Shown piece after piece: positions 1 through 64,000 of a stretch of 64,000 nucleotides of DNA. The translations under genes and the position numbers were made by a program. Source of the stretch: Asticcacaulis solisilvae (GTDB lineage Bacteria; Pseudomonadota; Alphaproteobacteria; Caulobacterales; Caulobacteraceae); the NCBI RefSeq assembly GCF_017875235.1, contig NZ_JAGGMI010000006.1:124001-188000 (forward strand), given 5' to 3'. The notes under the pieces are model-generated. The model was not told where the DNA came from and ran no database searches. It saw nothing but the letters and a program-made list of their open reading frames with translations. The stretch's first letter is position 1, and each line of letters opens with the position of its first letter.

Positions 1-592
1 GCTGCCAGACCAGACACAGGCAGTCCTCATCAAGGATGGCGGGCGAATGGCAGTGCTCATCCGAGCACACGGCGATATCCCCCTTGCTGTAATCGCCATA
101 GACATCGCTGAACCGTCCTTTCAGCACCAGGGTGACTTCCGGTCCGCGATGAGTATGTTCGGGCATGGTCATCCCGGCCCTGACGTGCATCAGGAAGGTC
201 TTGGAGCCTCTCGGCGCATCGTCGACATGGATCGGCGCCATCCACACACCAGGCGCGGCCCAATAGCGGTTGGCGATACGCGCGGCATTCAGCGTGTCGG
301 GAAGGTCGAACCCCGCCAGAAATGCATGTTGCGGCTTCGCGACGGATGTCGCCGGGTCTCCGGGGCGCTCGATTCGGGCCAGCGCCAAGTCGAGCGCGCT
401 GTCGGAAAGCTCCACACCCTCGATTTCGTCCAGCAGTGCACCCCCGACGGCATCAAACACACCAGCCTCGGCGCGGCAATGCGGGCACAGCTCGAGGTGC
501 GTCGCGACCGTCAGGCGCAGGCCCGGCGGCAGGGCGCCGCGGTGATAGTCCCACAACAGGTCTTCCGAGACATGGTGACGGACGGAACTCAT
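1..592 (-). CDS. chrR: ChrR-type zinc anti-sigma factor (C-terminus beyond window)
   Basis: This reading frame has no stop before the left edge, so at least 197 residues are seen and the C-terminal end is missing. The N-terminal part (about residues 1-85) is an anti-sigma domain with the zinc-ligand motif HLELCPHC near residue 32-39, the H-x3-C-x2-C signature of the ZAS fold. From about residue 90 a cupin-like domain begins, with the histidine cluster MPEHTH, as in ChrR. In the family, ChrR holds RpoE inactive until singlet oxygen or related stress. Its ATG at 592 overlaps the TGA of the sigma gene (ATGA), so the two are almost certainly translationally coupled. The cognate pair assignment rests on this overlap and on domain order. 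Confidence 0.88.
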   Translation of the reverse strand, partial: MSSVRHHVSEDLLWDYHRGALPPGLRLTVATHLELCPHCRAEAGVFDAVGGALLDEIEGVELSDSALDLALARIERPGDPATSVAKPQHAFLAGFDLPDTLNAARIANRYWAAPGVWMAPIHVDDAPRGSKTFLMHVRAGMTMPEHTHRGPEVTLVLKGRFSDVYGDYSKGDIAVCSDEHCHSPAILDEDCLCLVWQ

Positions 593-1224
593 GAACGCTC
601 TCCGGGTACTGACGTCTTCATGCCGGCCTTCAACCGGCTCATGGCCAGGCGCATGCGCGACTTGACTGTCCCCAAAGGGATAGCCAGCGCCTTGGCGATA
701 TCGCCATGCGACAGGTCTTCGTAAAAGGACAGGCGCAGAATGGCCTTCTGCTCTTTGGGCAGGGTCTCCAGCAGACCTGCGACTGATGCGGCATCCTCGG
801 CGAATATCATTTCGCCATCGGCGCCCTTGTCGCCGTCGCCCTGCCACAGATCCTGCGGCAGCTCGCGGACACGCTTGGCCTTGCGCGCCAGATCGATGCG
901 CAGGTTGCGGGCGATCGAATAGATCCAGGTGACCGCGCTGGCTTTCGAGGCATCGAACATATGCGCCTTGCGCCAGACGCTCAGCATTGCCTCCTGGGCC
1001 AGGTCCTCGGCTTCCTGCGCCGTCAGGCCCTGGCCCATGACGAAGGCCTTGATCTTGGGGGCAAAGCGCAGGAACAGGGCGGCATAGGCGTCGCGATCGC
1101 TGTGGGCAATACGCGCCAAAAGCACCTCCGGCGTAACCTCCGGTGGGGTGCGTTTCGATAGCGCGCTGTCCGTTTCGGTCATGCGAGCAACAAACCCCAA
1201 TGTAAGCGCGCGGTCAAAGGACAT
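589..1224 (-). CDS. rpoE: ECF RNA polymerase sigma factor, RpoE/ECF11 type
   Basis: A 211-residue ECF sigma factor. Region 2 is visible in EAEDLAQEAMLSVWRKA followed by WIYSIARNLRIDLARK; region 4 ends with a helix-turn-helix around SHGDIAKALAIPLGTVKSRM. There are no extra domains. The partner encoded immediately downstream is a ChrR-type anti-sigma, which places it in the singlet-oxygen/photo-oxidative stress group. The start is uncertain: ATG 1224 gives 211 residues, while ATG 1182 (MTETDSALS) gives 197 and is closer to family length; neither has a strong ribosome-binding site. A promoter resembling the RpoE consensus lies at 1272-1297, suggesting autoregulation. Confidence 0.92.
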   Translation of the reverse strand: MSFDRALTLGFVARMTETDSALSKRTPPEVTPEVLLARIAHSDRDAYAALFLRFAPKIKAFVMGQGLTAQEAEDLAQEAMLSVWRKAHMFDASKASAVTWIYSIARNLRIDLARKAKRVRELPQDLWQGDGDKGADGEMIFAEDAASVAGLLETLPKEQKAILRLSFYEDLSHGDIAKALAIPLGTVKSRMRLAMSRLKAGMKTSVPGERS

Positions 1225-1271
1225 TTTCGGATACCGGGCCTGGCGCCCGCCTGTGGTGACTTTGAGCCTGA

Positions 1272-1297
1272 TACGCCTCCTTCGGACAAATGGATCA
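1272..1297 (-). promoter_or_regulatory. Candidate RpoE-dependent promoter of the sigma/anti-sigma operon
   Basis: On the minus strand TGATCC (1297-1292) is followed after 16 bases by CGTATC (1275-1270). TGATCC is the known -35 element of the Rhodobacter RpoE/ChrR group. The sequence would start transcription about 40 bases before the sigma gene. A matching promoter with identical spacing faces the other way at 1310-1335, which strengthens both calls. Activity is inferred. Confidence 0.7.
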
Positions 1298-1309
1298 CGG
1301 GCTCAGGTG

Positions 1310-1335
1310 TGATCCACGACAAGGGACGGTGCGTA
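1310..1335 (+). promoter_or_regulatory. Candidate RpoE-dependent promoter of the FAD oxidoreductase operon
   Basis: TGATCC at 1310-1315, 16 bases, then CGTA at 1332-1335. It has the same two elements and the same spacing as the divergent promoter at 1272-1297. A transcript would begin near 1342, so the upstream in-frame ATG at 1309 cannot be the start of the downstream gene. Confidence 0.7.
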
Positions 1336-1365
1336 CACATTTTCAAATACGACGGAGACTGGCGC

Positions 1366-2730
1366 ATGTACGATATGTCGAACCTAACGAGACCAAAGGT
1401 AGCTGTGGTCGGTTCGGGCATAGCCGGACTGTCCGCCGCCTGGATGCTGAACGGGCACTGCGACATTACCGTTTTCGAAAGCGAAGCCCAGGCCGGTGGC
1501 CACAGCCATACGGTCAATGCCGGCACGGCCGAAAATCCGGTCTGGGTCGATATGGGCTTCATCGTCTTCAATGAGCCCTGCTATCCAAACCTTGTTGCCC
1601 TTTTTCGCCACCTCGGCGTCGTGCACCAGCTCAGCGACATGTCGTTCGGCGTCAGCATTGACGACGGCCGGCTGGAATATTGCAGCCTGGGGATGAACGG
1701 CATCTTCGCCCAGCGCCGTAACCTGTTCCGCCCGCGCTTCCTGTCGCTGCTGCTAGATATCGTCCGCTTCTACCGCGAGGCGCCAAAGGACGAAGCGGCG
1801 CGCGCAAAACCCGGTTACAGTCTTGGTGAATACCTGAAAGACCGCAACTACGGCCGCGCCTTTATCGACGACCACCTGCTGCCGCAGGCCGCCGCCATCT
1901 GGTCGACCTCGGCGCAGCAGATCATGGACTATCCGTTCCGCGCCTTTATCGCCTTCTTCGAAAACCACGGCCTGCTGAAAATCACCGATCGCATCCTGTG
2001 GCGCAGCGTCGTCGGCGGTGCGCAGGCCTATCTGAACCCGCTGACCAAGTCCTTCGCGCACCGTATCCGCACAGGGACAGCGATCACCAAGATCGAACGC
2101 AGTCCCAACCGCGTCGTCCTGACCGACCAGAGCTGCGAACGGCACGAATTCGACCAGGTCGTCTTCGCCACCCATGCCGACGTGACGCTGAAAATCCTCG
2201 GTGACTCCGCGACCAGCGCCGAGCGTGCGACCTTGGGGGCCTTCAGCTACACGCCCAATGAGGTCGTGCTACACACCGATAAGGCCCTGATGCCGAAACG
2301 CCGCGCCGCGTGGTCGAGCTGGAACTATCTCGGCACACGCAACGAGACGGCAGAACATCAGCTGTGCGTCACCTACTGGATGAACCTGCTGCAGGTGCTG
2401 GATACGGAGCAGAACTATTTCGTTACGCTGAACCCGACGCGGGAAATCGATCCCGCCAAGCTCATCAAGCGCACGACCTTCGAACACCCCCTGTTCGACG
2501 CAGCGGCCATCGACGCGCAATCAAGGCTGGGCAACCTTCAGGGCAAGAATCGGTCGTGGTTCTGCGGCGCCTATTTCGGTTCGGGCTTCCATGAGGACGG
2601 CCTGCAGTCGGGCCTGGCGGTCGCTGAAGCGATCACCGGTCAGCGCCGGCCGTGGGACTTCGACTGGGCGAAAAGCCGCATCCAATATAATCCGTGGGCG
2701 GATTATTCTATCATGCAGGCCGCCGAGTGA
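1366..2730 (+). CDS. FAD-dependent amine oxidase-like protein (COG2907 type)
   Basis: About 454 residues. The N-terminus carries a Rossmann FAD-binding fingerprint (VAVVGSGIAGLSAAWML), followed by the GGHSHTV motif of the flavin amine oxidase/desaturase superfamily. The frame is open from 1309, but that ATG sits inside the RpoE-type promoter; ATG 1366 has GGAG at 1354-1357 and is the best start (ATG 1375 is the alternative). The gene overlaps the next one as TGATG. In Rhodobacter and relatives the same oxidase plus DUF1365 pair belongs to the RpoE/ChrR singlet-oxygen regulon; a role in lipid modification or repair is often proposed but the substrate is not established. Confidence 0.88.
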   Translation: MYDMSNLTRPKVAVVGSGIAGLSAAWMLNGHCDITVFESEAQAGGHSHTVNAGTAENPVWVDMGFIVFNEPCYPNLVALFRHLGVVHQLSDMSFGVSIDDGRLEYCSLGMNGIFAQRRNLFRPRFLSLLLDIVRFYREAPKDEAARAKPGYSLGEYLKDRNYGRAFIDDHLLPQAAAIWSTSAQQIMDYPFRAFIAFFENHGLLKITDRILWRSVVGGAQAYLNPLTKSFAHRIRTGTAITKIERSPNRVVLTDQSCERHEFDQVVFATHADVTLKILGDSATSAERATLGAFSYTPNEVVLHTDKALMPKRRAAWSSWNYLGTRNETAEHQLCVTYWMNLLQVLDTEQNYFVTLNPTREIDPAKLIKRTTFEHPLFDAAAIDAQSRLGNLQGKNRSWFCGAYFGSGFHEDGLQSGLAVAEAITGQRRPWDFDWAKSRIQYNPWADYSIMQAAE

Positions 2731-3494
2731 TGGAACCGGGCCTCTACATCGGCGAGGTCATCCACCAGCGGTTCGCGCCTCGGCCGCACCGGCTGAACTA
2801 TAATATCTTCCAGATTCTCGTCGATCTCGACCATGTTCCAGAGACGCACTTCCTGGGTTATAATCGCTTCAACCTGTTCAGCTTTTACGAACGCGACCAC
2901 GGCCCTGTACAAGGCGAAAAAGGCTCCCTGAATGACCGCATGGCCGCAATGCTACGTGAAAAGGGCCTGTATGCCCAGGGTGATCGCATCTGGCTCCTGA
3001 CCATGCCGCGTGTGCTCGGCTTCGTCTTCAACCCGATCAGCCTCTATTTCCCGCAAGGTGCTGATGGCCGGCTTAAAGCCGTTGTCTATGAGGTCAACAA
3101 CACCTTCGGCGACCGCCATTCCTATGTCCTGCCGGTCATCACCGATACCCGCCATATCCGCCAGCACAGCAACAAGCGCCTGCACGTCTCACCCTTCATG
3201 GATACGCGCGACATGGCCTACGATTTCGACCTGACGGCGCCGGGTGAGACCTTCGCTCTTAAGATCCGCCTGCGCCATCATGCGGCCGAAGGCGTGCGAG
3301 ATATGCTGTTTGCCGGCTTCACGGCCAAACGCACGCCGATCACCGATGAAGCGCTGTGGAAGCTTTTCTGGGCCATGCCGCTGATGACGCTGAAAGTTGT
3401 CGCCGGCATCCACTGGGAAGCCTTGAAAATTGCCCTCAAGGGCATCAGGTTGCGTCCCAAGCCGCCAACGGAAAAATCGAGCGTCAGTTTCTAA
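2730..3494 (+). CDS. DUF1365 family protein
   Basis: 254 residues. Starts MEPGLYIGEVIHQRFAP, typical of DUF1365. Conserved blocks include the tract around FNPISLYFP (about residue 105) and the EVNNTFGDRHSY region. ATG 2730 overlaps the TGA of the oxidase (TGATG), so the earlier in-frame ATG at 2694 is not needed. No signal peptide or clear membrane segment. The family usually sits with an FAD oxidase (COG2907) and often a cyclopropane-fatty-acid synthase in RpoE/ChrR-controlled operons; the biochemical activity is unknown. Here the expected synthase is replaced by an esterase lipoprotein. Confidence 0.88.
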   Translation: MEPGLYIGEVIHQRFAPRPHRLNYNIFQILVDLDHVPETHFLGYNRFNLFSFYERDHGPVQGEKGSLNDRMAAMLREKGLYAQGDRIWLLTMPRVLGFVFNPISLYFPQGADGRLKAVVYEVNNTFGDRHSYVLPVITDTRHIRQHSNKRLHVSPFMDTRDMAYDFDLTAPGETFALKIRLRHHAAEGVRDMLFAGFTAKRTPITDEALWKLFWAMPLMTLKVVAGIHWEALKIALKGIRLRPKPPTEKSSVSF

Positions 3495-3503
3495 GGATTG
3501 ACA

Positions 3504-4364
3504 GTGCCTGCCGTGACCAAACGCCGGATATTGGGATTAGTGGGGCTTGGTGGCGTGGCTGCGGCCTTGACCGCGTGCAATACACTCAGCCTGTTCAACA
3601 CCTTCACTCCCAAGGAAGGTGGCATTCGCCATGTGGCGAACGACGTCGCTTTCGGAGATGATCCGCGCCAGCGCTACGATGTCTATGCACCGAAAAACGC
3701 CACGGGCGATTTGCCCGTGGTGGTTTACTTCTATGGCGGCAACTGGGCATCGGGATCCAAGGACGACTATGTCTGGATGGGCCATGCCCTGGCGTCCATG
3801 GGCCATGTCGTCGTCGTACCCGACTACCGGCTGGTGCCGGAGCATCCCTATCCCGATTTCGTCTTCGATGGCGCGGCCGCCGTCAAACATGCGGTGACGC
3901 ATGCCAAGGACTATGGTGGCGACGGGTCACGTCTGGCCCTGATGGGGCAATCGGCCGGCGGTTATATCGCCGCGCTTCTGCCGCTCGATCCGCAGTTTCT
4001 GGGTGATCTGCCCGTCAAGGCGGTGGTTGGCCTGGCGGGGCCTTACGACTTCTATCCATTCGACGTCGACGCGTCGCGCAACGCTTTTGGGCATTGGCCG
4101 CGGCCGGCCGAAACTCAGCCGATTACCCACGCCCGCAAGCTTGGCACCCACTTCCTGCTGATGCACAGCCGCGCCGACACCGTCGTCATGACCAAGAACG
4201 CCGTCAATCTCGACAAGGCTCTGCGCGACAAGGGCACGCCGTCGACGCTCAAGCTCTATGACGGCCTGAGCCACCAGGACATGGCGGCGGTGTTTTCCAT
4301 CCCCTTCCGCAGCAAGGGAACGGTATTCGCCGACACCAGGGCTTTCCTGGCCTCAGTGCTGTGA
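3504..4364 (+). CDS. Alpha/beta-hydrolase, predicted lipoprotein esterase
   Basis: About 286 residues. The N-terminus is a lipoprotein signal with a basic start, hydrophobic stretch and lipobox LTAC. The body is an alpha/beta-hydrolase of the carboxylesterase/kynurenine-formamidase-like type: oxyanion region YFYGGNWASG, nucleophile elbow GQSAGG, and late His in the DGLSHQDM tract. The frame opens at TTG 3498, but GTG 3504 lies 6 bases after AAGGA (3493-3497) and is preferred. It follows DUF1365 by 9 bases, so it is probably part of the stress operon. Its 3' end overlaps the convergent halogenase-like gene by 12 bp. The substrate is unknown. Confidence 0.85.
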   Translation: MPAVTKRRILGLVGLGGVAAALTACNTLSLFNTFTPKEGGIRHVANDVAFGDDPRQRYDVYAPKNATGDLPVVVYFYGGNWASGSKDDYVWMGHALASMGHVVVVPDYRLVPEHPYPDFVFDGAAAVKHAVTHAKDYGGDGSRLALMGQSAGGYIAALLPLDPQFLGDLPVKAVVGLAGPYDFYPFDVDASRNAFGHWPRPAETQPITHARKLGTHFLLMHSRADTVVMTKNAVNLDKALRDKGTPSTLKLYDGLSHQDMAAVFSIPFRSKGTVFADTRAFLASVL

Positions 4365-5861
4365 CGCAGGGCTGGTCCGCGCGATATAGGCGTCGTGCGG
4401 TGGCAGGCTGTTGAGGGCGCGGCCGTAGATGGTGCGCAGGTTGGCACAATATTCTTCCAGTTGCGCCTCACCGACCGCATAGGCCAAGGGCGCCGCCGTC
4501 TTCGGCACGATCCCTTGGCCGATCAGGACCTGCACCCAGTTCGATTCCCGGAACAGGTCGGCGTCCTCGATGATCAGGCGGCCATATTCGCGGAAGTATT
4601 CGATCTTGTGCGTCAGGCTGTCGGGCACAGCCATGGTCCGGCAGTGGTTCCAGAATGGGCTGTCGTCGCGCTCCGTGGCCTTGTAGTGCAGGACCAGAAA
4701 ATCGCGGATCAGCTCGTATTCGTGGCTGGTCTGGCGATTGTATTCGGCGATCTGCAGCGGACTGAAACCCTTGTCCGGGAACATCTTGACGAAGCGCGTC
4801 AGGCCCGACTGTACGAGGTGGATGCTGGTCGATTCCAGCGGCTCCATAAAGCCCGCCGCCAGCCCAAAGGCGATGCAGTTCTTGACCCAACTGGCCTTGC
4901 GCCGGCCCGTGACGAACTGTAGCGGACGCGGATCGGCAAGCGGCCTGCCATCCAGATTGCCCATCAGGATGCGCGTGGCTTCGTCCTCATCCATGAAGGC
5001 GCTACAGAAGACGTGGCCGTTGCCGATCCGGTGTTGCAAAGGGATGCGCCACTGCCAGCCCGCCGAATGCGCCGTCGCGCGCGTGTACGGGAGAAGCGGC
5101 CCCGCCGACTCGCACGGCACCGCGATGGCGCGGTCACACGGCAGCCAATGCATCCAGTCGTCGTAGCCGGCCTTGAGCGCGCCTTCGATCAGCAGGCCGC
5201 GAAAGCCCGAACAGTCGACGAACAGGTCGCCTGCGATCGCCTCGCCGTCGGCCAGGGTGACAGATTCGATAAAGCCATCGTCGGCGCGCTGATTGACGCC
5301 GGTGATCTTGCCCTCGCGGCGGACCACGCCCTGGGCTTCGCAGATGCCGCGCAGATAGCGCGCCAGCAACATGGCGTCGAAATGCCAGGCGTGAGTGATG
5401 CCTTCGACCGGCGTGTCGGGAACGGTCTTCATCGGCGCGAAACGGTGGGCGTTCGACGCCAGGCTGTTCAGACTATAGTCCCACAGCGACTCAGTCCGGC
5501 CGGCCAGGTGCCGCCTGAGCCAGTACTGGTAAAACGGCACGATGCCGAGATCGCGGCCGGGGTTGCCAAAAGCGTGGATGTAGCGGCTGGCGGGTTTGAG
5601 CCAGTCCACGAACTCGATGCCGAGCTTGTAGGTGCCCTGGACCTTCGACAGCATGTCGTGTTCGGGAATCCCTAGGAACGTGAACAGGTTGACCAGGGGT
5701 GGAATGGTCGCTTCGCCGACGCCGACCGTGCCGATCTCTTCGGACTCGACGACAATAATTTCGGCCGCCTTGTTGAGGACACGGGCCAGCATGGTGGCGC
5801 TCAGCCAGCCGGCCGTGCCGCCGCCGACAATAATGACGCGCTTGATCAGGGATTCAGTCAT
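4353..5861 (-). CDS. Flavin-dependent tryptophan-halogenase family protein
   Basis: 502 residues. N-terminal FAD motif IIVGGGTAGWLSATML, then the family signature GVGEATIPPL, a lysine in TYKLGIEF at the place expected for the catalytic lysine of PrnA-type halogenases, and the WxWxIP motif as WQWRIPL. These fit a flavin-dependent halogenase, which uses FADH2, oxygen and halide. It lies downstream of a TonB-dependent receptor and a LacI regulator, a context in which Caulobacterales and xanthomonads carry many such paralogues whose true substrates are unknown, so secondary-metabolite halogenation should not be assumed. A 28-base terminator separates it from the receptor, so expression is probably lower than the receptor's. 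Confidence 0.88.
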   Translation of the reverse strand: MTESLIKRVIIVGGGTAGWLSATMLARVLNKAAEIIVVESEEIGTVGVGEATIPPLVNLFTFLGIPEHDMLSKVQGTYKLGIEFVDWLKPASRYIHAFGNPGRDLGIVPFYQYWLRRHLAGRTESLWDYSLNSLASNAHRFAPMKTVPDTPVEGITHAWHFDAMLLARYLRGICEAQGVVRREGKITGVNQRADDGFIESVTLADGEAIAGDLFVDCSGFRGLLIEGALKAGYDDWMHWLPCDRAIAVPCESAGPLLPYTRATAHSAGWQWRIPLQHRIGNGHVFCSAFMDEDEATRILMGNLDGRPLADPRPLQFVTGRRKASWVKNCIAFGLAAGFMEPLESTSIHLVQSGLTRFVKMFPDKGFSPLQIAEYNRQTSHEYELIRDFLVLHYKATERDDSPFWNHCRTMAVPDSLTHKIEYFREYGRLIIEDADLFRESNWVQVLIGQGIVPKTAAPLAYAVGEAQLEEYCANLRTIYGRALNSLPPHDAYIARTSPASQH

Positions 5862-5880
5862 ATGAATGCCTTGGAAGAAA

Positions 5881-5908
5881 AACGCCTGCCGGAAAACCGG
5901 CAGGCGTT
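5881..5908 (-). terminator. Intrinsic terminator between receptor and halogenase-like gene
   Basis: A perfect 12-bp stem (5881-5892 with 5897-5908) and four-base loop. On the minus strand it is followed by TTTTTCTT. It sits 25 bases after the receptor stop and 20 bases before the halogenase-family start, so it should attenuate read-through. Confidence 0.85.
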
Positions 5909-5932
5909 CTGTTTAGCAATCCGCCGGTGTGG

Positions 5933-8716
5933 TTACCAACGGTAGCTGAGACCCAGCAGGTAGGTCGAGCCGTACTTCTCTTCCTTGACCACATTGTTGC
6001 CCTTGTAGAGGTAGAAGGGCTCGTTGGTCAGGTTCGAACCCGACAGCGAGATGCCGAGGTTCTTCAGAGGACCGTCCTGGAAGGTGTAGCCGATCTGGGC
6101 GTCGACCACGTTTTCTTCCTGGACCTGGCGCGTCTGCAACGAGTTGGTGTAGTCCGGCACTTCACCCGTGAACTCGCCACGGAAGCGGCTGGAGACGCGG
6201 GCCGAGAAGCCGTACTTTTCGTAATAGACCGTCGTGTTGATCACTTCCTTCGACAGGCCCGGGATGTTGACCGGAGTGCCTGTGTTGTTCGGATCGATTT
6301 CGCTGTCGTTGTAGCTGGCGGTCAGGATTGCGCCGAAGCCATCAAGCCACGGCGTAATCAGCTCGCCCGGCACGGACACCGTGAACTCGGCGCCCCTGAT
6401 CCAGCCGCCCTGGCCGTTGGCCTGAGCCGAGGTCGAGCCCATGCGGTTGGCGTCGGCCTTGGTGCAGATATTGACCGGTGTCGTACACGAGGCCGGGAGG
6501 GCCACGCCGGTATAGTCCTTGGCGACCGTCTGGTTGAAGATGTACGAAGTCAGGTCCTTATGGAAGAACGCTGCCGACACATACCCCTTGCGGCCGAAAT
6601 ACTTTTCGATCGACAGGTCAAAAGCGTTGGCTTTCCACGGACGGATCTGGGCGTTGCCGCCCGAGCCCGTCCAGTATACCGGCTGACCCTGGAAGGTCGC
6701 GGGCGGGCTGGTATCGTTGATGACGCTGGTGCTGGTGCCAGTGGCCATGTCGTCCATGCGCGGACGGGCCAGGGTCGTGCCGGCGCCGAAACGGACAGTG
6801 ACGTCTTCGGCGACCGCGAAGTTCAGGTTCAGGCTGGGCAGGACGTCGGTGTACTTGTCGCCGTCTGCCTTGGTAACCGGTGTGCCCGCGCCGACAAAGA
6901 TTGATTCGGCGCTTTGCTCAGCCGTCTGCGACATGACGCCGATATTGCCGGTGACCGGAATGCCGAACAGCTCGGTGTCGATGTCGGCACGGATGAAGGC
7001 GGCGTCGACCGTTTCCTCGACAAACCAGCTGCGGCGCAGTTGGTCATTGTCGGTGGCTTCGGTCAGGATGAAGACTCCGTCCTGCCACATGGCCAGCGAG
7101 TCGTAGGAGATCATGCCCGAGGTATTGCCCAGGAAGCTGGCATCGGTCACGCCCGTACGGTACTTTTCCGCCACGACGACCGTCGGAGCCGTCAGGCTCA
7201 TATAGGCGGCGTAGTCGTCCTTGTCCTTGCTGCGTTCGATGCGGCTGTAGCCGAAGGCGATCTTGCTGAAGAGGCCGGACTCGATCTTGCGCTCGGCGAC
7301 GAGCTTGATCATGTTCAGTTCGTCTTCGACGTGCGGCGCGCGGAAGAAGCCGCCACGGTTGGTCACCGGACCACCCCAGCCGCCCGGATCGGTCAGGAAG
7401 ACCTTGCTGAAGTCGGAATAGTCGATCACACCCGACAGGTTATAGGCATGGTCCTTATCGGTCATGTCGAAGGTGATGGTGTCCGAGACGACCGAACCGG
7501 CAGCGCCGGTACCGGCGGTCGATTCGATGATGATGTCGTCGCGCGTCAGCTTCTGCGTGCTGAAGTCGGCATTCAGGGTCCACTGGTCGTTCAGGGCGTA
7601 GTTGATGTTCACGCCGATCTGGTCGGTCGTGGCCTGGCGGCGATTGGTATAGTTTTCGACCACCGTGTTGACGCCCGTGAAGACGCCGTGGTCGATATAG
7701 TCGCCATCGACCGTGTAGCCGGGCTGCAGCTGAGAGGAGCTCCACCACAGCGGATATTCCAGGCGGGCGATCTTCTGCAGTTCTTCAAATTCCGAGTGGA
7801 AGGCATCGACGACAACGCGCAGGCGGTCGTTCGGCTTCCATTCCAGGACACCCATCAGGCCGTCGCGTTCCAGGTTCGACGATTGCACACCGTTCTTCTG
7901 GCCGCCCAGAATGAACTTGTTCAGGCCGCCGCCCGCCGTACAGGTCGTGCCACCGTCACAGCGCGGGAAGTCGCCGTCGCCCCAGGGCTCGAGGCGGGTT
8001 ACCTGATAGGGCGAGTCGGTATGCGCGTAGCCAAAGGCGACGCCCAGCGTCTTGTCGAAGAACTGGTCTATATAGTTGAACGACCAGCGGCTGCCCGAGT
8101 TTTCAAGGCCGCCAATCGCCGCCTCTTCCGAGTTCATTTCGCGGCGGATATTGACGGCGGCGGCACGCTTGCCATAGGCCAGCGGGCGCACGGTCTGCAG
8201 GTCGGCCGTGCCGGCGATGCCCTGGGTCGTCATCGAGGCGTTCGGCGTCTTGTAGATCAGCACCTGGCTGATCAGTTCGGACGGATACTGGTCGAATTCG
8301 ACCGAGCGGTTGTCATTGGTCGACACCTGCTCGCGGCCGTTCATGGTGGTGACGGTATAGTCCGGACCAAGGCCACGGATCGACAGGGTCTGGGCACGGC
8401 CATTGGTGCGCTGGGCGGCGAGACCCGGCAGGCGCGCCAGGGACTCGGCGATCGAGGCGTCCGGCAACTTGCCGATATCTTCGGCCGAGACGGCTTCAAC
8501 GATCTGGGTCGAGCGCTTCTTGGCGCTGATCGCGTCCTGGATGCCGCGACGAATGCCGGTGACGACAACGGTCTGGCTGTCTTCGCCCGCCGGCGCAGGC
8601 GTGTCCTGGGCCGTGGCAGGCATGGCGGCGAAAGCCGCAGCGATAAGTGCCAATGTACCGCCGCAGGTGAGCAGTTTTTTCTTGAACAAGCCCGGGTGGG
8701 CCTTGGGATGCAGCAT
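5933..8716 (-). CDS. TonB-dependent outer-membrane receptor
   Basis: 927 residues. Signal peptide MLHPKAHPGLFKKKLL through about residue 36 (AMPATAQD). A plug domain follows with VVVTGIRRGIQDAI and LPGLAAQRTNGR, then a large beta-barrel ending in the aromatic residue expected for Omp85-dependent insertion (LSYRW). A strong ribosome-binding site (AGGAGGAA) precedes ATG 8716. The length and the DAISAKKRSTQIVEAVSAED tract are typical of Caulobacterales receptors linked to carbohydrate uptake. The downstream halogenase-like gene and upstream LacI regulator suggest an inducible oligosaccharide import locus; the ligand cannot be read from sequence. Confidence 0.95.
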   Translation of the reverse strand: MLHPKAHPGLFKKKLLTCGGTLALIAAAFAAMPATAQDTPAPAGEDSQTVVVTGIRRGIQDAISAKKRSTQIVEAVSAEDIGKLPDASIAESLARLPGLAAQRTNGRAQTLSIRGLGPDYTVTTMNGREQVSTNDNRSVEFDQYPSELISQVLIYKTPNASMTTQGIAGTADLQTVRPLAYGKRAAAVNIRREMNSEEAAIGGLENSGSRWSFNYIDQFFDKTLGVAFGYAHTDSPYQVTRLEPWGDGDFPRCDGGTTCTAGGGLNKFILGGQKNGVQSSNLERDGLMGVLEWKPNDRLRVVVDAFHSEFEELQKIARLEYPLWWSSSQLQPGYTVDGDYIDHGVFTGVNTVVENYTNRRQATTDQIGVNINYALNDQWTLNADFSTQKLTRDDIIIESTAGTGAAGSVVSDTITFDMTDKDHAYNLSGVIDYSDFSKVFLTDPGGWGGPVTNRGGFFRAPHVEDELNMIKLVAERKIESGLFSKIAFGYSRIERSKDKDDYAAYMSLTAPTVVVAEKYRTGVTDASFLGNTSGMISYDSLAMWQDGVFILTEATDNDQLRRSWFVEETVDAAFIRADIDTELFGIPVTGNIGVMSQTAEQSAESIFVGAGTPVTKADGDKYTDVLPSLNLNFAVAEDVTVRFGAGTTLARPRMDDMATGTSTSVINDTSPPATFQGQPVYWTGSGGNAQIRPWKANAFDLSIEKYFGRKGYVSAAFFHKDLTSYIFNQTVAKDYTGVALPASCTTPVNICTKADANRMGSTSAQANGQGGWIRGAEFTVSVPGELITPWLDGFGAILTASYNDSEIDPNNTGTPVNIPGLSKEVINTTVYYEKYGFSARVSSRFRGEFTGEVPDYTNSLQTRQVQEENVVDAQIGYTFQDGPLKNLGISLSGSNLTNEPFYLYKGNNVVKEEKYGSTYLLGLSYRW

Positions 8717-8847
8717 AAGTTCCTCCTGTCCCCGTGTGACTTGCCGCGCTAAGGACCCTTTGTCCGCGCGACCACATACGTCTCAACCCGATAGGACGCT
8801 CTTTAAGTCCGGCGTCTGAGCGGCAATATCCCTGTGGCGTCGAGTTT

Positions 8848-8873
8848 TTGCAAGACCTTGCAAATTTTTGCAG
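8848..8873. promoter_or_regulatory. Three TTGCAA-type boxes at 10-bp period, candidate LacI-family operator
   Basis: TTGCAA at 8848 and 8858 and TTGCAG at 8868 each start exactly 10 bp apart. The first two form a perfect inverted repeat TTGCAAG-AC-CTTGCAA. Located about 130-155 bp upstream of the receptor start and adjacent to a LacI-family gene; binding is inferred. Confidence 0.6.
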
Positions 8874-9029
8874 TCGAAATTTTAAACTATTCGTAATCTT
8901 GTGGCTTTCGCGCTACGCATTCGCGTGAAAAGCCCAGATTTGACCCATAATTGTATGACATATGGCGTCGAATTCGCTTTTTGCGTGTATGATTCCGCCG
9001 AAACCTATTTTTGACGGAACATGAAAAAA

Positions 9030-9053
9030 ATTGCAAATTTTTGTAATTTGTAA
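9030..9053. promoter_or_regulatory. Second TTGCAA/TTGTAA cluster near lacI 3' end
   Basis: ATTGCAAA-TT-TTTGTAAT (9030-9047) is an 8+2+8 palindrome with one mismatch and the same box spacing as the 8848 site; another TTGTAA lies at 9048. It is possibly a distal operator allowing looping with 8848-8873. Confidence 0.45.
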
Positions 9054-9096
9054 TGACAACGCTGTCCGGTGACGAGTGTTGTCGTCACGCACCTTG

Positions 9097-10116
9097 TCAG
9101 CCGCCGCACGACTCCCGCACCACCAACTCGGTCGAGACGATTTCCGAATGGGTTTCGTCGTTGGAGATCGAACCGATCAGCTTTGAGACCATCAGCTTTC
9201 CCGCCCGTGACAGATCCTGGGAGATGGTCGTCAGACTGGGGTGGGTGAGACTGGCCAGTTGGATATTGTCATAGCCGACCACCGAAACGTCGCCCGGCAC
9301 CTTCAGGCCCGCCCGCATCAGGCCGCGGATGGCGCCAAAGGCGATGATGTCGGAACAGGCGAACAGGCCGTCAAAACTGACGCCCTTGTTGAGCAGCCCG
9401 ATCACGGAGGCTTCGGCTGAGGCCAGTTCGAAATGGGTCGGCACGACCAGGCGCGGATCGTATTCGATGCCCGCTTCGGCCAGCACATTGAGATAGCCCT
9501 GGAAACGCTGCTTCATCTCAGTGCCTTCGGTCTCGCCGAAATAGGCGATGCGCTTGCGGCCCAGCCGCGCCAGGTGCGCCGTGGCGCGCGTCCCGCCCTG
9601 AAGGTTATTTGAGCCGACCGTGCAATATTTCTGGCCGGCCAGTTCCTGGCCCCAGACGATGAACTTGTTGGTCGTGCCGGCCAGCATGTTGAAGCGATCA
9701 TGCAGATAGCTCTGGCCCAGGAAGATAACGCCATCGGCCTTGATGTTCTGCATCAGGGTGACGAGGTCGTTCTGGTTGCGTGGCGTCAGGTGTGACAGCA
9801 GAAGGTCGCAGCCCATGTCGCGCGCCGCCTCGCCCACCGCCGAGATCATTTCCTGGTAGAAGGGGTCAGAAAACCGGCCCTCGCGGCCGTGCGGCGGCGG
9901 AATGACGATGGCGATCGTCGCCTGGCTGCCCGACATCGACAACGGCATATCGTGATTGAGCACATAGGAATGGTCGCGGGCAATCTTCCAGACGCGGCGC
10001 TTGGTGACGCGGTTGACCGCCGGCGAGTCGTTCAGAGCGCGCGAAACGGTCGCCACCGATACCCCCGCGATCCGCGCCAGATCCTCAAGCCTGATCTTGC
10101 CCCTGCCGCCGTCCAT
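9097..10116 (-). CDS. LacI-family transcriptional regulator
   Basis: 339 residues from ATG 10116. The N-terminal helix-turn-helix is IRLEDLARIAGVSVATVSRA, followed by the LacI hinge region and a periplasmic-binding-protein-like sensor domain (for example SVVGYDNIQLASLTHPSLTT near residue 285). The frame extends to GTG 10134, but ATG 10116 has AGGGG seven bases upstream and brings the helix-turn-helix to the usual place. The gene lies directly upstream of, and co-oriented with, the TonB receptor. It is probably a local repressor relieved by a sugar; candidate operators are at 8848-8873, 9030-9053 and 10193-10207. Confidence 0.92.
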   Translation of the reverse strand: MDGGRGKIRLEDLARIAGVSVATVSRALNDSPAVNRVTKRRVWKIARDHSYVLNHDMPLSMSGSQATIAIVIPPPHGREGRFSDPFYQEMISAVGEAARDMGCDLLLSHLTPRNQNDLVTLMQNIKADGVIFLGQSYLHDRFNMLAGTTNKFIVWGQELAGQKYCTVGSNNLQGGTRATAHLARLGRKRIAYFGETEGTEMKQRFQGYLNVLAEAGIEYDPRLVVPTHFELASAEASVIGLLNKGVSFDGLFACSDIIAFGAIRGLMRAGLKVPGDVSVVGYDNIQLASLTHPSLTTISQDLSRAGKLMVSKLIGSISNDETHSEIVSTELVVRESCGG

Positions 10117-10192
10117 GCCGATGCCCCTGTGCACATATTGATTTGTATAATGATGGCAATTTGTTCAGCAAAAGCAAGTGCTTTCAGTAAAG

Positions 10193-10207
10193 CTGCAAAT
10201 CTTGCAA
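10193..10207. promoter_or_regulatory. Candidate operator in the lacI promoter
   Basis: CTGCAA (10193-10198) and TTGCAA (10202-10207) flank three bases, with the palindrome CTTGCAAG at 10201-10208. The sequence resembles the boxes in the receptor promoter, though box spacing is 9 not 10. It would fit autoregulation of the regulator. Confidence 0.4.
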
Positions 10208-10322
10208 GGAAATGTATGGAAAATGAAGGCTCTAGCGAATGTCCAAGCGCCCACATCGCCCATGCCGCCTTCCAATTGCCGTAAATCGGCGTATCCTGAA
10301 ACAAAAGAGACGGAGGGCTAAA

Positions 10323-10613
10323 ATGGTGTATCTGGTGGCAACCGCCGCGCTGGCATTCGCGCTCAATGCCGAACCGGCGCCCAAGCCCTATGGGCCGGCC
10401 GCCGAAGCGCAACCGGCCGGGGCACTTATCGTCGCCGGCCCGGACGAGACTTCGGACGCGGCGCGTCAGACCGACCGGATATCGCCGCCGCGCGACGACG
10501 ATCAAAACCGCGCCTATGTCTGTGTCGACAATGATTGCAAGGTTGTTTCGCCCGTCTACAATACGCGCACGCCGATGGAGGCGGACACGCGTCCGTTCCG
10601 CACGTCATGGTGA
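10323..10613 (+). CDS. Small exported protein with a C-x4-C motif
   Basis: 96 residues. ATG 10323 has GGAGG at 10312-10316, so the longer frame from 10239 is rejected. The first 17-18 residues (MVYLVATAALAFALNAEP) form a signal peptide. The mature protein is short, proline-rich and polar, with the motif YVCVDNDCK near residue 65. I do not recognise a family. The next gene overlaps its stop and carries a very similar motif, so the two are likely coupled and perhaps related in origin. Confidence 0.75.
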   Translation: MVYLVATAALAFALNAEPAPKPYGPAAEAQPAGALIVAGPDETSDAARQTDRISPPRDDDQNRAYVCVDNDCKVVSPVYNTRTPMEADTRPFRTSW

Positions 10614-10921
10614 TTCGCGGCCTGCTCACCTGCGGCCTGCTGCTGGCTCTTGGCGCCTGCGCCGAACTCGAGGCCATGAACGGGCCACAGACGGCCGACA
10701 TGACCTCGCCGCCACCTCCGCCGCAAAAGGTCTATTCCTACGCCGACCAGCCGGACACGCCGCCGCAGATCAAGGCCAAGGGCGTCATCGACAAGGGCGA
10801 TACGACGGGCACCTATAACGGCGCGCAATATGTCTGCGCCGACGCGGCCTGCAAGAGCGCCATCCGCAGCGACATTCCCGTGCCGCCGGAAGGCCGGACA
10901 GGTCAAAAGAAAGATCAATAG
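10607..10921 (+). CDS. Small lipoprotein with a C-x4-C motif
   Basis: 104 residues from ATG 10607, which overlaps the previous gene's stop. [18 protein letters not shown] is a lipoprotein signal peptide with lipobox LGAC. Then comes a PPPPP tract and the motif YVCADAACK near residue 85, matching YVCVDNDCK of the preceding gene. No family is recognised. The paired cysteines suggest a disulfide in the periplasm. The frame upstream of 10607 belongs to the preceding gene's region and is not used. Confidence 0.75.
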
Positions 10922-10980
10922 GGACTTTACGCAACGTCGCGCGACCTGATAGGCAGACGCATCACCGCAAAGGCCTTTAC

Positions 10981-11739
10981 ATGTCGCAATTCGAAGCCCT
11001 GTCCGCCCTCAAGACCATCCGCCCGTCCAACCGCAAGCCGGACCAGCTGCGCGAGGTTATCATCGAGACGGGCGTGACGCGCTATGCGGAAGGGTCGTGC
11101 CTGGTCAGCTTCGGCCACACCAAGGTGCTGGTCACCGCTTCGGTCGAACAGGGCGTTCCCCCCTTCCTGAAGGGCAAGGGCCAGGGCTGGGTGACGGCGG
11201 AATACGGCATGCTGCCGCGGTCGACCCACACGCGCTCACGCCGCGAAGCCGCCGCCGGCAAACAGTCGGGTCGTACCCAGGAAATCCAGCGCCTGATCGG
11301 CCGCTCGATGCGCGCGGTCATTGACCTGAAGGCCTTGGGCGAACGCCAGATCACCATCGACTGCGACGTCATCCAGGCCGATGGCGGCACCCGTACCGCC
11401 TCGATTACCGGCGCCTGGGTGGCGCTGTCGCAGGCGTGCGACAAGCTGGTGGCCGACAAGCTGATCGAAAAATCGCCGATCCTCGACCAGATCGCCGCGA
11501 TTTCGTGCGGCATCTATGCCGACACACCGGTGCTCGATCTCGATTACGACGAGGATTCAACCGCCGAAACCGACGCCAACTTTGTTATTACCGGCAGCGG
11601 CCATTCGGTCGAAATCCAGGCGACGGGCGAAAAGCGCGGCTTCTCACGCGACGAGTTCAATGAGTTGTTCGACCTGGCCCACGCCGGCTGCAAGACCCTG
11701 TTCGGCCTGCAAAACGCCGCACTGGGCAAACAGGCTTAG
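10981..11739 (+). CDS. rph: Ribonuclease PH
   Basis: 252 residues. Phosphorolytic 3'-5' exoribonuclease that trims tRNA 3' ends. Family motifs are visible: [11 protein letters not shown] at the start, [31 protein letters not shown], and the [19 protein letters not shown] phosphate-binding/active-site tract. Full length, with an ordinary start at ATG 10981 (AAAGG upstream). It converges with the XRE gene, overlapping it by 4 bp at the stops. Confidence 0.97.
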
Positions 11740-11948
11740 AGAGACTCCTCTTCGCCGTACTCCAGCAGATCGCCCGGACCGCAATTCAGCGCCCGGCACA
11801 GGACGTCGAGCGTCTTCAGGCGTACGGCCATAGCGGCCTGATCGCGCAAGACTTCGAGATCGCGCACGCTGATGCCGGTGCGGTCGGACAGCTCGACGAT
11901 CGACAGGCGCTTTTTGGCGAGCATCTCAGCCAGACGAATCCTTATCAT
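11736..11948 (-). CDS. Small XRE/Cro-type helix-turn-helix regulator (YozG-like)
   Basis: 70 residues, essentially only a helix-turn-helix domain: [20 protein letters not shown], then ISVRDLEVL and a C-terminal [15 protein letters not shown], the classic YozG-like ending. Its ATG at 11948 overlaps the TGA of the DUF2975 gene (ATGA), so both are coupled. DUF2975-XRE pairs are common across bacteria; the small protein probably regulates its own operon. The exact role is unknown. Confidence 0.9.
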
Positions 11949-12466
11949 ATGGTGAGGTCCGCTTCCTTGCGCAGTCGCGCGCCTTCCTTGAACACCTCGG
12001 CCAATACGAAGACGACCAGCACCGAGAACCAGGCGGTGACGGCGCGCAGGCCATAGAAGGGCTCGAACTTGAGGTCGAACACGCTTTCGGCCACGAAGCG
12101 CGCGACATAGCCGAACAGTTCGAGTCCGGCGAGGCCAAAACCGATCCAGCGCAGGCGCAGCGTATTGTCGGGATGGAAGACGTCACCTTCGGCAAGCGTC
12201 GCCAGGACCTGGCGCGTCCAGTGCATGATGAGGACATAGCCGCCCAGCGAAATGCTGAAGGCCAGCAGGATGACCGCCTGGGACGATGCCGGCAGGTGGG
12301 TCGCGACGTTCAGGGGCCGCGCCACTTCGACGGCGAGATTTGGCACGACCAGCAGACCCAAGGCCGCCAGGACGGTGACCGCCACGACCACATAGAGGCC
12401 GTAGTAGACGACATCGAGCGCTGTTTTCAGCAGGCTGGAAATCGAGCGCGGACCTAAAAAGCGCAT
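11945..12466 (-). CDS. DUF2975 integral membrane protein
   Basis: About 173 residues from ATG 12466 (AAGGA seven to eight bases upstream; the frame extends to 12520 but that part lacks support). Four hydrophobic segments are visible, around VVYYGLYVVVAVTVLAALGL, AVILLAFSISLGGYVLI, IGFGLAGLELFGYVA and AWFSVLVVFVLAEVF. The EGDVF and [14 protein letters not shown] tracts match DUF2975. It is followed by a coupled YozG-like regulator. Function is unknown; the pair resembles a membrane sensor with a cytoplasmic DNA-binding partner. Confidence 0.85.
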   Translation of the reverse strand: MRFLGPRSISSLLKTALDVVYYGLYVVVAVTVLAALGLLVVPNLAVEVARPLNVATHLPASSQAVILLAFSISLGGYVLIMHWTRQVLATLAEGDVFHPDNTLRLRWIGFGLAGLELFGYVARFVAESVFDLKFEPFYGLRAVTAWFSVLVVFVLAEVFKEGARLRKEADLTI

Positions 12467-12576
12467 GGCGGCATCCTTGATGAACTTAGACTGTTGTTTC
12501 TCACACGTCGCGGCCAGCACACAACACCCTTTTCATTTGGCACATTCCGGTTAAAACCGCCGCAAAAGGAGAGCCC

Positions 12577-13188
12577 ATGCCCCTGTCCCTCATTCCCGGC
12601 CAGAAGCTGATCGCCGCCACGCACAATCCCGGCAAGGCGGTCGAAATCGCCAGCCTGCTGGAAGGCCGCTTTGAAATCGTCACCGCCAGCAGCCTGAACC
12701 TGCCCGAGCCAGACGAAACCGAGGTAAGCTTTGTCGGCAACGCCATCCTGAAGGCGCGCCATGCGGCCATGAAGGCGGGCATTGTCGCCCTGGCCGACGA
12801 TTCGGGCTTGAGCATCGCGGCGCTCGGCGGCGAGCCGGGCGTGTTCAGCGCGCGCTGGGCGGGCCCAGACAAAGACTTCGTCCGCGCCGCCGAAGTCATC
12901 GAGCACAAGCTGCGTATTGCGCGCGAGGCCCAAGGGGAGGCGTTCAATCGCCGGGCCTGGTTTACCTGTGCATTGGCGGTGGCCTGGCCCGAAGGTCATG
13001 CGGTTGTGTTCGAAGGCAGCATCAACGGCGAGATCGTGGCGCCGCGTGGCACCATGGGCTTCGGCTATGACCCCATCTTCCAGCCGGACGGTTACGACAC
13101 GACCTTCGCGGAAATGACCGCTGACGCCAAGGACGTCATCAGCCACCGCCATCTGGCGTTCGAACAGTTGAAGGCAGCTCTTCTGTGA
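12577..13188 (+). CDS. rdgB: dITP/XTP pyrophosphatase (RdgB/HAM1 family)
   Basis: 203 residues. Hydrolyses non-canonical purine triphosphates to keep them out of DNA. Motifs: LIAATHNPGKAVEI near the N-terminus, ETEVSFVGNAILKARHAA, ALADDSGLSI, and GFGYDPIFQPDGYDTTFAEM. A strong AGGAG precedes ATG 12577. Full length and ordinary. It is followed by a palindromic repeat and then hemW, the usual Caulobacterales order. Confidence 0.97.
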   Translation: MPLSLIPGQKLIAATHNPGKAVEIASLLEGRFEIVTASSLNLPEPDETEVSFVGNAILKARHAAMKAGIVALADDSGLSIAALGGEPGVFSARWAGPDKDFVRAAEVIEHKLRIAREAQGEAFNRRAWFTCALAVAWPEGHAVVFEGSINGEIVAPRGTMGFGYDPIFQPDGYDTTFAEMTADAKDVISHRHLAFEQLKAALL

Positions 13189-13205
13189 GAGCATCTGTCC
13201 CTAAA

Positions 13206-13343
13206 GCCCCTTCTCCCCGCTTGCGGGGAGAGGGCTGGGGTGAGGGGCAAATAGCCGCGTGCACTGACAGCGTTTTGCCCCTCATCCGGCCCTGCGGGCC
13301 ACCTTCTCCCCGGCCTCGCCGGCGGGCAAAGCTGGGAGAAGGG
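13206..13343. repeat. R1 palindromic intergenic repeat, copy A
   Basis: About 138 bp with outer inverted arms (CCCTTCTCCC at 13208-13217 and GGGAGAAGGG at 13334-13343) and the internal core CCCCTCATCCGGCCCTGCGG. It is closely similar to 45983-46125 and 63407-63549. It fills the rdgB-hemW gap and its right arm supplies the purine-rich ribosome-binding site of hemW. Confidence 0.9.
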
Positions 13344-13345
13344 AT

Positions 13346-14467
13346 GTGATCAGCCTCTACGTTCACTGGCCCTACTGTTCGCGCATCTGTCCCTATTGCG
13401 ATTTCAACGTCACGCGCGACCGTGGACAGGCCAGCCAGCGCACCCTCTTCGACGCCATCCTGACCGACCTGAAAAGCCAGGCGGCGATGATCGGGCCGCG
13501 CAAATTGGCCAGCGTCTTCTTCGGCGGCGGCACACCGTCGCTGCTGCCGCCGGAGTGGGTGGCTGAACTGATTACCACCGCCCGCAGCCTGTTCGACGAC
13601 GGCGGCGCTATCGAAATCACCCTTGAAGCCAATCCAACCGACGCCGAAATCGGCCGCTACGAAGACTTCCGTCAGGCCGGGATCAATCGCCTGTCTCTCG
13701 GCGTGCAGTCGCTCGATGACGCAGCACTGACCTTCCTCGGCCGCAACCATTCCGCCGCCGAAGCCATACGTGGCATCGAGACCGCACAGAAGGTCTTCGG
13801 CCGCGTGTCGCTCGACCTGATCTATGCCCTGCCGCAGCAAAGCCTTGCGGCATGGGAGAGCGAACTGAAGGCAGCCATACACCTCGGCATCGAACATATT
13901 TCGCCCTATCAGCTAACTATCGAAGCAGCGACGGCATTTGGCCGCGCCGTCCGCCGCAAGCAGTGGGCCCCGCCGCAGGACGACCTGGCTGAAGCCTTCT
14001 ATTTCCAGACGCAGGAAACGCTGGAAGCGCACGGTTTCGAAGCCTACGAAATCTCCAACCACGCCAATGCCCGCGCCGCACGTTCGGCACATAACGTGCT
14101 GATCTGGGAGGGCATCGACTATATCGGCATCGGCCCAGGTGCCCATGGACGCCTCACGCGTGACGGCCGTCGCCACGCCACCACCGCCCTCAGCGATCTG
14201 AAAGCCTATGTGGCGCGGATTGAAGCCACAGGCACCGGCCACGACATCGAAGTCCTCTCACCCCTGGAGGCCGAGGAAGAAGCGACCATGCTGGGCCTGC
14301 GCCTGTCGGATGGCCTCGATCTCACGCGCACGCCGTCGCTCGATCTTGCCACGCGCGCAGCCCCGCTCATCGCCGACGGCTTTATGGCGGTGGAAGGCAA
14401 TCGTCTGTGCGCCACGCCGAAAGGCCGTGTCCTGCTGGACAGACTCTTGATGGAATTGCTGGCATAA
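13346..14467 (+). CDS. hemW: Radical SAM heme chaperone HemW
   Basis: 373 residues. The cluster-binding motif CSRICPYC (C-x3-C-x2-C) is at residues 11-18, followed by FGGGTPSLLPP (SAM-binding GGGTP), ANPTDAE, GINRLSLGVQS and the C-terminal HemN_C domain. The Tyr-rich WPYCSRICPYCDF context is HemW rather than the oxygen-independent coproporphyrinogen oxidase HemN. The start is GTG 13346, embedded in ATGTGA, where an overlapping out-of-frame ATG at 13344 is immediately followed by TGA. The ribosome-binding site GGAGAAGG belongs to the right arm of repeat copy A. Confidence 0.93.
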   Translation: MISLYVHWPYCSRICPYCDFNVTRDRGQASQRTLFDAILTDLKSQAAMIGPRKLASVFFGGGTPSLLPPEWVAELITTARSLFDDGGAIEITLEANPTDAEIGRYEDFRQAGINRLSLGVQSLDDAALTFLGRNHSAAEAIRGIETAQKVFGRVSLDLIYALPQQSLAAWESELKAAIHLGIEHISPYQLTIEAATAFGRAVRRKQWAPPQDDLAEAFYFQTQETLEAHGFEAYEISNHANARAARSAHNVLIWEGIDYIGIGPGAHGRLTRDGRRHATTALSDLKAYVARIEATGTGHDIEVLSPLEAEEEATMLGLRLSDGLDLTRTPSLDLATRAAPLIADGFMAVEGNRLCATPKGRVLLDRLLMELLA

Positions 14468-14587
14468 CAGCACCTGTTACAATTTTACCGCACCGCAACA
14501 TAACTGCATTTTTTTCCGGGAACAGAGATTGACCCGGTGTGCAAACCCTGCTGAAAGCCCCGTCCTTCCCGAATAAGAGGTATTTCT

Positions 14588-15112
14588 ATGCTTAAGATTG
14601 CTGCCATTTCCGCCGTTGCCCTGGTTGCCGCCTTCGCTGGCGCTGCTCAGGCCCAGGACGCCGGCAAGTATTATGTCGAAGGCGGTTACGCCAACATCCA
14701 GTTCCAGGACGAAAGCTTCGGTGCCGCCAATTTCGGCGCCGGCATCAAGTTCAATAAGTATCTGGGCGCGGAAGCCAACGCATCCTTCGGCATTTCTGAG
14801 CAATCCTACGTCGAACAAGGCGTCACCGTCGACGTGAAGGTCGACAATGTTGTCGCGGCCTACCTGGTTGCTTCTTACCCCGTGTCGGCAAATGTCGAAC
14901 TGCTGGGTCGCGTCGGTTTCCTGCGCGGCGAACTGAGCGGTAAGGCCAGCGGTGTCAAGGTTTCGTTCGATGACGACGCCTTTGCCGCCGGTGTTGGCGT
15001 CCGCTACTTCCCGAACGGTGGCGTCCATGGCGTCCGCGCCGACTTCACCCGCGCCGAGTTCGAAGAGAGCGACGTCGATCAGCTCTCGATCTCCTACGTC
15101 CGCCGCTTCTAA
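14588..15112 (+). CDS. Small outer-membrane beta-barrel protein (OmpA/porin-like)
   Basis: 174 residues. Signal peptide MLKIAAISAVALVAAFAGAA ends at AQAQD. The mature protein is about 150 residues of alternating hydrophobic strands (KYYVEGGYANIQF, FGAGIKFNKYLGAEANASF, VAAYLVASYP, AGVGVRYFP) and ends in phenylalanine (YVRRF), as in eight-stranded barrels of the OmpA-like family. An RBS-like AAGAGG precedes the ATG, and a strong terminator follows at 15131-15165, so it is a monocistronic and probably abundant protein. Specific function is unknown. Confidence 0.85.
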   Translation: MLKIAAISAVALVAAFAGAAQAQDAGKYYVEGGYANIQFQDESFGAANFGAGIKFNKYLGAEANASFGISEQSYVEQGVTVDVKVDNVVAAYLVASYPVSANVELLGRVGFLRGELSGKASGVKVSFDDDAFAAGVGVRYFPNGGVHGVRADFTRAEFEESDVDQLSISYVRRF

Positions 15113-15130
15113 GCCGCGTACCGAATGATG

Positions 15131-15165
15131 AAAGCGCCGCCCTTCACACCGAGGGGCGGCGCTTT
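15131..15165 (+). terminator. Intrinsic terminator after the outer-membrane barrel gene
   Basis: A 12-bp GC-rich perfect stem (15131-15142 with 15154-15165), an 11-base loop and a T run through 15168. Confidence 0.92.
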
Positions 15166-15202
15166 TTTGCGTTTGAAGCGGGAAATCTGCTAATCACAAA
15201 AA

Positions 15203-16069
15203 ATGGAATCCCTCTTCGCCCCGCCGCCCCGTCCCGTCACGCCCGGCCTCTATATCGTCGCCACGCCGATCGGGAACCTGCGCGACATCACCTTACGGGC
15301 GCTCGACGTGCTGCGCGCCGCCGATGTCGTCCTGGCCGAAGATACCCGCGTCGCCGGCAAGCTGCTTTCGGCCTACGATATCAAAAAGCCCCTGCTGCGC
15401 TATGACGACCACGCCGGGCCGCAGGTCTTGCCGCAGATCATCGAGCGTCTGCGTGCCGGGCACGTAGTGGCGCAGATTTCAGACGCCGGCACGCCGCTGA
15501 TTTCCGACCCCGGCTTCCGGCTGGTCGAGGTCGCGCGCGAAACCGGCGCCAATGTCCACCCCATCCCGGGCGCATCGTCTGTACTGGCAGCGCTGTGTCT
15601 GGCCGGCCTGCCGACCGACCGCTTCATGTTCGCCGGCTTCCTGCCCAACAAGTCGGCTGCCCGCCGCACGGCTTTGGGTGAGGTCGCTTCGATCGCCTCG
15701 ACGCTGATCTTCTTTGAGACCGGCCCGCGCCTGCATGAGTCCCTGAAAGACATGACCGAGGTCCTGGGTGACCGCCAGGCCTGCGTCTGCCGCGAGCTGA
15801 CCAAGCTCTATGAGAGCGCGTACCACGGCCGTCTGAGCGATCTCGTCAATGACCCGCATCTGGCCGAACCCAAGGGCGAGATCGTCATCATCGTCGCGCC
15901 GCCGTCCGAAGAAAAGCCGTCCACAGATAATCTTGAAGACGCGCTGAAACTGGCCTTGGAACAATATTCGCCCTCCGATGCCGCCCAGCAGCTGGCGCAT
16001 ATGTTCGGCCTGCCGCGCAAGGTCATCTACCAGAAGGCGCTGGAGATGAAGGGCCGCGATCGTGGATAG
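15203..16069 (+). CDS. rsmI: 16S rRNA (cytidine-1402-2'-O)-methyltransferase
   Basis: 288 residues of the tetrapyrrole-methylase fold. Signature tracts: GLYIVATPIGNLRDITLRAL, VVLAEDTRVAGKLLS, ISDAGTPLISDPGFRLV and IPGASSVLAALCLAGLPTDR. It methylates the ribose of C1402 in 16S rRNA. Its 3' end overlaps yraN by 8 bp, forming the conserved rsmI-yraN pair. Confidence 0.96.
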   Translation: MESLFAPPPRPVTPGLYIVATPIGNLRDITLRALDVLRAADVVLAEDTRVAGKLLSAYDIKKPLLRYDDHAGPQVLPQIIERLRAGHVVAQISDAGTPLISDPGFRLVEVARETGANVHPIPGASSVLAALCLAGLPTDRFMFAGFLPNKSAARRTALGEVASIASTLIFFETGPRLHESLKDMTEVLGDRQACVCRELTKLYESAYHGRLSDLVNDPHLAEPKGEIVIIVAPPSEEKPSTDNLEDALKLALEQYSPSDAAQQLAHMFGLPRKVIYQKALEMKGRDRG

Positions 16070-16439
16070 GGCGGCCACGGGCTTTGCGGCGCGCAAACGC
16101 GGCCATCTGCTCGAATATGTCGCCCTCGTCCACCTGATGCTGAAAGGCTATCGTATCCTCGGTTTCCGGCTGAAAACGCCGCGCGGCGAAATCGACATCC
16201 TGGCGCAGAAGGGCCAGAGGCTGGCGGTCATCGAGGTCAAGAGCCGGATGACAATCGAGGCCGCCGTCGAATCCGTCTCATTCATTCAACAGGAACGACT
16301 GTGGCAGGCGGGTCTGGCGCTGCAGGCGCGCAAACCGCAACTGGCGCGGCTCGACCTCAACATCGACCTCTATACGTTGGTGCCCGGGCAATGGCCGCGC
16401 CACGCGATCAATGCCTTTGAAAAGGTTGAACGCTTTTAG
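16062..16439 (+). CDS. yraN: YraN/UPF0102 family nuclease-like protein
   Basis: 125 residues starting at GTG 16062 inside the end of rsmI. Family features are KRGHLLEYVALVHLMLKGYR, then RGEIDILAQKGQRLAVIEVK, the PD-(D/E)xK-like E-x-D...E-V-K arrangement of restriction-endonuclease folds. The molecular role is not established. Coupling to rsmI is widely conserved. Confidence 0.92.
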   Translation: MDRAATGFAARKRGHLLEYVALVHLMLKGYRILGFRLKTPRGEIDILAQKGQRLAVIEVKSRMTIEAAVESVSFIQQERLWQAGLALQARKPQLARLDLNIDLYTLVPGQWPRHAINAFEKVERF

Positions 16440-16537
16440 CTTGTCATTCCTCGTGCACGCTCACATATGAGCTTCTCCTAGCGTTCAATCGCCACGCGGG
16501 CTTTCCGCGCATGGGCTCGGGCGCGCAGTCGCGCTTG

Positions 16538-16557
16538 CCAAGCTGCAAGCAGCTTGG
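16538..16557 (+). other. Hairpin just upstream of gshB
   Basis: Perfect 8-bp stem (16538-16545 with 16550-16557), loop CAAG, ending 17 bases before the gshB ATG and next to its ribosome-binding region. It lacks a T tract, so it is not a terminator; it could modulate initiation or be incidental. Confidence 0.4.
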
Positions 16558-16574
16558 AAACGAGGGCATAGCAC

Positions 16575-17522
16575 ATGGCTTTACGCGTCGCCGTCCAGAT
16601 GGACCCGATCGAGCGCATCAATATCGCTGCGGACACCACCTTCCTGCTGATGATGGCGGCGCAGCGGCGCGGACATGAGCTGTGGGTCTATGAGCCTCGC
16701 CATCTCAGCCAGGACACTGGCCGTGTCTTTGCCCGCGCGCGCAAAGTCACATTGCGCGAGGTCAAGGGCGACCACGTCACGCTCGGTGACTTCGAACACC
16801 TCGACCTGCACGACGATGTCGACGTCATCCTGATGCGCCAGGACCCGCCATTCGACGTCGCCTACATCACCGCCACCTACCTGCTCGAAGCCGTCCACCC
16901 GAAAACGCTCGTCGTCAACGATCCGCGCTCGGTGCGCGACGCGCCGGAAAAGCTGCTGGCGACGCGCTTCGAAGGCCTGCAGCCGCCGACCCTGATCTCG
17001 GCCGATCCGGTCGCGCTCAATGACTTCTTTGCCAAACACGGCGACTGTATCTTAAAGCCCCTGCACGGCGCGGCCGGCAACGGCGTCATCAAGCTCAAGG
17101 CCGGTGATCGCAATCTCGACGCGCTGATCGAGATCATGGCCAGCATCAGCCGCGAACCCGTCGTGTTGCAAAAGTTCATCCCGGCCGTCAGCGCCGGTGA
17201 CAAGCGTATTATCCTGGTCGACGGTGAAATCGCCGGCGGCATCAACCGCGTGCCGGAACAGGGTGCCGTGCGGTCCAACCTGCGCGTCGGCGGCCGCGCC
17301 GAACCGCTGGTCCTCACCGACCGCGACCGCGAAATCTGCGAACGGCTGAAACCTGTGCTGAAAGAACGCGGCCTGATGTTTGTCGGCATCGATGTCATCG
17401 GCGATTACCTGACGGAAATCAATGTTACATCGCCCACGGGCGCGGTCCAGTTAAAGACCTTTGAAGAAATCGATGTCGGCGACGTTTTGTGGGATTGCAT
17501 CGAAGCCAAACGGGGTTCATAA
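16575..17522 (+). CDS. gshB: Glutathione synthetase
   Basis: 315 residues of the ATP-grasp superfamily. It ligates gamma-glutamylcysteine and glycine. Motifs: [20 protein letters not shown] at the N-terminus, [35 protein letters not shown] (ATP-grasp lysine and glycine loop), and [13 protein letters not shown] near the C-terminus. Full length. The rsmI-yraN-gshB-comM order is typical for Caulobacterales. Confidence 0.97.
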
Positions 17523-17672
17523 GGCTCCTCCCCGGTCCCTGATAAAGAGGCGACCGGCCCCTTCAGTACACCCTTGCCAGCCGCTCCGCGTGGACCTTTT
17601 CCCACGGGGATATATGCAATTGCGCATTTGTTCGAACTTTGTTCTTGCTTTGTCTTTATCTCTGACCTAGGG

Positions 17673-17681
17673 TGTGGATAA
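17673..17681. promoter_or_regulatory. Isolated DnaA-box-like nonamer
   Basis: TGTGGATAA is the exact complement of the consensus DnaA box TTATCCACA and lies 26 bases upstream of the comM-like gene. I saw no second box beside it, so it is not an origin; it may be chance or a minor DnaA site. Confidence 0.3.
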
Positions 17682-17706
17682 TTTTCCGGGTGAGAGCGGG
17701 GAACAC

Positions 17707-19260
17707 ATGCCAGGGCGGGTAACGACAATAGCATTCGACGGAGCTGAGGCGCGACGCGTCGATGCCGAGATCGTTCTGACGGGTGGACCGGTTGCGTTTA
17801 GCATTGTCGGCCTGGGCGACAAGGCCGTCGCCGAAAGCAAGGAACGCGTGCGCGGCGCCTTCGCCGGGATGGGCCTTCGCACCCCCAGCAAACGGATCGT
17901 CGCCAACCTCTCGCCGGCTGACCTGCCAAAGGAAGGCACGCATTACGACCTGCCGATCGCGCTGGCGCTGATGATCGTCATGGGCATCATCCCGCAGGAC
18001 GCGCTCGACGGCTATGTCTGCGTCGGCGAACTGAAGCTGGATGGCCAGATCGGCGCGATCAGCGGCGCGCTTCCGGCCGCCATCGCCGCCAATCAGTTGG
18101 GCATGGGCTTGATCTGCCCCCACGACAATGGTCCCGAAGCCGCCTGGGCGGGTGACGACGTCAATATCCTGGCGCCGAAATCGCTGATCGCCCTGATCAA
18201 CCATTTCAAGGGACTGGCTATCGTGGAACGCCCGGCCCGGGGCACATTCCGCGACGCCAGCCACGCCTACGACCTGCGCGAGGTCAAGGGCCAGGAAGTG
18301 CCCAAGCGCGCTTTGGAAGTGGCTGCGGCCGGTGGACACAACCTGCTGTTTGTCGGGCCGCCGGGTTCGGGCAAGTCGATGCTGGCCCAGCGCCTGCCCG
18401 GCATCCTGCCGGCGATGAATTCGAAAGAACTGCTCGAGACCTCGCAGATCTGGTCAATGGCCGGGCTGATCGCCAAGGGCGAACTGACACGCGACCGGCC
18501 GTTTCGCAATCCGCATCATTCCGCCTCCATGGCCGCCCTGACCGGCGGCGGGATGCGCGCCCGTCCAGGCGAGGTGTCGCTGGCGCACAATGGCGTGCTG
18601 TTTCTCGACGAACTGCCGGAATTCTCGCCCCAGGCGCTCGATTCGCTGAGGCAGCCGCTGGAGACGTCAGAGGTCGTGGTGGCGCGCGCCAATCACCACG
18701 TCCGCTATCCGGCGCGTGTGCAATTGGTGGCGGCGATGAACCCCTGCCGTTGCGGCCACGGCGTGCCGGTCGGCGGCGCCGGCAAGGGCGCGTGCGGCAA
18801 GGCCCCACGCTGCCTGCGCGACTATCAGGGCCGGGTGTCGGGCCCCTTGATGGACCGCATCGACCTGCAGATCGACGTGCCGCCGGTCACCGCCGTCGAC
18901 CTGGCCCTGCCCGCGCCCGCCGAAGGCAGCGCCGAGGTCGCCGCCCGTGTTGCCGCGGCGCGCGACATGCAGACCGAGCGCGCGATGAAGCTGGACCTGC
19001 CGCCGGAAAACGCGCTGAACGCCACGGCCTACGGAACGGGCCTGGAAAAAATCTGCGCCCTCGATCCGCAAGCGACGGCGTTGCTGACCAAGGCGGCCGA
19101 ACAGTCCGGATTGACGGCGCGCGGCTGGACGCGGACGCTCAGGCTGGCGCGCACCATCGCCGATCTCGAACAGTCGGGCGCGGTGCTGCGCCGCCACGTT
19201 GCCGAGGCGCTGGTCTATCGCCGTACCGGTGTGATCGAGCCCGTTCCTGCCGCCTTTTGA
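17707..19260 (+). CDS. comM: YifB/ComM family magnesium-chelatase-like AAA+ ATPase
   Basis: 517 residues from ATG 17707; the frame opens at GTG 17674 but the family begins MPGRVTTIAFDGAEARRVDA. N-terminal Lon-protease-like S5 fold (FSIVGLGDKAVAESKERVRG), Walker A GPPGSGKSMLAQRLPG, Walker B LFLDELPEF, a cysteine zinc cluster (NPCRCGHG...CGKAPRC), and the C-terminal helical domain GWTRTLRLARTIADLE. ComM is a bidirectional branch-migration helicase used in natural transformation; in alphaproteobacteria the role is less studied. Confidence 0.93.
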   Translation: MPGRVTTIAFDGAEARRVDAEIVLTGGPVAFSIVGLGDKAVAESKERVRGAFAGMGLRTPSKRIVANLSPADLPKEGTHYDLPIALALMIVMGIIPQDALDGYVCVGELKLDGQIGAISGALPAAIAANQLGMGLICPHDNGPEAAWAGDDVNILAPKSLIALINHFKGLAIVERPARGTFRDASHAYDLREVKGQEVPKRALEVAAAGGHNLLFVGPPGSGKSMLAQRLPGILPAMNSKELLETSQIWSMAGLIAKGELTRDRPFRNPHHSASMAALTGGGMRARPGEVSLAHNGVLFLDELPEFSPQALDSLRQPLETSEVVVARANHHVRYPARVQLVAAMNPCRCGHGVPVGGAGKGACGKAPRCLRDYQGRVSGPLMDRIDLQIDVPPVTAVDLALPAPAEGSAEVAARVAAARDMQTERAMKLDLPPENALNATAYGTGLEKICALDPQATALLTKAAEQSGLTARGWTRTLRLARTIADLEQSGAVLRRHVAEALVYRRTGVIEPVPAAF

Positions 19261-19328
19261 GGTTTATCGCGCGCTCTTTGACCAACCTTAACTTTTGTCG
19301 TGTAGGGTGGTGTGATCGGAAGAGCAGG

Positions 19329-20855
19329 GTGGCAAAACGCCAGATGACGACAGACGGTATCCCGGAAGCAGACGGCCAGACGCTGGAAGAGCGACTCAAG
19401 GCGCGCGAAGACTTCTTCCGTTTGATGAGTCATGAAATCCGCACGCCGCTCAACGGCGTCATGGGCATGCTGCAGCTTATGGCGCGCACGCCGCTGACCC
19501 CTGACCAGCAATCCTATCTGGCGACCGCGCGCGAGTCCGGCGAACACTTGCTGACGCTCGTCAACGACCTGCTCGACTATGCCCGTCTCGACGCCGGTCG
19601 TATCGAACTCGAAGCCAGCGAAGTCCGCCTCGAACCCCTGCTGCAAGGCGTAGCCGAACTGCTGTCGCCACGCGCCCACGCCGCCGGCACGGAGATCGTC
19701 TGGGCGCTGGATCCGCGCCTTGAGTCGATCGTGTCCGACGAAGGCCGCCTGCGCCAAATCCTGTTCAATCTGGCCGGCAATGCACTAAAGTTTACCGAAA
19801 CCGGCGGCGTACTGATCCGCGTCTCCCTGACCGACGACGAACAGGTCCGCCTGAGCGTCCGCGATACCGGCTCGGGCATCGCTCCGGAAGCGCGCTCGCG
19901 CATCTTCGAAGAATATGGCCAGGCCGATCCGACCCACGCCACGCGCTATGGCGGCGCGGGCCTCGGCCTTGTCGTCGTCAAGAAACTGGTCGAAGCCATG
20001 GACGGCACGCTGACGCTTGACAGCGAGGTCGGCGCCGGTTCGGAGTTCGCCGTCCAGTTCCGCGCGCCTTTCACCTTGCGCGCCACTCAGGCCGCGCCCG
20101 TTACGCATGACGTGACCCTGGTCACGCACAATGCCGTCCTGACCGAAGGCGCGCAGTGCCACTTAAGCGCCGTCGCCTCCGAGTTGCGTACCCTGACCAC
20201 GCTCGCCGGCGACCTGTCGGCCACCATTACCCTTTACGACCGTGCTGCCGCGACGGGCCCCTCGCCCGCGCCATCGCCCCATAGCCTGATCCTCCTGGCG
20301 CCCGAAGAGCGCAGCGAAATCCAGGCATGGCGCGATCACGGCTGGGCCGGCTATCTGATCAAGCCCCTGCGCCGCAATTCACTGATCCAGCGCCTGGATG
20401 CCCTCAAATCCCCGCTTGAGACCGCACCCGCACCGATCGCGCAGGAAGACGAGCGGATCGCCGCCGAATCCGGTCAGGACACTATGGTCCTGCTCGTCGA
20501 GGACAACCCGGTCAACGCGCTGCTCGCCTCCATCCTGCTGCAACGTGAAGGCTGCCGCGTCGAACGCGCGGCGTCGGGCGAAGACGCCCTCGACATGATC
20601 AAGACGCGCGCCTTCGACCTGATCTTCATGGACCTTGGCCTGCCCGGCCTCGACGGCCTTGGCACAACCCGGGCGCTGCGTGCCTTCGGCTGCCATACGC
20701 CGGTCATCGCGCTGACGGCCAATGCCTACGAAGAAGACCGCCGCGCCTGCATGGCGGCCGGTATGAACGACTTCCTCACCAAGCCGATCGAGATCGCCGC
20801 CCTGCGCGCCCGTCTCGCGACCTGGACGCAAGGTCCGCTCCGCCACAGCGCCTAG
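19329..20855 (+). CDS. Soluble hybrid histidine kinase with a degenerate and a true receiver
   Basis: About 508 residues from GTG 19329 (GGAAGAG just upstream; ATG 19344 is possible). There is no membrane segment or PAS domain. DHp: FFRLMSHEIRTPLNG with the phospho-acceptor at His35. Catalytic domain: LFNLAGNALKFT, DTGSGIAPEARSRIF, GGAGLGLVVVKKLV. Residues about 260-370 form a receiver-like fold without the usual acidic pocket, ending GYLIKPLRRNSL; a linker with EDER leads to a complete C-terminal receiver (VEDNPVN, phospho-acceptor Asp about 435 in FMDLGLPG, Lys in LTKPIE). This order resembles Caulobacter ShkA. The much longer 701-residue frame opening inside comM is rejected. Confidence 0.9.
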   Translation: MAKRQMTTDGIPEADGQTLEERLKAREDFFRLMSHEIRTPLNGVMGMLQLMARTPLTPDQQSYLATARESGEHLLTLVNDLLDYARLDAGRIELEASEVRLEPLLQGVAELLSPRAHAAGTEIVWALDPRLESIVSDEGRLRQILFNLAGNALKFTETGGVLIRVSLTDDEQVRLSVRDTGSGIAPEARSRIFEEYGQADPTHATRYGGAGLGLVVVKKLVEAMDGTLTLDSEVGAGSEFAVQFRAPFTLRATQAAPVTHDVTLVTHNAVLTEGAQCHLSAVASELRTLTTLAGDLSATITLYDRAAATGPSPAPSPHSLILLAPEERSEIQAWRDHGWAGYLIKPLRRNSLIQRLDALKSPLETAPAPIAQEDERIAAESGQDTMVLLVEDNPVNALLASILLQREGCRVERAASGEDALDMIKTRAFDLIFMDLGLPGLDGLGTTRALRAFGCHTPVIALTANAYEEDRRACMAAGMNDFLTKPIEIAALRARLATWTQGPLRHSA

Positions 20856-20956
20856 AGCATTTCCGTGCGAAGGGGATACCAGTTCGCCGCAGGAAATGTG
20901 ATAAAACAAGAACTTAGAGCAGTGCTCCGCTTCCTCCGAAGCGGGGCAACGCTCTA
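20852..20956. repeat. R3 two-hairpin repeat, copy A
   Basis: A hairpin bounded by CTAGAGCATTTCC and GGAAATG is joined by TGATAAAACAAGAACTTAG to a second hairpin ending GCTCTAG. It has the same architecture as 22758-22866 and 57693-57811. It starts on the stop codon of the histidine kinase gene. Confidence 0.85.
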
Positions 20957-21009
20957 GACAGCACACACAAACCCTCTTACGCTCCCTGTAGAAACAGGGA
21001 CCTTAGAGC

Positions 21010-22731
21010 ATGACCGAAACGCCGCTGCCGGACGCACCGCGCAAATCCGTTATCGACAGCATCAGGCCTTTCGTGAGCCGACCGGCCCTTGTCATGATCC
21101 TGCTCGGCTTTTCGTCCGGCCTGCCTCTGTCGCTGATCTTCGATACGCTCCAGGTCTGGCTGCGTGACGTCGACCTGTCGCTCACCACCATTGCCTATTT
21201 CTCGCTCGTCACCTTCGTCTACAGCCTGAAGTTCGTCTGGGCGCCGGTGCTCGACCGCGTCGGCCTGCCCGGCCTGACCTTCATGCTGGGCCATCGTCGT
21301 GGCTGGATCCTGTTCAGCCAGGCCGTTATCATGGCAGGCCTGTGGGTCATCTCAGGCCTGAACCCCCAACAACATCTCGGCTGGATGGCCGTCGCCGCCG
21401 TCATCATCGGCCTGGCCGGCGCCACCCAGGACATTGTCATCGACGCCTGGCGCATTGAAACCGCAGGCGCACAGTCAAGCAATCAGGCGGTCCTTGCGAC
21501 CGCCGCCGCCTGGGGCGCACGGATCGCGCCCTTCGTATCAGGCATCGTGCCGCTGGCCATAGCGGATACACTTGGCTGGGGCTTTGCCTACGCTCTGATG
21601 GCCGCACTGATGGGGCTTGGCATTATCGGCGTCCTGCTGGCGCCGCGCGGCGCGGAACACACTGTCCGGCCTATCGAGTATGGCGACGCGCCCGCGCGGC
21701 CTGCGGCTGAGCTGATCGAGTGGGCCGCACGTCTGGTTCTCATGGCGGTTGCCATCTGCCTGCTAGGCGCCGGCCTTACGGCCAATATCGAACTGTTCAA
21801 GGGCCTATTCCCCGGCGAAACCGCCTTCAATGCCGTCAACAGTATCTGGACCGCTAAGGGGCTCGGCATCTTCGTCCAGTTCGCGGCGGTCGTCGCTGGC
21901 CTCGGCCTATTGGTTGTCACCTGTCTGCCTATTCCTGGCGCGCTGACGCGACCGGGTGCATACCTGCGCCAGACCTTCGTCGATCCGATCGCGTCCTTCT
22001 TCAGCCGCCACGAAAGACTGGCTGGGTTGATCCTGGCGACCATCTGTCTCTACCGGATTTCGGACTTCCTGCTGAACGTCAACGGCGCCTTCTATCTCGA
22101 CCTCGGCTTCGACAAGCTGGCCATCGCTGAGGTGCGCAAGATTTTCGGCGTGGTCATGACCATGATCGGCGTAGGCCTCGGCGGGTTCTGCATGACGCGC
22201 TTCGGCATTCGGCCCAGTCTGGTCTTTGGCGCCATTGTCTGCGGAGCTTCCAACATTGCCTATGCCTGGCTGGCGATCCAGGGCAACAGTTTGTTCGCCT
22301 TCTCGGTCGCCCTGGCCATCGACAATATCTCGGCCGGCGTCGCGGGGACAGTTCTGATCGCCTACATGTCGTCACTGATATCGACGGGCGGCTATGTCGC
22401 ACAGCAATATGCGCTTTTCACCTCACTCTATGCCCTGCCTGGTAAACTTCTGGCATCGCAATCAGGCCGGATGATCGAGACAATCGCTCAAGGTGCCGAC
22501 CATGGCGGCCTGGCCTCAGGCCTAAAGGGCCTGTTCGCCGGCCTGCCCGCCGTGTCCTACGAGAAACCCGCCGCGACGCTCGGTGTCAGTCGCGAGGCCT
22601 TGGGCAGCGGCTATGTGGTTTTCTTCCTCTACACCGCAGTCATCGGCTTTATCGCCATCGTGCTCAGCGTCTGGCTGACGCGCCTCCAGAAGACGCAGGA
22701 CGCGACGCAAACGAAAGAAGCCGGGGCATAA
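21010..22731 (+). CDS. ampG: AmpG-type muropeptide permease (MFS)
   Basis: 573 residues with about 12-14 hydrophobic segments. The N-terminus LLGFSSGLPLSLIFDTLQVW and the following LTTIAYFSLVTFVYSLKFVWAPVLDR are characteristic of AmpG, as is GATQDIVIDAWRIE. AmpG imports anhydro-muropeptides from the periplasm for wall recycling. A cytoplasmic recycling pair (AmgK/MurU) is encoded elsewhere in the window at 53-55 kb. It is longer than E. coli AmpG (491 residues), with the extra length in the middle and C-terminal half, so a related MFS substrate cannot be excluded. Confidence 0.85.
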   Translation: MTETPLPDAPRKSVIDSIRPFVSRPALVMILLGFSSGLPLSLIFDTLQVWLRDVDLSLTTIAYFSLVTFVYSLKFVWAPVLDRVGLPGLTFMLGHRRGWILFSQAVIMAGLWVISGLNPQQHLGWMAVAAVIIGLAGATQDIVIDAWRIETAGAQSSNQAVLATAAAWGARIAPFVSGIVPLAIADTLGWGFAYALMAALMGLGIIGVLLAPRGAEHTVRPIEYGDAPARPAAELIEWAARLVLMAVAICLLGAGLTANIELFKGLFPGETAFNAVNSIWTAKGLGIFVQFAAVVAGLGLLVVTCLPIPGALTRPGAYLRQTFVDPIASFFSRHERLAGLILATICLYRISDFLLNVNGAFYLDLGFDKLAIAEVRKIFGVVMTMIGVGLGGFCMTRFGIRPSLVFGAIVCGASNIAYAWLAIQGNSLFAFSVALAIDNISAGVAGTVLIAYMSSLISTGGYVAQQYALFTSLYALPGKLLASQSGRMIETIAQGADHGGLASGLKGLFAGLPAVSYEKPAATLGVSREALGSGYVVFFLYTAVIGFIAIVLSVWLTRLQKTQDATQTKEAGA

Positions 22732-22757
22732 CCCAGCTTCCCTTACATCTGGCATAT

Positions 22758-22866
22758 CGCTTAGAGCGATATGCCAAAAAGTGTGCAGCGATTTTTGGCC
22801 AAATATCGCGACAAAACAAAAACCTAGAGCATGATGGCGGTTCGACTTAAACGCATCATGCTCTAG
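22758..22866. repeat. R3 two-hairpin repeat, copy B
   Basis: TTAGAGCGATATGCC hairpin, linker ATATCGCGACAAAACAAAAA, then a hairpin CTAGAGCATGATG...CATCATGCTCTAG. The final CTA (22863-22865) read on the minus strand is the TAG stop codon of maeB. It is the reverse-orientation relative of 57693-57811. Confidence 0.9.
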
Positions 22867-25145
22867 CGGTTGACGACCGACCTTACGTCGTAGGCGGCGA
22901 AGGTCGCCATGGCCAGGATCTTCGATACCGGATCCGACAGCTGACAGATCTGCACCGGCCGCGACAGGCCCAGCAGCAGCGGGCCGATGACGGTGGCGCC
23001 GCCGAGCGCTTCGATGAGGCGCGTCGAGATCGAGGCCGAGTGGATGGCCGGCATGATCAGGACGTTGGCGGGCGCGGTCAGGCGCTGGAACGGATAGTTG
23101 GCCCACAGTGCCGGATCGATGGCGACGTCAGGCGGCATCTCGCCTTCGAATTCGAAGTCGACGCCACGCTCCTCCATCAGCTCGACGGCGCGCATGACGC
23201 GGTCGGAGCGCTCACCCGAGGGATTGCCGAAGGTCGAGTACGACATGAAGGCGACGCGCGGGGTATGCCCCATGGCGCGCACGGCCATTGCGGCTTCAAC
23301 GGCGATGTCGCCCAGCTCTTCCGGCGTCGGCAGCTCCGACACGGTCGTGTCGGCGACGAAGATCGTCTTGCCCTTGGCCAGCACGATCGACATGCCCATG
23401 ATGCGGCCGCCCGGCGCCGGATCGACGACGCGGAGGGTCTCTTCCAGCGCCTGGTCGAACTGGCGCGTCACGCCGGTGACCATGCCGTCGGCATGACCCG
23501 AAATCAGCATGGCGGCGGCGAACGAGTTGCGGTCCTGATAGATCAGTCGGTCAACGTCGCGCTTGAGGTAGCCCTTGCGTTGCAGGCGCGAGTAGAGCAG
23601 CTGCGAATAGGCGGCGTTGCGGTGGCTGAGGCGGGCATTGATGATCTCGATGCCCTCTTCCTTGGGGTCGATGCCGGCGGCGCGCATATTGGCTTCGACC
23701 AGGTTTTCGCGGCCGCACAGGATCGGCGTGCCCAAACCCTGCGCCTTGAAGGCGTGGGCGGCGCGGATGACGCTGATGTCCTCGCCTTCGGCAAAGACGA
23801 TACGCTTTGAGGGTCGCGAACGCACGGCCGAGGTGATGGTCTGCAGGAAGCCGGCCGACGGATCGAGACGCTGCTCGAGACGTTTCCGATAGGCGTCCAT
23901 GTCCTCGATCGGCTTGCGCGCCACGCCGGTATCCATGGCGGCCTGGGCAACGAAGGGCGGGATATACCAGATCAGGCGCGGATCGAAGGGCGACGGGATG
24001 ATATAGTCCTTGCCGAACTTCAGCCGGCGGCCCTGATAGGCGGCGGCCACTTCGTCCGGCACGTCCTCGCGCGCCAGCATGGCCAGGGCCTGGGCCGCGG
24101 CAATCTTCATCTCGTGGTTCACCCGGCGGGCGCGCACATCCAGGGCGCCGCGGAAGATGTAGGGGAAGCCCAGGACGTTGTTGACCTGGTTCGGATAGTC
24201 CGAACGGCCGGTGGCGACGATGGCGTCGGAACGGACCTTGGCCACGTCTTCCGGCGTGATTTCCGGGTCTGGATTGGCCATGGCGAAGATGATCGGATTG
24301 GGCGCCATGGTGGCGACCATGTCGGGCGTCAGCACGCCCTTGGCCGACAGGCCGAGGAACACGTCGGCGCCGACCATGGCTTCGGACAGGGTGCGCTTGG
24401 TCGTCCGGGTGGCGTGGACCGATTTCCACTGGTCCATGTCGACCGTGCGGCCTTCATAGACGACGCCGTGGATGTCGACGACCGTGGTGTTTTCCTTTTT
24501 GACGCCCAAGGCCTTCACCAGCGACAGCGACGACAGGCCTGCGGCGCCCGCGCCGCACAGCACGACCTTGACGTCCTCGATGCGCTTGCCGGTAATTTCC
24601 AGTGCGTTGATCAGGCCGGCGGCCGAGATGATGGCCGTGCCGTGCTGGTCGTCGTGGAAGACCGGGATGTCGGCCATGTCCTGGAGCGCCGCTTCGATGA
24701 TGAAGCACTCAGGCGACTTGATGTCTTCGAGATTGATGCCGCCGAACGCGCCGGTGATGTTCTTGACGACTGTGATGAACTCGTCGGGGTCTTGCGTCGC
24801 CACTTCGATATCGAAACTGTCGATGTCGGCGAAACGCTTGAACAGCACCGACTTGCCTTCCATGACCGGCTTCGACGCCAGGGCGCCCAGATTGCCGAGG
24901 CCCAGGATGGCGGTACCATTCGAAATGACCGCGACCATATTGCCCTTGGCCGTATAGTCATAGGCGGCGTCGGGGTTTTCAGCGATGCGCAGCACCGGCA
25001 CGGCCACGCCCGGCGAATAGGCCAGCGCCAGGTCGCGTTGGGTGGCCATCGGCTTGGTGGGGGCCAGTGCGATCTTGCCGGGAACAGGATGCTGGTGGAG
25101 GTGAAGCGCTTCGTCGTCGCTGAAGGTCTGTTTTTCGCTGGCCAT
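22863..25145 (-). CDS. maeB: NADP-dependent malic enzyme with phosphotransacetylase-like domain
   Basis: 760 residues. Residues 1-430 are malic enzyme: HQHPVPGKIALAPTKPM, LAYSPGVAVP, the NAD(P)-binding VVLCGAGAAGLSSL. Residues about 430-760 are a phosphotransacetylase-like domain (RIVFAEGEDISVIRAA, ending with NVLIMPAIHSASISTRLIEA), which in MaeB is regulatory rather than catalytic. It oxidatively decarboxylates malate to pyruvate with NADPH. It starts at ATG 25145; its stop codon is provided by an R3 repeat. A LacI-type palindrome sits about 30-42 bp upstream of the start. Confidence 0.95.
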   Translation of the reverse strand: MASEKQTFSDDEALHLHQHPVPGKIALAPTKPMATQRDLALAYSPGVAVPVLRIAENPDAAYDYTAKGNMVAVISNGTAILGLGNLGALASKPVMEGKSVLFKRFADIDSFDIEVATQDPDEFITVVKNITGAFGGINLEDIKSPECFIIEAALQDMADIPVFHDDQHGTAIISAAGLINALEITGKRIEDVKVVLCGAGAAGLSSLSLVKALGVKKENTTVVDIHGVVYEGRTVDMDQWKSVHATRTTKRTLSEAMVGADVFLGLSAKGVLTPDMVATMAPNPIIFAMANPDPEITPEDVAKVRSDAIVATGRSDYPNQVNNVLGFPYIFRGALDVRARRVNHEMKIAAAQALAMLAREDVPDEVAAAYQGRRLKFGKDYIIPSPFDPRLIWYIPPFVAQAAMDTGVARKPIEDMDAYRKRLEQRLDPSAGFLQTITSAVRSRPSKRIVFAEGEDISVIRAAHAFKAQGLGTPILCGRENLVEANMRAAGIDPKEEGIEIINARLSHRNAAYSQLLYSRLQRKGYLKRDVDRLIYQDRNSFAAAMLISGHADGMVTGVTRQFDQALEETLRVVDPAPGGRIMGMSIVLAKGKTIFVADTTVSELPTPEELGDIAVEAAMAVRAMGHTPRVAFMSYSTFGNPSGERSDRVMRAVELMEERGVDFEFEGEMPPDVAIDPALWANYPFQRLTAPANVLIMPAIHSASISTRLIEALGGATVIGPLLLGLSRPVQICQLSDPVSKILAMATFAAYDVRSVVNR

Positions 25146-25173
25146 TTCTTTTTTCTGCGTCGTTTTTTATTTA

Positions 25174-25187
25174 TGTTAGCGCTCACA
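25174..25187. promoter_or_regulatory. LacI/GalR-type palindrome upstream of maeB
   Basis: TGTTAGC|GCTCACA, a 14-bp palindrome with central GC and one mismatch. It is very similar to operators of LacI-family regulators in Caulobacter and xanthomonads. It sits 29-42 bp upstream of the maeB ATG, a position suited to repression by a sugar-responsive regulator. Confidence 0.55.
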
Positions 25188-25276
25188 TTGCCCAAACGCA
25201 ATGCATAACGTCGGTGCTTTCGGGCATTGTCCCGTATGATGACATACACTACCTTGGCACGCCACGATAGTATACT

Positions 25277-25298
25277 ATTTGTCAATTGTCTGACAAAT
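25277..25298. promoter_or_regulatory. 22-bp inverted repeat between maeB and mutS
   Basis: ATTTGTCA and TGACAAAT are perfect inverted arms separated by six bases. The site lies about 130 bp from both divergent starts (maeB and mutS). Its geometry fits a dimeric repressor site; the regulator is unknown. Confidence 0.5.
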
Positions 25299-25425
25299 AC
25301 TCATATCAGCCTTCCGTCGAGAAATCCACCGGCCTTGTACACACTTTTTGTGTAGATCTCTTCTATGCGGAATCGTTAATACCCGTTAACTTCCGGGCGC
25401 CCCGAAAGACTGGATTTGAGCGCCC

Positions 25426-28134
25426 GTGAACGCAGCCACCGATATGACCCCTGATGCGACCGCGCTGGACCTGGAAGGCGCCACGCCCGTCATGGCGCAG
25501 TACCTGCAGACCAAGGTGCAGTATCCCGATGCGATCCTCATGTTCCGCATGGGCGATTTCTACGAGCTGTTCTTCGAGGACGCCGTCACCGCCGCCCAGG
25601 CCCTGTCGCTGGCGCTCACAAAGCGCGGCCGCTACAAGGATGAAGATATCCCACTGGCCGGCGTGCCGGTTCACGCCATCGACGCCTATGTCGCCAAGCT
25701 GATCCGGCTGGGCCACCGCGTCGCCATCTGCGAGCAGCTGGAGGACCCGGCCGAGGCCAAGAAGCGCGGCTCCAAGTCGGTCGTCAAACGCGGCGTCGTG
25801 CGCGTCATCACGCCCGGCACCATTACCGAAGACTCGCTTCTGGAGGCGCGCGGCGCCAACCGGCTGATCGCCCTGTCGAGCCGGGGCGGCGTCATGGCCC
25901 TGGCCAGCGTCGAGCTGTCGACCGGCGACGTCGAATGCCTGGAGATCGCGCAGGAAGCCCTGAGCGCCCATCTGTCGGCGCTCAGGCCATCGGAAAGCCT
26001 GGTCGCCGACCGCATTCTGCAGGATGAAGGCCTCTATGCGCTTCTGAAAGCGTGCGGCGGCGTCATCCAGCCACAGCCCGGTTCGCTCAGCGATCCGGCC
26101 GCCGGTGAGCAGCGCCTGCTCAAGCTCTATGGCGTTTCGACGCTCGACGGTTTCGGCGCGTTCAGCCCGGCCGAGATTTCGGCCCTGGGCATGATCGCCG
26201 CCTATATCGACCTGACCCAGGCGGGCAGGCGGCCGGTGCTGAAACCGCCGGTGCGCGTGCTGCAAACCCACTACCTGTCGATCGATGCCGCGACGCGCAA
26301 CTCGCTCGAGATAGACCGCACCCAGACCGGCCGGCGCGAAGGCAGCCTGATCCAGGCCATCGACTGCACCGTCACCTCAGGCGGCGGCCGGCTCCTGCTG
26401 TCGCGCCTGTCGCGGCCGCTCTATCATCCTGACGCTATCAATGCCCGGCTGGATACGGTCGAATGGCTGCTGCCCAGACGCGACATCCGCGACCAGTTGC
26501 GACACCTGATGCGCAGTTTGAGCGACCAGGCGCGCGCACTATCGCGTCTCAGCCTCAACCGCGGCGGCCCGCGCGACCTGTGCATCATCCATCAGGCCCT
26601 GACGATCGGCGAATCCCTGGCGCACGTGCTGAATGACGCCACGCAGAACCCGGTCATCGATCCGGCCGTGCCCGCCGAGATCGAAGGATTCATTTCAGCG
26701 CTGGTGCCATCGCAGGGCACAAGCGCCATGCGCGACCGGCTGGAGCGCGCGCTTGTCGAAGAGCCGCCGCTGTCGTTGCGCGACGGCGGCTTTATCCGCG
26801 AAGGCTTTCACGCTGCGCTCGATGAGGCGCGGGGCTTACGCGACGACAGCCGCCAGATCATACTGGCGCTCGAAAGCCGGCTGGCGGCCGAGACCGGCAT
26901 CGCCATTCGCATCAAGTACAACAATGTGCTGGGCTACTTTATCGAGCTCTCCACCAAGCTCGCCGAACAGCTGCAGGCACAGGACACGCAAAAGCAGTTC
27001 ATCCACCGCCAGAGCCTGGCCAATCAGATCCGCTTCGTCACCTCCGAACTGGTCGATCTCGATGCCCGCATCCAGCGCGCCGCGTCACAGGCGCTGGGTC
27101 TGGAAATGGAGATCTTCGAAGCGCTGCGTGAGGAGGTCCGTCAGCAAGCCGCCGAGGTCCAGGCCGCCCACGACGCCATCTGCGCGCTGGATGTCGCGGT
27201 TGCCAATGCCTGCTGGGCCGAGGATTTCGAAGCCGTCCGGCCGCGCGTGGATCAGTCGTCGCGGCTTGAGATATCGCGCGGCCGCCACCCGGTCGTCTGC
27301 GCCGTGCTTAAGTCCCAGGGCAAGCCCTTCACGCCCAACGATGTCGACCTCGACGCCACAGGTGCGGCCGCGCCTCGCTTGAGCCTTGTCACCGGTCCGA
27401 ACATGGCCGGTAAGTCGACCTATCTGCGCCAGAACGCGTTGTTGATCATCATGGCGCAGGCTGGCCTGTTCGTGCCCGCCAAGGCGATGCACCTAGGCGT
27501 CGTCGACCGGCTGTTCTCGCGCGTCGGCGCTGGCGACGATTTGGCGCAAGGCCGATCAACCTTTATGATGGAAATGGTCGAAACCGCCGCCATCCTGGCT
27601 CAGGCGACAGACCAGTCCTTCGTCATTCTCGATGAAATCGGCCGTGGCACCGCCACCTATGACGGCCTGGCGATCGCCTGGTCGTGCACCGAACACCTGC
27701 ACGACGCCATCCAGTGCCGGACCCTGTTCGCCACCCACTATCACGAGCTGTCGACGCTGGATAAGCGCCTGAAGTTCGTCAGCAATATCAGCCTGACGGC
27801 GCGCGAGCACAATGGCGAGCTGATCTTCCTGCACGAAGCGCGTCCGGGTGCGGCCGACCGGTCCTATGGCGTCCAGGTGGCGCGTCTGGCCGGCATGCCG
27901 GGCCACGTCGTCAATCGCGCCCGCGATATCCTGCAACGCCTGGAAGAAGACAACCAGACGAAGCTCCGGCTCGACGACCTGCCGCTGTTTTCGTTCGAGC
28001 GTTCAGCGCCCGAGCCGGTCAAATCAGCGCCATCGAAGCTGGAAGCCCTTGTCAAAGGGATCAATCCGGACGATCTAAGCCCCAAGGAAGCCTTGGAAGT
28101 CATCTATAATTTACAGAAGATGCTTAAGGATTAA
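25426..28134 (+). CDS. mutS: DNA mismatch repair protein MutS
   Basis: 902 residues from GTG 25426 (ATG 25444 is an alternative). Mismatch-reading N-terminal motif MGDFYELFFEDA, core lever domain, ATPase Walker A TGPNMAGKSTYLRQ, signature region ARVGAGDDLAQGRSTFMMEM (here SRVGAGDD), Walker B FVILDEIGRGTATYDG, and switch ATHYHELS. Full length. It is followed by 75 bp and glnD, a conserved alphaproteobacterial neighbour pair. Confidence 0.98.
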   Translation: MNAATDMTPDATALDLEGATPVMAQYLQTKVQYPDAILMFRMGDFYELFFEDAVTAAQALSLALTKRGRYKDEDIPLAGVPVHAIDAYVAKLIRLGHRVAICEQLEDPAEAKKRGSKSVVKRGVVRVITPGTITEDSLLEARGANRLIALSSRGGVMALASVELSTGDVECLEIAQEALSAHLSALRPSESLVADRILQDEGLYALLKACGGVIQPQPGSLSDPAAGEQRLLKLYGVSTLDGFGAFSPAEISALGMIAAYIDLTQAGRRPVLKPPVRVLQTHYLSIDAATRNSLEIDRTQTGRREGSLIQAIDCTVTSGGGRLLLSRLSRPLYHPDAINARLDTVEWLLPRRDIRDQLRHLMRSLSDQARALSRLSLNRGGPRDLCIIHQALTIGESLAHVLNDATQNPVIDPAVPAEIEGFISALVPSQGTSAMRDRLERALVEEPPLSLRDGGFIREGFHAALDEARGLRDDSRQIILALESRLAAETGIAIRIKYNNVLGYFIELSTKLAEQLQAQDTQKQFIHRQSLANQIRFVTSELVDLDARIQRAASQALGLEMEIFEALREEVRQQAAEVQAAHDAICALDVAVANACWAEDFEAVRPRVDQSSRLEISRGRHPVVCAVLKSQGKPFTPNDVDLDATGAAAPRLSLVTGPNMAGKSTYLRQNALLIIMAQAGLFVPAKAMHLGVVDRLFSRVGAGDDLAQGRSTFMMEMVETAAILAQATDQSFVILDEIGRGTATYDGLAIAWSCTEHLHDAIQCRTLFATHYHELSTLDKRLKFVSNISLTAREHNGELIFLHEARPGAADRSYGVQVARLAGMPGHVVNRARDILQRLEEDNQTKLRLDDLPLFSFERSAPEPVKSAPSKLEALVKGINPDDLSPKEALEVIYNLQKMLKD

Positions 28135-28209
28135 GGCTTCGCGCGTCCTGAAAGGTGCGAAAAGCGCTTTTGGATAAGATGCGCGACAACAAAGGTTTAG
28201 AGTGGGTTT

Positions 28210-31077
28210 ATGGACGACGCATCCGATATGCTGACTGCTACGCAAAGCCCGGCGCCGGCGTATCGCATCGATGGCGCGCGCCTGCGTCAGGCCCTGACCG
28301 ACACCTATGAGGATTCGACCGGCGACAGCTCCGATCTGCGCCGCCGCGCCGTGAAAATTCTCAAGGAAGCCCTTCAACTGTCGCGCGCCGCTATCCTCGA
28401 CAATATCGACCATAAGGGCGGCCACGCCACGGCCCGCGCCCTGGCCCGCGCGACCGATGAGATCGTCAGCGCGCTATGGGACTTCACGCTTACGCACGTC
28501 TATCGCGCTCGCAACCCGACCGAAGGCGAGCGCCTGTCGCTGCTGGCCGTCGGCGGCTATGGCCGTGGCGAACTGGCGCCCCATTCCGATCTCGATCTCC
28601 TGTTCCTGCGCGCCTGGAAGGAGACCTCGCACTCGGAATCGGTCATCGAATTCATCCTCTATACCCTGTGGGATCTGGGCCTGAAGGTCGGCCATGCGTC
28701 GCGAACCGTCGAGGAGACCATCAAGTACGCGCGCGGCGACCACACCATTATGACCGCCCTGCTCGAACACCGCCAGATCGCCGGCGACAAGGAACTGGTC
28801 GAACTGCTGGACCTCAAGCTGGCAACCGAAGGCCTGAAGACGAACATGTTCGACTTTGTCGCCGCCAAGCTGGAAGAGCGCGACGCCCGCCACTTCAAGG
28901 CCGGGGCAACGCGCTTCGTTGTTGAGCCCAATCTGAAAGAGGGCAAGGGCGGCCTGCGAGACCTGCACACCCTGTTCTGGATCGCCAAGTACCGCGCCTC
29001 GGCCGAGCCCAACCAGAGCGCACAGATTATCGATGAAACGGCGCCCAGGAAATCCAAGGATTCCTGGGGTGTGCTGGATCGCATCCTGACCGACCGCGAA
29101 CGCCAGATCTTCATGCGCGCCTTCGATTTCCTGTGGAAGGTCCGCATCCTGATCCACGTCACCGCCGGCCGGGGCGAGGAACGCCTGAGCTTCGACCTGC
29201 AGCCCGAAATCGCCCGCCGCATGGGCTTTATCGATCGCCAGGGCGAACCCAATGTCGAACGCTTCATGCGCCGCTATTTCATCGTCTCGAAAGAGGTCGG
29301 CGCACTGACGCGCGCCTTCTGCACCAAGCTGGAGGCCCAGGACGCCAAGCCTCTGACGCGGCTGTCCAACATGATCCAGTCGGGCCTCATGAACCTGACC
29401 AAGGCCGACCACCCTGGCTTCGTCGTCACATCGGGCCGCCTGTCGGTCAATTCGCCCGACATCTTCCAGAAGTCGCCGGTCGCCATGTTCCTGCTATTCA
29501 AGATGGCCGACCGGCTAGAGCTTGACCTGCACCCGGACGCCTTTACGGCGATTGCGCGCAACCTGACCCTGGTGACGCCGTCCTTGCGCCGCGACCCGAA
29601 GGCGGCGCGGCTGTTCCTCGACCTGCTGGTGCGCGGCCGCAACCCGTACCGCATCCTGAGCCTGATGTCGGAGACCGGGCTTCTGGGCCGCTACATTCCG
29701 GAGTTCGGCCGCATCGTCGCCCAGACCCAGTTCAACATGTATCACGCCTATACTGTCGATGAGCATACCCTGCGCGCCATCGACATAATCCACGGCGTCG
29801 ATACCGGCCGCTACAAGGCCGACCACCCATTAGCCACGGCGATTATGCCGCAGCTGGTCGACAAGGAGAGCCTCTACCTGGCCATGCTGCTGCACGACAC
29901 CGGCAAGGGTGGCGAGGACGGCCAGGAGATCGGCGGTGAGCGCGCGGCGCGCAAGGCGTGCGAACGTCTGGGCCTGGAGCCGTGGAAGATCGACCAGATT
30001 GCCTGGCTGGTGCGCCACCACCTGGTGCTGTCCGACTATGCGCAAAAGCGCGACGTCTCCGATCCGGAGACGGTTGCCAGTTTCGCCCGCATCGTCGAGA
30101 CGCCCGAACGCCTGCGCCTGCTGCTTATACTCACGGTCGCCGATATCCGCGCCGTCGGCCCTGGCGTGTGGAACGCCTGGAAGGGCCAGCTGATGCGCGA
30201 CCTGTTTGCCGCCACTGAAAGCGCCTTCCGCGGCGGGCGTGGATCGGATGCGGTCGCAAGCGTGCGCGAAGGCCTCAATGAACGCGCCGAGGCGCGTCGC
30301 GAGGAGCTCAGCCAGGACAATGACGACATGGCCGCGTGGCTGGCGACCATGGACGAGAACTACCTGTTCTCCTTCACACCTGAAGACATCCGCAGCCACG
30401 CCGATCTTGTCCTGTCGTCGTTCAACGCCGAAGCCGCCGTCCGGGCGCGCATCGACGAAAGCCGCAACGCCACCGCCTTTTCGATCTCGGCCAGCGACCG
30501 CCAGGGCCTGTTCGCCGATCTATCGCGCACCTTCGCCAATCTTGGCGCCAACGTCGTCGGCGCGCAGGTCTTTACCTCGTCCGAAGGCAATGCCTTGGAC
30601 GTCTTCTACGTGCAGGACACACAAGGCCTGCCGTTCGCCCATGACGATCCGCAGCGGCTGAAGCAGGCGGAAAAGCAGCTGGAACAGGCCGCGCTCGGCC
30701 AATTGCCGCCAGCAGTCAATTACCGCTCGGCCATGGCGGCCAGGACGGCGGCGTTTGCCATCGCGCCGACCGTGGCGTTTGATGACACCGCCAATGCTGG
30801 CGCGACCATCCTGGAAGTGTCCGGCCGCGACCGTCCAGGCCTGCTGGCCGACCTGGTCGAGGCCCTGGCGCGCCTCCACATGGACATCGCCTCGGCGCAC
30901 ATCGATTGCTATGGCGAACGCGCCGTCGACGCCTTCTATGTCACCGACCACTTCAAGAAGGCGCAGCTGACCGCTGGCCAGAAGCAGGCGGTGCGCAAGG
31001 CGCTGCTGACAGTGCTGGACCAGCCGGCGGCGGCAAAGGAAAACATCACCCGCGCCCGCGCCAGCCTGGCGAGATAA
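28210..31077 (+). CDS. glnD: [Protein-PII] uridylyltransferase / uridylyl-removing enzyme
   Basis: 955 residues. Nucleotidyltransferase domain with GGYGRGELAPHSDLDLLF (about residues 114-131), a PII-uridylyltransferase helical region, HD hydrolase domain with LLHDTGKGGEDGQ (about 560), and two C-terminal ACT domains (FSISASDRQGLFADLSRTF; LEVSGRDRPGLLADLVEAL). It senses glutamine and modifies PII. The length agrees with the family. A perfect palindrome AAAAGCGCTTTT (28160-28171) lies 38 bases upstream of the start. Confidence 0.97.
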   Translation: MDDASDMLTATQSPAPAYRIDGARLRQALTDTYEDSTGDSSDLRRRAVKILKEALQLSRAAILDNIDHKGGHATARALARATDEIVSALWDFTLTHVYRARNPTEGERLSLLAVGGYGRGELAPHSDLDLLFLRAWKETSHSESVIEFILYTLWDLGLKVGHASRTVEETIKYARGDHTIMTALLEHRQIAGDKELVELLDLKLATEGLKTNMFDFVAAKLEERDARHFKAGATRFVVEPNLKEGKGGLRDLHTLFWIAKYRASAEPNQSAQIIDETAPRKSKDSWGVLDRILTDRERQIFMRAFDFLWKVRILIHVTAGRGEERLSFDLQPEIARRMGFIDRQGEPNVERFMRRYFIVSKEVGALTRAFCTKLEAQDAKPLTRLSNMIQSGLMNLTKADHPGFVVTSGRLSVNSPDIFQKSPVAMFLLFKMADRLELDLHPDAFTAIARNLTLVTPSLRRDPKAARLFLDLLVRGRNPYRILSLMSETGLLGRYIPEFGRIVAQTQFNMYHAYTVDEHTLRAIDIIHGVDTGRYKADHPLATAIMPQLVDKESLYLAMLLHDTGKGGEDGQEIGGERAARKACERLGLEPWKIDQIAWLVRHHLVLSDYAQKRDVSDPETVASFARIVETPERLRLLLILTVADIRAVGPGVWNAWKGQLMRDLFAATESAFRGGRGSDAVASVREGLNERAEARREELSQDNDDMAAWLATMDENYLFSFTPEDIRSHADLVLSSFNAEAAVRARIDESRNATAFSISASDRQGLFADLSRTFANLGANVVGAQVFTSSEGNALDVFYVQDTQGLPFAHDDPQRLKQAEKQLEQAALGQLPPAVNYRSAMAARTAAFAIAPTVAFDDTANAGATILEVSGRDRPGLLADLVEALARLHMDIASAHIDCYGERAVDAFYVTDHFKKAQLTAGQKQAVRKALLTVLDQPAAAKENITRARASLAR

Positions 31078-31109
31078 TTCTGCGAGTTGGGTTTCTGAAC
31101 AACCGATCC

Positions 31110-31246
31110 AGCCCCCTTCCGTCATTTGCTCTGCAAATGCCACCTTCCCCGTAAACGGGGAAGGAAAAAGCTGATACTACTCATATATTCCTTCCCCGTT
31201 TACGGGGAAGGTGGCAGCGAGCGAAAGCGAAGCTGACGGAAGGGGG
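31110..31246. repeat. R2 MITE-like inverted repeat, copy D
   Basis: Perfect 13-bp outer arms (31112-31124 and 31234-31246). Nested inside are two inverted copies of a CACCTTCCCCG...CGGGGAAGG palindrome (31141-31164 and 31190-31213). It occupies the convergent gap between glnD and the symporter gene, so it may also stop transcription both ways. Confidence 0.85.
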
Positions 31247-31273
31247 ACCTTATGCCCGCCAAGTCGCCGAGCC

Positions 31274-33196
31274 TTAGTTCTTTGCAGGTTGCTCGTCCGG
31301 CTCATCCCACAGCCTGTCCCACCAGCTGAATTTCAAGATCAGCGTACAGGCCACGGCCAGACCCGCCGTCAGCCAGAACTTCTCCATCTCCTGGATGACC
31401 AGGAAGATGGCCGAGGCGGTAAGCGCGGTCTGCCAGACGACACCGATCAGCACATTGACCATGTCGATGGCAAAGTTGCGGTTGGGCTGGGCGTCTGGCT
31501 CGTCTTCGCGCAACGCCCTGAGCACCGGGCCCCAGAACCCCCACGGGCGGGTTTTCTTATAGAATTCCTTGAGCGTCGCCATGTCGGTCGGTTTGGTAAC
31601 CAGCGAGCCGATAATGGCCACTGCCATGCAGGCGATAAACAGCCACGGGAAGGCCGCAAGGGCATCGATCTTCACACCCGTATACTCAAACGGCAGCACC
31701 ATATAGATGGCCGCCACGACGCCCAGCGCCATGCTCGCGGCATAGCCTGTACCGTTCAGCCTCCACCAATACCATTTGACGACATTGGCGACCGTGTAGC
31801 CGCCGTAAAGGCCGGTCGTGATCCAGGTGATGACCTCATTGATCGAGTTGAGCTGCCAGCCAATGAAGGCGGCGATGACGGCAAACAGGAAGGAGGTCAG
31901 GTAGCTCAGGCGCACCAGGGTCTTCTGGTCGGCGTCGGGCCGAAAATACTTGCGGTAGATGTCATTGACGACATAGGCGGGCGCGGCGTTCAACGAGGCC
32001 GAATAGGTCGCCATGAAGGCCGAGAGCAGGCCAGCCAAAGCGATGCCCAGCAGGCCCGGCGGCATGAATTCATGCACCACCCACGGCAGGATGGCGTCGA
32101 AATCACCCGAGAACGGCTTGCCGGCAGCGACGGCGTCCGCCTGAAGCTGCGTCCAGTAGGGGCCGATGAAGACCAGCGCCAGGACCGCCATGCCGGCGAT
32201 CATCAGGTAGCGCGGGAACAGCAGGACCAGATTGACGAAGCCCGACACCTTGGCGGCTTCGGTCGGCGACTTGGCCGACAGCAGGCGTTGCATGTCGTAG
32301 TTGGGAGCAGGTCCCGCCATGGCCTTGAAGAAGCCCTGGAAGATCATCAGGCCCATGAAGATGGCGAACAGGGAATGGCCTTCGTTCTCGATCGTCTTGA
32401 TGGCCGAAGTCGCGACGACCTTGTTTTCGGGTCTAGCGGCATCCGCCACGCCTTGCCAGTCAAGGCCGAGCGTCCAGCCGAAACCGATCTCGTTCCAGGT
32501 GGAGGGCACCGCGGCCTTGAGCATTTCCGGCGTGACCATGGTCATGGCCATCCAGGCAATGGCGACACAGACGATCAACTTGATGAAGAATTGCAGAATC
32601 TCGGTCATGACGACCGAGTACATGCCGCCCTTGACCGAATAGACGGTTGTCAGCGCCACGACGATCAGGCCGTAGATCTTGTCGTTGATATGCGGATCGG
32701 CCGAGAAGCGCCACGGGCTGAATTCCGCCGCCAGCTTGCCGATGCCCAAAAAGCCAAAGGCCAGCATGCCGACGACCATGATGAGCGCGAAGACGACATT
32801 GATCAGGTGCGAGGCGCGCGCGCCCAGGCCATCGCCAAAGCGGAAGGTGATCCATTCGGCGCCCGTCAGCTTGCCCGACCGCCGCAGCCAGACGGCCAGG
32901 AAGACCATCAGGAAGATCTGGTTGAAAACCGGCCACAGCCACGGAATGAAGACCGACTTCAGGCCGTAGACGACCAGAAGGCCGACCATCCACATGGTGC
33001 CGCCGACGTCGAACATGCCCGACGCATTGCTGAGGCCCAGCACCCACCACGGCAGCTTGTTGCCGGCCAGGAAGTAGTTGCTGAGGTTGCCCGAGGACAG
33101 CTTCGCCACCCAGAAACCCAGCGCGATAGTCACTAGGATATAGCCGGCGACTATGGCCAGGTCGATCGGCGCTAATCCTATTGAAGGCTGCGTCAT
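31274..33196 (-). CDS. Sodium:solute symporter (SSS family), probable mannobiose importer
   Basis: 640 residues with about 14 hydrophobic segments, beginning LAPIDLAIVAGYILVTIALGFWVAKL. SSS features include LPWWVLGLSNASGMFDVGGT near the first helices and the long C-terminal extension common in sugar-transporting members. It lies 41 bases downstream of the epimerase and in the same orientation. In Bacteroides fragilis a cation symporter sits in the equivalent mannobiose epimerase/GH130 cluster. Import of beta-1,4-mannobiose or a similar disaccharide is therefore the best inference. The transported sugar cannot be read from the sequence. Confidence 0.9.
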   Translation of the reverse strand: MTQPSIGLAPIDLAIVAGYILVTIALGFWVAKLSSGNLSNYFLAGNKLPWWVLGLSNASGMFDVGGTMWMVGLLVVYGLKSVFIPWLWPVFNQIFLMVFLAVWLRRSGKLTGAEWITFRFGDGLGARASHLINVVFALIMVVGMLAFGFLGIGKLAAEFSPWRFSADPHINDKIYGLIVVALTTVYSVKGGMYSVVMTEILQFFIKLIVCVAIAWMAMTMVTPEMLKAAVPSTWNEIGFGWTLGLDWQGVADAARPENKVVATSAIKTIENEGHSLFAIFMGLMIFQGFFKAMAGPAPNYDMQRLLSAKSPTEAAKVSGFVNLVLLFPRYLMIAGMAVLALVFIGPYWTQLQADAVAAGKPFSGDFDAILPWVVHEFMPPGLLGIALAGLLSAFMATYSASLNAAPAYVVNDIYRKYFRPDADQKTLVRLSYLTSFLFAVIAAFIGWQLNSINEVITWITTGLYGGYTVANVVKWYWWRLNGTGYAASMALGVVAAIYMVLPFEYTGVKIDALAAFPWLFIACMAVAIIGSLVTKPTDMATLKEFYKKTRPWGFWGPVLRALREDEPDAQPNRNFAIDMVNVLIGVVWQTALTASAIFLVIQEMEKFWLTAGLAVACTLILKFSWWDRLWDEPDEQPAKN

Positions 33197-33224
33197 GTGC
33201 GTTTCCCCTCGCCTGCTCTTTTGG

Positions 33225-33234
33225 CAAGCGCTTG
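33225..33234. promoter_or_regulatory. LacI-type palindrome between epimerase and symporter genes
   Basis: CAAGCGCTTG, a perfect 10-bp palindrome extended as TTGGCAAGCGCTTGTTG, lies 29-38 bp upstream of the symporter ATG and next to the epimerase stop. It could be an internal operator giving the symporter separate control. Confidence 0.45.
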
Positions 33235-33237
33235 TTG

Positions 33238-34434
33238 TTAACTTCGCGCCCGGCTCAGGCGTTCGTCAAGTTCGATCATGGCCCGACCATTGTGATACGG
33301 GCATTTCCACTGTCCGGCCGTGACCTGGGGTGGACGACCCGCCGTTCTGGCGTACCAGGTCCATTCCGAGCCGCCACCGGCGCCAAACTGCGTTTTCAGT
33401 ACGCGCCACAGCTTTTCGGTAGCGTCGAGATAAGCGCGATTGCGCGTCATCTCCCAGGCATTGACGAAGCCGACCATAGCTTCGGCCTGACCCCACCACT
33501 CGCCAGCGGGATCGAGCCGGCCATTGAAATCCTGCTCGTAGGCGATGCTGCCATCCATCATGACGCCGTGCCTTAGTGTCGCTTCAGCTAAGCCGATAAC
33601 CAGGGGCCTGACACTCGCTGTCAGCGCAGGTTCGCCCAGGACACATGCCGCCTCCCACATCAACCAGCTGGCTTCGATGTCGTGACCGTAGCTGACCGCA
33701 TGCGTCCGGTCGGTCCAGTCGAGGTCGTAAAACAGGCGCAGATGGTGGGTCCCGGCATCCACAAAGCGGGCGGCAAAGATATCGAGCGCGCGATAAAGCG
33801 CGGCATGGCTCAGATCGTCGGGCGCGACACGATGCAGATGCGCATAGGCCTCGACGATATGCAGGTGAGTGTTCATCGTCTTGGGCGCAGCGATGTCCTT
33901 GTCCGACAGGCGCGGGTCGTCGAGCGGCAACCAGACGGCGCTGAGCGCCTCGATATAGCCGCCGTGCATCGGCTCCCAGAAGCGCTCTTCGATCTCGCGC
34001 TGCAGCCGGCGCGCCATGGCCAGGGCGTCCAGATCCTGGGTGACGCGATAATATTCGGCAAAGGCGTAGACACCGAAGGCCTGGGCGTAGCCTTGCTTCT
34101 TGGCATCGATCACCTGGCCTTTGGCGTCAAGCTGCCAATAAAGGCCGCCGTGGTCAGGATCGACAAAAAACTTGCGGATATAGGCGGCCGTGCGGTGCGC
34201 CAGCTCCAGCGCTTCAGCTGACTCCAGATAGCTGGCCATGGCGCTGAAGAACCACAGCAGGCGCGTATAGAGAATGACGGCGCGCGGCGCGTCCTTGACC
34301 GGCTCTCCGTCGGAGCTGACCTCGCCCCAGAAGCCGCCATTGCCGTCGGGCATGTTGGCCTGCCACCAGTCAAGAATGGCGCGCGCCTCCTGGCGGGCCT
34401 CCTGCTGCAAGGTCATGGCCAGGGTATCGGCCAT
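33238..34434 (-). CDS. AGE-family 2-epimerase, probable mannobiose (cellobiose) 2-epimerase
   Basis: 398 residues of the (alpha/alpha)6 AGE fold. The three histidines known from cellobiose 2-epimerases are visible in context: NTHLHIVEAY (about 195), YGHDIEASWLMWEA (about 255), and KCPYHNGRAMIELD (about 385). WWGQAEAMVGF is also typical. The enzyme would convert beta-1,4-mannobiose to mannosyl-glucose, the substrate of the GH130 phosphorylase encoded upstream. Its ATG overlaps the GH130 stop by one base (TGATG). The N-acylglucosamine epimerase alternative is less likely given this partner. Confidence 0.9.
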   Translation of the reverse strand: MADTLAMTLQQEARQEARAILDWWQANMPDGNGGFWGEVSSDGEPVKDAPRAVILYTRLLWFFSAMASYLESAEALELAHRTAAYIRKFFVDPDHGGLYWQLDAKGQVIDAKKQGYAQAFGVYAFAEYYRVTQDLDALAMARRLQREIEERFWEPMHGGYIEALSAVWLPLDDPRLSDKDIAAPKTMNTHLHIVEAYAHLHRVAPDDLSHAALYRALDIFAARFVDAGTHHLRLFYDLDWTDRTHAVSYGHDIEASWLMWEAACVLGEPALTASVRPLVIGLAEATLRHGVMMDGSIAYEQDFNGRLDPAGEWWGQAEAMVGFVNAWEMTRNRAYLDATEKLWRVLKTQFGAGGGSEWTWYARTAGRPPQVTAGQWKCPYHNGRAMIELDERLSRARS

Positions 34435-35627
34435 CAGCCGGCAGCCTGTACGAACGCTTCGTTGCGGGCGATCAGGTCGATGCGCTGCTGGGCGCAGGCC
34501 GCCGAGGTTAGCGGATCGGCCGGCGTATTACAGCAGTAGTCGACCAGTTGCGCCACCGTCGAGGTCGCGACGTGCAGCCGGGTGTCGGAAGAGGCGTAGT
34601 AGATGAAGACCTTGCCGTTGTCCTCGATCCAGCCGTTGGCGAAGGTGACGTTTGAAACGTCACCCACCCGCTCCTCGCCCTCCGGCGCGATGAAATGACC
34701 GCCGGGGGCATGGGTGACGACCCACGGCTTTGCCAGGTCCGTCATGAACATGTAGAGCACGTAGCGCAGGCCGGCGGCGGTATTGCGCACGCCATGCGCC
34801 AGGTGCAGCCAGCCTTTCGGCGTCTTGATCGGCGTCGGGCCCTGGCCGTTCTTCAGCTCCTTGATGGTGTGGTAGACCTTGTTGTCGACAATGGTCTCTG
34901 CGTCGATGACGGCATTGGTCATGTCGTCGCACAGGCCCCAGCCAATGCCGCCGCCCGAACCAACGCTGATGAAGCCATCCTGCGGGCGCGTATAAAGCGC
35001 GTACTTGCCGTCGATAAACTCAGGGTGCAGCACGACATTGCGCTGCTGGCCGGAGTTGGTCTTCAGGTCGGGCAGGCGCTCCCAGGCGACCAGGTCCTTG
35101 GTACGGGCGATGCCGCATTGCGCGACCGCGGCCGACAGATCGTTCGGCTGGGTCAGGTCCTTGCGCTCGGTGCAGAACAGGCCGTAGATCCAGCCGTCTT
35201 CGTGCTGCGTCAGGCGCATGTCATAGACATTTGTGTCTGGTTCGTCTGTCTGGGGCAAGACGACCGGGCGCGGCCAGAAGCGGAAATTGTCGACGCCATT
35301 GGGACTTTGCGCGATCGCGAAGAAAGACTTGCGGTCATTGCCCTCGACGCGAACGACGACAAGATACTTGCCGTCCCCGTTATTTGGCCAGAGGATGGCC
35401 CCGGCATTGAAGGTCGCGTTTACGCCCAGCCGCTCCATCATGAACGGGTTCGTTTCGGGGTTGAGGTCGTAGCGCCATTCCAATGGTACATGCGCCGCCG
35501 TCACCACCGGATTGCCATAGCGGCTATATATGCCATTATCATGGGCCAGGGGTGCATTCGGCCTGGCCAGCAGGGCATCGTGTGCCGTTTTCAACCCGGC
35601 CAATCGGTTTACTGCATCGTAGCCCAT
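34434..35627 (-). CDS. GH130 glycoside phosphorylase, probable 4-O-beta-D-mannosyl-D-glucose phosphorylase
   Basis: 397 residues, close to Bacteroides MGP (about 390). Five-bladed propeller features of GH130 subfamily 1: [54 protein letters not shown], and [17 protein letters not shown], where the aspartate is the likely general acid. It would cleave mannosyl-glucose with phosphate to mannose-1-phosphate and glucose. It is the first gene of a minus-strand operon with the epimerase and symporter. No endo-mannanase is in the window. Confidence 0.92.
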
Positions 35628-35791
35628 ACGCCTGTTTCCCCGACAGTCAGAGGTTTAAAACAATTTGATTTAATTAATCGCTTTGCACTTAAGCACGTGT
35701 ATTGTCAAGAGACTCATCGCGCATCTTATCAGTTGGACACATTTTCACGCCCGTAGAATACGGTCAGAAGTTACCTGAAAAAGACCCGGCG

Positions 35792-35806
35792 TTAAGTCTA
35801 CATTAA
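35792..35806 (+). promoter_or_regulatory. Perfect CtrA-type box upstream of the chemoreceptor gene
   Basis: TTAAGTCTACATTAA matches TTAA-N7-TTAA, the consensus site of the cell-cycle regulator CtrA. It ends 48 bases upstream of the chemoreceptor ATG. In Caulobacter many chemotaxis and flagellar genes are CtrA controlled; binding here is inferred. Confidence 0.6.
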
Positions 35807-35854
35807 CGCCGACGTGCAAACGGTTGCGTAATAATATATTGATGAGAGACCTTT

Positions 35855-37537
35855 ATGCGTAACTTTCTTACCGACCTGAAAGTGCTGAAAAAGATCAGCC
35901 TTGCCTTTCTTGTTCTGATTGGCTCAAGCCTCATCGTCAGCGGTGTCTGCTGGACGTCTCTGTCAAAACTGGAAACCACTTCAAAGTGGACAACCCATAC
36001 GTTCAAAGTGATCTCGTCGCTGAATCAGATCGTCGAGGCCATGGTCAATCAGGAAACCGGCGTCCGCGGCTATCTCGTATCCGGCGACCGCGACTTCCTG
36101 GCGCCGAAAATAGCTGGTGAGAAGATGCTTAACGAGGCGCTCAGCTCTGTCCAGACGCTGACGGCCGACAATGCCACCCAGCAAGCGCGTATTGCCGAGG
36201 TCAGGGACCTTGCCACCACCTGGGACAGCACGGTCGCCGCCAAGGAAATCGAACTGATGTCCAACCCGGCGACAATAGAGGCCGCGCGCCAGTTGGAAGC
36301 TTCGGGCGCCGGTAAGTCGTCCATGGACGCCATCCGCGCCAAGGTCAGCGTGATGATCAGTGAAGAAGCCGCCCTGCTCGAAAAACGCTCGAAGGAGGCG
36401 CAGGCCGCGACCATCTTCGCCCGCGTCACCACCATTGCCGGTGGCCTCGTCATTCTGGCTCTTGCCTTTGCCGCGCTGACCGGCCTGCATCGGGTTCTCG
36501 TCATGCCGTTGAACGCCCTGACCCGCGCCATGCAAGCGACCGCAGAAGGCCAGGAAGGCTCTGACGTTCCCGGCCAGGAACGCCGCGACGAGCTAGGCGA
36601 CATGGCCCGCGCTTTCAACGCGAATGCCGAACGTATCGCCCGCCTGGCCGAGGCCCAGCGCGCCAATGAAGACCGCCTGGCCGTCGAACGCCGCAACGCC
36701 ATGCTGACCATGGCCGACAATTTCGAAAAATCGGTCGGCGGCGTCGTCTCGCTCGTCTCGTCGGCGGCAACCGAAATGCAGGCGACGGCCAGCCAGCTGA
36801 CCTCGACCGCGCAGGAGACCTCGGTCCAGGCGCAGTCCGTATCGGCAGCCGCCGAGGAAGCCGGCACCAATGTAACCTCGGTCGCCAGTTCGGCCGAGGA
36901 ACTGGGTGCATCGATCAGCGAGATCGGCCGTCAGGTTGAACGGTCGGCAGAGAAGTCCAAGCTGGCCGTGCGCCAAGCCCAGGCGACCTCGACCGTCGTC
37001 AAGGAACTGAGCGAAGCCGCCACGCGCATCAACGACATCGTCGCCATGATTTCGGGCATTGCCTCCCAGACCAACCTCCTGGCGCTCAATGCCACCATTG
37101 AATCGGCGCGCGCCGGCGAAGCCGGAAAGGGGTTCGCTGTCGTCGCCTCGGAAGTGAAGACCTTGGCATCGCAGACTTCGCGCGCCACCGACGAGATTTC
37201 GGTCCAGATCGCCAATATCCAGAATACGACCGCGCGGGCGGTCGACGCCATCGGAGCGATAACCAGCTCGATCGTTGAAATCGACGAAGTCTCGAACGCC
37301 ATCGCTGCCGCGGTCGACCAGCAGGCCGCCGCGACCAATGAGATCGTCCAGGCGGTCACCCTGGCTTCGAGCGGCACCACCGAGGTGACATCGAACATCA
37401 CCGGTGTTGCCCGGTCGGCCGAAGAAACCGGTGCCGGCGCGTCGCAGGTCCTGTCCGCCTCCTCGGAATTGGCCGATCAGGCCGCCATGTTGTCTAATGA
37501 AGTACAGAACTTCCTGTCGACCGTCCGGGCGGCTTAA
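35855..37537 (+). CDS. Methyl-accepting chemotaxis protein with CHASE3 sensor
   Basis: 560 residues. TM1 about residues 13-32 ([18 protein letters not shown]), a periplasmic CHASE3-like domain with [21 protein letters not shown]2 near 190-212, a HAMP region, then the coiled-coil signalling domain with hairpin tip [20 protein letters not shown]. It ends FLSTVRAA without a CheR-docking pentapeptide. The promoter carries a perfect CtrA box. The position between the GH130 operon and the glucokinase-like genes suggests, but does not prove, a link to sugar taxis. Confidence 0.93.
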
Positions 37538-37554
37538 AAGCCAAAGCTAAAAAG

Positions 37555-37582
37555 CCTCCCGGCCGGTGATCGGCCCGGGAGG
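37555..37582. terminator. Bidirectional terminator between chemoreceptor and glucokinase-like genes
   Basis: A GC stem (37555-37564 with 37572-37582, one bulged C) is flanked by TTTT on the plus strand and by CTTTTTAGC on the minus strand. It serves the convergent genes on both sides. Confidence 0.8.
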
Positions 37583-37602
37583 TTTTCGGGCGCCTTGCCC
37601 AC

Positions 37603-38553
37603 TCAGTCGAACAGCGTCGCCAGGCCGACGATTTCCAGGTCGCGCGCCTGGGTCTGATAGACCGGCACGTCGGACACGTAGTTGCTGAGTCGGCCCTTGT
37701 CCGCATACCGCTTGCAGAAAACGGCCGGATCAAAAAGATCGCCCAGCAGGTCCATCAAGTCGCCAGTCAGGTAGATACCGCCGCGCGCACCCAGCATCAG
37801 GGCGACATCCGACGCCATGGCCGCCAGCCAGCCGCTGCACATGGCAATGGCTTCGAGCGCGACGGGATCGCCGATATTCGCGAGCGCAATGACCTCTTCC
37901 GGCGTGTTGGCCTGGCTGTCGCCGCCGTCGACCGTATTCAACGCTTGGAACAGTTCGACCAGGCCCGTCAGGGAAATGACGAATTCCCGCGCCACATGGC
38001 CATGCTTTTCCTTGAGTACGTTATAGACCTGCCATTCGCGATCGCTGGTGACGGGCAGGTCGGAGTGTCCGCCTTCGCATGGAATGGCGGCCCAGTTGCC
38101 GGCGCCGTCGGGCGCCAGCGCCGCCAGGCCCAGGCCGTGGTGCGGCCCCAGCACCGCCATGACCTGTTCTTCCAGGGGCTCGTCGCCGCACAGCTTCACG
38201 CTTTCGTCCTTGCGCAGGCGCGGTATGGCCAGGGCGCGGGCAACGAAATTGTTGACCAGGTTGACGCGCTGGATCGACAGGAGATGGCGGACATCGTCGC
38301 GGCCGAGCTTCAGCAGCCCCTTTTCCGGCAGCTGGATCGCGCCGTGACGTTCCCAGCCGCGCGACGACAGGGCCGCGCCGATCAGCTTGGGGCGATCGTG
38401 GGCCGCCAGAAAATCCAGCACCGCCTCATCGAAATCCTTCTTGCCGGAGCAGGAGTAGAGGGTGGCGTCGCTGGGGCGGCGGCCGGGTGTACCCAGGGCC
38501 AGCTTCATGTAGGAGCCGAAGGAGAAGTCACAAAGAAGGATGTGATCCGTCAT
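37603..38553 (-). CDS. Glucokinase-fold protein, degenerate (lacks ATP signature and catalytic Asp)
   Basis: 316 residues, aligning end to end with E. coli-type glucokinase. Sugar-site features are kept: CEGGHSDL (for GEGGH), HVAREFVIS with the conserved glutamate, and a C-terminus like DKGRLSNYVSDVPVYQT. But the N-terminal phosphate loop DxGGTN reads DFSFGSY, the second phosphate motif GTGLG reads PHHGLG, and the catalytic Asp of INDF is Asn (LVNNFVARALAIP). It is therefore probably not an active kinase. It lies 103 bp downstream of a paralogue with similar changes. A sugar-binding regulatory role is one possibility (inference). Confidence 0.85.
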   Translation of the reverse strand: MTDHILLCDFSFGSYMKLALGTPGRRPSDATLYSCSGKKDFDEAVLDFLAAHDRPKLIGAALSSRGWERHGAIQLPEKGLLKLGRDDVRHLLSIQRVNLVNNFVARALAIPRLRKDESVKLCGDEPLEEQVMAVLGPHHGLGLAALAPDGAGNWAAIPCEGGHSDLPVTSDREWQVYNVLKEKHGHVAREFVISLTGLVELFQALNTVDGGDSQANTPEEVIALANIGDPVALEAIAMCSGWLAAMASDVALMLGARGGIYLTGDLMDLLGDLFDPAVFCKRYADKGRLSNYVSDVPVYQTQARDLEIVGLATLFD

Positions 38554-38656
38554 AGCGGTCCCGGTAAATCGGATGATCAGGAAAATAATTTGGTAAATTA
38601 AGGCAGCGAGAAAGGAAAGCGCTAGAATGCCTGGTCGCGTTTTTTCCGGGACCGGA

Positions 38657-39604
38657 TCAATCGAACAAGGTTGCCAGGCCGATCACTTCCATGTCCGGCG
38701 CAAGCGTCCGGAACACCGGAATATCGCGGACATATTCGCTAAGCCGGCCCTTGTCCTGATAGCGGGCGATGAAGGCATCGACGTCAAACAGGTCGCCGAT
38801 CAAGTCGAAATAGTCACCCGTCAGATAGATGCCGCCGCGCGATCCGGTAATCAGCGCCACGTCCGACGCCATGACCGCCAGCCAGTTCATCGACAGATTT
38901 ATGACCTGAAGCGCGCGATCGTCGCCGGTTACGGCGCGGGCAACGACCTCCTCCGGTCCGGGCGCGGCAGAGTCGTCGCCATCGCCCGCGGCCAGCGCAC
39001 GCCAGACATCGACGAGGCCCGGGATCGAGATGACGCGCTCACGCGATACGTGACCGTATTTGGCCGCCAGGAATTTATAGACGTCGTATTCCAGCTGGCT
39101 GTCGATCGTCAGGTCCGAGTGTCCGCCTTCGCAAGGCATGGCGGTATAGCCGCCCATGCCGTCCGGCGCCAGGCTGGCCTGGCCTAAGCCGCTGTGGGAA
39201 TTGATGAGTGTTATGACCTGCTCGGCCATCTCCTCGCCGCCGCAGATCTTCACGCGCTCGTCTCCCCCAAGGCGCGGGATGGCCAGGGCCTTGGCGACGC
39301 AGTCATTGACAAGGTTAAGGCGCTGAACGCCCAGGAATTCGCGCATGTCGGCGCGCCCGACCTGGAACTTATGGTTCGGCATGGCCATGACGCCATGCTG
39401 CTCCCAGCCGCCGGCGGAAATGGCCGCGCCCTTGAGCGCCGGCTTTCCCTGAGCGTCCAGGAAATTGCTGATGGCCGTCTTGAAGTCCTCGAGGCTGTCG
39501 CAGGTGTAGTGCGTCGACTCGTCCGGCCGGCCGCCCCTCGGCGCCAGAGCAAGCTTCATGTAGAGGCCATTGCTGATGTCACTCAGCAGCACTTGGTCAG
39601 CCAT
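38657..39604 (-). CDS. Glucokinase-fold protein, degenerate ATP site
   Basis: 315 residues, a clear paralogue of the gene downstream. The N-terminal phosphate loop is LLSDISNGLYMKLAL instead of DxGGTNxRLAL, and the second phosphate motif GTGLG is HSGLG. The catalytic aspartate is kept (LVNDCVAKALAIP), as are CEGGHSDL and the glutamate in HVSRERVIS. It ends DKGRLSEYVRDIPVFRT. Phosphotransfer is doubtful but sugar binding plausible. A LacI-type operator palindrome lies 10-25 bp upstream of its start. It probably belongs to the same minus-strand sugar regulon as the GH130 operon beyond the chemoreceptor gene. Confidence 0.85.
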   Translation of the reverse strand: MADQVLLSDISNGLYMKLALAPRGGRPDESTHYTCDSLEDFKTAISNFLDAQGKPALKGAAISAGGWEQHGVMAMPNHKFQVGRADMREFLGVQRLNLVNDCVAKALAIPRLGGDERVKICGGEEMAEQVITLINSHSGLGQASLAPDGMGGYTAMPCEGGHSDLTIDSQLEYDVYKFLAAKYGHVSRERVISIPGLVDVWRALAAGDGDDSAAPGPEEVVARAVTGDDRALQVINLSMNWLAVMASDVALITGSRGGIYLTGDYFDLIGDLFDVDAFIARYQDKGRLSEYVRDIPVFRTLAPDMEVIGLATLFD

Positions 39605-39613
39605 TTCCGTGCC

Positions 39614-39629
39614 TTGTAAACGTTTCCGG
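39614..39629. promoter_or_regulatory. LacI/GalR-type operator upstream of the glucokinase-like pair
   Basis: TTGTAAACGTTTCCGG contains the perfect palindrome AAACGTTT with central CG, typical of LacI/GalR operators. It lies 10-25 bp from the ATG at 39604, where it would block transcription or initiation. Confidence 0.55.
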
Positions 39630-39728
39630 ACTTTTTATGTTTTATTTTATTTAACTACGAAAGGTTAATTTTGGGTACTTGATATTTAGCGGCCAAGGGC
39701 CCAATGACCACGGACAGAAAGGCTTGCC

Positions 39729-40379
39729 ATGTCCGTCTCCGCCAAGATCTGTGGTATTTCCACCCTTTCCGCCGCCCAAACGGCGATTGCGGAAGGCACA
39801 GCCTTTCTCGGCTTTATTCATTTCGCCAAAAGCCCGCGCCATCTCGACCTGACAGCGATGTCGGAGCTGATGCTATCGCTTCGGGCATCCGGCGCAACAC
39901 AAAAGCTGGTGAGCGTCGTCGTCGATCCTGACGATGCCATGATTGAAGCGCTGCGCGATCATGTCAAACCCGACCTTATACAGTTGCACGGCAAGGAAAC
40001 GCCGGACCGCGTCGCTCAGGTCCGCCAGGCGATGGGCATTCCCGTCGTCAAGGCGCTCAGCCTCAGCGAAGCCGCCGACCTGACCGCCGCGCAGGCCTTC
40101 GACAATGTGGCCGACTATCTGCTGTTCGACGCCAAGCCGCCCAAGGACGCAAGCCTGCCGGGCGGTCTCGGCCTTAGCTTCGACTGGACATTGCTGACCG
40201 GCTATGCAGGCGAAAAGCCATGGTTCCTGGCCGGCGGCCTTACGCCCGATAATGTCGCAGAAGCCGTTACGATAAGCGGTGCAAAATACGTCGATGTCTC
40301 CTCAGGCGTTGAATCGGCGCCCGGAGTGAAGGACCCCAATCTGATTTCGGGCTTCCTTCGTACTGTAAAAGCGCTATAA
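39729..40379 (+). CDS. trpF: Phosphoribosylanthranilate isomerase
   Basis: 216 residues. Isomerises phosphoribosylanthranilate to CdRP in tryptophan synthesis. Motifs: AKICGISTLSAAQTAI (catalytic Cys), VVDPDDAMIEAL, LIQLHGKETPDRVAQVR, LLFDAKPP, WFLAGGLTPDNVAEAV and VDVSSGVESAPGVKD (catalytic Asp region). Heads the plus-strand series trpF-trpB-trpA-accD. Confidence 0.97.
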   Translation: MSVSAKICGISTLSAAQTAIAEGTAFLGFIHFAKSPRHLDLTAMSELMLSLRASGATQKLVSVVVDPDDAMIEALRDHVKPDLIQLHGKETPDRVAQVRQAMGIPVVKALSLSEAADLTAAQAFDNVADYLLFDAKPPKDASLPGGLGLSFDWTLLTGYAGEKPWFLAGGLTPDNVAEAVTISGAKYVDVSSGVESAPGVKDPNLISGFLRTVKAL

Positions 40380-40426
40380 CGCTGGCTCTTTTTTCGCCAA
40401 CCCTTCTTTTATAAGGACTTTGTTCA

Positions 40427-41659
40427 GTGAACGACGCCGTTCTCCGCTCCAACGCCTATAGCCAGCCCGATGCAAAGGGCCGCTTTGGTGAATTCGGCGG
40501 TCTCTATGTGCCTGAGACCCTGATGCCCCTGGTGCTGGAACTGAACGAAGCCTGGCAAGTCGCGCGCAATGATCCAGCTTTCTGGTCCGAGTACCATTCG
40601 CTGCTGAAGTTCTTCGTTGGCCGTCCCAGCCCGCTCTATTTCGCCGAGCGCCTGACCGAGCATTTCGGCGGGGCCAAGATCTACTTCAAGCGCGAAGAGC
40701 TGAATCACACCGGCGCGCACAAGATCAACAACTGCATCGGCCAGGTTTTGATGGCCAAGCGCATGGGCCGCACCCGCATCATCGCCGAAACCGGCGCGGG
40801 TCAGCACGGCGTCGCGTCCGCCACCGTCTGCGCCCGCTTCGACCTGCCGTGCATCGTCTATATGGGTGCGCTCGACGTCGAACGTCAGAAGCCGAACGTC
40901 TTCCGCATGAAGCTGCTCGGCACAGAGGTCGTGCCGGTCATCAACGGCAACGGCACGCTGAAGGACGCCATGAACGAGGCCCTGCGCGACTGGGTCACCA
41001 ACGTCCACGACACCTACTATATGATTGGCACAGCCGCCGGCATGCACCCCTACCCGGAAATGGTCCGCGAATTCCAGACCGTCATCGGCAAGGAAACGCG
41101 CCAGCAGATACTGGAACTGGAAGGCCGCCTGCCCGACGCCGTCATCGCGGCCGTCGGCGGCGGATCGAACGCCATCGGCATGTTCCACCCGTTCATCGAC
41201 GACGAAAGCGTCAAGATCGTCGGCGTCGAAGCCGCCGGTCATGGCCTGGACGTCTATAACGGCCATGCCGCCTCGCTGAACGGCGGCCGTCCGGGCGTGC
41301 TCCACGGCAACCGCACCTACCTGCTGCAGGACGACGATGGCCAGATCCTGGAAGGCCATTCGATCTCGGCCGGCCTCGACTATCCCGGAATCGGCCCTGA
41401 GCACGCCTATCTGTTCGACATCGGCCGTGCGAAATACGTCACCGCCACCGACCAGGACGCGCTCGAAGCCTTCGCCCTGACCTCCAAGCTGGAAGGCATC
41501 ATTCCGGCTTTAGAATCGTCGCACGCCATCGCACGCGTCGGCGACCTGGCAAAAGAAGTCGGCAAGGGCGGTATCGTCGTGCTCAACCTGTCGGGTCGCG
41601 GCGACAAGGACATCTTCACTGTCGCCAAGGCGATGGGCGAAACCATGGGGGGAATGTAA
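40427..41659 (+). CDS. trpB: Tryptophan synthase beta subunit
   Basis: 410 residues from GTG 40427. PLP-dependent condensation of indole with serine. Motifs: [14 protein letters not shown], the PLP lysine in [20 protein letters not shown], the phosphate-binding [10 protein letters not shown], and [19 protein letters not shown]. Its stop is immediately followed by the trpA ATG, so the two are tightly coupled. Confidence 0.98.
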
Positions 41660-42475
41660 ATGCCGGTTTCGCGCATAGACACACGCTTTGCCGATCTTAA
41701 GGCTCAGAACAAAGGTGCTTTTGTCGCCTACATCATGGCCGGCGATCCCGACCTTGAGACCTCTTTCGAACTGTTGAAAGGCCTGCCGGCCGCCGGCGCC
41801 GACCTGATCGAGCTCGGTTTTCCCTTCTCCGATCCGATGGCGGAAGGTCCGACCATTCAGCGCGCCGCTGAACGGTCCTTGAAAAACGGCACCAAGATCA
41901 AGGACGTGTTTGAACTGGTCCGCCGCTTCCGTGAGATCGACCAGGATACGCCGATCATCCTGATGGGCTACATGAACCCGGTCGAGTCGCGCGGCTATGC
42001 TAACTGGGCGGCCAGCATGCGCGAAGTGGGCGCCGACGGCCTGATCGTCGTTGACTGCCCGCCGGAAGAAGCCGACGGTCTGACCGACGCCCTGGACACC
42101 GAAGACCTGGCGCTGATTCGCCTGGCGACGCCGACGAGCGACGACAACCGCCTGCAAACCCTGGTGCGGCGCACGCGCGGGTTTATCTATTACGTGTCCG
42201 TCGCCGGGGTGACCGGCGTCAAGGAGGCCGACGCCAACGCCATTGCTGCCCCGGTATCACGCGTTCGTGAAGCTGGCGGCCTCCCAGTGGCCGTAGGCTT
42301 CGGAATCCGAACGCCGGAAAGGGCTGCCGAGGTGGCGCGCGTCGCGGACGCCGCTGTCGTGGGTTCCGCGCTGGTTGAAGAAATCAAGAATTCTTTACCC
42401 CAATTAACGGACGTTAAGACAAAAGTACTGGAAAAGGCCGCAAATTTGGCTCACGCTGTTCACACGGCGCGATGA
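41660..42475 (+). CDS. trpA: Tryptophan synthase alpha subunit
   Basis: 271 residues. Cleaves indole-glycerol phosphate. Motifs: FVAYIMAGDPDLETS, the catalytic glutamate in LIELGFPFSDPMAEGP together with the catalytic Asp, and FIYYVSVAGVTGVKEA and VGFGIRTPE for phosphate binding. It begins directly after the trpB stop and is followed 36 bases later by accD. Confidence 0.98.
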   Translation: MPVSRIDTRFADLKAQNKGAFVAYIMAGDPDLETSFELLKGLPAAGADLIELGFPFSDPMAEGPTIQRAAERSLKNGTKIKDVFELVRRFREIDQDTPIILMGYMNPVESRGYANWAASMREVGADGLIVVDCPPEEADGLTDALDTEDLALIRLATPTSDDNRLQTLVRRTRGFIYYVSVAGVTGVKEADANAIAAPVSRVREAGGLPVAVGFGIRTPERAAEVARVADAAVVGSALVEEIKNSLPQLTDVKTKVLEKAANLAHAVHTAR

Positions 42476-42511
42476 ACCATAATTAGGCAGTCGCAGGAGT
42501 AGCAAAGACAT

Positions 42512-43444
42512 ATGGCAATGGCTGATTCCACCAAGGGTCCGAAGCTTCCGCCCGCCGCCAAGCCCGCCGAACGCCGTGAGCGTGGCGGGTGGCTGGCCAA
42601 GATCGCGCCCGGCGTCTCCAAGCTGGTCAATCGCCGTGGCGAAACCCCGGAAAACCTCTGGGTCAAGGATCCCGACACCGGTGATATGATCTATCGTTCG
42701 GACCTGGAAGCCGCCCTGTGGGTGACGCCTTCCGGCCGCCATATGCGCATCGGCCCGGCCGCGCGCATGAAATACACCTTCGATGACGGCCAGTTCGAAA
42801 GCCTGCCGACACCGGACGTGGTTGAGGACCCGCTGCATTTTTCCGACGGCAAGGCTTATAGCGAGCGCCTGAAGCAGGCGCGTGCGGCGACCGGCGAAAA
42901 GGACGTCATGGCCATCGGCTATGGCAAGGTCCAGGGCGTGGACTGCATCGTGCTGGTTCAGGACTTCGCCTTCATGGGCGGGTCTCTCGGCATGGCGGCC
43001 GGTGAAGGCTTTATCGCCGCCGCCAAGGCCGCGATCGAACGCAAGTGCCCGATGGTCGCCTATACGGCCGCCGGCGGCGCCCGCATGCAGGAAGGCGCCT
43101 TGTCGCTGATGCAGATGGCGCGCACGACCCTGGCCATCAATGAAATGAAGGCGGCGCAGCTGCCCTATATCGTCGTGCTGACCGACCCGACCACCGGCGG
43201 TGTCACGGCGTCCTACGCCATGCTGGGTGATATCCACCTGGCCGAGCCCGGTGCGTTGATCGGCTTTGCCGGTCCGCGCGTTATCGAAACGACGATCCGT
43301 GAAAAGCTGCCGGAAGGCTTCCAGCGTTCGGAATACCTGGTCGAAAAGGGTATGGTCGACCGCGTGGTGCCGCGCTCGGAGCTGCCGGAAGTGCTGGGCG
43401 CCTTGATGTCGATGCTGATGAGCGGGCGTCGTAAGGCCGCATAG
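42512..43444 (+). CDS. accD: Acetyl-CoA carboxylase carboxyltransferase beta subunit lacking zinc-ribbon cysteines
   Basis: 310 residues. The carboxyltransferase core is highly conserved: ATGEKDVMAIGYGKVQG, FAFMGGSLGMAAGEG, AAGGARMQEGALSLMQMA, TDPTTGGVTASYAMLGD and IGFAGPRVIETTIREKLP. Compared with E. coli AccD, the four cysteines of the N-terminal zinc ribbon (KCDSC and CPKC) are replaced in KDPDT and TPSG, so no zinc site can form. The flanking residues are otherwise conserved, and the gene is intact. trpA upstream and folC downstream is the normal order. Confidence 0.97.
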   Translation: MAMADSTKGPKLPPAAKPAERRERGGWLAKIAPGVSKLVNRRGETPENLWVKDPDTGDMIYRSDLEAALWVTPSGRHMRIGPAARMKYTFDDGQFESLPTPDVVEDPLHFSDGKAYSERLKQARAATGEKDVMAIGYGKVQGVDCIVLVQDFAFMGGSLGMAAGEGFIAAAKAAIERKCPMVAYTAAGGARMQEGALSLMQMARTTLAINEMKAAQLPYIVVLTDPTTGGVTASYAMLGDIHLAEPGALIGFAGPRVIETTIREKLPEGFQRSEYLVEKGMVDRVVPRSELPEVLGALMSMLMSGRRKAA

Positions 43445-43495
43445 ATAAGTATCGGGGTTTGGGGCCTGAGGCCCAAAGTCTTCCTGAACCAAACG

Positions 43496-43533
43496 AAAGC
43501 CCCGCCCCCTTAAGGACGAGGGCTTTTCTTTTG
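43496..43533 (+). terminator. Terminator after accD, inside a larger nested hairpin
   Basis: AAAGCCC (43496-43502) pairs with GGGCTTT (43520-43526), followed by TTCTTTT. Outer arms GTATCGGGG (43449-43457) and CCCCGATAC (43569-43577) enclose it, so the whole 43449-43577 region can fold. Confidence 0.75.
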
Positions 43534-43639
43534 GTCTGAGAAAGGTTTGTGGGGTCGCGGACCCCACACCCCGATACATGTCCTAGCACCTTAATTTTGA
43601 GCGCATTTCCATGTAGGCTCATGGTATCGAGGACATGCC

Positions 43640-44584
43640 ATGCGTAATCTATTTTCTGCCCTGCTCATCGTCGCTCTCCTAATTCCCCTGCCCGCCCTGG
43701 CGCAGGAACAAACCTCGGCTGAGGAAGAGTGGGACCCGAACGCCGTCGTCATCACCAAGCGCTATCCCGGCCCGGCGTTGTGGCGCGTCAAGCGTGGCGA
43801 CTCGGAGGTCTATATTCTGGGCGGCCTGCCCGTCATGGTCCGCCGCTACGACTGGGACCGCACGCGCATGGGCAAGATCCTCGACCGCGCCAACGTGCTG
43901 CTGACCGGACCCGAAGCCAAGGCCGGACCAATCGCCTTTACCCGCTGGCAGTTCGCCAAGGGCAATGGTCCGTTCAAATCGCTTTATGATGTCCTGCCTG
44001 GCAAGACAGGCGGCAAGTTCTGGCGTATCGCGGAGAAGAACGGTCTCGATCCCAAGGACTACAAGGACTATTCGCCCGTCTACGCCGTCATGAAGCTGCG
44101 CGAGGATGTCTATGAAAAACATGGCCTCAGCACCAATGACCCGGAAAAAATGCTGATCTTCATGGCGCGCGACCGCAAAACACCGATGAGGCCCGTGGCC
44201 AAATACTCGGCCTCCAGCCTGATCGGCAAGCTGGGTGACATGAGCAAGGAGGCGCGTAACGCGTGTGTCGCCTCAACGCTCAACGAGATCGACTTCGCCA
44301 CAAGCCATGCAAAAAAAGCCATGACGGCTTGGGCTAACGCCGATCTCCTGACCGCACGCGCCAATTCGCCCAGCTCCGCGACCCTGGCCTGCCTGGAAGG
44401 GGCATCCTCGACCCGCGCCATGCTCGACCGCGCCACGGACGACACGGTGTCGGCCATCGACGCGGCCCTGGCCAAGCCCGGCAAGAGCGTCATCGCCGTT
44501 CCCTTAAGCGTCCTTCTGCGACCCGATGGCGCGCTGGAGCGGTTGAAAGCCAAGGGCGACGACATTTCCGAACCGGAGATGTGA
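43640..44584 (+). CDS. TraB/GumN-like exported protein with altered signature
   Basis: 314 residues. Signal peptide MRNLFSALLIVALLIPLPAL ends at AQE. The first block ALWRVKRGDSEVYILGG matches the start of TraB/GumN (PF01963-like) proteins, which usually continue as GTxH. Here it reads GGLPV, without the histidine regarded as essential in TIKI-type metalloproteases. The rest (NEIDFATSHAKKAMTAWANADL...) follows the family pattern of a helical C-terminal half. It is probably exported to the periplasm. A non-catalytic role is likely, but the family assignment rests on modest similarity. Confidence 0.6.
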   Translation: MRNLFSALLIVALLIPLPALAQEQTSAEEEWDPNAVVITKRYPGPALWRVKRGDSEVYILGGLPVMVRRYDWDRTRMGKILDRANVLLTGPEAKAGPIAFTRWQFAKGNGPFKSLYDVLPGKTGGKFWRIAEKNGLDPKDYKDYSPVYAVMKLREDVYEKHGLSTNDPEKMLIFMARDRKTPMRPVAKYSASSLIGKLGDMSKEARNACVASTLNEIDFATSHAKKAMTAWANADLLTARANSPSSATLACLEGASSTRAMLDRATDDTVSAIDAALAKPGKSVIAVPLSVLLRPDGALERLKAKGDDISEPEM

Positions 44585-44599
44585 TGGACAGGCTCGTCT

Positions 44600-44668
44600 A
44601 ACCAGATTTTTTACTGGTCGCATGCTTGGCCCGAAAAACCGGTTTCCACTTTTTCGGAGCATGCTTTA
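44600..44668. repeat. Alphaproteobacterial GCATGCTT-type palindromic repeat
   Basis: A small hairpin ACCAG...CTGGT (44600-44617) precedes a palindrome running from GCATGCTTGGCCCG to TTTCGGAGCATGCTTT. This sequence is of a kind very widespread in Rhizobiales and Caulobacterales intergenes. It lies where an over-long folC frame would otherwise be read. Confidence 0.8.
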
Positions 44669-44679
44669 AAGCCTGCCAC

Positions 44680-45981
44680 ATGACCGACCGCCTCCTGCCC
44701 TTCGACGCGCCGCTGGAACGGCTGAAAGCCCTGCACCCCAAGCTGATCGATCTCAATCTCGATCGTATGCTGCGGGTGTGCGCGGCGCTGGGTGATCCGC
44801 AGGACAAGCTGCCACCCGTCGTCCATGTCGCGGGAACAAACGGCAAGGGCTCGACCCTGGCCTATTTGCGCGCCATGGGCGAAGCACAAGGCTTGCGCGT
44901 TCATGTCTATACGTCGCCGCATCTGGTGCGCTTTGCTGAGCGTATCCGGCTGGCAGGCAAGCTGATCAACGACGACTATCTGACCGATGTGCTCAACCGC
45001 GTCGAAATCGCCAACTATGGCCAACCCCTGACCTTCTTCGAGTCGACGACCGCCGCGGCCTTCCTGGCCTTTTCCGAAACGCCGGCGGACCTGCTGCTGC
45101 TGGAAACGGGCCTGGGCGGGATGCTCGACGCCACCAATATCGTCACCCACCCGAAGCTGACGATCATCACGCCGATCGACTACGACCATCAGGGCTTTTT
45201 GGGCGATGAACTGAACCAGATTGCGCGCCAGAAGGCCGGTATTTTCAAGCGTGGCACCCCCGCCCTGTCATCGCGTCAGCCCGACGAAGCCGCCGCCGCC
45301 CTGGAACGGCAGGCGCTGAAACTCGGCGTGACGCTGACTTCAATGGGTGAAGGCTTCGACGCATGGTCCGAACACGGACGATTGGCATTTCAGGACGAGG
45401 ACGCGTTCTATGACCTGTCGCTCCCGCGTCTGGCCGGCGCGCATCAGATTGGCAATGCCGGGGTAGCGGTCAAGGCTGCGCTGATGCTGGGTCTGACGCC
45501 CGAAGCCATTGACAAGGGACTGCAAACCGTTACCTGGCCCGGGCGACTGCAACAGATCAAGGCTGGACCGCTATTTGAGGCCCTGTCCGATCCCGCGTCC
45601 GAACTGTGGCTCGACGGCGGGCATAACCCCCATGCCGCACGGGCGCTGCGAAACTTCATCGATGGGCTACAGCTGCGCGATCCCAAGCCCTTGCAGGTCA
45701 TCTGTGGTCTGATCAATACCAAGGACGGCGGCGAGTTCTTCGCGTCGTTCGAAGGCCTCGACGCGCGCTTTGCCTGCGTCGGCTTCTCATCCGACGCCGC
45801 CATTGCGCCCGCTGATCTGGTCGCTGCCGCAAAAAGCAAAGGGCTCGAAGCGGTCGTCGCCTCAAGCCCTCTGGATGTCATTTCCGCCTTGCCCGACAGC
45901 GCCCACCGCGTATTAATCTGCGGTTCGCTCTATCTGGCCGGCGATGTCCTGGCGATGTCGCCGGACACGTGGCCTGTCTAG
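44680..45981 (+). CDS. folC: Bifunctional folylpolyglutamate synthase/dihydrofolate synthase
   Basis: 433 residues from ATG 44680; the extension to 44626 would be translated repeat and is rejected. Mur-ligase-type fold: HVAGTNGKGSTLAYLRAM (P-loop), TSPHLVRFAERIRL, ETGLGGMLDATNI, TPIDYDHQGFLGDEL and the C-terminal WLDGGHNPHAARAL. It adds glutamate residues to folates. Full length. Confidence 0.96.
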   Translation: MTDRLLPFDAPLERLKALHPKLIDLNLDRMLRVCAALGDPQDKLPPVVHVAGTNGKGSTLAYLRAMGEAQGLRVHVYTSPHLVRFAERIRLAGKLINDDYLTDVLNRVEIANYGQPLTFFESTTAAAFLAFSETPADLLLLETGLGGMLDATNIVTHPKLTIITPIDYDHQGFLGDELNQIARQKAGIFKRGTPALSSRQPDEAAAALERQALKLGVTLTSMGEGFDAWSEHGRLAFQDEDAFYDLSLPRLAGAHQIGNAGVAVKAALMLGLTPEAIDKGLQTVTWPGRLQQIKAGPLFEALSDPASELWLDGGHNPHAARALRNFIDGLQLRDPKPLQVICGLINTKDGGEFFASFEGLDARFACVGFSSDAAIAPADLVAAAKSKGLEAVVASSPLDVISALPDSAHRVLICGSLYLAGDVLAMSPDTWPV

Positions 45982-45982
45982 T

Positions 45983-46125
45983 TCCCTCTCCCCGTTTACG
46001 GGGAGAGGGTTAGGGAGAGGGGCAATCGGACAGAGCGACATGCGCGGAAACAGTTTTAGCCCCTCATCCGGTCCTACGGACCACCTTCTCCCCGGCCTCG
46101 CCGGCAGGCAAAGAGGGGAGAAGGG
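45983..46125. repeat. R1 palindromic intergenic repeat, copy B
   Basis: About 143 bp: outer CCCTCTCCCC with GGGGAGAAGGG, an internal GTTTACGGGGAGAGGG palindrome, and core CCCCTCATCCGGTCCTACGG. It fills the convergent folC-trxA gap from the base after the folC stop almost to the trxA stop. Confidence 0.9.
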
Positions 46126-46129
46126 AAGA

Positions 46130-46456
46130 TCACGCGATCGAGTTTTCGCCCAACCACTCCAACAATTTGGCTTTGGGCATGGCGCCGACCTTCATCGAGG
46201 TCATCTGGCCATTCTTGAACAGGATCATGGTCGGGATGCCACGCACGCCGAAGCGCGATGGGGTCATTGGCGAGTCTTCGATGTTGAGCTTGGCGATCTT
46301 GACCTTTTCGCCCAGGCCTTCGGCGACTTCTTCCAGAATTGGCGCGATCTGCTTACACGGCCCGCACCACTCCGCCCAGAAATCGACCAACACCGGAGTG
46401 TCGGACTTCAGCACGTCGGCTTCAAACGATTCGTCGGTAATCTTGTGGGTGCCCAT
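46130..46456 (-). CDS. trxA: Thioredoxin
   Basis: 108 residues. Classic thioredoxin with VLVDFWAEWCGPCKQIAPIL (active-site WCGPC), the cis-proline GIPTMILFKNG and C-terminal helix. Cytoplasmic disulfide reductase. The usual neighbour of addA in alphaproteobacteria. An R1 repeat abuts its 3' end. Confidence 0.98.
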   Translation of the reverse strand: MGTHKITDESFEADVLKSDTPVLVDFWAEWCGPCKQIAPILEEVAEGLGEKVKIAKLNIEDSPMTPSRFGVRGIPTMILFKNGQMTSMKVGAMPKAKLLEWLGENSIA

Positions 46457-46528
46457 GATGGCTTTCCTTTCGCAGCACGTGCTGCACTCTCAAACGTGAA
46501 AGATATGTAATTGTCGCCGTGTCAAAAA

Positions 46529-49500
46529 TCAACGTGACAGAATTTCGGCAAGCCTGAGATTTACTAAGGTCTCACTTAAGGGCGTCAGCTTCGGGCCGTC
46601 CGTCCATAACAATGCCGCCTCCACTTTCCGTTCCGGATAGATGCCGCGCAGCAGCGCCACATAGCCGGCCATCTGGCGCTGATAGGCGACGGCGGCGTCC
46701 TCGGCGCGATCGGGCGCCGGGCGATTGGACTTGTAGTCGATGACCAGGACGCGTTGCGGCGTGACAACCAGCCGGTCTATACGGCCGGACAACATGATGG
46801 CCGCACCCGTATCAGTCTCGCCGATCTGGCCGGCCAGGGCGACTTCGGCGCGCGAGGCCGGCCCGAAGGCTTCGGCAAAACGGTCGTCGTTCAGGACCGT
46901 CATGACGGCCTGGCGCATCTCGGCGCGCTGATCGTCATTAAGGTCGGTCTGGCGGTTGAGGAAACGGCGCGCCACGGCTTCGCGCATGTCAGGCGATACG
47001 TCCGGCAGCATTTCGAACAGCTTGTGGATCAGGTTACCCCGCCGGTAGCGGCCGATGCCATTGGCGGTTTCCAGCGGAGATGGCGCGGGTTCGTCGGCTT
47101 CGCGGTCCTCATCGCCCATCTGCGAGATCGCCTGCCAGCGTTCGGACTCGATATCGGCCTGGGCGACCAGGGCAGTAACCCAGTCAGGCAACTTGACCTG
47201 GGCCGCAACGACGCGCGCTTCGGCCGGCACCAAAGGAGCGCGTTCACCGAAGACCTGCACCACCGCCTCTTCGGTCTGGTCGGCGTCGTCGAACGGCGCG
47301 ACCAGTTTCATCGCTTCATCCTGCGTGACCATGCGGCCAAAAGCGTCGCGCGCCAGGTCGTACCAGCCAGGAAAGTTGGCGACCGGTGCGGCGCGCTTGC
47401 CGGCGTAGGCGCACAGCGTCAGGCGGTCGCGCGCCCGCGTCAACGCCACGTAGAACAGCCGCAAGCTTTCCTGGTCGTCCTTGAGCGCCGTGGCGTTGCG
47501 GATATCGGTGATCGCCGGGACATCGCATTTGCGGCCCCCTATGCAGAGATAGAGCCGGCCGTCGGAATCGGTCAGCAGCAGGTCTTCGCGCCGCGCCGAC
47601 TTGTGCTGGGGCGCGATCGGCAGGATAACCCACGGCGCCTCAAGCCCCTTGGAGCCATGAACCGTCATCACCCGGACGCTGCGGCCGCCCTCTTCCTGCT
47701 CGCGCTTGATTTCAGATGCATTGAACTCGAACAGGTTCAGGCATTCCGACAGGCTGTTGGCGCCCGCGCCTTCAACCTTCAGCGCCAGTTGCAGCGTCTC
47801 CTCCAGCACATCCTCGCATTCGTCACCCAGCCGCGTCAGGAAGCGCTGCTTCATGCTGCGCCCGACGGCGTCACGGCGGTTGAGTACGCGCGACAGGAAG
47901 TCAAACGCCGGGAGCTTGTTCGAGGCGTCAAGCGCCCACAACAGCAGAATGCGTGCATCAGCGATCGGGCCCTCTTCGCCACGTGCATCGATCAGTGCCC
48001 CCCACAGCGAGGTGCGGCGACCATAGGCAAGCTGGAACAGCTCGTCCTCGCTGACGTCGCACAACGGGCTGCGCAACACGCAGGCCAGGGCCAGGTCGTC
48101 CTTTGGCTGGAGGCAGAAGCGCATCAGGGCGCGCAGGTCCTGAAAGGCGATGTGTTCACCGAGCTTCAGCCGGTCGGCGCCCGACACGGCCACACCGGCG
48201 ACCTTCAGTTCCCGGATGATATGTTCGAACAGGATGTCGCGCTTACGCACCAGGATCAGGATATCGCCGGCGTGCAGCGGCCGGCGCGTGCGTTTGGCGC
48301 GGTCCCAGACGCTGCGGCCCGCTGCGATTTCGTCGGCGATCGTCGCCGCCAGCTGTCGCGCCAGCCGTTTGGCCGGGTGGGCCTGGCCGGGATCGTCGAC
48401 GGCGCGTGCTTCATAGAGGTCGTCGGCATCACGTTCCGCCGCATCGATCGGCTGGACCTGCGGCCACAGCTCGACGCAGGCCGGGGCTTCGGAACGGCGT
48501 GCCTCATGGACGATGGCCTTGCCGGTAAAGTTCAGCGCCTCGGCCAGGTCCGAACGATCGAAGACGGTATCGACAAAGCCTAGCACTTGCGGCAGCGAGC
48601 GCCAGCTTTGCGTCAGCTGCGGCGCGACGAATGTTTCGCCGGCGGCATCGATCACCTGTTTGTAACGTTGGCCCTGTTCGAGGAATTGGGACGGCTCCGC
48701 GCCTTGAAAGCCATAGATCGACTGTTTTTCGTCGCCGACGGCAAAGACAGTGCGCGTCTGCGACGTGCGGCCGTGGCCCGAGAAGAACTCATCGGTCAGG
48801 GCGCCGACGATCGCCCATTGGTCTTCGGATGTGTCCTGCGCTTCATCGACCAGAATATGTTCCAGGCCCTCATCGAGCTTGAATAGCACCCAGGCAGCCA
48901 TGCCATCGCGCGTCAGCAGGTTGCGCGAGTGGTTGATCAGGTCCTGGAAATCGAGCCCGCCGACATCGCCCTTGGCTTCCTTGTAAAAGGTGCTGAAGGC
49001 GATGAAGAGATAGAGCGCATCGAGCGTATTAGCGGCGATTTCGACCGCTTTTAGCCGTTCGGCCAACTCCAGAACCTCCGCAAAGAGACGGTCGAGCAGG
49101 ATGGCGTCGCTGGCCGAGGTTTCCTTGGTGTAGGGGTTTTTGCGCGGATCGCCGGTCTTGGTGAAGAAGACGGTCTTCAAGGTGTCGAAGTCAAAACCAC
49201 GACCGTCATTATAGGCCATGTAGAGGTCGAGCAGCGCCTGGCCCGCCTCGGTGTTGGTCTTGGTGCTGCCCAGCTTAAGCGACTGCGCCAGGTCCTTGAT
49301 GATCTGCCATTCAATCCGGTCGGCATAGGCCTGCAGGCAATCATGTGTGGTGCACGGCGTGTCGATACCGAGGCTGCGGAAGATTTCGGCCTGCCAGTCA
49401 GGATGCCGGTCGCGCAAGGCATCAAAGGCCAGCGCAATGTCGTCATGCTGCGCAATAAATTGACCCAGCAGCTTTTCGAAACCGAAGGGTTTAAGCTTGG

Positions 49501-50017
49501 AAATCAACCGGGTGCGCGCTTCGATGACCGGCGCCTGAGTCGGCAGGATCAAAAGATCGGAGGCTGCGCTTTCTTCAATCTCGGCCGACTGAAAATCGTC
49601 GATGACCGAAAAGGCCGGCGACAATCCGGCCTCGAGCGGAAACCGGCGCAGCAGTTTTTCGCAGAAGGCATGGATGGTCTGGATCTTCAGCCCGCCCGGC
49701 GTCTCAAGCGCCTTGGCGAACAGGGCGCGGGCATTGGCCAGATCGCGGGGGTTTTCATCGATCGCCGCCAGGTCTTCGGCCAGCTTGTCGTCTTCGGCAA
49801 CCGCCCAATGGCCAAGCCGTTCGAACAGGCGCGCCTGCATTTCAGCTGCCGCGGCCTTGGTGTAGGTGACGCACAGGATGCGGTCCGGCTGGGCGCCGCG
49901 CAGCAGCAACCGCGCCACGCGGTTTACGAGCGTGGACGTCTTGCCCGACCCGGCATTGGCGGTCAGGAAGCACGATGCCTTGGGGTCGGCGGCGATATTT
50001 TGCGGATTGGGGATCAT
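46529..50017 (-). CDS. addA: Double-strand break repair helicase-nuclease AddA
   Basis: 1162 residues from ATG 50017, which forms ATGA with the addB stop; the frame continuing to 50074 lies within addB. UvrD-like helicase with Walker A TANAGSGKTSTLVNRVARLL, Walker B/DEAQD region ILVDEAQDTSEDQW, GDEKQSIYGFQGAEP, and a C-terminal RecB-type nuclease with LVIDYKSNRP. AddAB resects broken ends. Last gene of the tsaE-amgK-murU-addB-addA chain. Confidence 0.97.
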   Translation of the reverse strand: MIPNPQNIAADPKASCFLTANAGSGKTSTLVNRVARLLLRGAQPDRILCVTYTKAAAAEMQARLFERLGHWAVAEDDKLAEDLAAIDENPRDLANARALFAKALETPGGLKIQTIHAFCEKLLRRFPLEAGLSPAFSVIDDFQSAEIEESAASDLLILPTQAPVIEARTRLISKLKPFGFEKLLGQFIAQHDDIALAFDALRDRHPDWQAEIFRSLGIDTPCTTHDCLQAYADRIEWQIIKDLAQSLKLGSTKTNTEAGQALLDLYMAYNDGRGFDFDTLKTVFFTKTGDPRKNPYTKETSASDAILLDRLFAEVLELAERLKAVEIAANTLDALYLFIAFSTFYKEAKGDVGGLDFQDLINHSRNLLTRDGMAAWVLFKLDEGLEHILVDEAQDTSEDQWAIVGALTDEFFSGHGRTSQTRTVFAVGDEKQSIYGFQGAEPSQFLEQGQRYKQVIDAAGETFVAPQLTQSWRSLPQVLGFVDTVFDRSDLAEALNFTGKAIVHEARRSEAPACVELWPQVQPIDAAERDADDLYEARAVDDPGQAHPAKRLARQLAATIADEIAAGRSVWDRAKRTRRPLHAGDILILVRKRDILFEHIIRELKVAGVAVSGADRLKLGEHIAFQDLRALMRFCLQPKDDLALACVLRSPLCDVSEDELFQLAYGRRTSLWGALIDARGEEGPIADARILLLWALDASNKLPAFDFLSRVLNRRDAVGRSMKQRFLTRLGDECEDVLEETLQLALKVEGAGANSLSECLNLFEFNASEIKREQEEGGRSVRVMTVHGSKGLEAPWVILPIAPQHKSARREDLLLTDSDGRLYLCIGGRKCDVPAITDIRNATALKDDQESLRLFYVALTRARDRLTLCAYAGKRAAPVANFPGWYDLARDAFGRMVTQDEAMKLVAPFDDADQTEEAVVQVFGERAPLVPAEARVVAAQVKLPDWVTALVAQADIESERWQAISQMGDEDREADEPAPSPLETANGIGRYRRGNLIHKLFEMLPDVSPDMREAVARRFLNRQTDLNDDQRAEMRQAVMTVLNDDRFAEAFGPASRAEVALAGQIGETDTGAAIMLSGRIDRLVVTPQRVLVIDYKSNRPAPDRAEDAAVAYQRQMAGYVALLRGIYPERKVEAALLWTDGPKLTPLSETLVNLRLAEILSR

Positions 50018-53000
50018 ACCTCTCCCCCGTCTTCGCTGCTTTCGCCCGCATCGTCTTCGCCCAGCACGTGCCATTCGTAGAGCCGCGCCAGCTGATCGTA
50101 ATCACCGCCGCGCGTCTTCAGGAACTGCGGCGCGATCCATGAGCGATAGCCCATGTCGGGGTCCATATAGATCTCAAGGCGGCGTTTGAGACTGTTAAGC
50201 GCGGCTTCGGCAAGATCGGCATTGGGTACGCCCTTCTCGTAGATGCCGCGTGGCGTCACCTGATCGGAAGCGACGCGGACATACATCATGTCGCCGACTT
50301 CCTTGCCCGAAATGCCTTTAAACCCACCGTGGCGCAGGATGGCCGCGGTCAGGGTCAGCTGCGGATAAAAGCCAGCCAGAACCTGTTTCAGCGAGGCCGG
50401 ATAGCCCGTCTTGAAGTCGACGATATCGACGGCGTCGTCGCGCACTTCCAGCCGATCCGCGCGCGCTTTGAGCGTAAATGGCCGGCCACGAACATTGAAT
50501 GCAATCTCGCCCGCGCCTTCGATCAGCAGTTTCGGCCTGGCTGCGCGGCGCTCGGCTTCGAACTCGACATATTTGCGCGCCATAGTCGGCAGCAGCGGCT
50601 TTTGCAGCTCCAGCTGTGCCGGCGAATAGTGGGTGTTGGCCAGTTCGCTCTCCAGCAGGCCGGTCAGGCGGCGCACGCCCTCTTCACCGAGCGGCGTATC
50701 GTTTTCGACAAACTGCTCCAGGCTGGCGTGGATGGCGGTGCCGCGTTGTCTTGCCTCGACGGGCTCGTTCGGCCGGTCCATAGTACGCAGGCCCAGCACC
50801 CGCTTGGCGTAGATGGCGTAGGGGTCGCGGACAAAGACCTCGACCTCAGTGACCGACAGACTATCCGGCCGCGCTTCGACGGGCGGCTTCGGATCGGGCT
50901 GGCGCGCGGGGCGCAGCGAGGCCGGCTTGTCCTTCAGCCCGCAGTCAAGCGCGCGCGACCAGTCCTGGACCTCGGGCCGTGTCGGGATGGTAACGCCGGC
51001 GCCCTCGCACAGGGTTTTCAGCCGCCACAACCAGCGCGACTGGACCTGCGGCTCGCCTTCGCGACGGCGGCGCGTGATCAGATAGGCTTCCGGCGATGCG
51101 GCCGCCTGCAAAAAGTCGTGTGCCGACAGGCCAATGCGGCGTTCAGGCGTCGGCAGGCCCAGTTTCTTGCGCATTGGCCGCGACAGGAAGGGGTCGATGT
51201 CCGGCGCCTGGGGCCACACGCCTTCTTCGAGACCCGCCAGGATGATGCGGTCGGCCTTGATGATCCGCGCTTCGATAGCGCCCAGGATTTGCAGGCGCGG
51301 GTGGGTGTTGCCGCCGGTGCGGACCTTGGCGTCGCGCAGGATGTGGGTGAGAATATCGGCGAATTCGCGCGGGCTATTGATGGCGTAACCCGCGCCTTCG
51401 TGCATCAGTTCGGCGATCAGCGACGAGGCCAACGATCCGGCTGCCCCGGCCCACAGGGCGTCAGCATTGCGCGCCAGACTCTGAGCGACGATCGAAAACA
51501 GGGTCAGCGAGGCCCCGAAATTGGTGAAGGGCTGGTCGAGGATCGGCGTGATGGCATCACAATAGTCCGTCCACAGAGTAAGTGCATTCGGATGCAGCTT
51601 GTCGGCCGCCTTCAAACGCGCTTCAATAGTATCGAGACCGTTAGGCCGCGCCCCGCGTAAACCGTATTTTTCAAGATCGCTCAGACCCTGCTCTTCGGCA
51701 AAACGGCACAGCGGATTGCGCCACAGACTGAGCAAAAGCACCGGATCATGCGGTTCGAGCACCAATCCCACCAGATCGTGCAGGAAACGGCCGGTCAGGC
51801 TGCTGAACAGGGGCTCACCGCCCGAGGCGTCTGCCACCAGTCCCCAGCGCGACAACCGCGCCGATACGCGCCGTGACAGGCTGAGGTCGGGGGTCACCAG
51901 GGCCACCGTCTTGTCCGGCGTTTCCAGGGCCTCACGCATCAAGAGCGCGATGACGCTGGCGGCGTCTTCATCGCGCGCGGTATCGATCTCGTAAAGGCCT
52001 TCCAAACCCTCTTCGACCGTGCGCGCGCCTTCCTGCTTCAGGATGGCGATCTGGGCGCGCCAGTCCTTGGTCGCTTCGGCCGGGCGCAGGGCTTCATTGA
52101 GCAGGCGGCGGCGCGATTGCGCGCGGCGGTCGGCATCGAGCGAGGCCGGCCAGACCTGAACCTCGGCGCGCGGCACCTTGTGGCGGTCGATCAGCCGTTT
52201 CAGCGTCGATTGCGGATGCGACTCTTCGATCTGCTTCCAGGCGTCTTCGGCCAGCGACAGGTCGAGCCCCGGCAACACCACCGCCCCCATGCGCGCATTG
52301 GCGACGACATTGGCCATGTCGGCGGTCGATGGCGCCGAGCCGGTCGTGCCTGCCAGGATTAGCGGCGTAGCGGGTGGATTGTCGCGCCATTGATCGACCA
52401 GCCGGCGGATTAGCGCCACCTGGCGCTGCGACGGGTCCATGGCGCCCAGGATTTGCAAGCGGCGTGGCCATTCGCGCACGGCGATTTCCAGAAAGCGCGC
52501 CGACAGCTGCCAGTGCTGGGCCCAAGTATCGAGGCTATACTGATCTTCGCCTTCGTTGTGGACCAGGCGGTCGAGCTTGTCCTCGGCATCAACCTCTTCG
52601 AGTGCCAGTGAGTCGAAGAAGCGCGCCAGACTGTCGGCCAGTTCCAGCGCCAGACGGCCGGAAATGTGGGAGATGCCGGTGTATTTTTCGGCGATCAGCC
52701 GCGCCAGTTCAAAGCGCCGTCGCACCGGCGAAAGGGCTGTCGGCAGATCGAGCCCCAAAGCGTCCAGATCGAACGGCGGCTCGCCTTCGTCGAGATCGCC
52801 GATCGCGCGAATCTGCGGCAAGAGCAACGGTTTGCCACGCGCCTGATGCGAAAAGGCGCGCGCCATGGCCCGGGCGCCACGCCGCGTCGGCATCAGGATC
52901 GTCGCCTGCTCCAGTCGGCCGTCCAGCGCCTGACAGAGGCCAAGTGCAAGGTCGTCGAGGAAACAGCGGCCGGAGGGGATTGTGAACCAGCGCGGTCCGG

Positions 53001-53031
53001 CCCGGCCGAAAATGTCGCTGGCCGGGTTCAT
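50014..53031 (-). CDS. addB: AddB subunit of the AddAB helicase-nuclease, alphaproteobacterial type
   Basis: 1005 residues. The N-terminal helicase-like part lacks a canonical Walker A, and a C-terminal nuclease domain contains DIVDFKTGYPASLKQ. The region before the nuclease (SVTEVEVFVRDPYAIYAKRV) has no cysteines, so the iron-sulfur clamp known from Bacillus AddB is absent, as expected for the alphaproteobacterial type. Its start overlaps the murU stop (ATGA), and its stop overlaps the addA start. Confidence 0.95.
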   Translation of the reverse strand: MNPASDIFGRAGPRWFTIPSGRCFLDDLALGLCQALDGRLEQATILMPTRRGARAMARAFSHQARGKPLLLPQIRAIGDLDEGEPPFDLDALGLDLPTALSPVRRRFELARLIAEKYTGISHISGRLALELADSLARFFDSLALEEVDAEDKLDRLVHNEGEDQYSLDTWAQHWQLSARFLEIAVREWPRRLQILGAMDPSQRQVALIRRLVDQWRDNPPATPLILAGTTGSAPSTADMANVVANARMGAVVLPGLDLSLAEDAWKQIEESHPQSTLKRLIDRHKVPRAEVQVWPASLDADRRAQSRRRLLNEALRPAEATKDWRAQIAILKQEGARTVEEGLEGLYEIDTARDEDAASVIALLMREALETPDKTVALVTPDLSLSRRVSARLSRWGLVADASGGEPLFSSLTGRFLHDLVGLVLEPHDPVLLLSLWRNPLCRFAEEQGLSDLEKYGLRGARPNGLDTIEARLKAADKLHPNALTLWTDYCDAITPILDQPFTNFGASLTLFSIVAQSLARNADALWAGAAGSLASSLIAELMHEGAGYAINSPREFADILTHILRDAKVRTGGNTHPRLQILGAIEARIIKADRIILAGLEEGVWPQAPDIDPFLSRPMRKKLGLPTPERRIGLSAHDFLQAAASPEAYLITRRRREGEPQVQSRWLWRLKTLCEGAGVTIPTRPEVQDWSRALDCGLKDKPASLRPARQPDPKPPVEARPDSLSVTEVEVFVRDPYAIYAKRVLGLRTMDRPNEPVEARQRGTAIHASLEQFVENDTPLGEEGVRRLTGLLESELANTHYSPAQLELQKPLLPTMARKYVEFEAERRAARPKLLIEGAGEIAFNVRGRPFTLKARADRLEVRDDAVDIVDFKTGYPASLKQVLAGFYPQLTLTAAILRHGGFKGISGKEVGDMMYVRVASDQVTPRGIYEKGVPNADLAEAALNSLKRRLEIYMDPDMGYRSWIAPQFLKTRGGDYDQLARLYEWHVLGEDDAGESSEDGGEV

Positions 53032-53768
53032 CCCCGTTCCCAGGCCACCTTAAGGCGGGCGTCGGCTTCGTCGCGGGCGCCGGGGTCGCCGACGTGCATC
53101 CAGTCGCCGTCCATGACCGCGCCCTTCAGACGTCCTTCAGGCGCCAGGTTGCGCCACAGCTTCGACAGCGAAAAGGCCTGTTCAGCGACGTCATCGACTA
53201 TACCGGGCCAGGTGATGTGTACGCCCATATAGACGTAGGGCGCGGACGGCGCATCGTTACGGAAGGTCAGGCAATGGGCGTGGTCCATAAAGAAATCACC
53301 CGCGCCATCAAAGCCCGTGGACCGGTTCATGTCGGCGAGCAAAAGCGCGGCGTCCATGCCGCCTTCGTTCCATAGCGCGGCCAGTTGCTTCAGCGCCTGA
53401 CCATCTGTGTGCTCCTGCCAGACGCTGTCGGTATTGGCGATCCAGATGGGACCGTCGCCCAGCAACGGCCGGGCGTGTTTCAGCCCGCCGCCGGTTTCCA
53501 GCAGGGCGCCGCGCTCGTCCGAAATAACGATGTCGAGGTCGCTGCGCGTCTTCAGGTGTGCTTCCAGCTTGTCGGCGAAATAGTGGACGTTGACGACGAA
53601 CCGCTTGACGCCCACTTCTGAAAGACGATCGAGCATATGGTCGATCAGCGTCTTGCCGTCGACTGTAACCAGGGCCTTGGGCCGGTCATCGGTCAGGGGC
53701 CGCATGCGGGTCCCCAGGCCTGCGGCCAGGACGAAAGCGGTTTCAGGGCCAAATTCAGAAACACTCAT
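53028..53768 (-). CDS. murU: N-acetylmuramate-1-phosphate uridylyltransferase-like nucleotidyltransferase
   Basis: 246 residues from ATG 53768, which overlaps the upstream stop (ATGA); the longer frame to 53864 is within amgK. Nucleotidyltransferase signature AFVLAAGLGTRMRPLTDDRPKAL, then ANTDSVW for metal binding. With AmgK encoded immediately upstream, it fits MurU, which makes UDP-MurNAc directly from recycled MurNAc-1-phosphate. A mannose-1-phosphate guanylyltransferase would be the alternative, but the operon partner favours MurU. Confidence 0.9.
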   Translation of the reverse strand: MSVSEFGPETAFVLAAGLGTRMRPLTDDRPKALVTVDGKTLIDHMLDRLSEVGVKRFVVNVHYFADKLEAHLKTRSDLDIVISDERGALLETGGGLKHARPLLGDGPIWIANTDSVWQEHTDGQALKQLAALWNEGGMDAALLLADMNRSTGFDGAGDFFMDHAHCLTFRNDAPSAPYVYMGVHITWPGIVDDVAEQAFSLSKLWRNLAPEGRLKGAVMDGDWMHVGDPGARDEADARLKVAWERG

Positions 53769-54862
53769 GCCGTCTTCAGTTTCTCGGAAAAGCCATAGCG
53801 CAGGAACCAGTCCTTGAGACCTTCCATGCTCGGCGCTTCGAGATTGCGGCCGAGGTGGCGCCACATGCGCGGCATGAAGGCTTCATAGCGCGGCTTGTGG
53901 TCGCGCACGATCAGGCGGGCGAAGATGCCGAGGATGCGCGCCTCATTGAGCGTCGCCAGAGCGGTATAGCCCTGCATGAAGGCGGGGACGTCGGTGTCGG
54001 GGCGCAGCGCGAAATAGTGGTCGAGCGCGACCCTTTCCAGCTCCGGCGAGACGTCACGGCGCGCGTCCTGAAGCAGGGAATGCAGATCCCACGACGGATG
54101 GCCGCGCAGGGCATCCTGGAAGTCGATCATGCCGACGCGCGCAGCACCCTTGCGTTCCGGCAGCCAAAGCAGGTTTTCAGCGTGATAGTCGCGGTGGATG
54201 AAGACCGTCGCGCCGGCTTCGGAGCGCTGACGCAACGGCGCCCACAGGGCTTCCCATTCTTCCAGAGCCTTGTCGCTCAGTGAGTGGCGCGTGTCGAAGC
54301 GCGGATACCATTCGACGAACAGGTCGGCGCCGGTCTTCAGCGCCAGGTCGTCATAGGTCAGCAATGGCCAACCGGATTCAAGAGGTTTATTGGCCAGCGT
54401 ATCCGGCGGGGTCAGTTCATGCAGACGGGCAAGCGCTGCGATGGCCGACAGATAGAGGGGCGTCTCGTCCTGGCCCGAGGCGATCAGGCTGGCGAACAGA
54501 TCGTCGCCCAAATCCTCGCTGATCAGCAGGCCGTTCGGCGCGTCGACCTCATAGATCTCCGGCGCGGACAAACCCTGGGCGCGCAGATAGTTCGACGCCG
54601 CAACAAAGGCTTCAATACGGCCGGCGGCCAGGCGCGCCATGGCGTTATAGCCCGAGGCGCGGCGCTCCGTTTCGTTCTGTGTCGGCAGGCAGGGCTGGCT
54701 TTCGAGCGCCGGCGCCTGATCCATCAGCATGAAGGTCTGCGCACCCTTTTTCAGGCGTTCGTAGCGGCGGGTCGAAGCGTCTCCGGGAAGGGGGTGGCGC
54801 TCGGCATCACCAAAGCCTGAAGCACTCAAAAATCGGCGCTTGGTCGCCTCTCTGTCATTCAT
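53765..54862 (-). CDS. amgK: Anomeric N-acetylmuramate/N-acetylglucosamine kinase
   Basis: 365 residues of the APH/choline-kinase fold. N-terminus with LPGDASTRRYERLKKGAQTFMLMD, a conserved LISEDLGDDLFASL, the catalytic loop VFIHRDYHAENLLW, and metal-binding VGMIDFQDALRGHPSWDL. In the AmgK-MurU route it phosphorylates free MurNAc. Its ATG overlaps the tsaE stop (TAATG). The import side of recycling may be the AmpG-like gene at 21-22.7 kb. Confidence 0.93.
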   Translation of the reverse strand: MNDREATKRRFLSASGFGDAERHPLPGDASTRRYERLKKGAQTFMLMDQAPALESQPCLPTQNETERRASGYNAMARLAAGRIEAFVAASNYLRAQGLSAPEIYEVDAPNGLLISEDLGDDLFASLIASGQDETPLYLSAIAALARLHELTPPDTLANKPLESGWPLLTYDDLALKTGADLFVEWYPRFDTRHSLSDKALEEWEALWAPLRQRSEAGATVFIHRDYHAENLLWLPERKGAARVGMIDFQDALRGHPSWDLHSLLQDARRDVSPELERVALDHYFALRPDTDVPAFMQGYTALATLNEARILGIFARLIVRDHKPRYEAFMPRMWRHLGRNLEAPSMEGLKDWFLRYGFSEKLKTA

Positions 54863-55371
54863 TACGCTTGTTCTTCCCGGTAACGCCCGGCGGGGGTCAG
54901 TCTGGCGATACGGCCAGATATCAGTCCCTCCGGAAAATTGGTCTTATCGGGCAGTTCTAGGCAGATATCCAGCCGGTCGTCAAAGCCCAAATGTCCAAGG
55001 CGGTCGGGCCATTCGATCACAAGCACGGCATGGGAGAGCGCATCATCCAGACCCAGTTCGTAAGCCTCGTCGGGTGAGGTCAGGCGGTAGAGGTCGAGGT
55101 GGAGGACTTCGAAAGCCGGTGCGTCGTAGGACTGGATCAGGGTGAAGGTCGGCGACGGCACGTCCTGATCCGGGCTTGTCAGGGCACGGATCAATCCGCG
55201 CGCAAGGGATGATTTGCCCATACCGAGATCGCCGTGCAGGTAGAGGACGTCGGAGGCTTTTAGCTGCGTGGCGACCAAGGCACCGAGCTGCGTCGTGGCG
55301 GCTTCGTCCGGCAGCCACAGAGTTTGGGGCTGGGTGAGGTCAATCTTCGACAAGTCCGACGGCGTTTGCAT
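54862..55371 (-). CDS. tsaE: tRNA threonylcarbamoyladenosine biosynthesis ATPase TsaE
   Basis: 169 residues. Walker A GDLGMGKSSLARGLIRAL, the switch motif VPSPTFTLIQSY, the LHLDLYRL tract and LVIEWPDRLG are TsaE hallmarks. ATPase partner of TsaD/TsaB in t6A modification. First gene of the overlapping five-gene operon; an R2 repeat lies just upstream. Confidence 0.96.
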   Translation of the reverse strand: MQTPSDLSKIDLTQPQTLWLPDEAATTQLGALVATQLKASDVLYLHGDLGMGKSSLARGLIRALTSPDQDVPSPTFTLIQSYDAPAFEVLHLDLYRLTSPDEAYELGLDDALSHAVLVIEWPDRLGHLGFDDRLDICLELPDKTNFPEGLISGRIARLTPAGRYREEQA

Positions 55372-55379
55372 TAAAGATA

Positions 55380-55527
55380 CCCCACCACCGCATCGCCTTC
55401 GCTTTGCTCAGTTGTGCGGTCCCCCTCCCCATGCTTCGCACAGGGAGGAGAGAACGCGCTCTGTATCTCCTCCCTGTGCGAAGCATGGGGAGGGGGACCA
55501 TCAAGCGAAGTGTAGATGGTGGTGGGG
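55380..55527. repeat. R2 MITE-like inverted repeat with a perfect 34-bp stem, copy E
   Basis: Outer arms CCCCACCACC (55380-55389) and GGTGGTGGGG (55518-55527). Inside, 55418-55451 and 55466-55499 are perfect 34-base inverted copies around a 14-base loop. The element lies upstream of tsaE and downstream of the acyltransferase gene. Confidence 0.9.
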
Positions 55528-55558
55528 CCTCTTGAGATGTCGGACACAACTTCCATGA

Positions 55559-56383
55559 TCAGGCCGTATACCGCCGGTCGGGGTCGAGACTCAATTCCCC
55601 TTCGACATAGGCCTTCAATCGCTCGGTCTCGACGCCATCGGGCGCGATAACCGGCCCCACCGTCAGATCGAACCTTTGCCCCGCCTTGTTCAGGAACTCA
55701 TGGAACAGCGTAATATCGCGCAGTTCTTGGGAAAAGCGGTTGAACAGATGGAACCAGAAGGAATTCGGCCCCTTCAGATGCATCGGCACGATCGGCGCTG
55801 CGTATTTCTGCGCCATCGACACCGCCGTTGGCGCCCAGGCGGGATCGGCTAGCTCCCCTTCGGCATTGCGCCGCGCCAGCCGCCCGGCTGGAAACAAAAC
55901 CACACAGCGCTCAGCCTCAAACGCGGCCTTTGCGGCCTGTAGCGTCACCCGCGTCTTCTCCCGTGTGCGTTTGGCCTCGACCCATTCGACCGGAATCAGA
56001 CTTTCGGCAAAGCGCTGATTGACGCGCAAGGCGTCGGCATTGGCAAAGAAGATTGCGTCTGGCCGGCGCTGCATGACAGCGTCATAGACGGCGATGCCAT
56101 CGGCAATGCCGGTAGGGTGATTGCACACCACCACGCACCGCCCGCTCGCCGGCAGACGATCGAGACCCGTCGTCGTCACTTTCAGATGCAGCAGTCTGGA
56201 AATATAGCGCAGGGCCTCGTCGCCGCTCACCGTGCCCACGGCATCGGCCATGCTGACCGCCCGCCTGTAGTCGAGAACGGCATAAAGCACGGGCTTAACC
56301 GCCGGCCAAAGGGCTGAGCCGACCAGCTTCGGCGCGCGCTCATGGATCAATTCTTCGACGATATGCAATTGCCGCCCAGCCAT
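55559..56383 (-). CDS. Lysophospholipid acyltransferase-like protein (PlsC superfamily)
   Basis: 274 residues from ATG 56383. Upstream start options are only a TTG at 56470, within an opposite-strand small gene, so the shorter form is chosen although its ribosome-binding site is weak. Acyltransferase motifs: VVVCNHPTGIADGIAVYDA (a histidine with Asp six residues on, the HX5D form of the NHPxG group), CVVLFPAGRLARR, and IVPMHLKGPNSFWF. It would acylate a lysophospholipid or similar substrate at the inner membrane. Confidence 0.82.
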   Translation of the reverse strand: MAGRQLHIVEELIHERAPKLVGSALWPAVKPVLYAVLDYRRAVSMADAVGTVSGDEALRYISRLLHLKVTTTGLDRLPASGRCVVVCNHPTGIADGIAVYDAVMQRRPDAIFFANADALRVNQRFAESLIPVEWVEAKRTREKTRVTLQAAKAAFEAERCVVLFPAGRLARRNAEGELADPAWAPTAVSMAQKYAAPIVPMHLKGPNSFWFHLFNRFSQELRDITLFHEFLNKAGQRFDLTVGPVIAPDGVETERLKAYVEGELSLDPDRRYTA

Positions 56384-56443
56384 CTGTGAGTGCTGACGCG
56401 TTCGGGGCTTTTTGGCAAGGCTTTTCAATGCTAAGTAGCCGGT

Positions 56444-56578
56444 ATGAGTGAACCCGATCCTCAGACCCAAAACGAAGACCGCCGTCGTCCAAAAGCTATC
56501 CTGCCCTACGCCGCCCTATGGGTGACATGCGTGGTGTGTGTGATTTTTGCATGTATGGCCATGCTAAATCAGGCCTGA
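56444..56578 (+). CDS. 44-residue single-span membrane microprotein
   Basis: ATG 56444 to TGA 56578. The first 18 residues are polar and charged (MSEPDPQTQNEDRRRPKA), followed by one hydrophobic segment of about 20 residues including WVTCVVCVIFACMAML and a short NQA tail. It has an uninterrupted frame, sensible topology and a position in an otherwise empty divergent gap. No family is recognised. GTAGCCGGT precedes the ATG, so the ribosome-binding site is poor; confidence is moderate. Confidence 0.5.
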   Translation: MSEPDPQTQNEDRRRPKAILPYAALWVTCVVCVIFACMAMLNQA

Positions 56579-56635
56579 GCCGTCAGGCATTGCGGAGGTG
56601 TGCGCGAAATTCCGTGATTTTTCCGCGCATTTGCG

Positions 56636-56643
56636 TTAACCAT
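56636..56643 (+). promoter_or_regulatory. CtrA half-site-like sequence
   Basis: TTAACCAT matches the extended CtrA half-site known in Caulobacter. It lies 117-124 bp upstream of the thioredoxin-like gene at 56760. A single half-site is weak evidence. Confidence 0.35.
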
Positions 56644-56759
56644 TCTGTGAGGGCTGTCAGGACCGCGGTTTAACGGGTCCGCAGAGCGGCTTTGCGTGCG
56701 TCGTCATCGCGTTTAGTAGTCAAAGCGTTCAGAGCCAAAACGAGGGATGGGGTAGTTTC

Positions 56760-57695
56760 ATGAGCAGGAAAGTCCTGTTGTGGGCCATGGCGCTGGTGGT
56801 CATTATTCCGGCGCTGATCGGCACGGGATACTGGATCTGGTGGGACCAGTTCCAGCGTTATGCCCCGACGACGATTACGCGTAACCAGGCGGAAATCCAG
56901 GTCCTGCTCGATAAGGCCGGCTATGTCTCGCCGGGCAACGGTCCCCAAGCCATCTATGTCATCACGCACCGCAGTTGCGAGACCTGCCGCGCCTTCCAGG
57001 AACAGGAGTTCCCGAAATATGACGCCGCCGGTATCGACACGCGCGTCATCGTCTTCGCGCCGGCCGACGACCAGGGCCTGAAACGTTCGACCGCCGCCGA
57101 GCGTTCGACCATCGCCGAGCTGTGGCTGACGCGCAGTTGGCCGATCTACCAGGCCTGGTTCATGTCGAGCGACGCCAATTGGAAGGCCACGGGCCTGCCG
57201 ATCGCCGACAATGATTTCGCCCGTTCGGCGGTTGTCGATGCCACACGCACCTATGTGTCGCAGATGTCGACCCTGCTGTCGGCCAACAATGTCCGCGTCG
57301 CCTACCCGCTGGTCATCTGGCGCGACCAGAACAACATGCTGAAGGTCTGCGCCTGCGGTAACGAGAAGGCCTATCACTTCATCCGCGAAGACCTGAGCGT
57401 ACCGAACACCATTTCCGGCCGCGAAGGCCCGATGTTCAATATCCCGGAAAACGTCCTGTCGGCCTTCGGCTCTTCGTCGTCCAGCGCATCCAAGGCCGCG
57501 CCGGCGCCCGTCGTGGTGCCGCAGGCGGCTCCCAAAGCGGCACCTGCACCGGTCGCAAAGCCCGCTCCCGCAGCGGCGCCGGTTCCTGCGTCAGCCGCCG
57601 CCAAGCCGGCGGCCACAGCCGTGCAGGTCAAGAAGACCGAAACCACGACGACAACGCAGACGCGTTATCCGACGGACTTCGGCCCGGACAGCTAG
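56760..57695 (+). CDS. Membrane-anchored thioredoxin-like protein with Pro/Ala-rich tail
   Basis: 311 residues. An N-terminal signal anchor (residues about 4-28, VLLWAMALVVIIPALIGTGYW) is followed by a periplasmic domain with AIYVITHRSCETCRAFQEQE, a Cys-x2-Cys at residues 73 and 76 after a beta strand, as in thioredoxin/DsbG-like folds. A second cysteine pair (VCACG) occurs near residue 200. The last 75 or so residues are low-complexity Ala/Pro/Lys with TTTTTQ. I do not recognise a named family. A redox or disulfide role in the envelope is inferred. No close operon partner. Confidence 0.65.
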   Translation: MSRKVLLWAMALVVIIPALIGTGYWIWWDQFQRYAPTTITRNQAEIQVLLDKAGYVSPGNGPQAIYVITHRSCETCRAFQEQEFPKYDAAGIDTRVIVFAPADDQGLKRSTAAERSTIAELWLTRSWPIYQAWFMSSDANWKATGLPIADNDFARSAVVDATRTYVSQMSTLLSANNVRVAYPLVIWRDQNNMLKVCACGNEKAYHFIREDLSVPNTISGREGPMFNIPENVLSAFGSSSSSASKAAPAPVVVPQAAPKAAPAPVAKPAPAAAPVPASAAAKPAATAVQVKKTETTTTTQTRYPTDFGPDS

Positions 57696-57811
57696 ATCGG
57701 TATGATTTTAAGTGGAAACATCATACCGATCTAAGTTTTTGTTTTGTCGCGATATTTAAGGCGAAAACCCCAAAGACGCTTCTTGGCACTTTTCGCCATA
57801 TCGCTCTAAGT
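57693..57811. repeat. R3 two-hairpin repeat, copy C (reverse orientation)
   Basis: TAGATCGGTATGA...TCATACCGATCTA hairpin, linker AAGTTTTTGTTTTGTCGCGA, then a second hairpin ending CATATCGCTCTAAG. This is the reverse-complement architecture of 22758-22866, and the first bases overlap the stop codon of the thioredoxin-like gene. Confidence 0.85.
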
Positions 57812-57837
57812 TTCAATCCTTCATTCAGGCAAACAAA

Positions 57838-57865
57838 AACCCCGCTGGATTGCTCCGGCGGGGTT
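57838..57865 (-). terminator. Intrinsic terminator of the trmD-rplS transcript
   Basis: On the minus strand AACCCCGC (57865-57858) pairs with GCGGGGTT (57845-57838), followed by TTTGTTTG. It lies 24 bases after the rplS stop. Confidence 0.85.
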
Positions 57866-57888
57866 CTTCTTACTCGATATCGAAGCGA

Positions 57889-58332
57889 TTATGCTTCGGC
57901 GTCGGCATTGCCCGAAGAGGCGGCCGAGGCCATGGCGGCGCGCAGTTCGTCGCCCTTCGAGCCGCGCGTCGAGTTCATCGAACGCTCGACGATACGGGCC
58001 GACTTGCCGCGGCGGTCGCGCAGATAGTACAGCTTGGCGCGACGGACGACACCGCGGCGCTTGACTTCGATCGACTCGATCATCGGCGAGACGAGCGGGA
58101 ACTTACGCTCAACGCCTTCGCCGAAGCTGATCTTGCGGACCGTGAAAGTTTCGTTGATGCCGGTGCCGGCGCGGGCGATGCAGACGCCTTCGAAGGCCTG
58201 GACGCGCTCGCGCTCGCCTTCCTTGATCTTGACGTTGACGCGCAGGGTGTCGCCCGGTTGGAATGCCGGAAGCGTCTTGCCAGCCTTCAGCTTGGCGACT
58301 TCTTCGGCTTCGATCTGCTGGAGCAGGTTCAT
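57889..58332 (-). CDS. rplS: 50S ribosomal protein L19
   Basis: 147 residues. L19 core: [76 protein letters not shown], then [20 protein letters not shown]. An alanine-rich C-terminal extension of about 25 residues is common in alphaproteobacteria. It is encoded downstream of trmD, the standard order. Confidence 0.98.
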
Positions 58333-58391
58333 GTTAAACTCCTAAATTATAGTTGTGCTACCGCTTCGCTGCTTGAGCACACTGTTGAGGC

Positions 58392-59108
58392 TTAAGTGCC
58401 TTTTGCCTGTGATTTGGAAAGATAAGCCGCCCAGAGATCCGGACGCCGCTCCTTCGTGGTTGCCTCTCTTTGTTCGTGCTTCCACTTGGCCATCTTCTTG
58501 TGATCGCCAGACAGAAGCACTTCGGGGATGTCGAGGCCTTCGAACGAACGGGGCCGCGTATATTGCGGCTGTTCGAGAAGTCCATCCTCGAAGCTTTCAT
58601 TATCGAGACTGGCCGCCGCGCCGAGAACCCCCGGAATAAGCCGCAACGTCGCCTCGATCGTCACCATCGCCGCCGCTTCTCCGCCCGCAAGGACGGCGTC
58701 GCCGACGCTGATCTCCTCGAACCCGCGCGCGTCAAGCACACGCTGATCCACCCCTTCGAACCGGCCGCACAGGACGATCAGTCCGGGTGCGGTGGCCCAT
58801 TCCTTGACTTTCGCCTGGGTCAGGGGCCGGCCCCGGGCGGACATGTACACCTTAGGGCGGTCAAAAATCTCAATCGAATCAAGCGCTTTAGCGATGACAT
58901 CCGCCTTCAGCACCTGACCCGGCCCGCCGCCTGCGGGGGTGTCGTCAAGAAAGCCGCGCTTATCGCTCGAAAAGTTGCGAATGTCCAGAGTTTCCAAGGC
59001 CCAGAGGTTAGATTCTTTCCACGATGTGCCAATCAGCGAGACGCCGAGCGGGCCTGGAAAAGCCTCGGGGAACATGGTCAGGACGGTGACGGCGTAGGGC
59101 GTGGACAT
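58392..59108 (-). CDS. trmD: tRNA (guanine-N1)-methyltransferase
   Basis: 238 residues. SPOUT methyltransferase for m1G37. Motifs: VTVLTMFPEAFPGPLG, DDTPAGGGPGQVLKADV (GGxGM-like SAM knot), VLCGRFEGVDQRVLD, and EISVGDAVLAGGEAAAMV. Ends with the DNA/RNA-binding helical domain (LLSGDHKKMAKWK). It is followed by rplS. Confidence 0.97.
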   Translation of the reverse strand: MSTPYAVTVLTMFPEAFPGPLGVSLIGTSWKESNLWALETLDIRNFSSDKRGFLDDTPAGGGPGQVLKADVIAKALDSIEIFDRPKVYMSARGRPLTQAKVKEWATAPGLIVLCGRFEGVDQRVLDARGFEEISVGDAVLAGGEAAAMVTIEATLRLIPGVLGAAASLDNESFEDGLLEQPQYTRPRSFEGLDIPEVLLSGDHKKMAKWKHEQREATTKERRPDLWAAYLSKSQAKGT

Positions 59109-59131
59109 GGGCGTTCGTGGCTAAAGCAAGA

Positions 59132-59247
59132 ATACCCCTCCGTCAGCCAGCAAGCTGGCTGCCACCTCCCCATCTTCGATAGGGAGGAGGAAGATGCTCT
59201 CCTCCCCATTGTATGGGGAGGGGGACCCCGAAGGGGTGGAGGGGTAT
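59132..59247. repeat. R2 MITE-like inverted repeat, copy F
   Basis: Outer arms ATACCCCTCC (59132-59141) and GGAGGGGTAT (59238-59247) are a perfect 10-bp pair; internal CTCCCC/GGGGAG palindromes surround 59165-59224. It sits between the trmD start and the end of the TonB receptor gene. Confidence 0.85.
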
Positions 59248-59286
59248 AACTCTGGCGGCCTTAGCACACTCAGGCCTAAACGCAAA

Positions 59287-61623
59287 TTAGCGCTTCAGTC
59301 GCAGGGTCAGTCCATAGGTCCGGGGCTGGCCCATAAAGGCGTCGAAGGTGCCCGCCTGGAACGGCGCCGAGAAGACGACCTGGTAGTAGTCGACATCGGT
59401 CAGGTTGCGGCCCCACAGGTCCAGCGCCCAGCGGCCGTCCGGCGCACCGAACGACACCTGGCCGTCATAGAGCGTGTAGGCCTTCTGGATCTTGATCGGG
59501 TTGAGGTCCGAGCCGGTATTGTAGTCACTGTTGTACTTGCCGTTCAGCGTGGCAGTCCACGCCAGACCGGCGACCTCGCCCGTATAGTCGATGCCATAGG
59601 CCGCCGACCATTCCGGCGCGAACGACGCCGTGCCGTTCGGCACCAGGGCCAGGCCCGGGATGGCTTCGGGGCCGAACTTCGCTTCGTTGTAGATGGCGCC
59701 GGCACGTAAGGACAGCGCTCCGACGTGATACTGGCTTTCCAGTTCCACACCCTTGGAGCGCAGATGCGGCACGGAATTGACGACGAAGTTGGTGCCGAGG
59801 AAGGTGTTGAGCTGGAAGTTACGGAAGTGGGTGTCGAAGGCCGCCACATCGAAGATCAGGCGGTTGCCTAAGAAGCGGCCCTTCGCGCCGATCTCATAGG
59901 ACTGAGAGGTTTCGGCCTTGAAAGACGTATCGGTATCGACGCTCAGATCGGCCTTCTGTTCGCGGTCGAGGTTGAAGCCCGCGCCCTTCCAGCCCTGTGA
60001 CAGCGAGGCATAGGCCATGACCGCCGGCGTCGCCTGCCACTTCAGGCGCAGCGAGCCGGTGCCGGCGTCTTCGCCATTGATCTGAGCCAGACGGTACGAG
60101 GTAAAGGCCGGATTGGCCCACGGCTGGCAGATCGTGCCCTTCGACGCGGTGGCCAGGCGACAGGCGATGCCGCCGTCAGTCGTCGTATAGCTGCTCGACA
60201 GCCGCTTGTTTTGACGGTTGAGACGCGCGCCGGCCTGGACCGACAGGGTGTTGCTCAGGTCCCATTCAGCGTGGCCGAAGACGGCGAAATTGCGCTCGGT
60301 CTGCTGATGGACGTCGCGCGCGCCTTGGCCTTGCACGAAGGATTGGCCGACCGGACGGCCGGTCAGGGTTGAGACGCGGTTGGCGTCGGCGCCGGCCGAC
60401 AGCAGGAGGCCGATATAGGCTTCGTAGTCCGCGCCATAGAGGGTCTGGTCGCGACGGGTCAGCTCTTCCTGGTCGAGAAACACGCCCAGCATCCAGTCGA
60501 CCGCGCCGTTCGTACCGTTCAGGCGAACTTCCTGCGAGATCGTGTCGAAGCGGTTGCCAAAGCTGCCATCCGGATCGCGGTAATAGATGTCAGCCGAAGA
60601 GAAGTCGGCGTCATAGCCATTGACGTGGTCCCAATGACGGATAGCAGTCACCGAGGTCAGCTGGATAGTGTCGGTGACCTTCAAATCGACCTGGGCGGAC
60701 AGGCCGGCATCGGTGATTTCCTGATCGGTCGGGCGGTTCGACCAGGCGCGACGGGCATGGACATCGGCCGTCGCCGCCGTGCCGTCGTCAGTTGCCAGGC
60801 TGTCGACATAGGCGCGGGTGCCGCCGATGGCGACAGCTGTGCCAACGCAGCAGACTTCGTCGCGCTTGGTGTAGTCGGCGATCAGGCGGACGCGCATCGA
60901 TCCGTTCGGCACATAGAGCAGTTGACCGCGCGCCGACCAGTAGTTCTGGTCGCCGTCATCGGTGCGCGTGCGCGGGCCTTCGCCGACCGAAACCTTGTAC
61001 TGGCCGTCGCGCTGGCGCTTGACCAGACTCAGCGACCCGGCCCACTCTTCGCTTAGGGCGCCCGTGGCGTAGGCCGAGACACCGAACGCGCCCATATTGC
61101 CGGCAGTCAGGGCCAGCGAATGCGACGGCGTGAACGACGGCAGCTGCGACACGACCTGGATGACGCCGGCCGAGGCGCCCTTGCCATAGACGTCCGACTG
61201 CGGGCCTTTGAGGATTTCGATGCGATCGATGGGGCCGAGGTCGCTCATGGCAGTCGCGGTGCGCACGCGGGTGACGCCGTCGATAACGACTCCGACCGAC
61301 GATTCCAGGCCGGGATTGTCGCCGACAGTGCCCACGCCGCGCAAGCGCGCCGTCGTCTGGGCTTCGTTGGCCGTCGAGGTGATCAGCAGCGACGGCGTCA
61401 GCGTCTGGAGGTCTTTCAGGTCGTGGGCGTAAACCCTGTCCATCGCCTCACCGGTGACCACCGCCACCGACAGCGGCGTGCGGCTCAGACGTTCGGGCTT
61501 CTTCTGCGCCGTCACGATCACTTCGTCGGATGCTTCTTGCGCCAGGACTGGCGCCGCGAAGGAAACAAAACCCAAAAATCCACTCAGGGCCGATGCGGCC
61601 AACAGACGCGATGACAATGACAT
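59287..61623 (-). CDS. TonB-dependent outer-membrane receptor
   Basis: 778 residues from ATG 61623 (GGGAAAG upstream); the frame to 61713 would add a non-signal leader. Signal peptide MSLSSRLLAASALSGFLGF with cleavage near VLAQEA. Plug with VIVTAQKKPERLSRTPLSVA and DRIEILKGPQSDVYGKGASA, then a barrel ending in YGLTLRLKR, with no terminal aromatic residue. Unlike the receptor at 5.9 kb it has no visible partner genes. It resembles the iron-complex/vitamin-type receptors common in sphingomonads and caulobacters. The ligand is unknown. Confidence 0.93.
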   Translation of the reverse strand: MSLSSRLLAASALSGFLGFVSFAAPVLAQEASDEVIVTAQKKPERLSRTPLSVAVVTGEAMDRVYAHDLKDLQTLTPSLLITSTANEAQTTARLRGVGTVGDNPGLESSVGVVIDGVTRVRTATAMSDLGPIDRIEILKGPQSDVYGKGASAGVIQVVSQLPSFTPSHSLALTAGNMGAFGVSAYATGALSEEWAGSLSLVKRQRDGQYKVSVGEGPRTRTDDGDQNYWSARGQLLYVPNGSMRVRLIADYTKRDEVCCVGTAVAIGGTRAYVDSLATDDGTAATADVHARRAWSNRPTDQEITDAGLSAQVDLKVTDTIQLTSVTAIRHWDHVNGYDADFSSADIYYRDPDGSFGNRFDTISQEVRLNGTNGAVDWMLGVFLDQEELTRRDQTLYGADYEAYIGLLLSAGADANRVSTLTGRPVGQSFVQGQGARDVHQQTERNFAVFGHAEWDLSNTLSVQAGARLNRQNKRLSSSYTTTDGGIACRLATASKGTICQPWANPAFTSYRLAQINGEDAGTGSLRLKWQATPAVMAYASLSQGWKGAGFNLDREQKADLSVDTDTSFKAETSQSYEIGAKGRFLGNRLIFDVAAFDTHFRNFQLNTFLGTNFVVNSVPHLRSKGVELESQYHVGALSLRAGAIYNEAKFGPEAIPGLALVPNGTASFAPEWSAAYGIDYTGEVAGLAWTATLNGKYNSDYNTGSDLNPIKIQKAYTLYDGQVSFGAPDGRWALDLWGRNLTDVDYYQVVFSAPFQAGTFDAFMGQPRTYGLTLRLKR

Positions 61624-61934
61624 AAAGCTTTCCCGGTAACGACCCTTTGCGCGGGCCTTGCCGGGCGCGATAGTCCCTTTGGCGTGTTCGCGCAAGCGCT
61701 TATAACCGGTCATGCGAAGAAAATTGACCTTACGTAAACTTGACTAAGGTAAACACGAACCGCGTCTCGATCGTGCCTATGCGCATGGATTTTGACCTGC
61801 TATAGTTGCCGTTGCGTGTAAGGGCGCAACCGGTCCGCGGGCAGGGATTTTCCCACCTTCATTTACGTTTCTCACGAACAGCTTCCAGCCCTCTTTTCGC
61901 GGACATGCCGGGCATTACGGATAAGGCGTTCGTC
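61624..61934. other. 311-bp intergenic region between TonB receptor and ankyrin gene
   Basis: No gene supported; the ankyrin frame is open from 61806 but without a ribosome-binding site there. Holds a candidate operator (61692-61701) and the two divergent promoters, which I cannot place precisely. Confidence 0.6.
61692..61701. promoter_or_regulatory. LacI-type palindrome upstream of the second TonB receptor
   Basis: GCAAGCGCTT shares its ten bases with the site before the symporter gene (33224-33233). AAGCGCTT is a perfect palindrome. It lies 69-78 bp upstream of the receptor ATG. This would place the receptor in the same sugar regulon, if real. Confidence 0.35.
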
Positions 61935-63404
61935 ATGAGCATGATCCCAAAACAGCTTTCGCAAACCGCAGACCTCAATCTCGAATTTTACAAGAAGCAG
62001 GCCAAGGCCCTGCTGAAACGCGCCCGCTCCGGTGACGCGGAGGCCAATGCGCGGTTACGCAAATTTGCCGATGGCGACACAGCCCTGCACGTCGCGCAAT
62101 TGGCGGTCGCCCGCGAACAGGGCTTTGCCTCCTGGCCACGCTTCCAGGCCTTCATCATCGAATCCAGCCTGGACTTTCAAGGCCTGACCGACCGGTTCAT
62201 CGACGCTGCCTTGTCGGACGAAGCGCGTGCGGCCGCCATGCTGGCCGACCATCCGGAGCTCGCCGAAGCCGGGCTCTACACGGCACTGGTCCTGGGCGAC
62301 TGGGGGCGAGTAGCGGCGGCGCTGGAACTCGATCCGGACCTGGCTATGGCGCCGTCCGGTCCGAAGGCGTGCGAACCGCTCCTTTATGTCTGCTTCTCGC
62401 GCTTCGGCCGCAAGGGTGCGGAACGCGAGCAAAAGATCGCGCTGACGGCGCGGCTGCTGCTGACGCGCGACGCCGATCCGGACGCGGCCTTTACTGCCGA
62501 TCATGGGCCGCTGTCCTGTCTTTATGGCGCCAGCGGTGTGCTCAACAATGCCGAGCTGACGCGTATCCTGCTCGAGGCCGGGGCCGATCCGAATGATGGC
62601 GAGTCGCTCTATCACGCCACCGAGCATCGCGACCTGGAATGCCTGAGCGTGCTGCTGGAATTCGGGGCCAGCGTTGACGGCCATGTCATCCGGCACATGC
62701 TCGACCGCGAGGACCCGGAAGGGCTGCGCCTGCTGCTGGAGGCCGGCGGCAACCCCAACGAAACCAATGCGGAGGGCGATACGGCGCTGCATTGGGCCGT
62801 CCGGCGCAACCGATCGTCAAATATCGTCAGCATGCTGATTAATTATGGTGCTGATCTCGATGCCGCGCGAGAAGATGGCCGCACAGCCTATGCCATGGCG
62901 ATCGTCAGTGGCCAGACAGCTGTCGCGGACCTGTTAGCGGCGCGTGGAGCGGATACACGTCTCAGCGCCATCGACACGGTCATTGCCGGCGGCAGCGGTG
63001 AGGTGCCGATGGAAAGCGCGCATTCGCCCGCCAACGCCCGGCTGTTCACGCAATTGGCCGAGGCGGGTAATCTCAAGGCCGTCAAGGCAATGCTTGATGC
63101 CGGCGTGCCGGTGGAAAGCGCAGGCGACGGCGGCATCACGGCGCTGCACTATGCGTGCTGGCGCGGCGACGCCAACATGATGAAGCTGCTGATTTCCGAG
63201 GGTGCGCCACTGGAATCGCCGGACCGGATGTACAAGGCGACACCGGCGGGATTCCTGCATCATGGGTCAACCAACTACGGGCACGGCGACTATGCGCGCG
63301 GTGCGCGGTTGCTGATCAATGCCGGCTGTTCGATGGCCGGGTGCACTACACCGAGCGGCAATGCCGGGTTAGACGCAGTTCTGCGACAGAACGGGTTCAT
63401 CTAA
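61935..63404 (+). CDS. Ankyrin-repeat protein
   Basis: 489 residues from ATG 61935 (AAGG eight bases upstream; ATG 61905 and 61941 are alternatives, and the frame to 61806 lacks support). No signal peptide. N-terminal 150 residues with LNLEFYKKQAKALLKRARSG and FADGDTALHVAQLAVAREQG are a conserved leader of alphaproteobacterial ankyrin proteins. Then several ankyrin repeats are visible: LLEAGADPNDGESLYHATEH, LLEAGGNPNETNAEGDTALH, INYGADLDAAREDGRTAY, MLDAGVPVESAGDGGITALH. It is likely a protein-interaction scaffold. Partner unknown. Confidence 0.85.
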   Translation: MSMIPKQLSQTADLNLEFYKKQAKALLKRARSGDAEANARLRKFADGDTALHVAQLAVAREQGFASWPRFQAFIIESSLDFQGLTDRFIDAALSDEARAAAMLADHPELAEAGLYTALVLGDWGRVAAALELDPDLAMAPSGPKACEPLLYVCFSRFGRKGAEREQKIALTARLLLTRDADPDAAFTADHGPLSCLYGASGVLNNAELTRILLEAGADPNDGESLYHATEHRDLECLSVLLEFGASVDGHVIRHMLDREDPEGLRLLLEAGGNPNETNAEGDTALHWAVRRNRSSNIVSMLINYGADLDAAREDGRTAYAMAIVSGQTAVADLLAARGADTRLSAIDTVIAGGSGEVPMESAHSPANARLFTQLAEAGNLKAVKAMLDAGVPVESAGDGGITALHYACWRGDANMMKLLISEGAPLESPDRMYKATPAGFLHHGSTNYGHGDYARGARLLINAGCSMAGCTTPSGNAGLDAVLRQNGFI

Positions 63405-63406
63405 AG

Positions 63407-63549
63407 TCCCCTCTCCCCGCTTGCGGGGAGAGGGTAGGCGCCGGGCGGCGAGCCTGAGGGGCAAGCGGACAGAGCCGCACGCGCTGAAAGAGTTTCTGCC
63501 CCTCATCCGGTCCTGCGGACCACCTTCTCCCCGTTTTACGGGGAGAAGG
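63407..63549. repeat. R1 palindromic intergenic repeat, copy C
   Basis: About 143 bp: CCCCTCTCCCCGCTTGCGGG palindrome at the left, core CCCCTCATCCGGTCCTGCGG, and a CCCCGTTTTACGGGG palindrome at the right. It fills the convergent gap between the ankyrin and pentapeptide genes. Confidence 0.9.
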
Positions 63550-63553
63550 AATA

Positions 63554-63988
63554 CTACCGCACCTTCAGTCCTAGTTCGGCCAACAATTCCGCGGCCTGAC
63601 CCCTCGAAATCGTCGCGCCCTTGAAACGCTTGGCATCGTCCAGTCGAACCCCACCGATATCCGTGCCGCGCAGGTCCGCACCTTCGAACCGCGCATTGTT
63701 CAACAGGGCGTCGCGCAATGAACAATCCTCAAACACGGCATTGCGGAAGTCGCAGCGCTGAAGATCGGCGTTGTGAAAATCGAGCGACTTCAGGTGCTGC
63801 TTGTTGAACGAAATATCATTCACACGCGCATCATTCAGGCGGCATTCCTCAAAACTGATATCCAGCGTTTTGGCCGTATTGAAGTTCGCACCGGTCAACT
63901 TGCAGCGCTTGAATTCGGACTGCGCCAGGGTCGCGCCGCGAAACAGCGCATTGTTGAAATCACAACCGATGAACTTTGCTTCATTCAT
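63554..63988 (-). CDS. Pentapeptide-repeat protein (5' end may lie outside the window)
   Basis: At least 144 residues of A(D/N)LxX-type pentapeptides: FIGCDFNNALFRGATLAQSE, FKRCKLTGANFNTAK, LKSLDFHNADLQRCDFRNAV, FEDCSLRDALLNNARFEGAD, LRGTDIGG. It ends with DDAKRFKGATISRGQAAELL, a common C-terminal cap. The frame is open through the last 12 bases of the window and the ATG at 63988 has no visible ribosome-binding site, so the true start may lie further upstream. Such right-handed quadrilateral helices bind various partners, in a few cases DNA gyrase. Confidence 0.8.
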   Translation of the reverse strand: MNEAKFIGCDFNNALFRGATLAQSEFKRCKLTGANFNTAKTLDISFEECRLNDARVNDISFNKQHLKSLDFHNADLQRCDFRNAVFEDCSLRDALLNNARFEGADLRGTDIGGVRLDDAKRFKGATISRGQAAELLAELGLKVR

Positions 63989-64000
63989 GACCGCGCTGGT

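Follow-up and report, generated by a model that had tools for sequence, protein, structure and literature searches.

In the window analysed here (the whole 64,000-nucleotide stretch of Asticcacaulis solisilvae DNA), two adjacent genes (Table 1) encode glucokinase-family proteins, A and B, that keep the residues of the glucose site and have lost the loops of the nucleotide site, and degenerate copies of this family are present in every Asticcacaulis genome that was searched. We think it fairly probable that A and B are sugar- or sugar-phosphate-binding pseudokinases, which would lack kinase activity, would still bind their ligand, and would act by domain closure on a partner.

Table 1. Features at and around the A/B locus, with positions in the window
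Feature	Position	Strand	Remarks
Putative pseudo-glucokinase A	37603..38553	-	316 aa; PF02685 match and motif reading
Putative pseudo-glucokinase B	38657..39604	-	315 aa; PF02685 match and motif reading
Intergenic stretch separating the divergent genes B and trpF	39605..39728	.	124 bases
trpF (PRA isomerase; Pfam PRAI)	39729..40379	+	constant divergent neighbour
SSF transporter, GlcNAc-2-epimerase family and GH130 genes	31274-35627	-	tight cluster; 2-6 kb from A/B
Chemoreceptor with CHASE3, HAMP and MCP domains	35855-37537	+	convergent with A; between A and the probable mannobiose genes

Both proteins match the Pfam Glucokinase family (PF02685) over nearly their whole length, and because the scores (185.4 bits for A and 198.4 bits for B) stand against a cut-off of 22.1, the match is not a matter of chance; the two full-length tandem frames of this family described in the initial annotation are thus present. 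The equivalog model TIGR00749 (NCBIfam glucokinase) gives A 152.5 and B 155.1 against a cut-off of 225.45, a score that does not discriminate here because the canonical glucokinase of the same genome (L001) also falls below it with 213.4. Glucokinases are likewise the solved relatives of B by sequence search (five sequences). The sole Pfam domain in either protein at E-values up to 0.1 is PF02685, with neither a ROK match nor an N-terminal helix-turn-helix, and A and B are therefore without a DNA-binding domain.

Residues N99, D100, E157, H160 and E187 (E. coli numbering) serve sugar binding and catalysis, and the loops serve ATP binding. The first P-loop reads DFSFGSY in A and DISNGLY in B for DxGGTN, the second reads PHHGLG in A and SHSGLG in B for GTGLG, and GGI has become TGD in both; the sugar-site motif CEGGHSDL is likewise present in both. 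At the individual positions A has S11, S13, Y14, N99, N100, H136, H137, E157, H160, E187 and D263, and B has S11, L13, Y14, N99, D100, H136, S137, E157, H160, E187 and D263, so that all four glucose-site residues (N99, E157, H160 and E187) are kept in the two proteins. The base aspartate is replaced by asparagine in A (VNNF) and kept as D100 in B (VNDC). An ATP site destroyed, a sugar-site motif retained and a catalytic aspartate replaced in one protein were what the initial annotation had claimed, and each of the motifs quoted was confirmed, the last substitution in A only. The available portion of a study of E. coli Glk (PMC12312565) describes H160 and E187 as bonding to glucose, residues 99-101, Gly138 and 157-160 as among those shifting on phosphate binding, and H183, S185 and R286 as part of the phosphate site; that portion reports no structure of the enzyme with ATP. 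B has all three of these phosphate-site residues, and A has alanine at 185.

A and B are two of six PF02685 genes in the genome, five of them degenerate, and the remaining degenerate copies lie on contigs C4 (L002), C1 (L005) and C2 (L006). The sixth gene, L001, is a canonical glk on contig C1, near neither A nor B, in which DIGGTN, GAGTGFG and AGGI are intact; it is flanked by edd-like and eda-like ORFs (an edd-glk-eda order, with the ORFs assigned by eye), and is the separate kinase, encoded elsewhere, whose existence had been surmised. Identity to this protein is 22 per cent for A, 23 per cent for B and 20-28 per cent over the five degenerate copies, and in trees canonical Glk forms a clade separate from the degenerate copies.

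Each of the 25 Asticcacaulis genomes searched yielded one or more degenerate PF02685 copies; by hand count the copies number 55, of which 52 are intact. The three broken ones are on contig 27 of G001, at the trpF site of G016, and copy B of G022, whose pieces fall below the length limit of the motif table, so that it was counted by position and match; given that three of 55 are broken, single copies can be dispensable. Besides this genome, G002, G003, G009, G011 and G021 carry the tandem pair at the trpF site, as does G022 with B broken; the initial annotation had suggested looking for the pair in Caulobacterales genomes. Motif reading confirms a canonical Glk in 22 genomes of the 25 (23 proteins), and G005, G008 and G014 have a candidate match only. 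A contig search with B alone returned no relative, and an alignment query returned 26 loci.

Beyond Asticcacaulis, nine degenerate copies occur in six genomes of another Caulobacteraceae genus (g22), which may be Caulobacter and was represented by 21 genomes in the search; among the other 15, one match was read and is canonical. Canonical-type motifs characterise all seven proteins read elsewhere in the family (L146-L150, L154, L155), among which one g22 genome is represented. In samples at the level of order and class (299 and 385 genomes, E up to 1e-50), all matches read outside the two genera, 7 of 7 and 29 of 48 respectively (36 of 55), have intact motifs apart from small changes. As this reading covered matches at E up to 1e-50, further degenerate lines could lie among weaker ones.

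Of the intact Asticcacaulis copies, 52 in number, all 52 have N99, 45 have E157, 51 have H160 and 49 have E187, and 45 combine the four. G11, by the same count, is kept in one copy, G136 in 17 and G263 in five; G11 and T13 are both intact in none of the 52, the full set of G11, T13, G136, T137 and G263 is likewise found in none, and each copy has lost three to five of these residues. T137 is often replaced by a bulky or basic residue (R in 16, H in 14 and Y in 7 of the 52). Among 74 canonical controls the five nucleotide residues are complete in 71, and the four sugar residues and D100 in all 74. D100 is kept in 24 of the 52 degenerate copies (B and 23 others) and the base is lost in 28 (A and 27 others). 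H183, S185 and R286 are all kept in 32 of the 52 and in two of the nine g22 copies, and at these positions all 23 canonical Glk proteins of the genus carry R, T and P. Other residues are specific to the family, E67 and R83 being fixed in 52 of 52 and W66 present in 50, where canonical Glk mostly has V at 67, a mixture at 83 and P at 66. The g22 copies hold the four sugar residues in seven of nine, the five nucleotide residues in none and D100 in eight, and they have P66 (9/9) and E67 (6/9) and are without W66 and R83. The motif table behind these figures holds proteins of at least 280 aa, leaving out shorter ones; the residue counts leave out L051 and L085 (broken) and L093, L095 and L096 (remote or partial), and one analysis of family-specific residues also leaves out L155 and L092.

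Estimates of dN/dS (Nei-Gojobori) range from 0.031 to 0.254 in 17 pseudokinase pairs, one of them with saturated dS, and from 0.005 to 0.052 in eight pairs of canonical Glk. Purifying selection on the pseudokinases is clear, if less strong than on the enzyme, and with dN/dS of 0.03-0.25 the proteins are being maintained, which bears out selection on the two full-length frames as proposed in the initial annotation. In trees of 102 and of 73 proteins all degenerate rows fall in one group (support of 100/100 and 100/97, respectively). It might be suspected that this grouping is an artefact of convergent losses, a possibility that was rejected for Asticcacaulis because its clade stays at 98/92 when the motif columns are removed. 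The union of Asticcacaulis with g22, by comparison, drops to 36 per cent of bootstrap trees (a rough value, as the bootstrap had not settled) from 99 per cent with all columns, and a single origin is for that reason claimed for Asticcacaulis alone. The 73-row trees, with and without motif columns, draw on 73 of 140 rows thinned by hand, with L115 left out. One origin for the Asticcacaulis copies is supported by these trees.

In each of the 25 Asticcacaulis genomes searched, trpF has a degenerate glk-like gene as its divergent neighbour (23 from gene maps, G006 and G014 by tblastn), intact in 24 and broken in G016. When eight other Caulobacteraceae genera were sampled with 20 chosen genomes, a tblastn search with one glk-like query found no such gene within ~1.5 kb of trpF. 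In the window trpF is followed by trpB-like and trpA-like ORFs (by eye). Directly on the far side from trpF, mscL is present in 12 of the 25 (10 maps, with G006 and G014 by tblastn); among the neighbours, MscL and the IHF/HU-type protein were named by Pfam on one member each, and rpsA and cmk by eye. The trpF-facing copies are spread over more than one clade inside the Asticcacaulis group, so that they need not be a single orthologous line. A consensus scan of 37400-39900 returned no sigma-70-like promoter or terminator, and upstream motifs of the CtrA type are found at 0 of 52 copies, with GANTC at 18 of 52 versus 5 of 36 canonical genes (raw counts). When a shared partner was sought in 52 neighbourhoods (including that of L110, where the glk-like gene itself was missed by the gene caller), trpF alone recurred widely and the neighbourhoods otherwise differed.

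The predicted structures are those of a glucokinase. AlphaFold2 models, computed from the window proteins together with sequences of related loci, have a mean pLDDT of 92.7 for A and 92.9 for B, with a pTM of 0.90 in each case, and the best PDB matches in Foldseek are bacterial glucokinases for A (3vpz, 1q18 and 1sz2, with a TM of 0.89 to E. coli Glk) and E. coli Glk for B (1q18, TM 0.91, and 1sz2). The glucokinase fold put forward in the initial annotation is supported by these models.

Relatives at one chromosomal site across the genus suggest that the proteins serve something other than catalysis, perhaps sugar sensing or regulation. Sugar residues that are held, nucleotide residues that are scattered, a base lost in 28 of 52 copies, newly fixed residues, low dN/dS and a fixed site form a pattern that, in sequence terms, fits a ligand-binding pseudokinase. 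The family would descend from a glucokinase gene of group II (the E. coli type); early in the history of Asticcacaulis it would have reached its site next to trpF, and it would then have multiplied. A and B would no longer use ATP or phosphorylate sugar, and a hexose or hexose phosphate would most likely still be bound in the kept cleft, with the two lobes perhaps closing on this ligand as they do in hexokinases (PMC8256278). The closed or open form could then signal to a protein partner, either a regulator or, in a mixed oligomer, canonical Glk. On this view the role would be one of signalling or regulation.

Alternatively, the copies might be regulatory subunits of canonical glucokinase, forming mixed dimers with true Glk or with each other and tuning its activity. 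Recombinant TbHXK2 of trypanosomes is reported to be inactive alone and active when mixed with TbHXK1 (PMC8256278), and in E. coli Glk a stacking contact joins F287 to H160 of the partner chain (PMC12312565), which places the active site near the dimer contact; K284, G285 and R286 are present in 46, 49 and 40 of the 52 copies, and a canonical partner confirmed by motif exists in 22 of 25 genomes. However, the canonical Glk of the genus has another contact motif (P286 in 23/23 and A285 in 22/23), its identity to A and B is no more than 22 and 23 per cent, and its gene lies away from both; we consider such a subunit unlikely. It is improbable to the same degree that the copies are a set of soluble hexose or hexose-phosphate receptors in which T137 substitutions and the phosphate-site residues (32/52) would enable certain copies to recognise sugar phosphates through domain closure, with a different output for every copy (such as the chemoreceptor, receiver or other genes adjoining some of them). 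An enzyme of altered chemistry, in which D100-bearing copies such as B would use another phosphate donor or substrate, appears slightly less likely again. Because B and 23 others keep the base, weak or altered activity of these copies is conceivable, and B combines N99, D100, E157, H160 and E187 (with D100 in 24/52) and is among the 32 of 52 with H183, S185 and R286; against this, G11 and T13 are never intact together (0/52), G263 survives in 5/52, and A and 27 other copies are without the base.

Decaying glk duplicates, drifting to loss, would account for the three broken copies (G001 contig 27, the trpF site of G016 and copy B of G022) and for a dN/dS above that of canonical Glk, but not readily for values at or below 0.254 in 17 of 17 pairs (one with saturated dS), for conserved family-specific residues in a family with 52 of 55 copies intact, or for a trpF site that is occupied in all 25 genomes, by an intact copy in 24. 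Drifting pseudogenes are disfavoured by dN/dS, and we hold this reading to be very improbable. Least credible is a part for A and B in a mannobiose pathway, sensing or handling the glucose released. The SSF, epimerase-family and GH130 genes, probably a cluster for mannobiose use, do lie 2-6 kb off in the window, and the initial annotation tied A and B to them; yet none of the 51 further neighbourhoods compared contains a relative of the trio, the chemoreceptor gene intervenes on the opposite strand, and five other genomes have an intact pair beside trpF without a mannobiose operon. The link was rejected because the neighbours are not conserved across the 52 neighbourhoods.

Several known systems may inform the pseudokinase model. 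A and B resemble E. coli Glk (group II, PF02685; 1q18, 1sz2) in fold, length and N99, E157, H160 and E187, and B also in H183, S185 and R286, but differ from it in the lost nucleotide loops and GG(I), in the base aspartate lost from A, and in the family-specific W66-E67 and R83. Canonical Asticcacaulis Glk (L001) is of the same Pfam family and genome and, unlike A and B, is intact at DIGGTN, GAGTGFG and AGGI. In the ROK family of sugar-responsive repressors a kinase-like body is used for regulation, and two of these (Mlc, 1z6r, and Lmo0178, 5f7q) appear with the same superfamily fold in the Foldseek lists of A and B, which, in contrast, lack a DNA-binding domain and have group II Glk, not ROK, as their match. 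Eukaryotes have non-catalytic proteins with a hexokinase fold, and the bacterial examples known are ROK repressors with a DNA-binding domain. Sensing or regulation apart from catalysis is described for Trypanosoma brucei HK2 and Arabidopsis HXK1 S177A (PMC8256278), which share the hexokinase fold but are eukaryotic and of another branch. Our literature search found no non-catalytic case in bacterial PF02685 and, by title and abstract, no description of such a pseudo-glucokinase family, subscription journals being mostly outside its scope.

If the model holds, these stand-alone group II pseudo-glucokinases, genus-wide, multi-copy and with the sugar site preserved, would represent a novel type of sugar receptor in bacteria. 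Since one genome has both copies that keep the base aspartate and copies that lack it, the way in which catalysis was lost and binding retained could be tested there directly. Metabolic models could overcount glucose kinases, because family-based annotation would name these copies glucokinase (the Pfam cut-off is passed).

The genes adjoining other copies hint at signalling in places, with no partner constant among them (raw counts). MCP genes lie near three loci, and this genome has 14 MCP matches. A two-receiver protein (assigned by Pfam on the L151 member only) is found beside copies of two clades (L151:11046-11816, L109:7112-7897 and L056:7209-7994), and in L109 a second trpB-like gene also adjoins the degenerate copy. 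One clade has three members (the C4 copy of this genome and those of G003 and G021), and divergently upstream of each lies a gene for a protein of 433-509 aa (L151:8521-9834(-), L099:9123-10424(+) and L098:5265-6794(-), the last matched by eye); Pfam gives no match for the proteins of L151 and L098. A short PilZ-like protein (cluster c23) is encoded beside five of the nine g22 copies (L137, L138, L140, L141 and L143), a call made from the L137 member alone at 22.8 bits against a cut-off of 22.5.

E157 is lost in seven of the 52 copies, including one of the five in this genome (L006/L153). Four of these seven lie among glycoside-hydrolase-like genes, as judged by eye: L153 is accompanied by GH10-like and GH43-like ORFs, and L107 and two syntenic relatives (L108 and L111) have a galactosidase-like ORF nearby.
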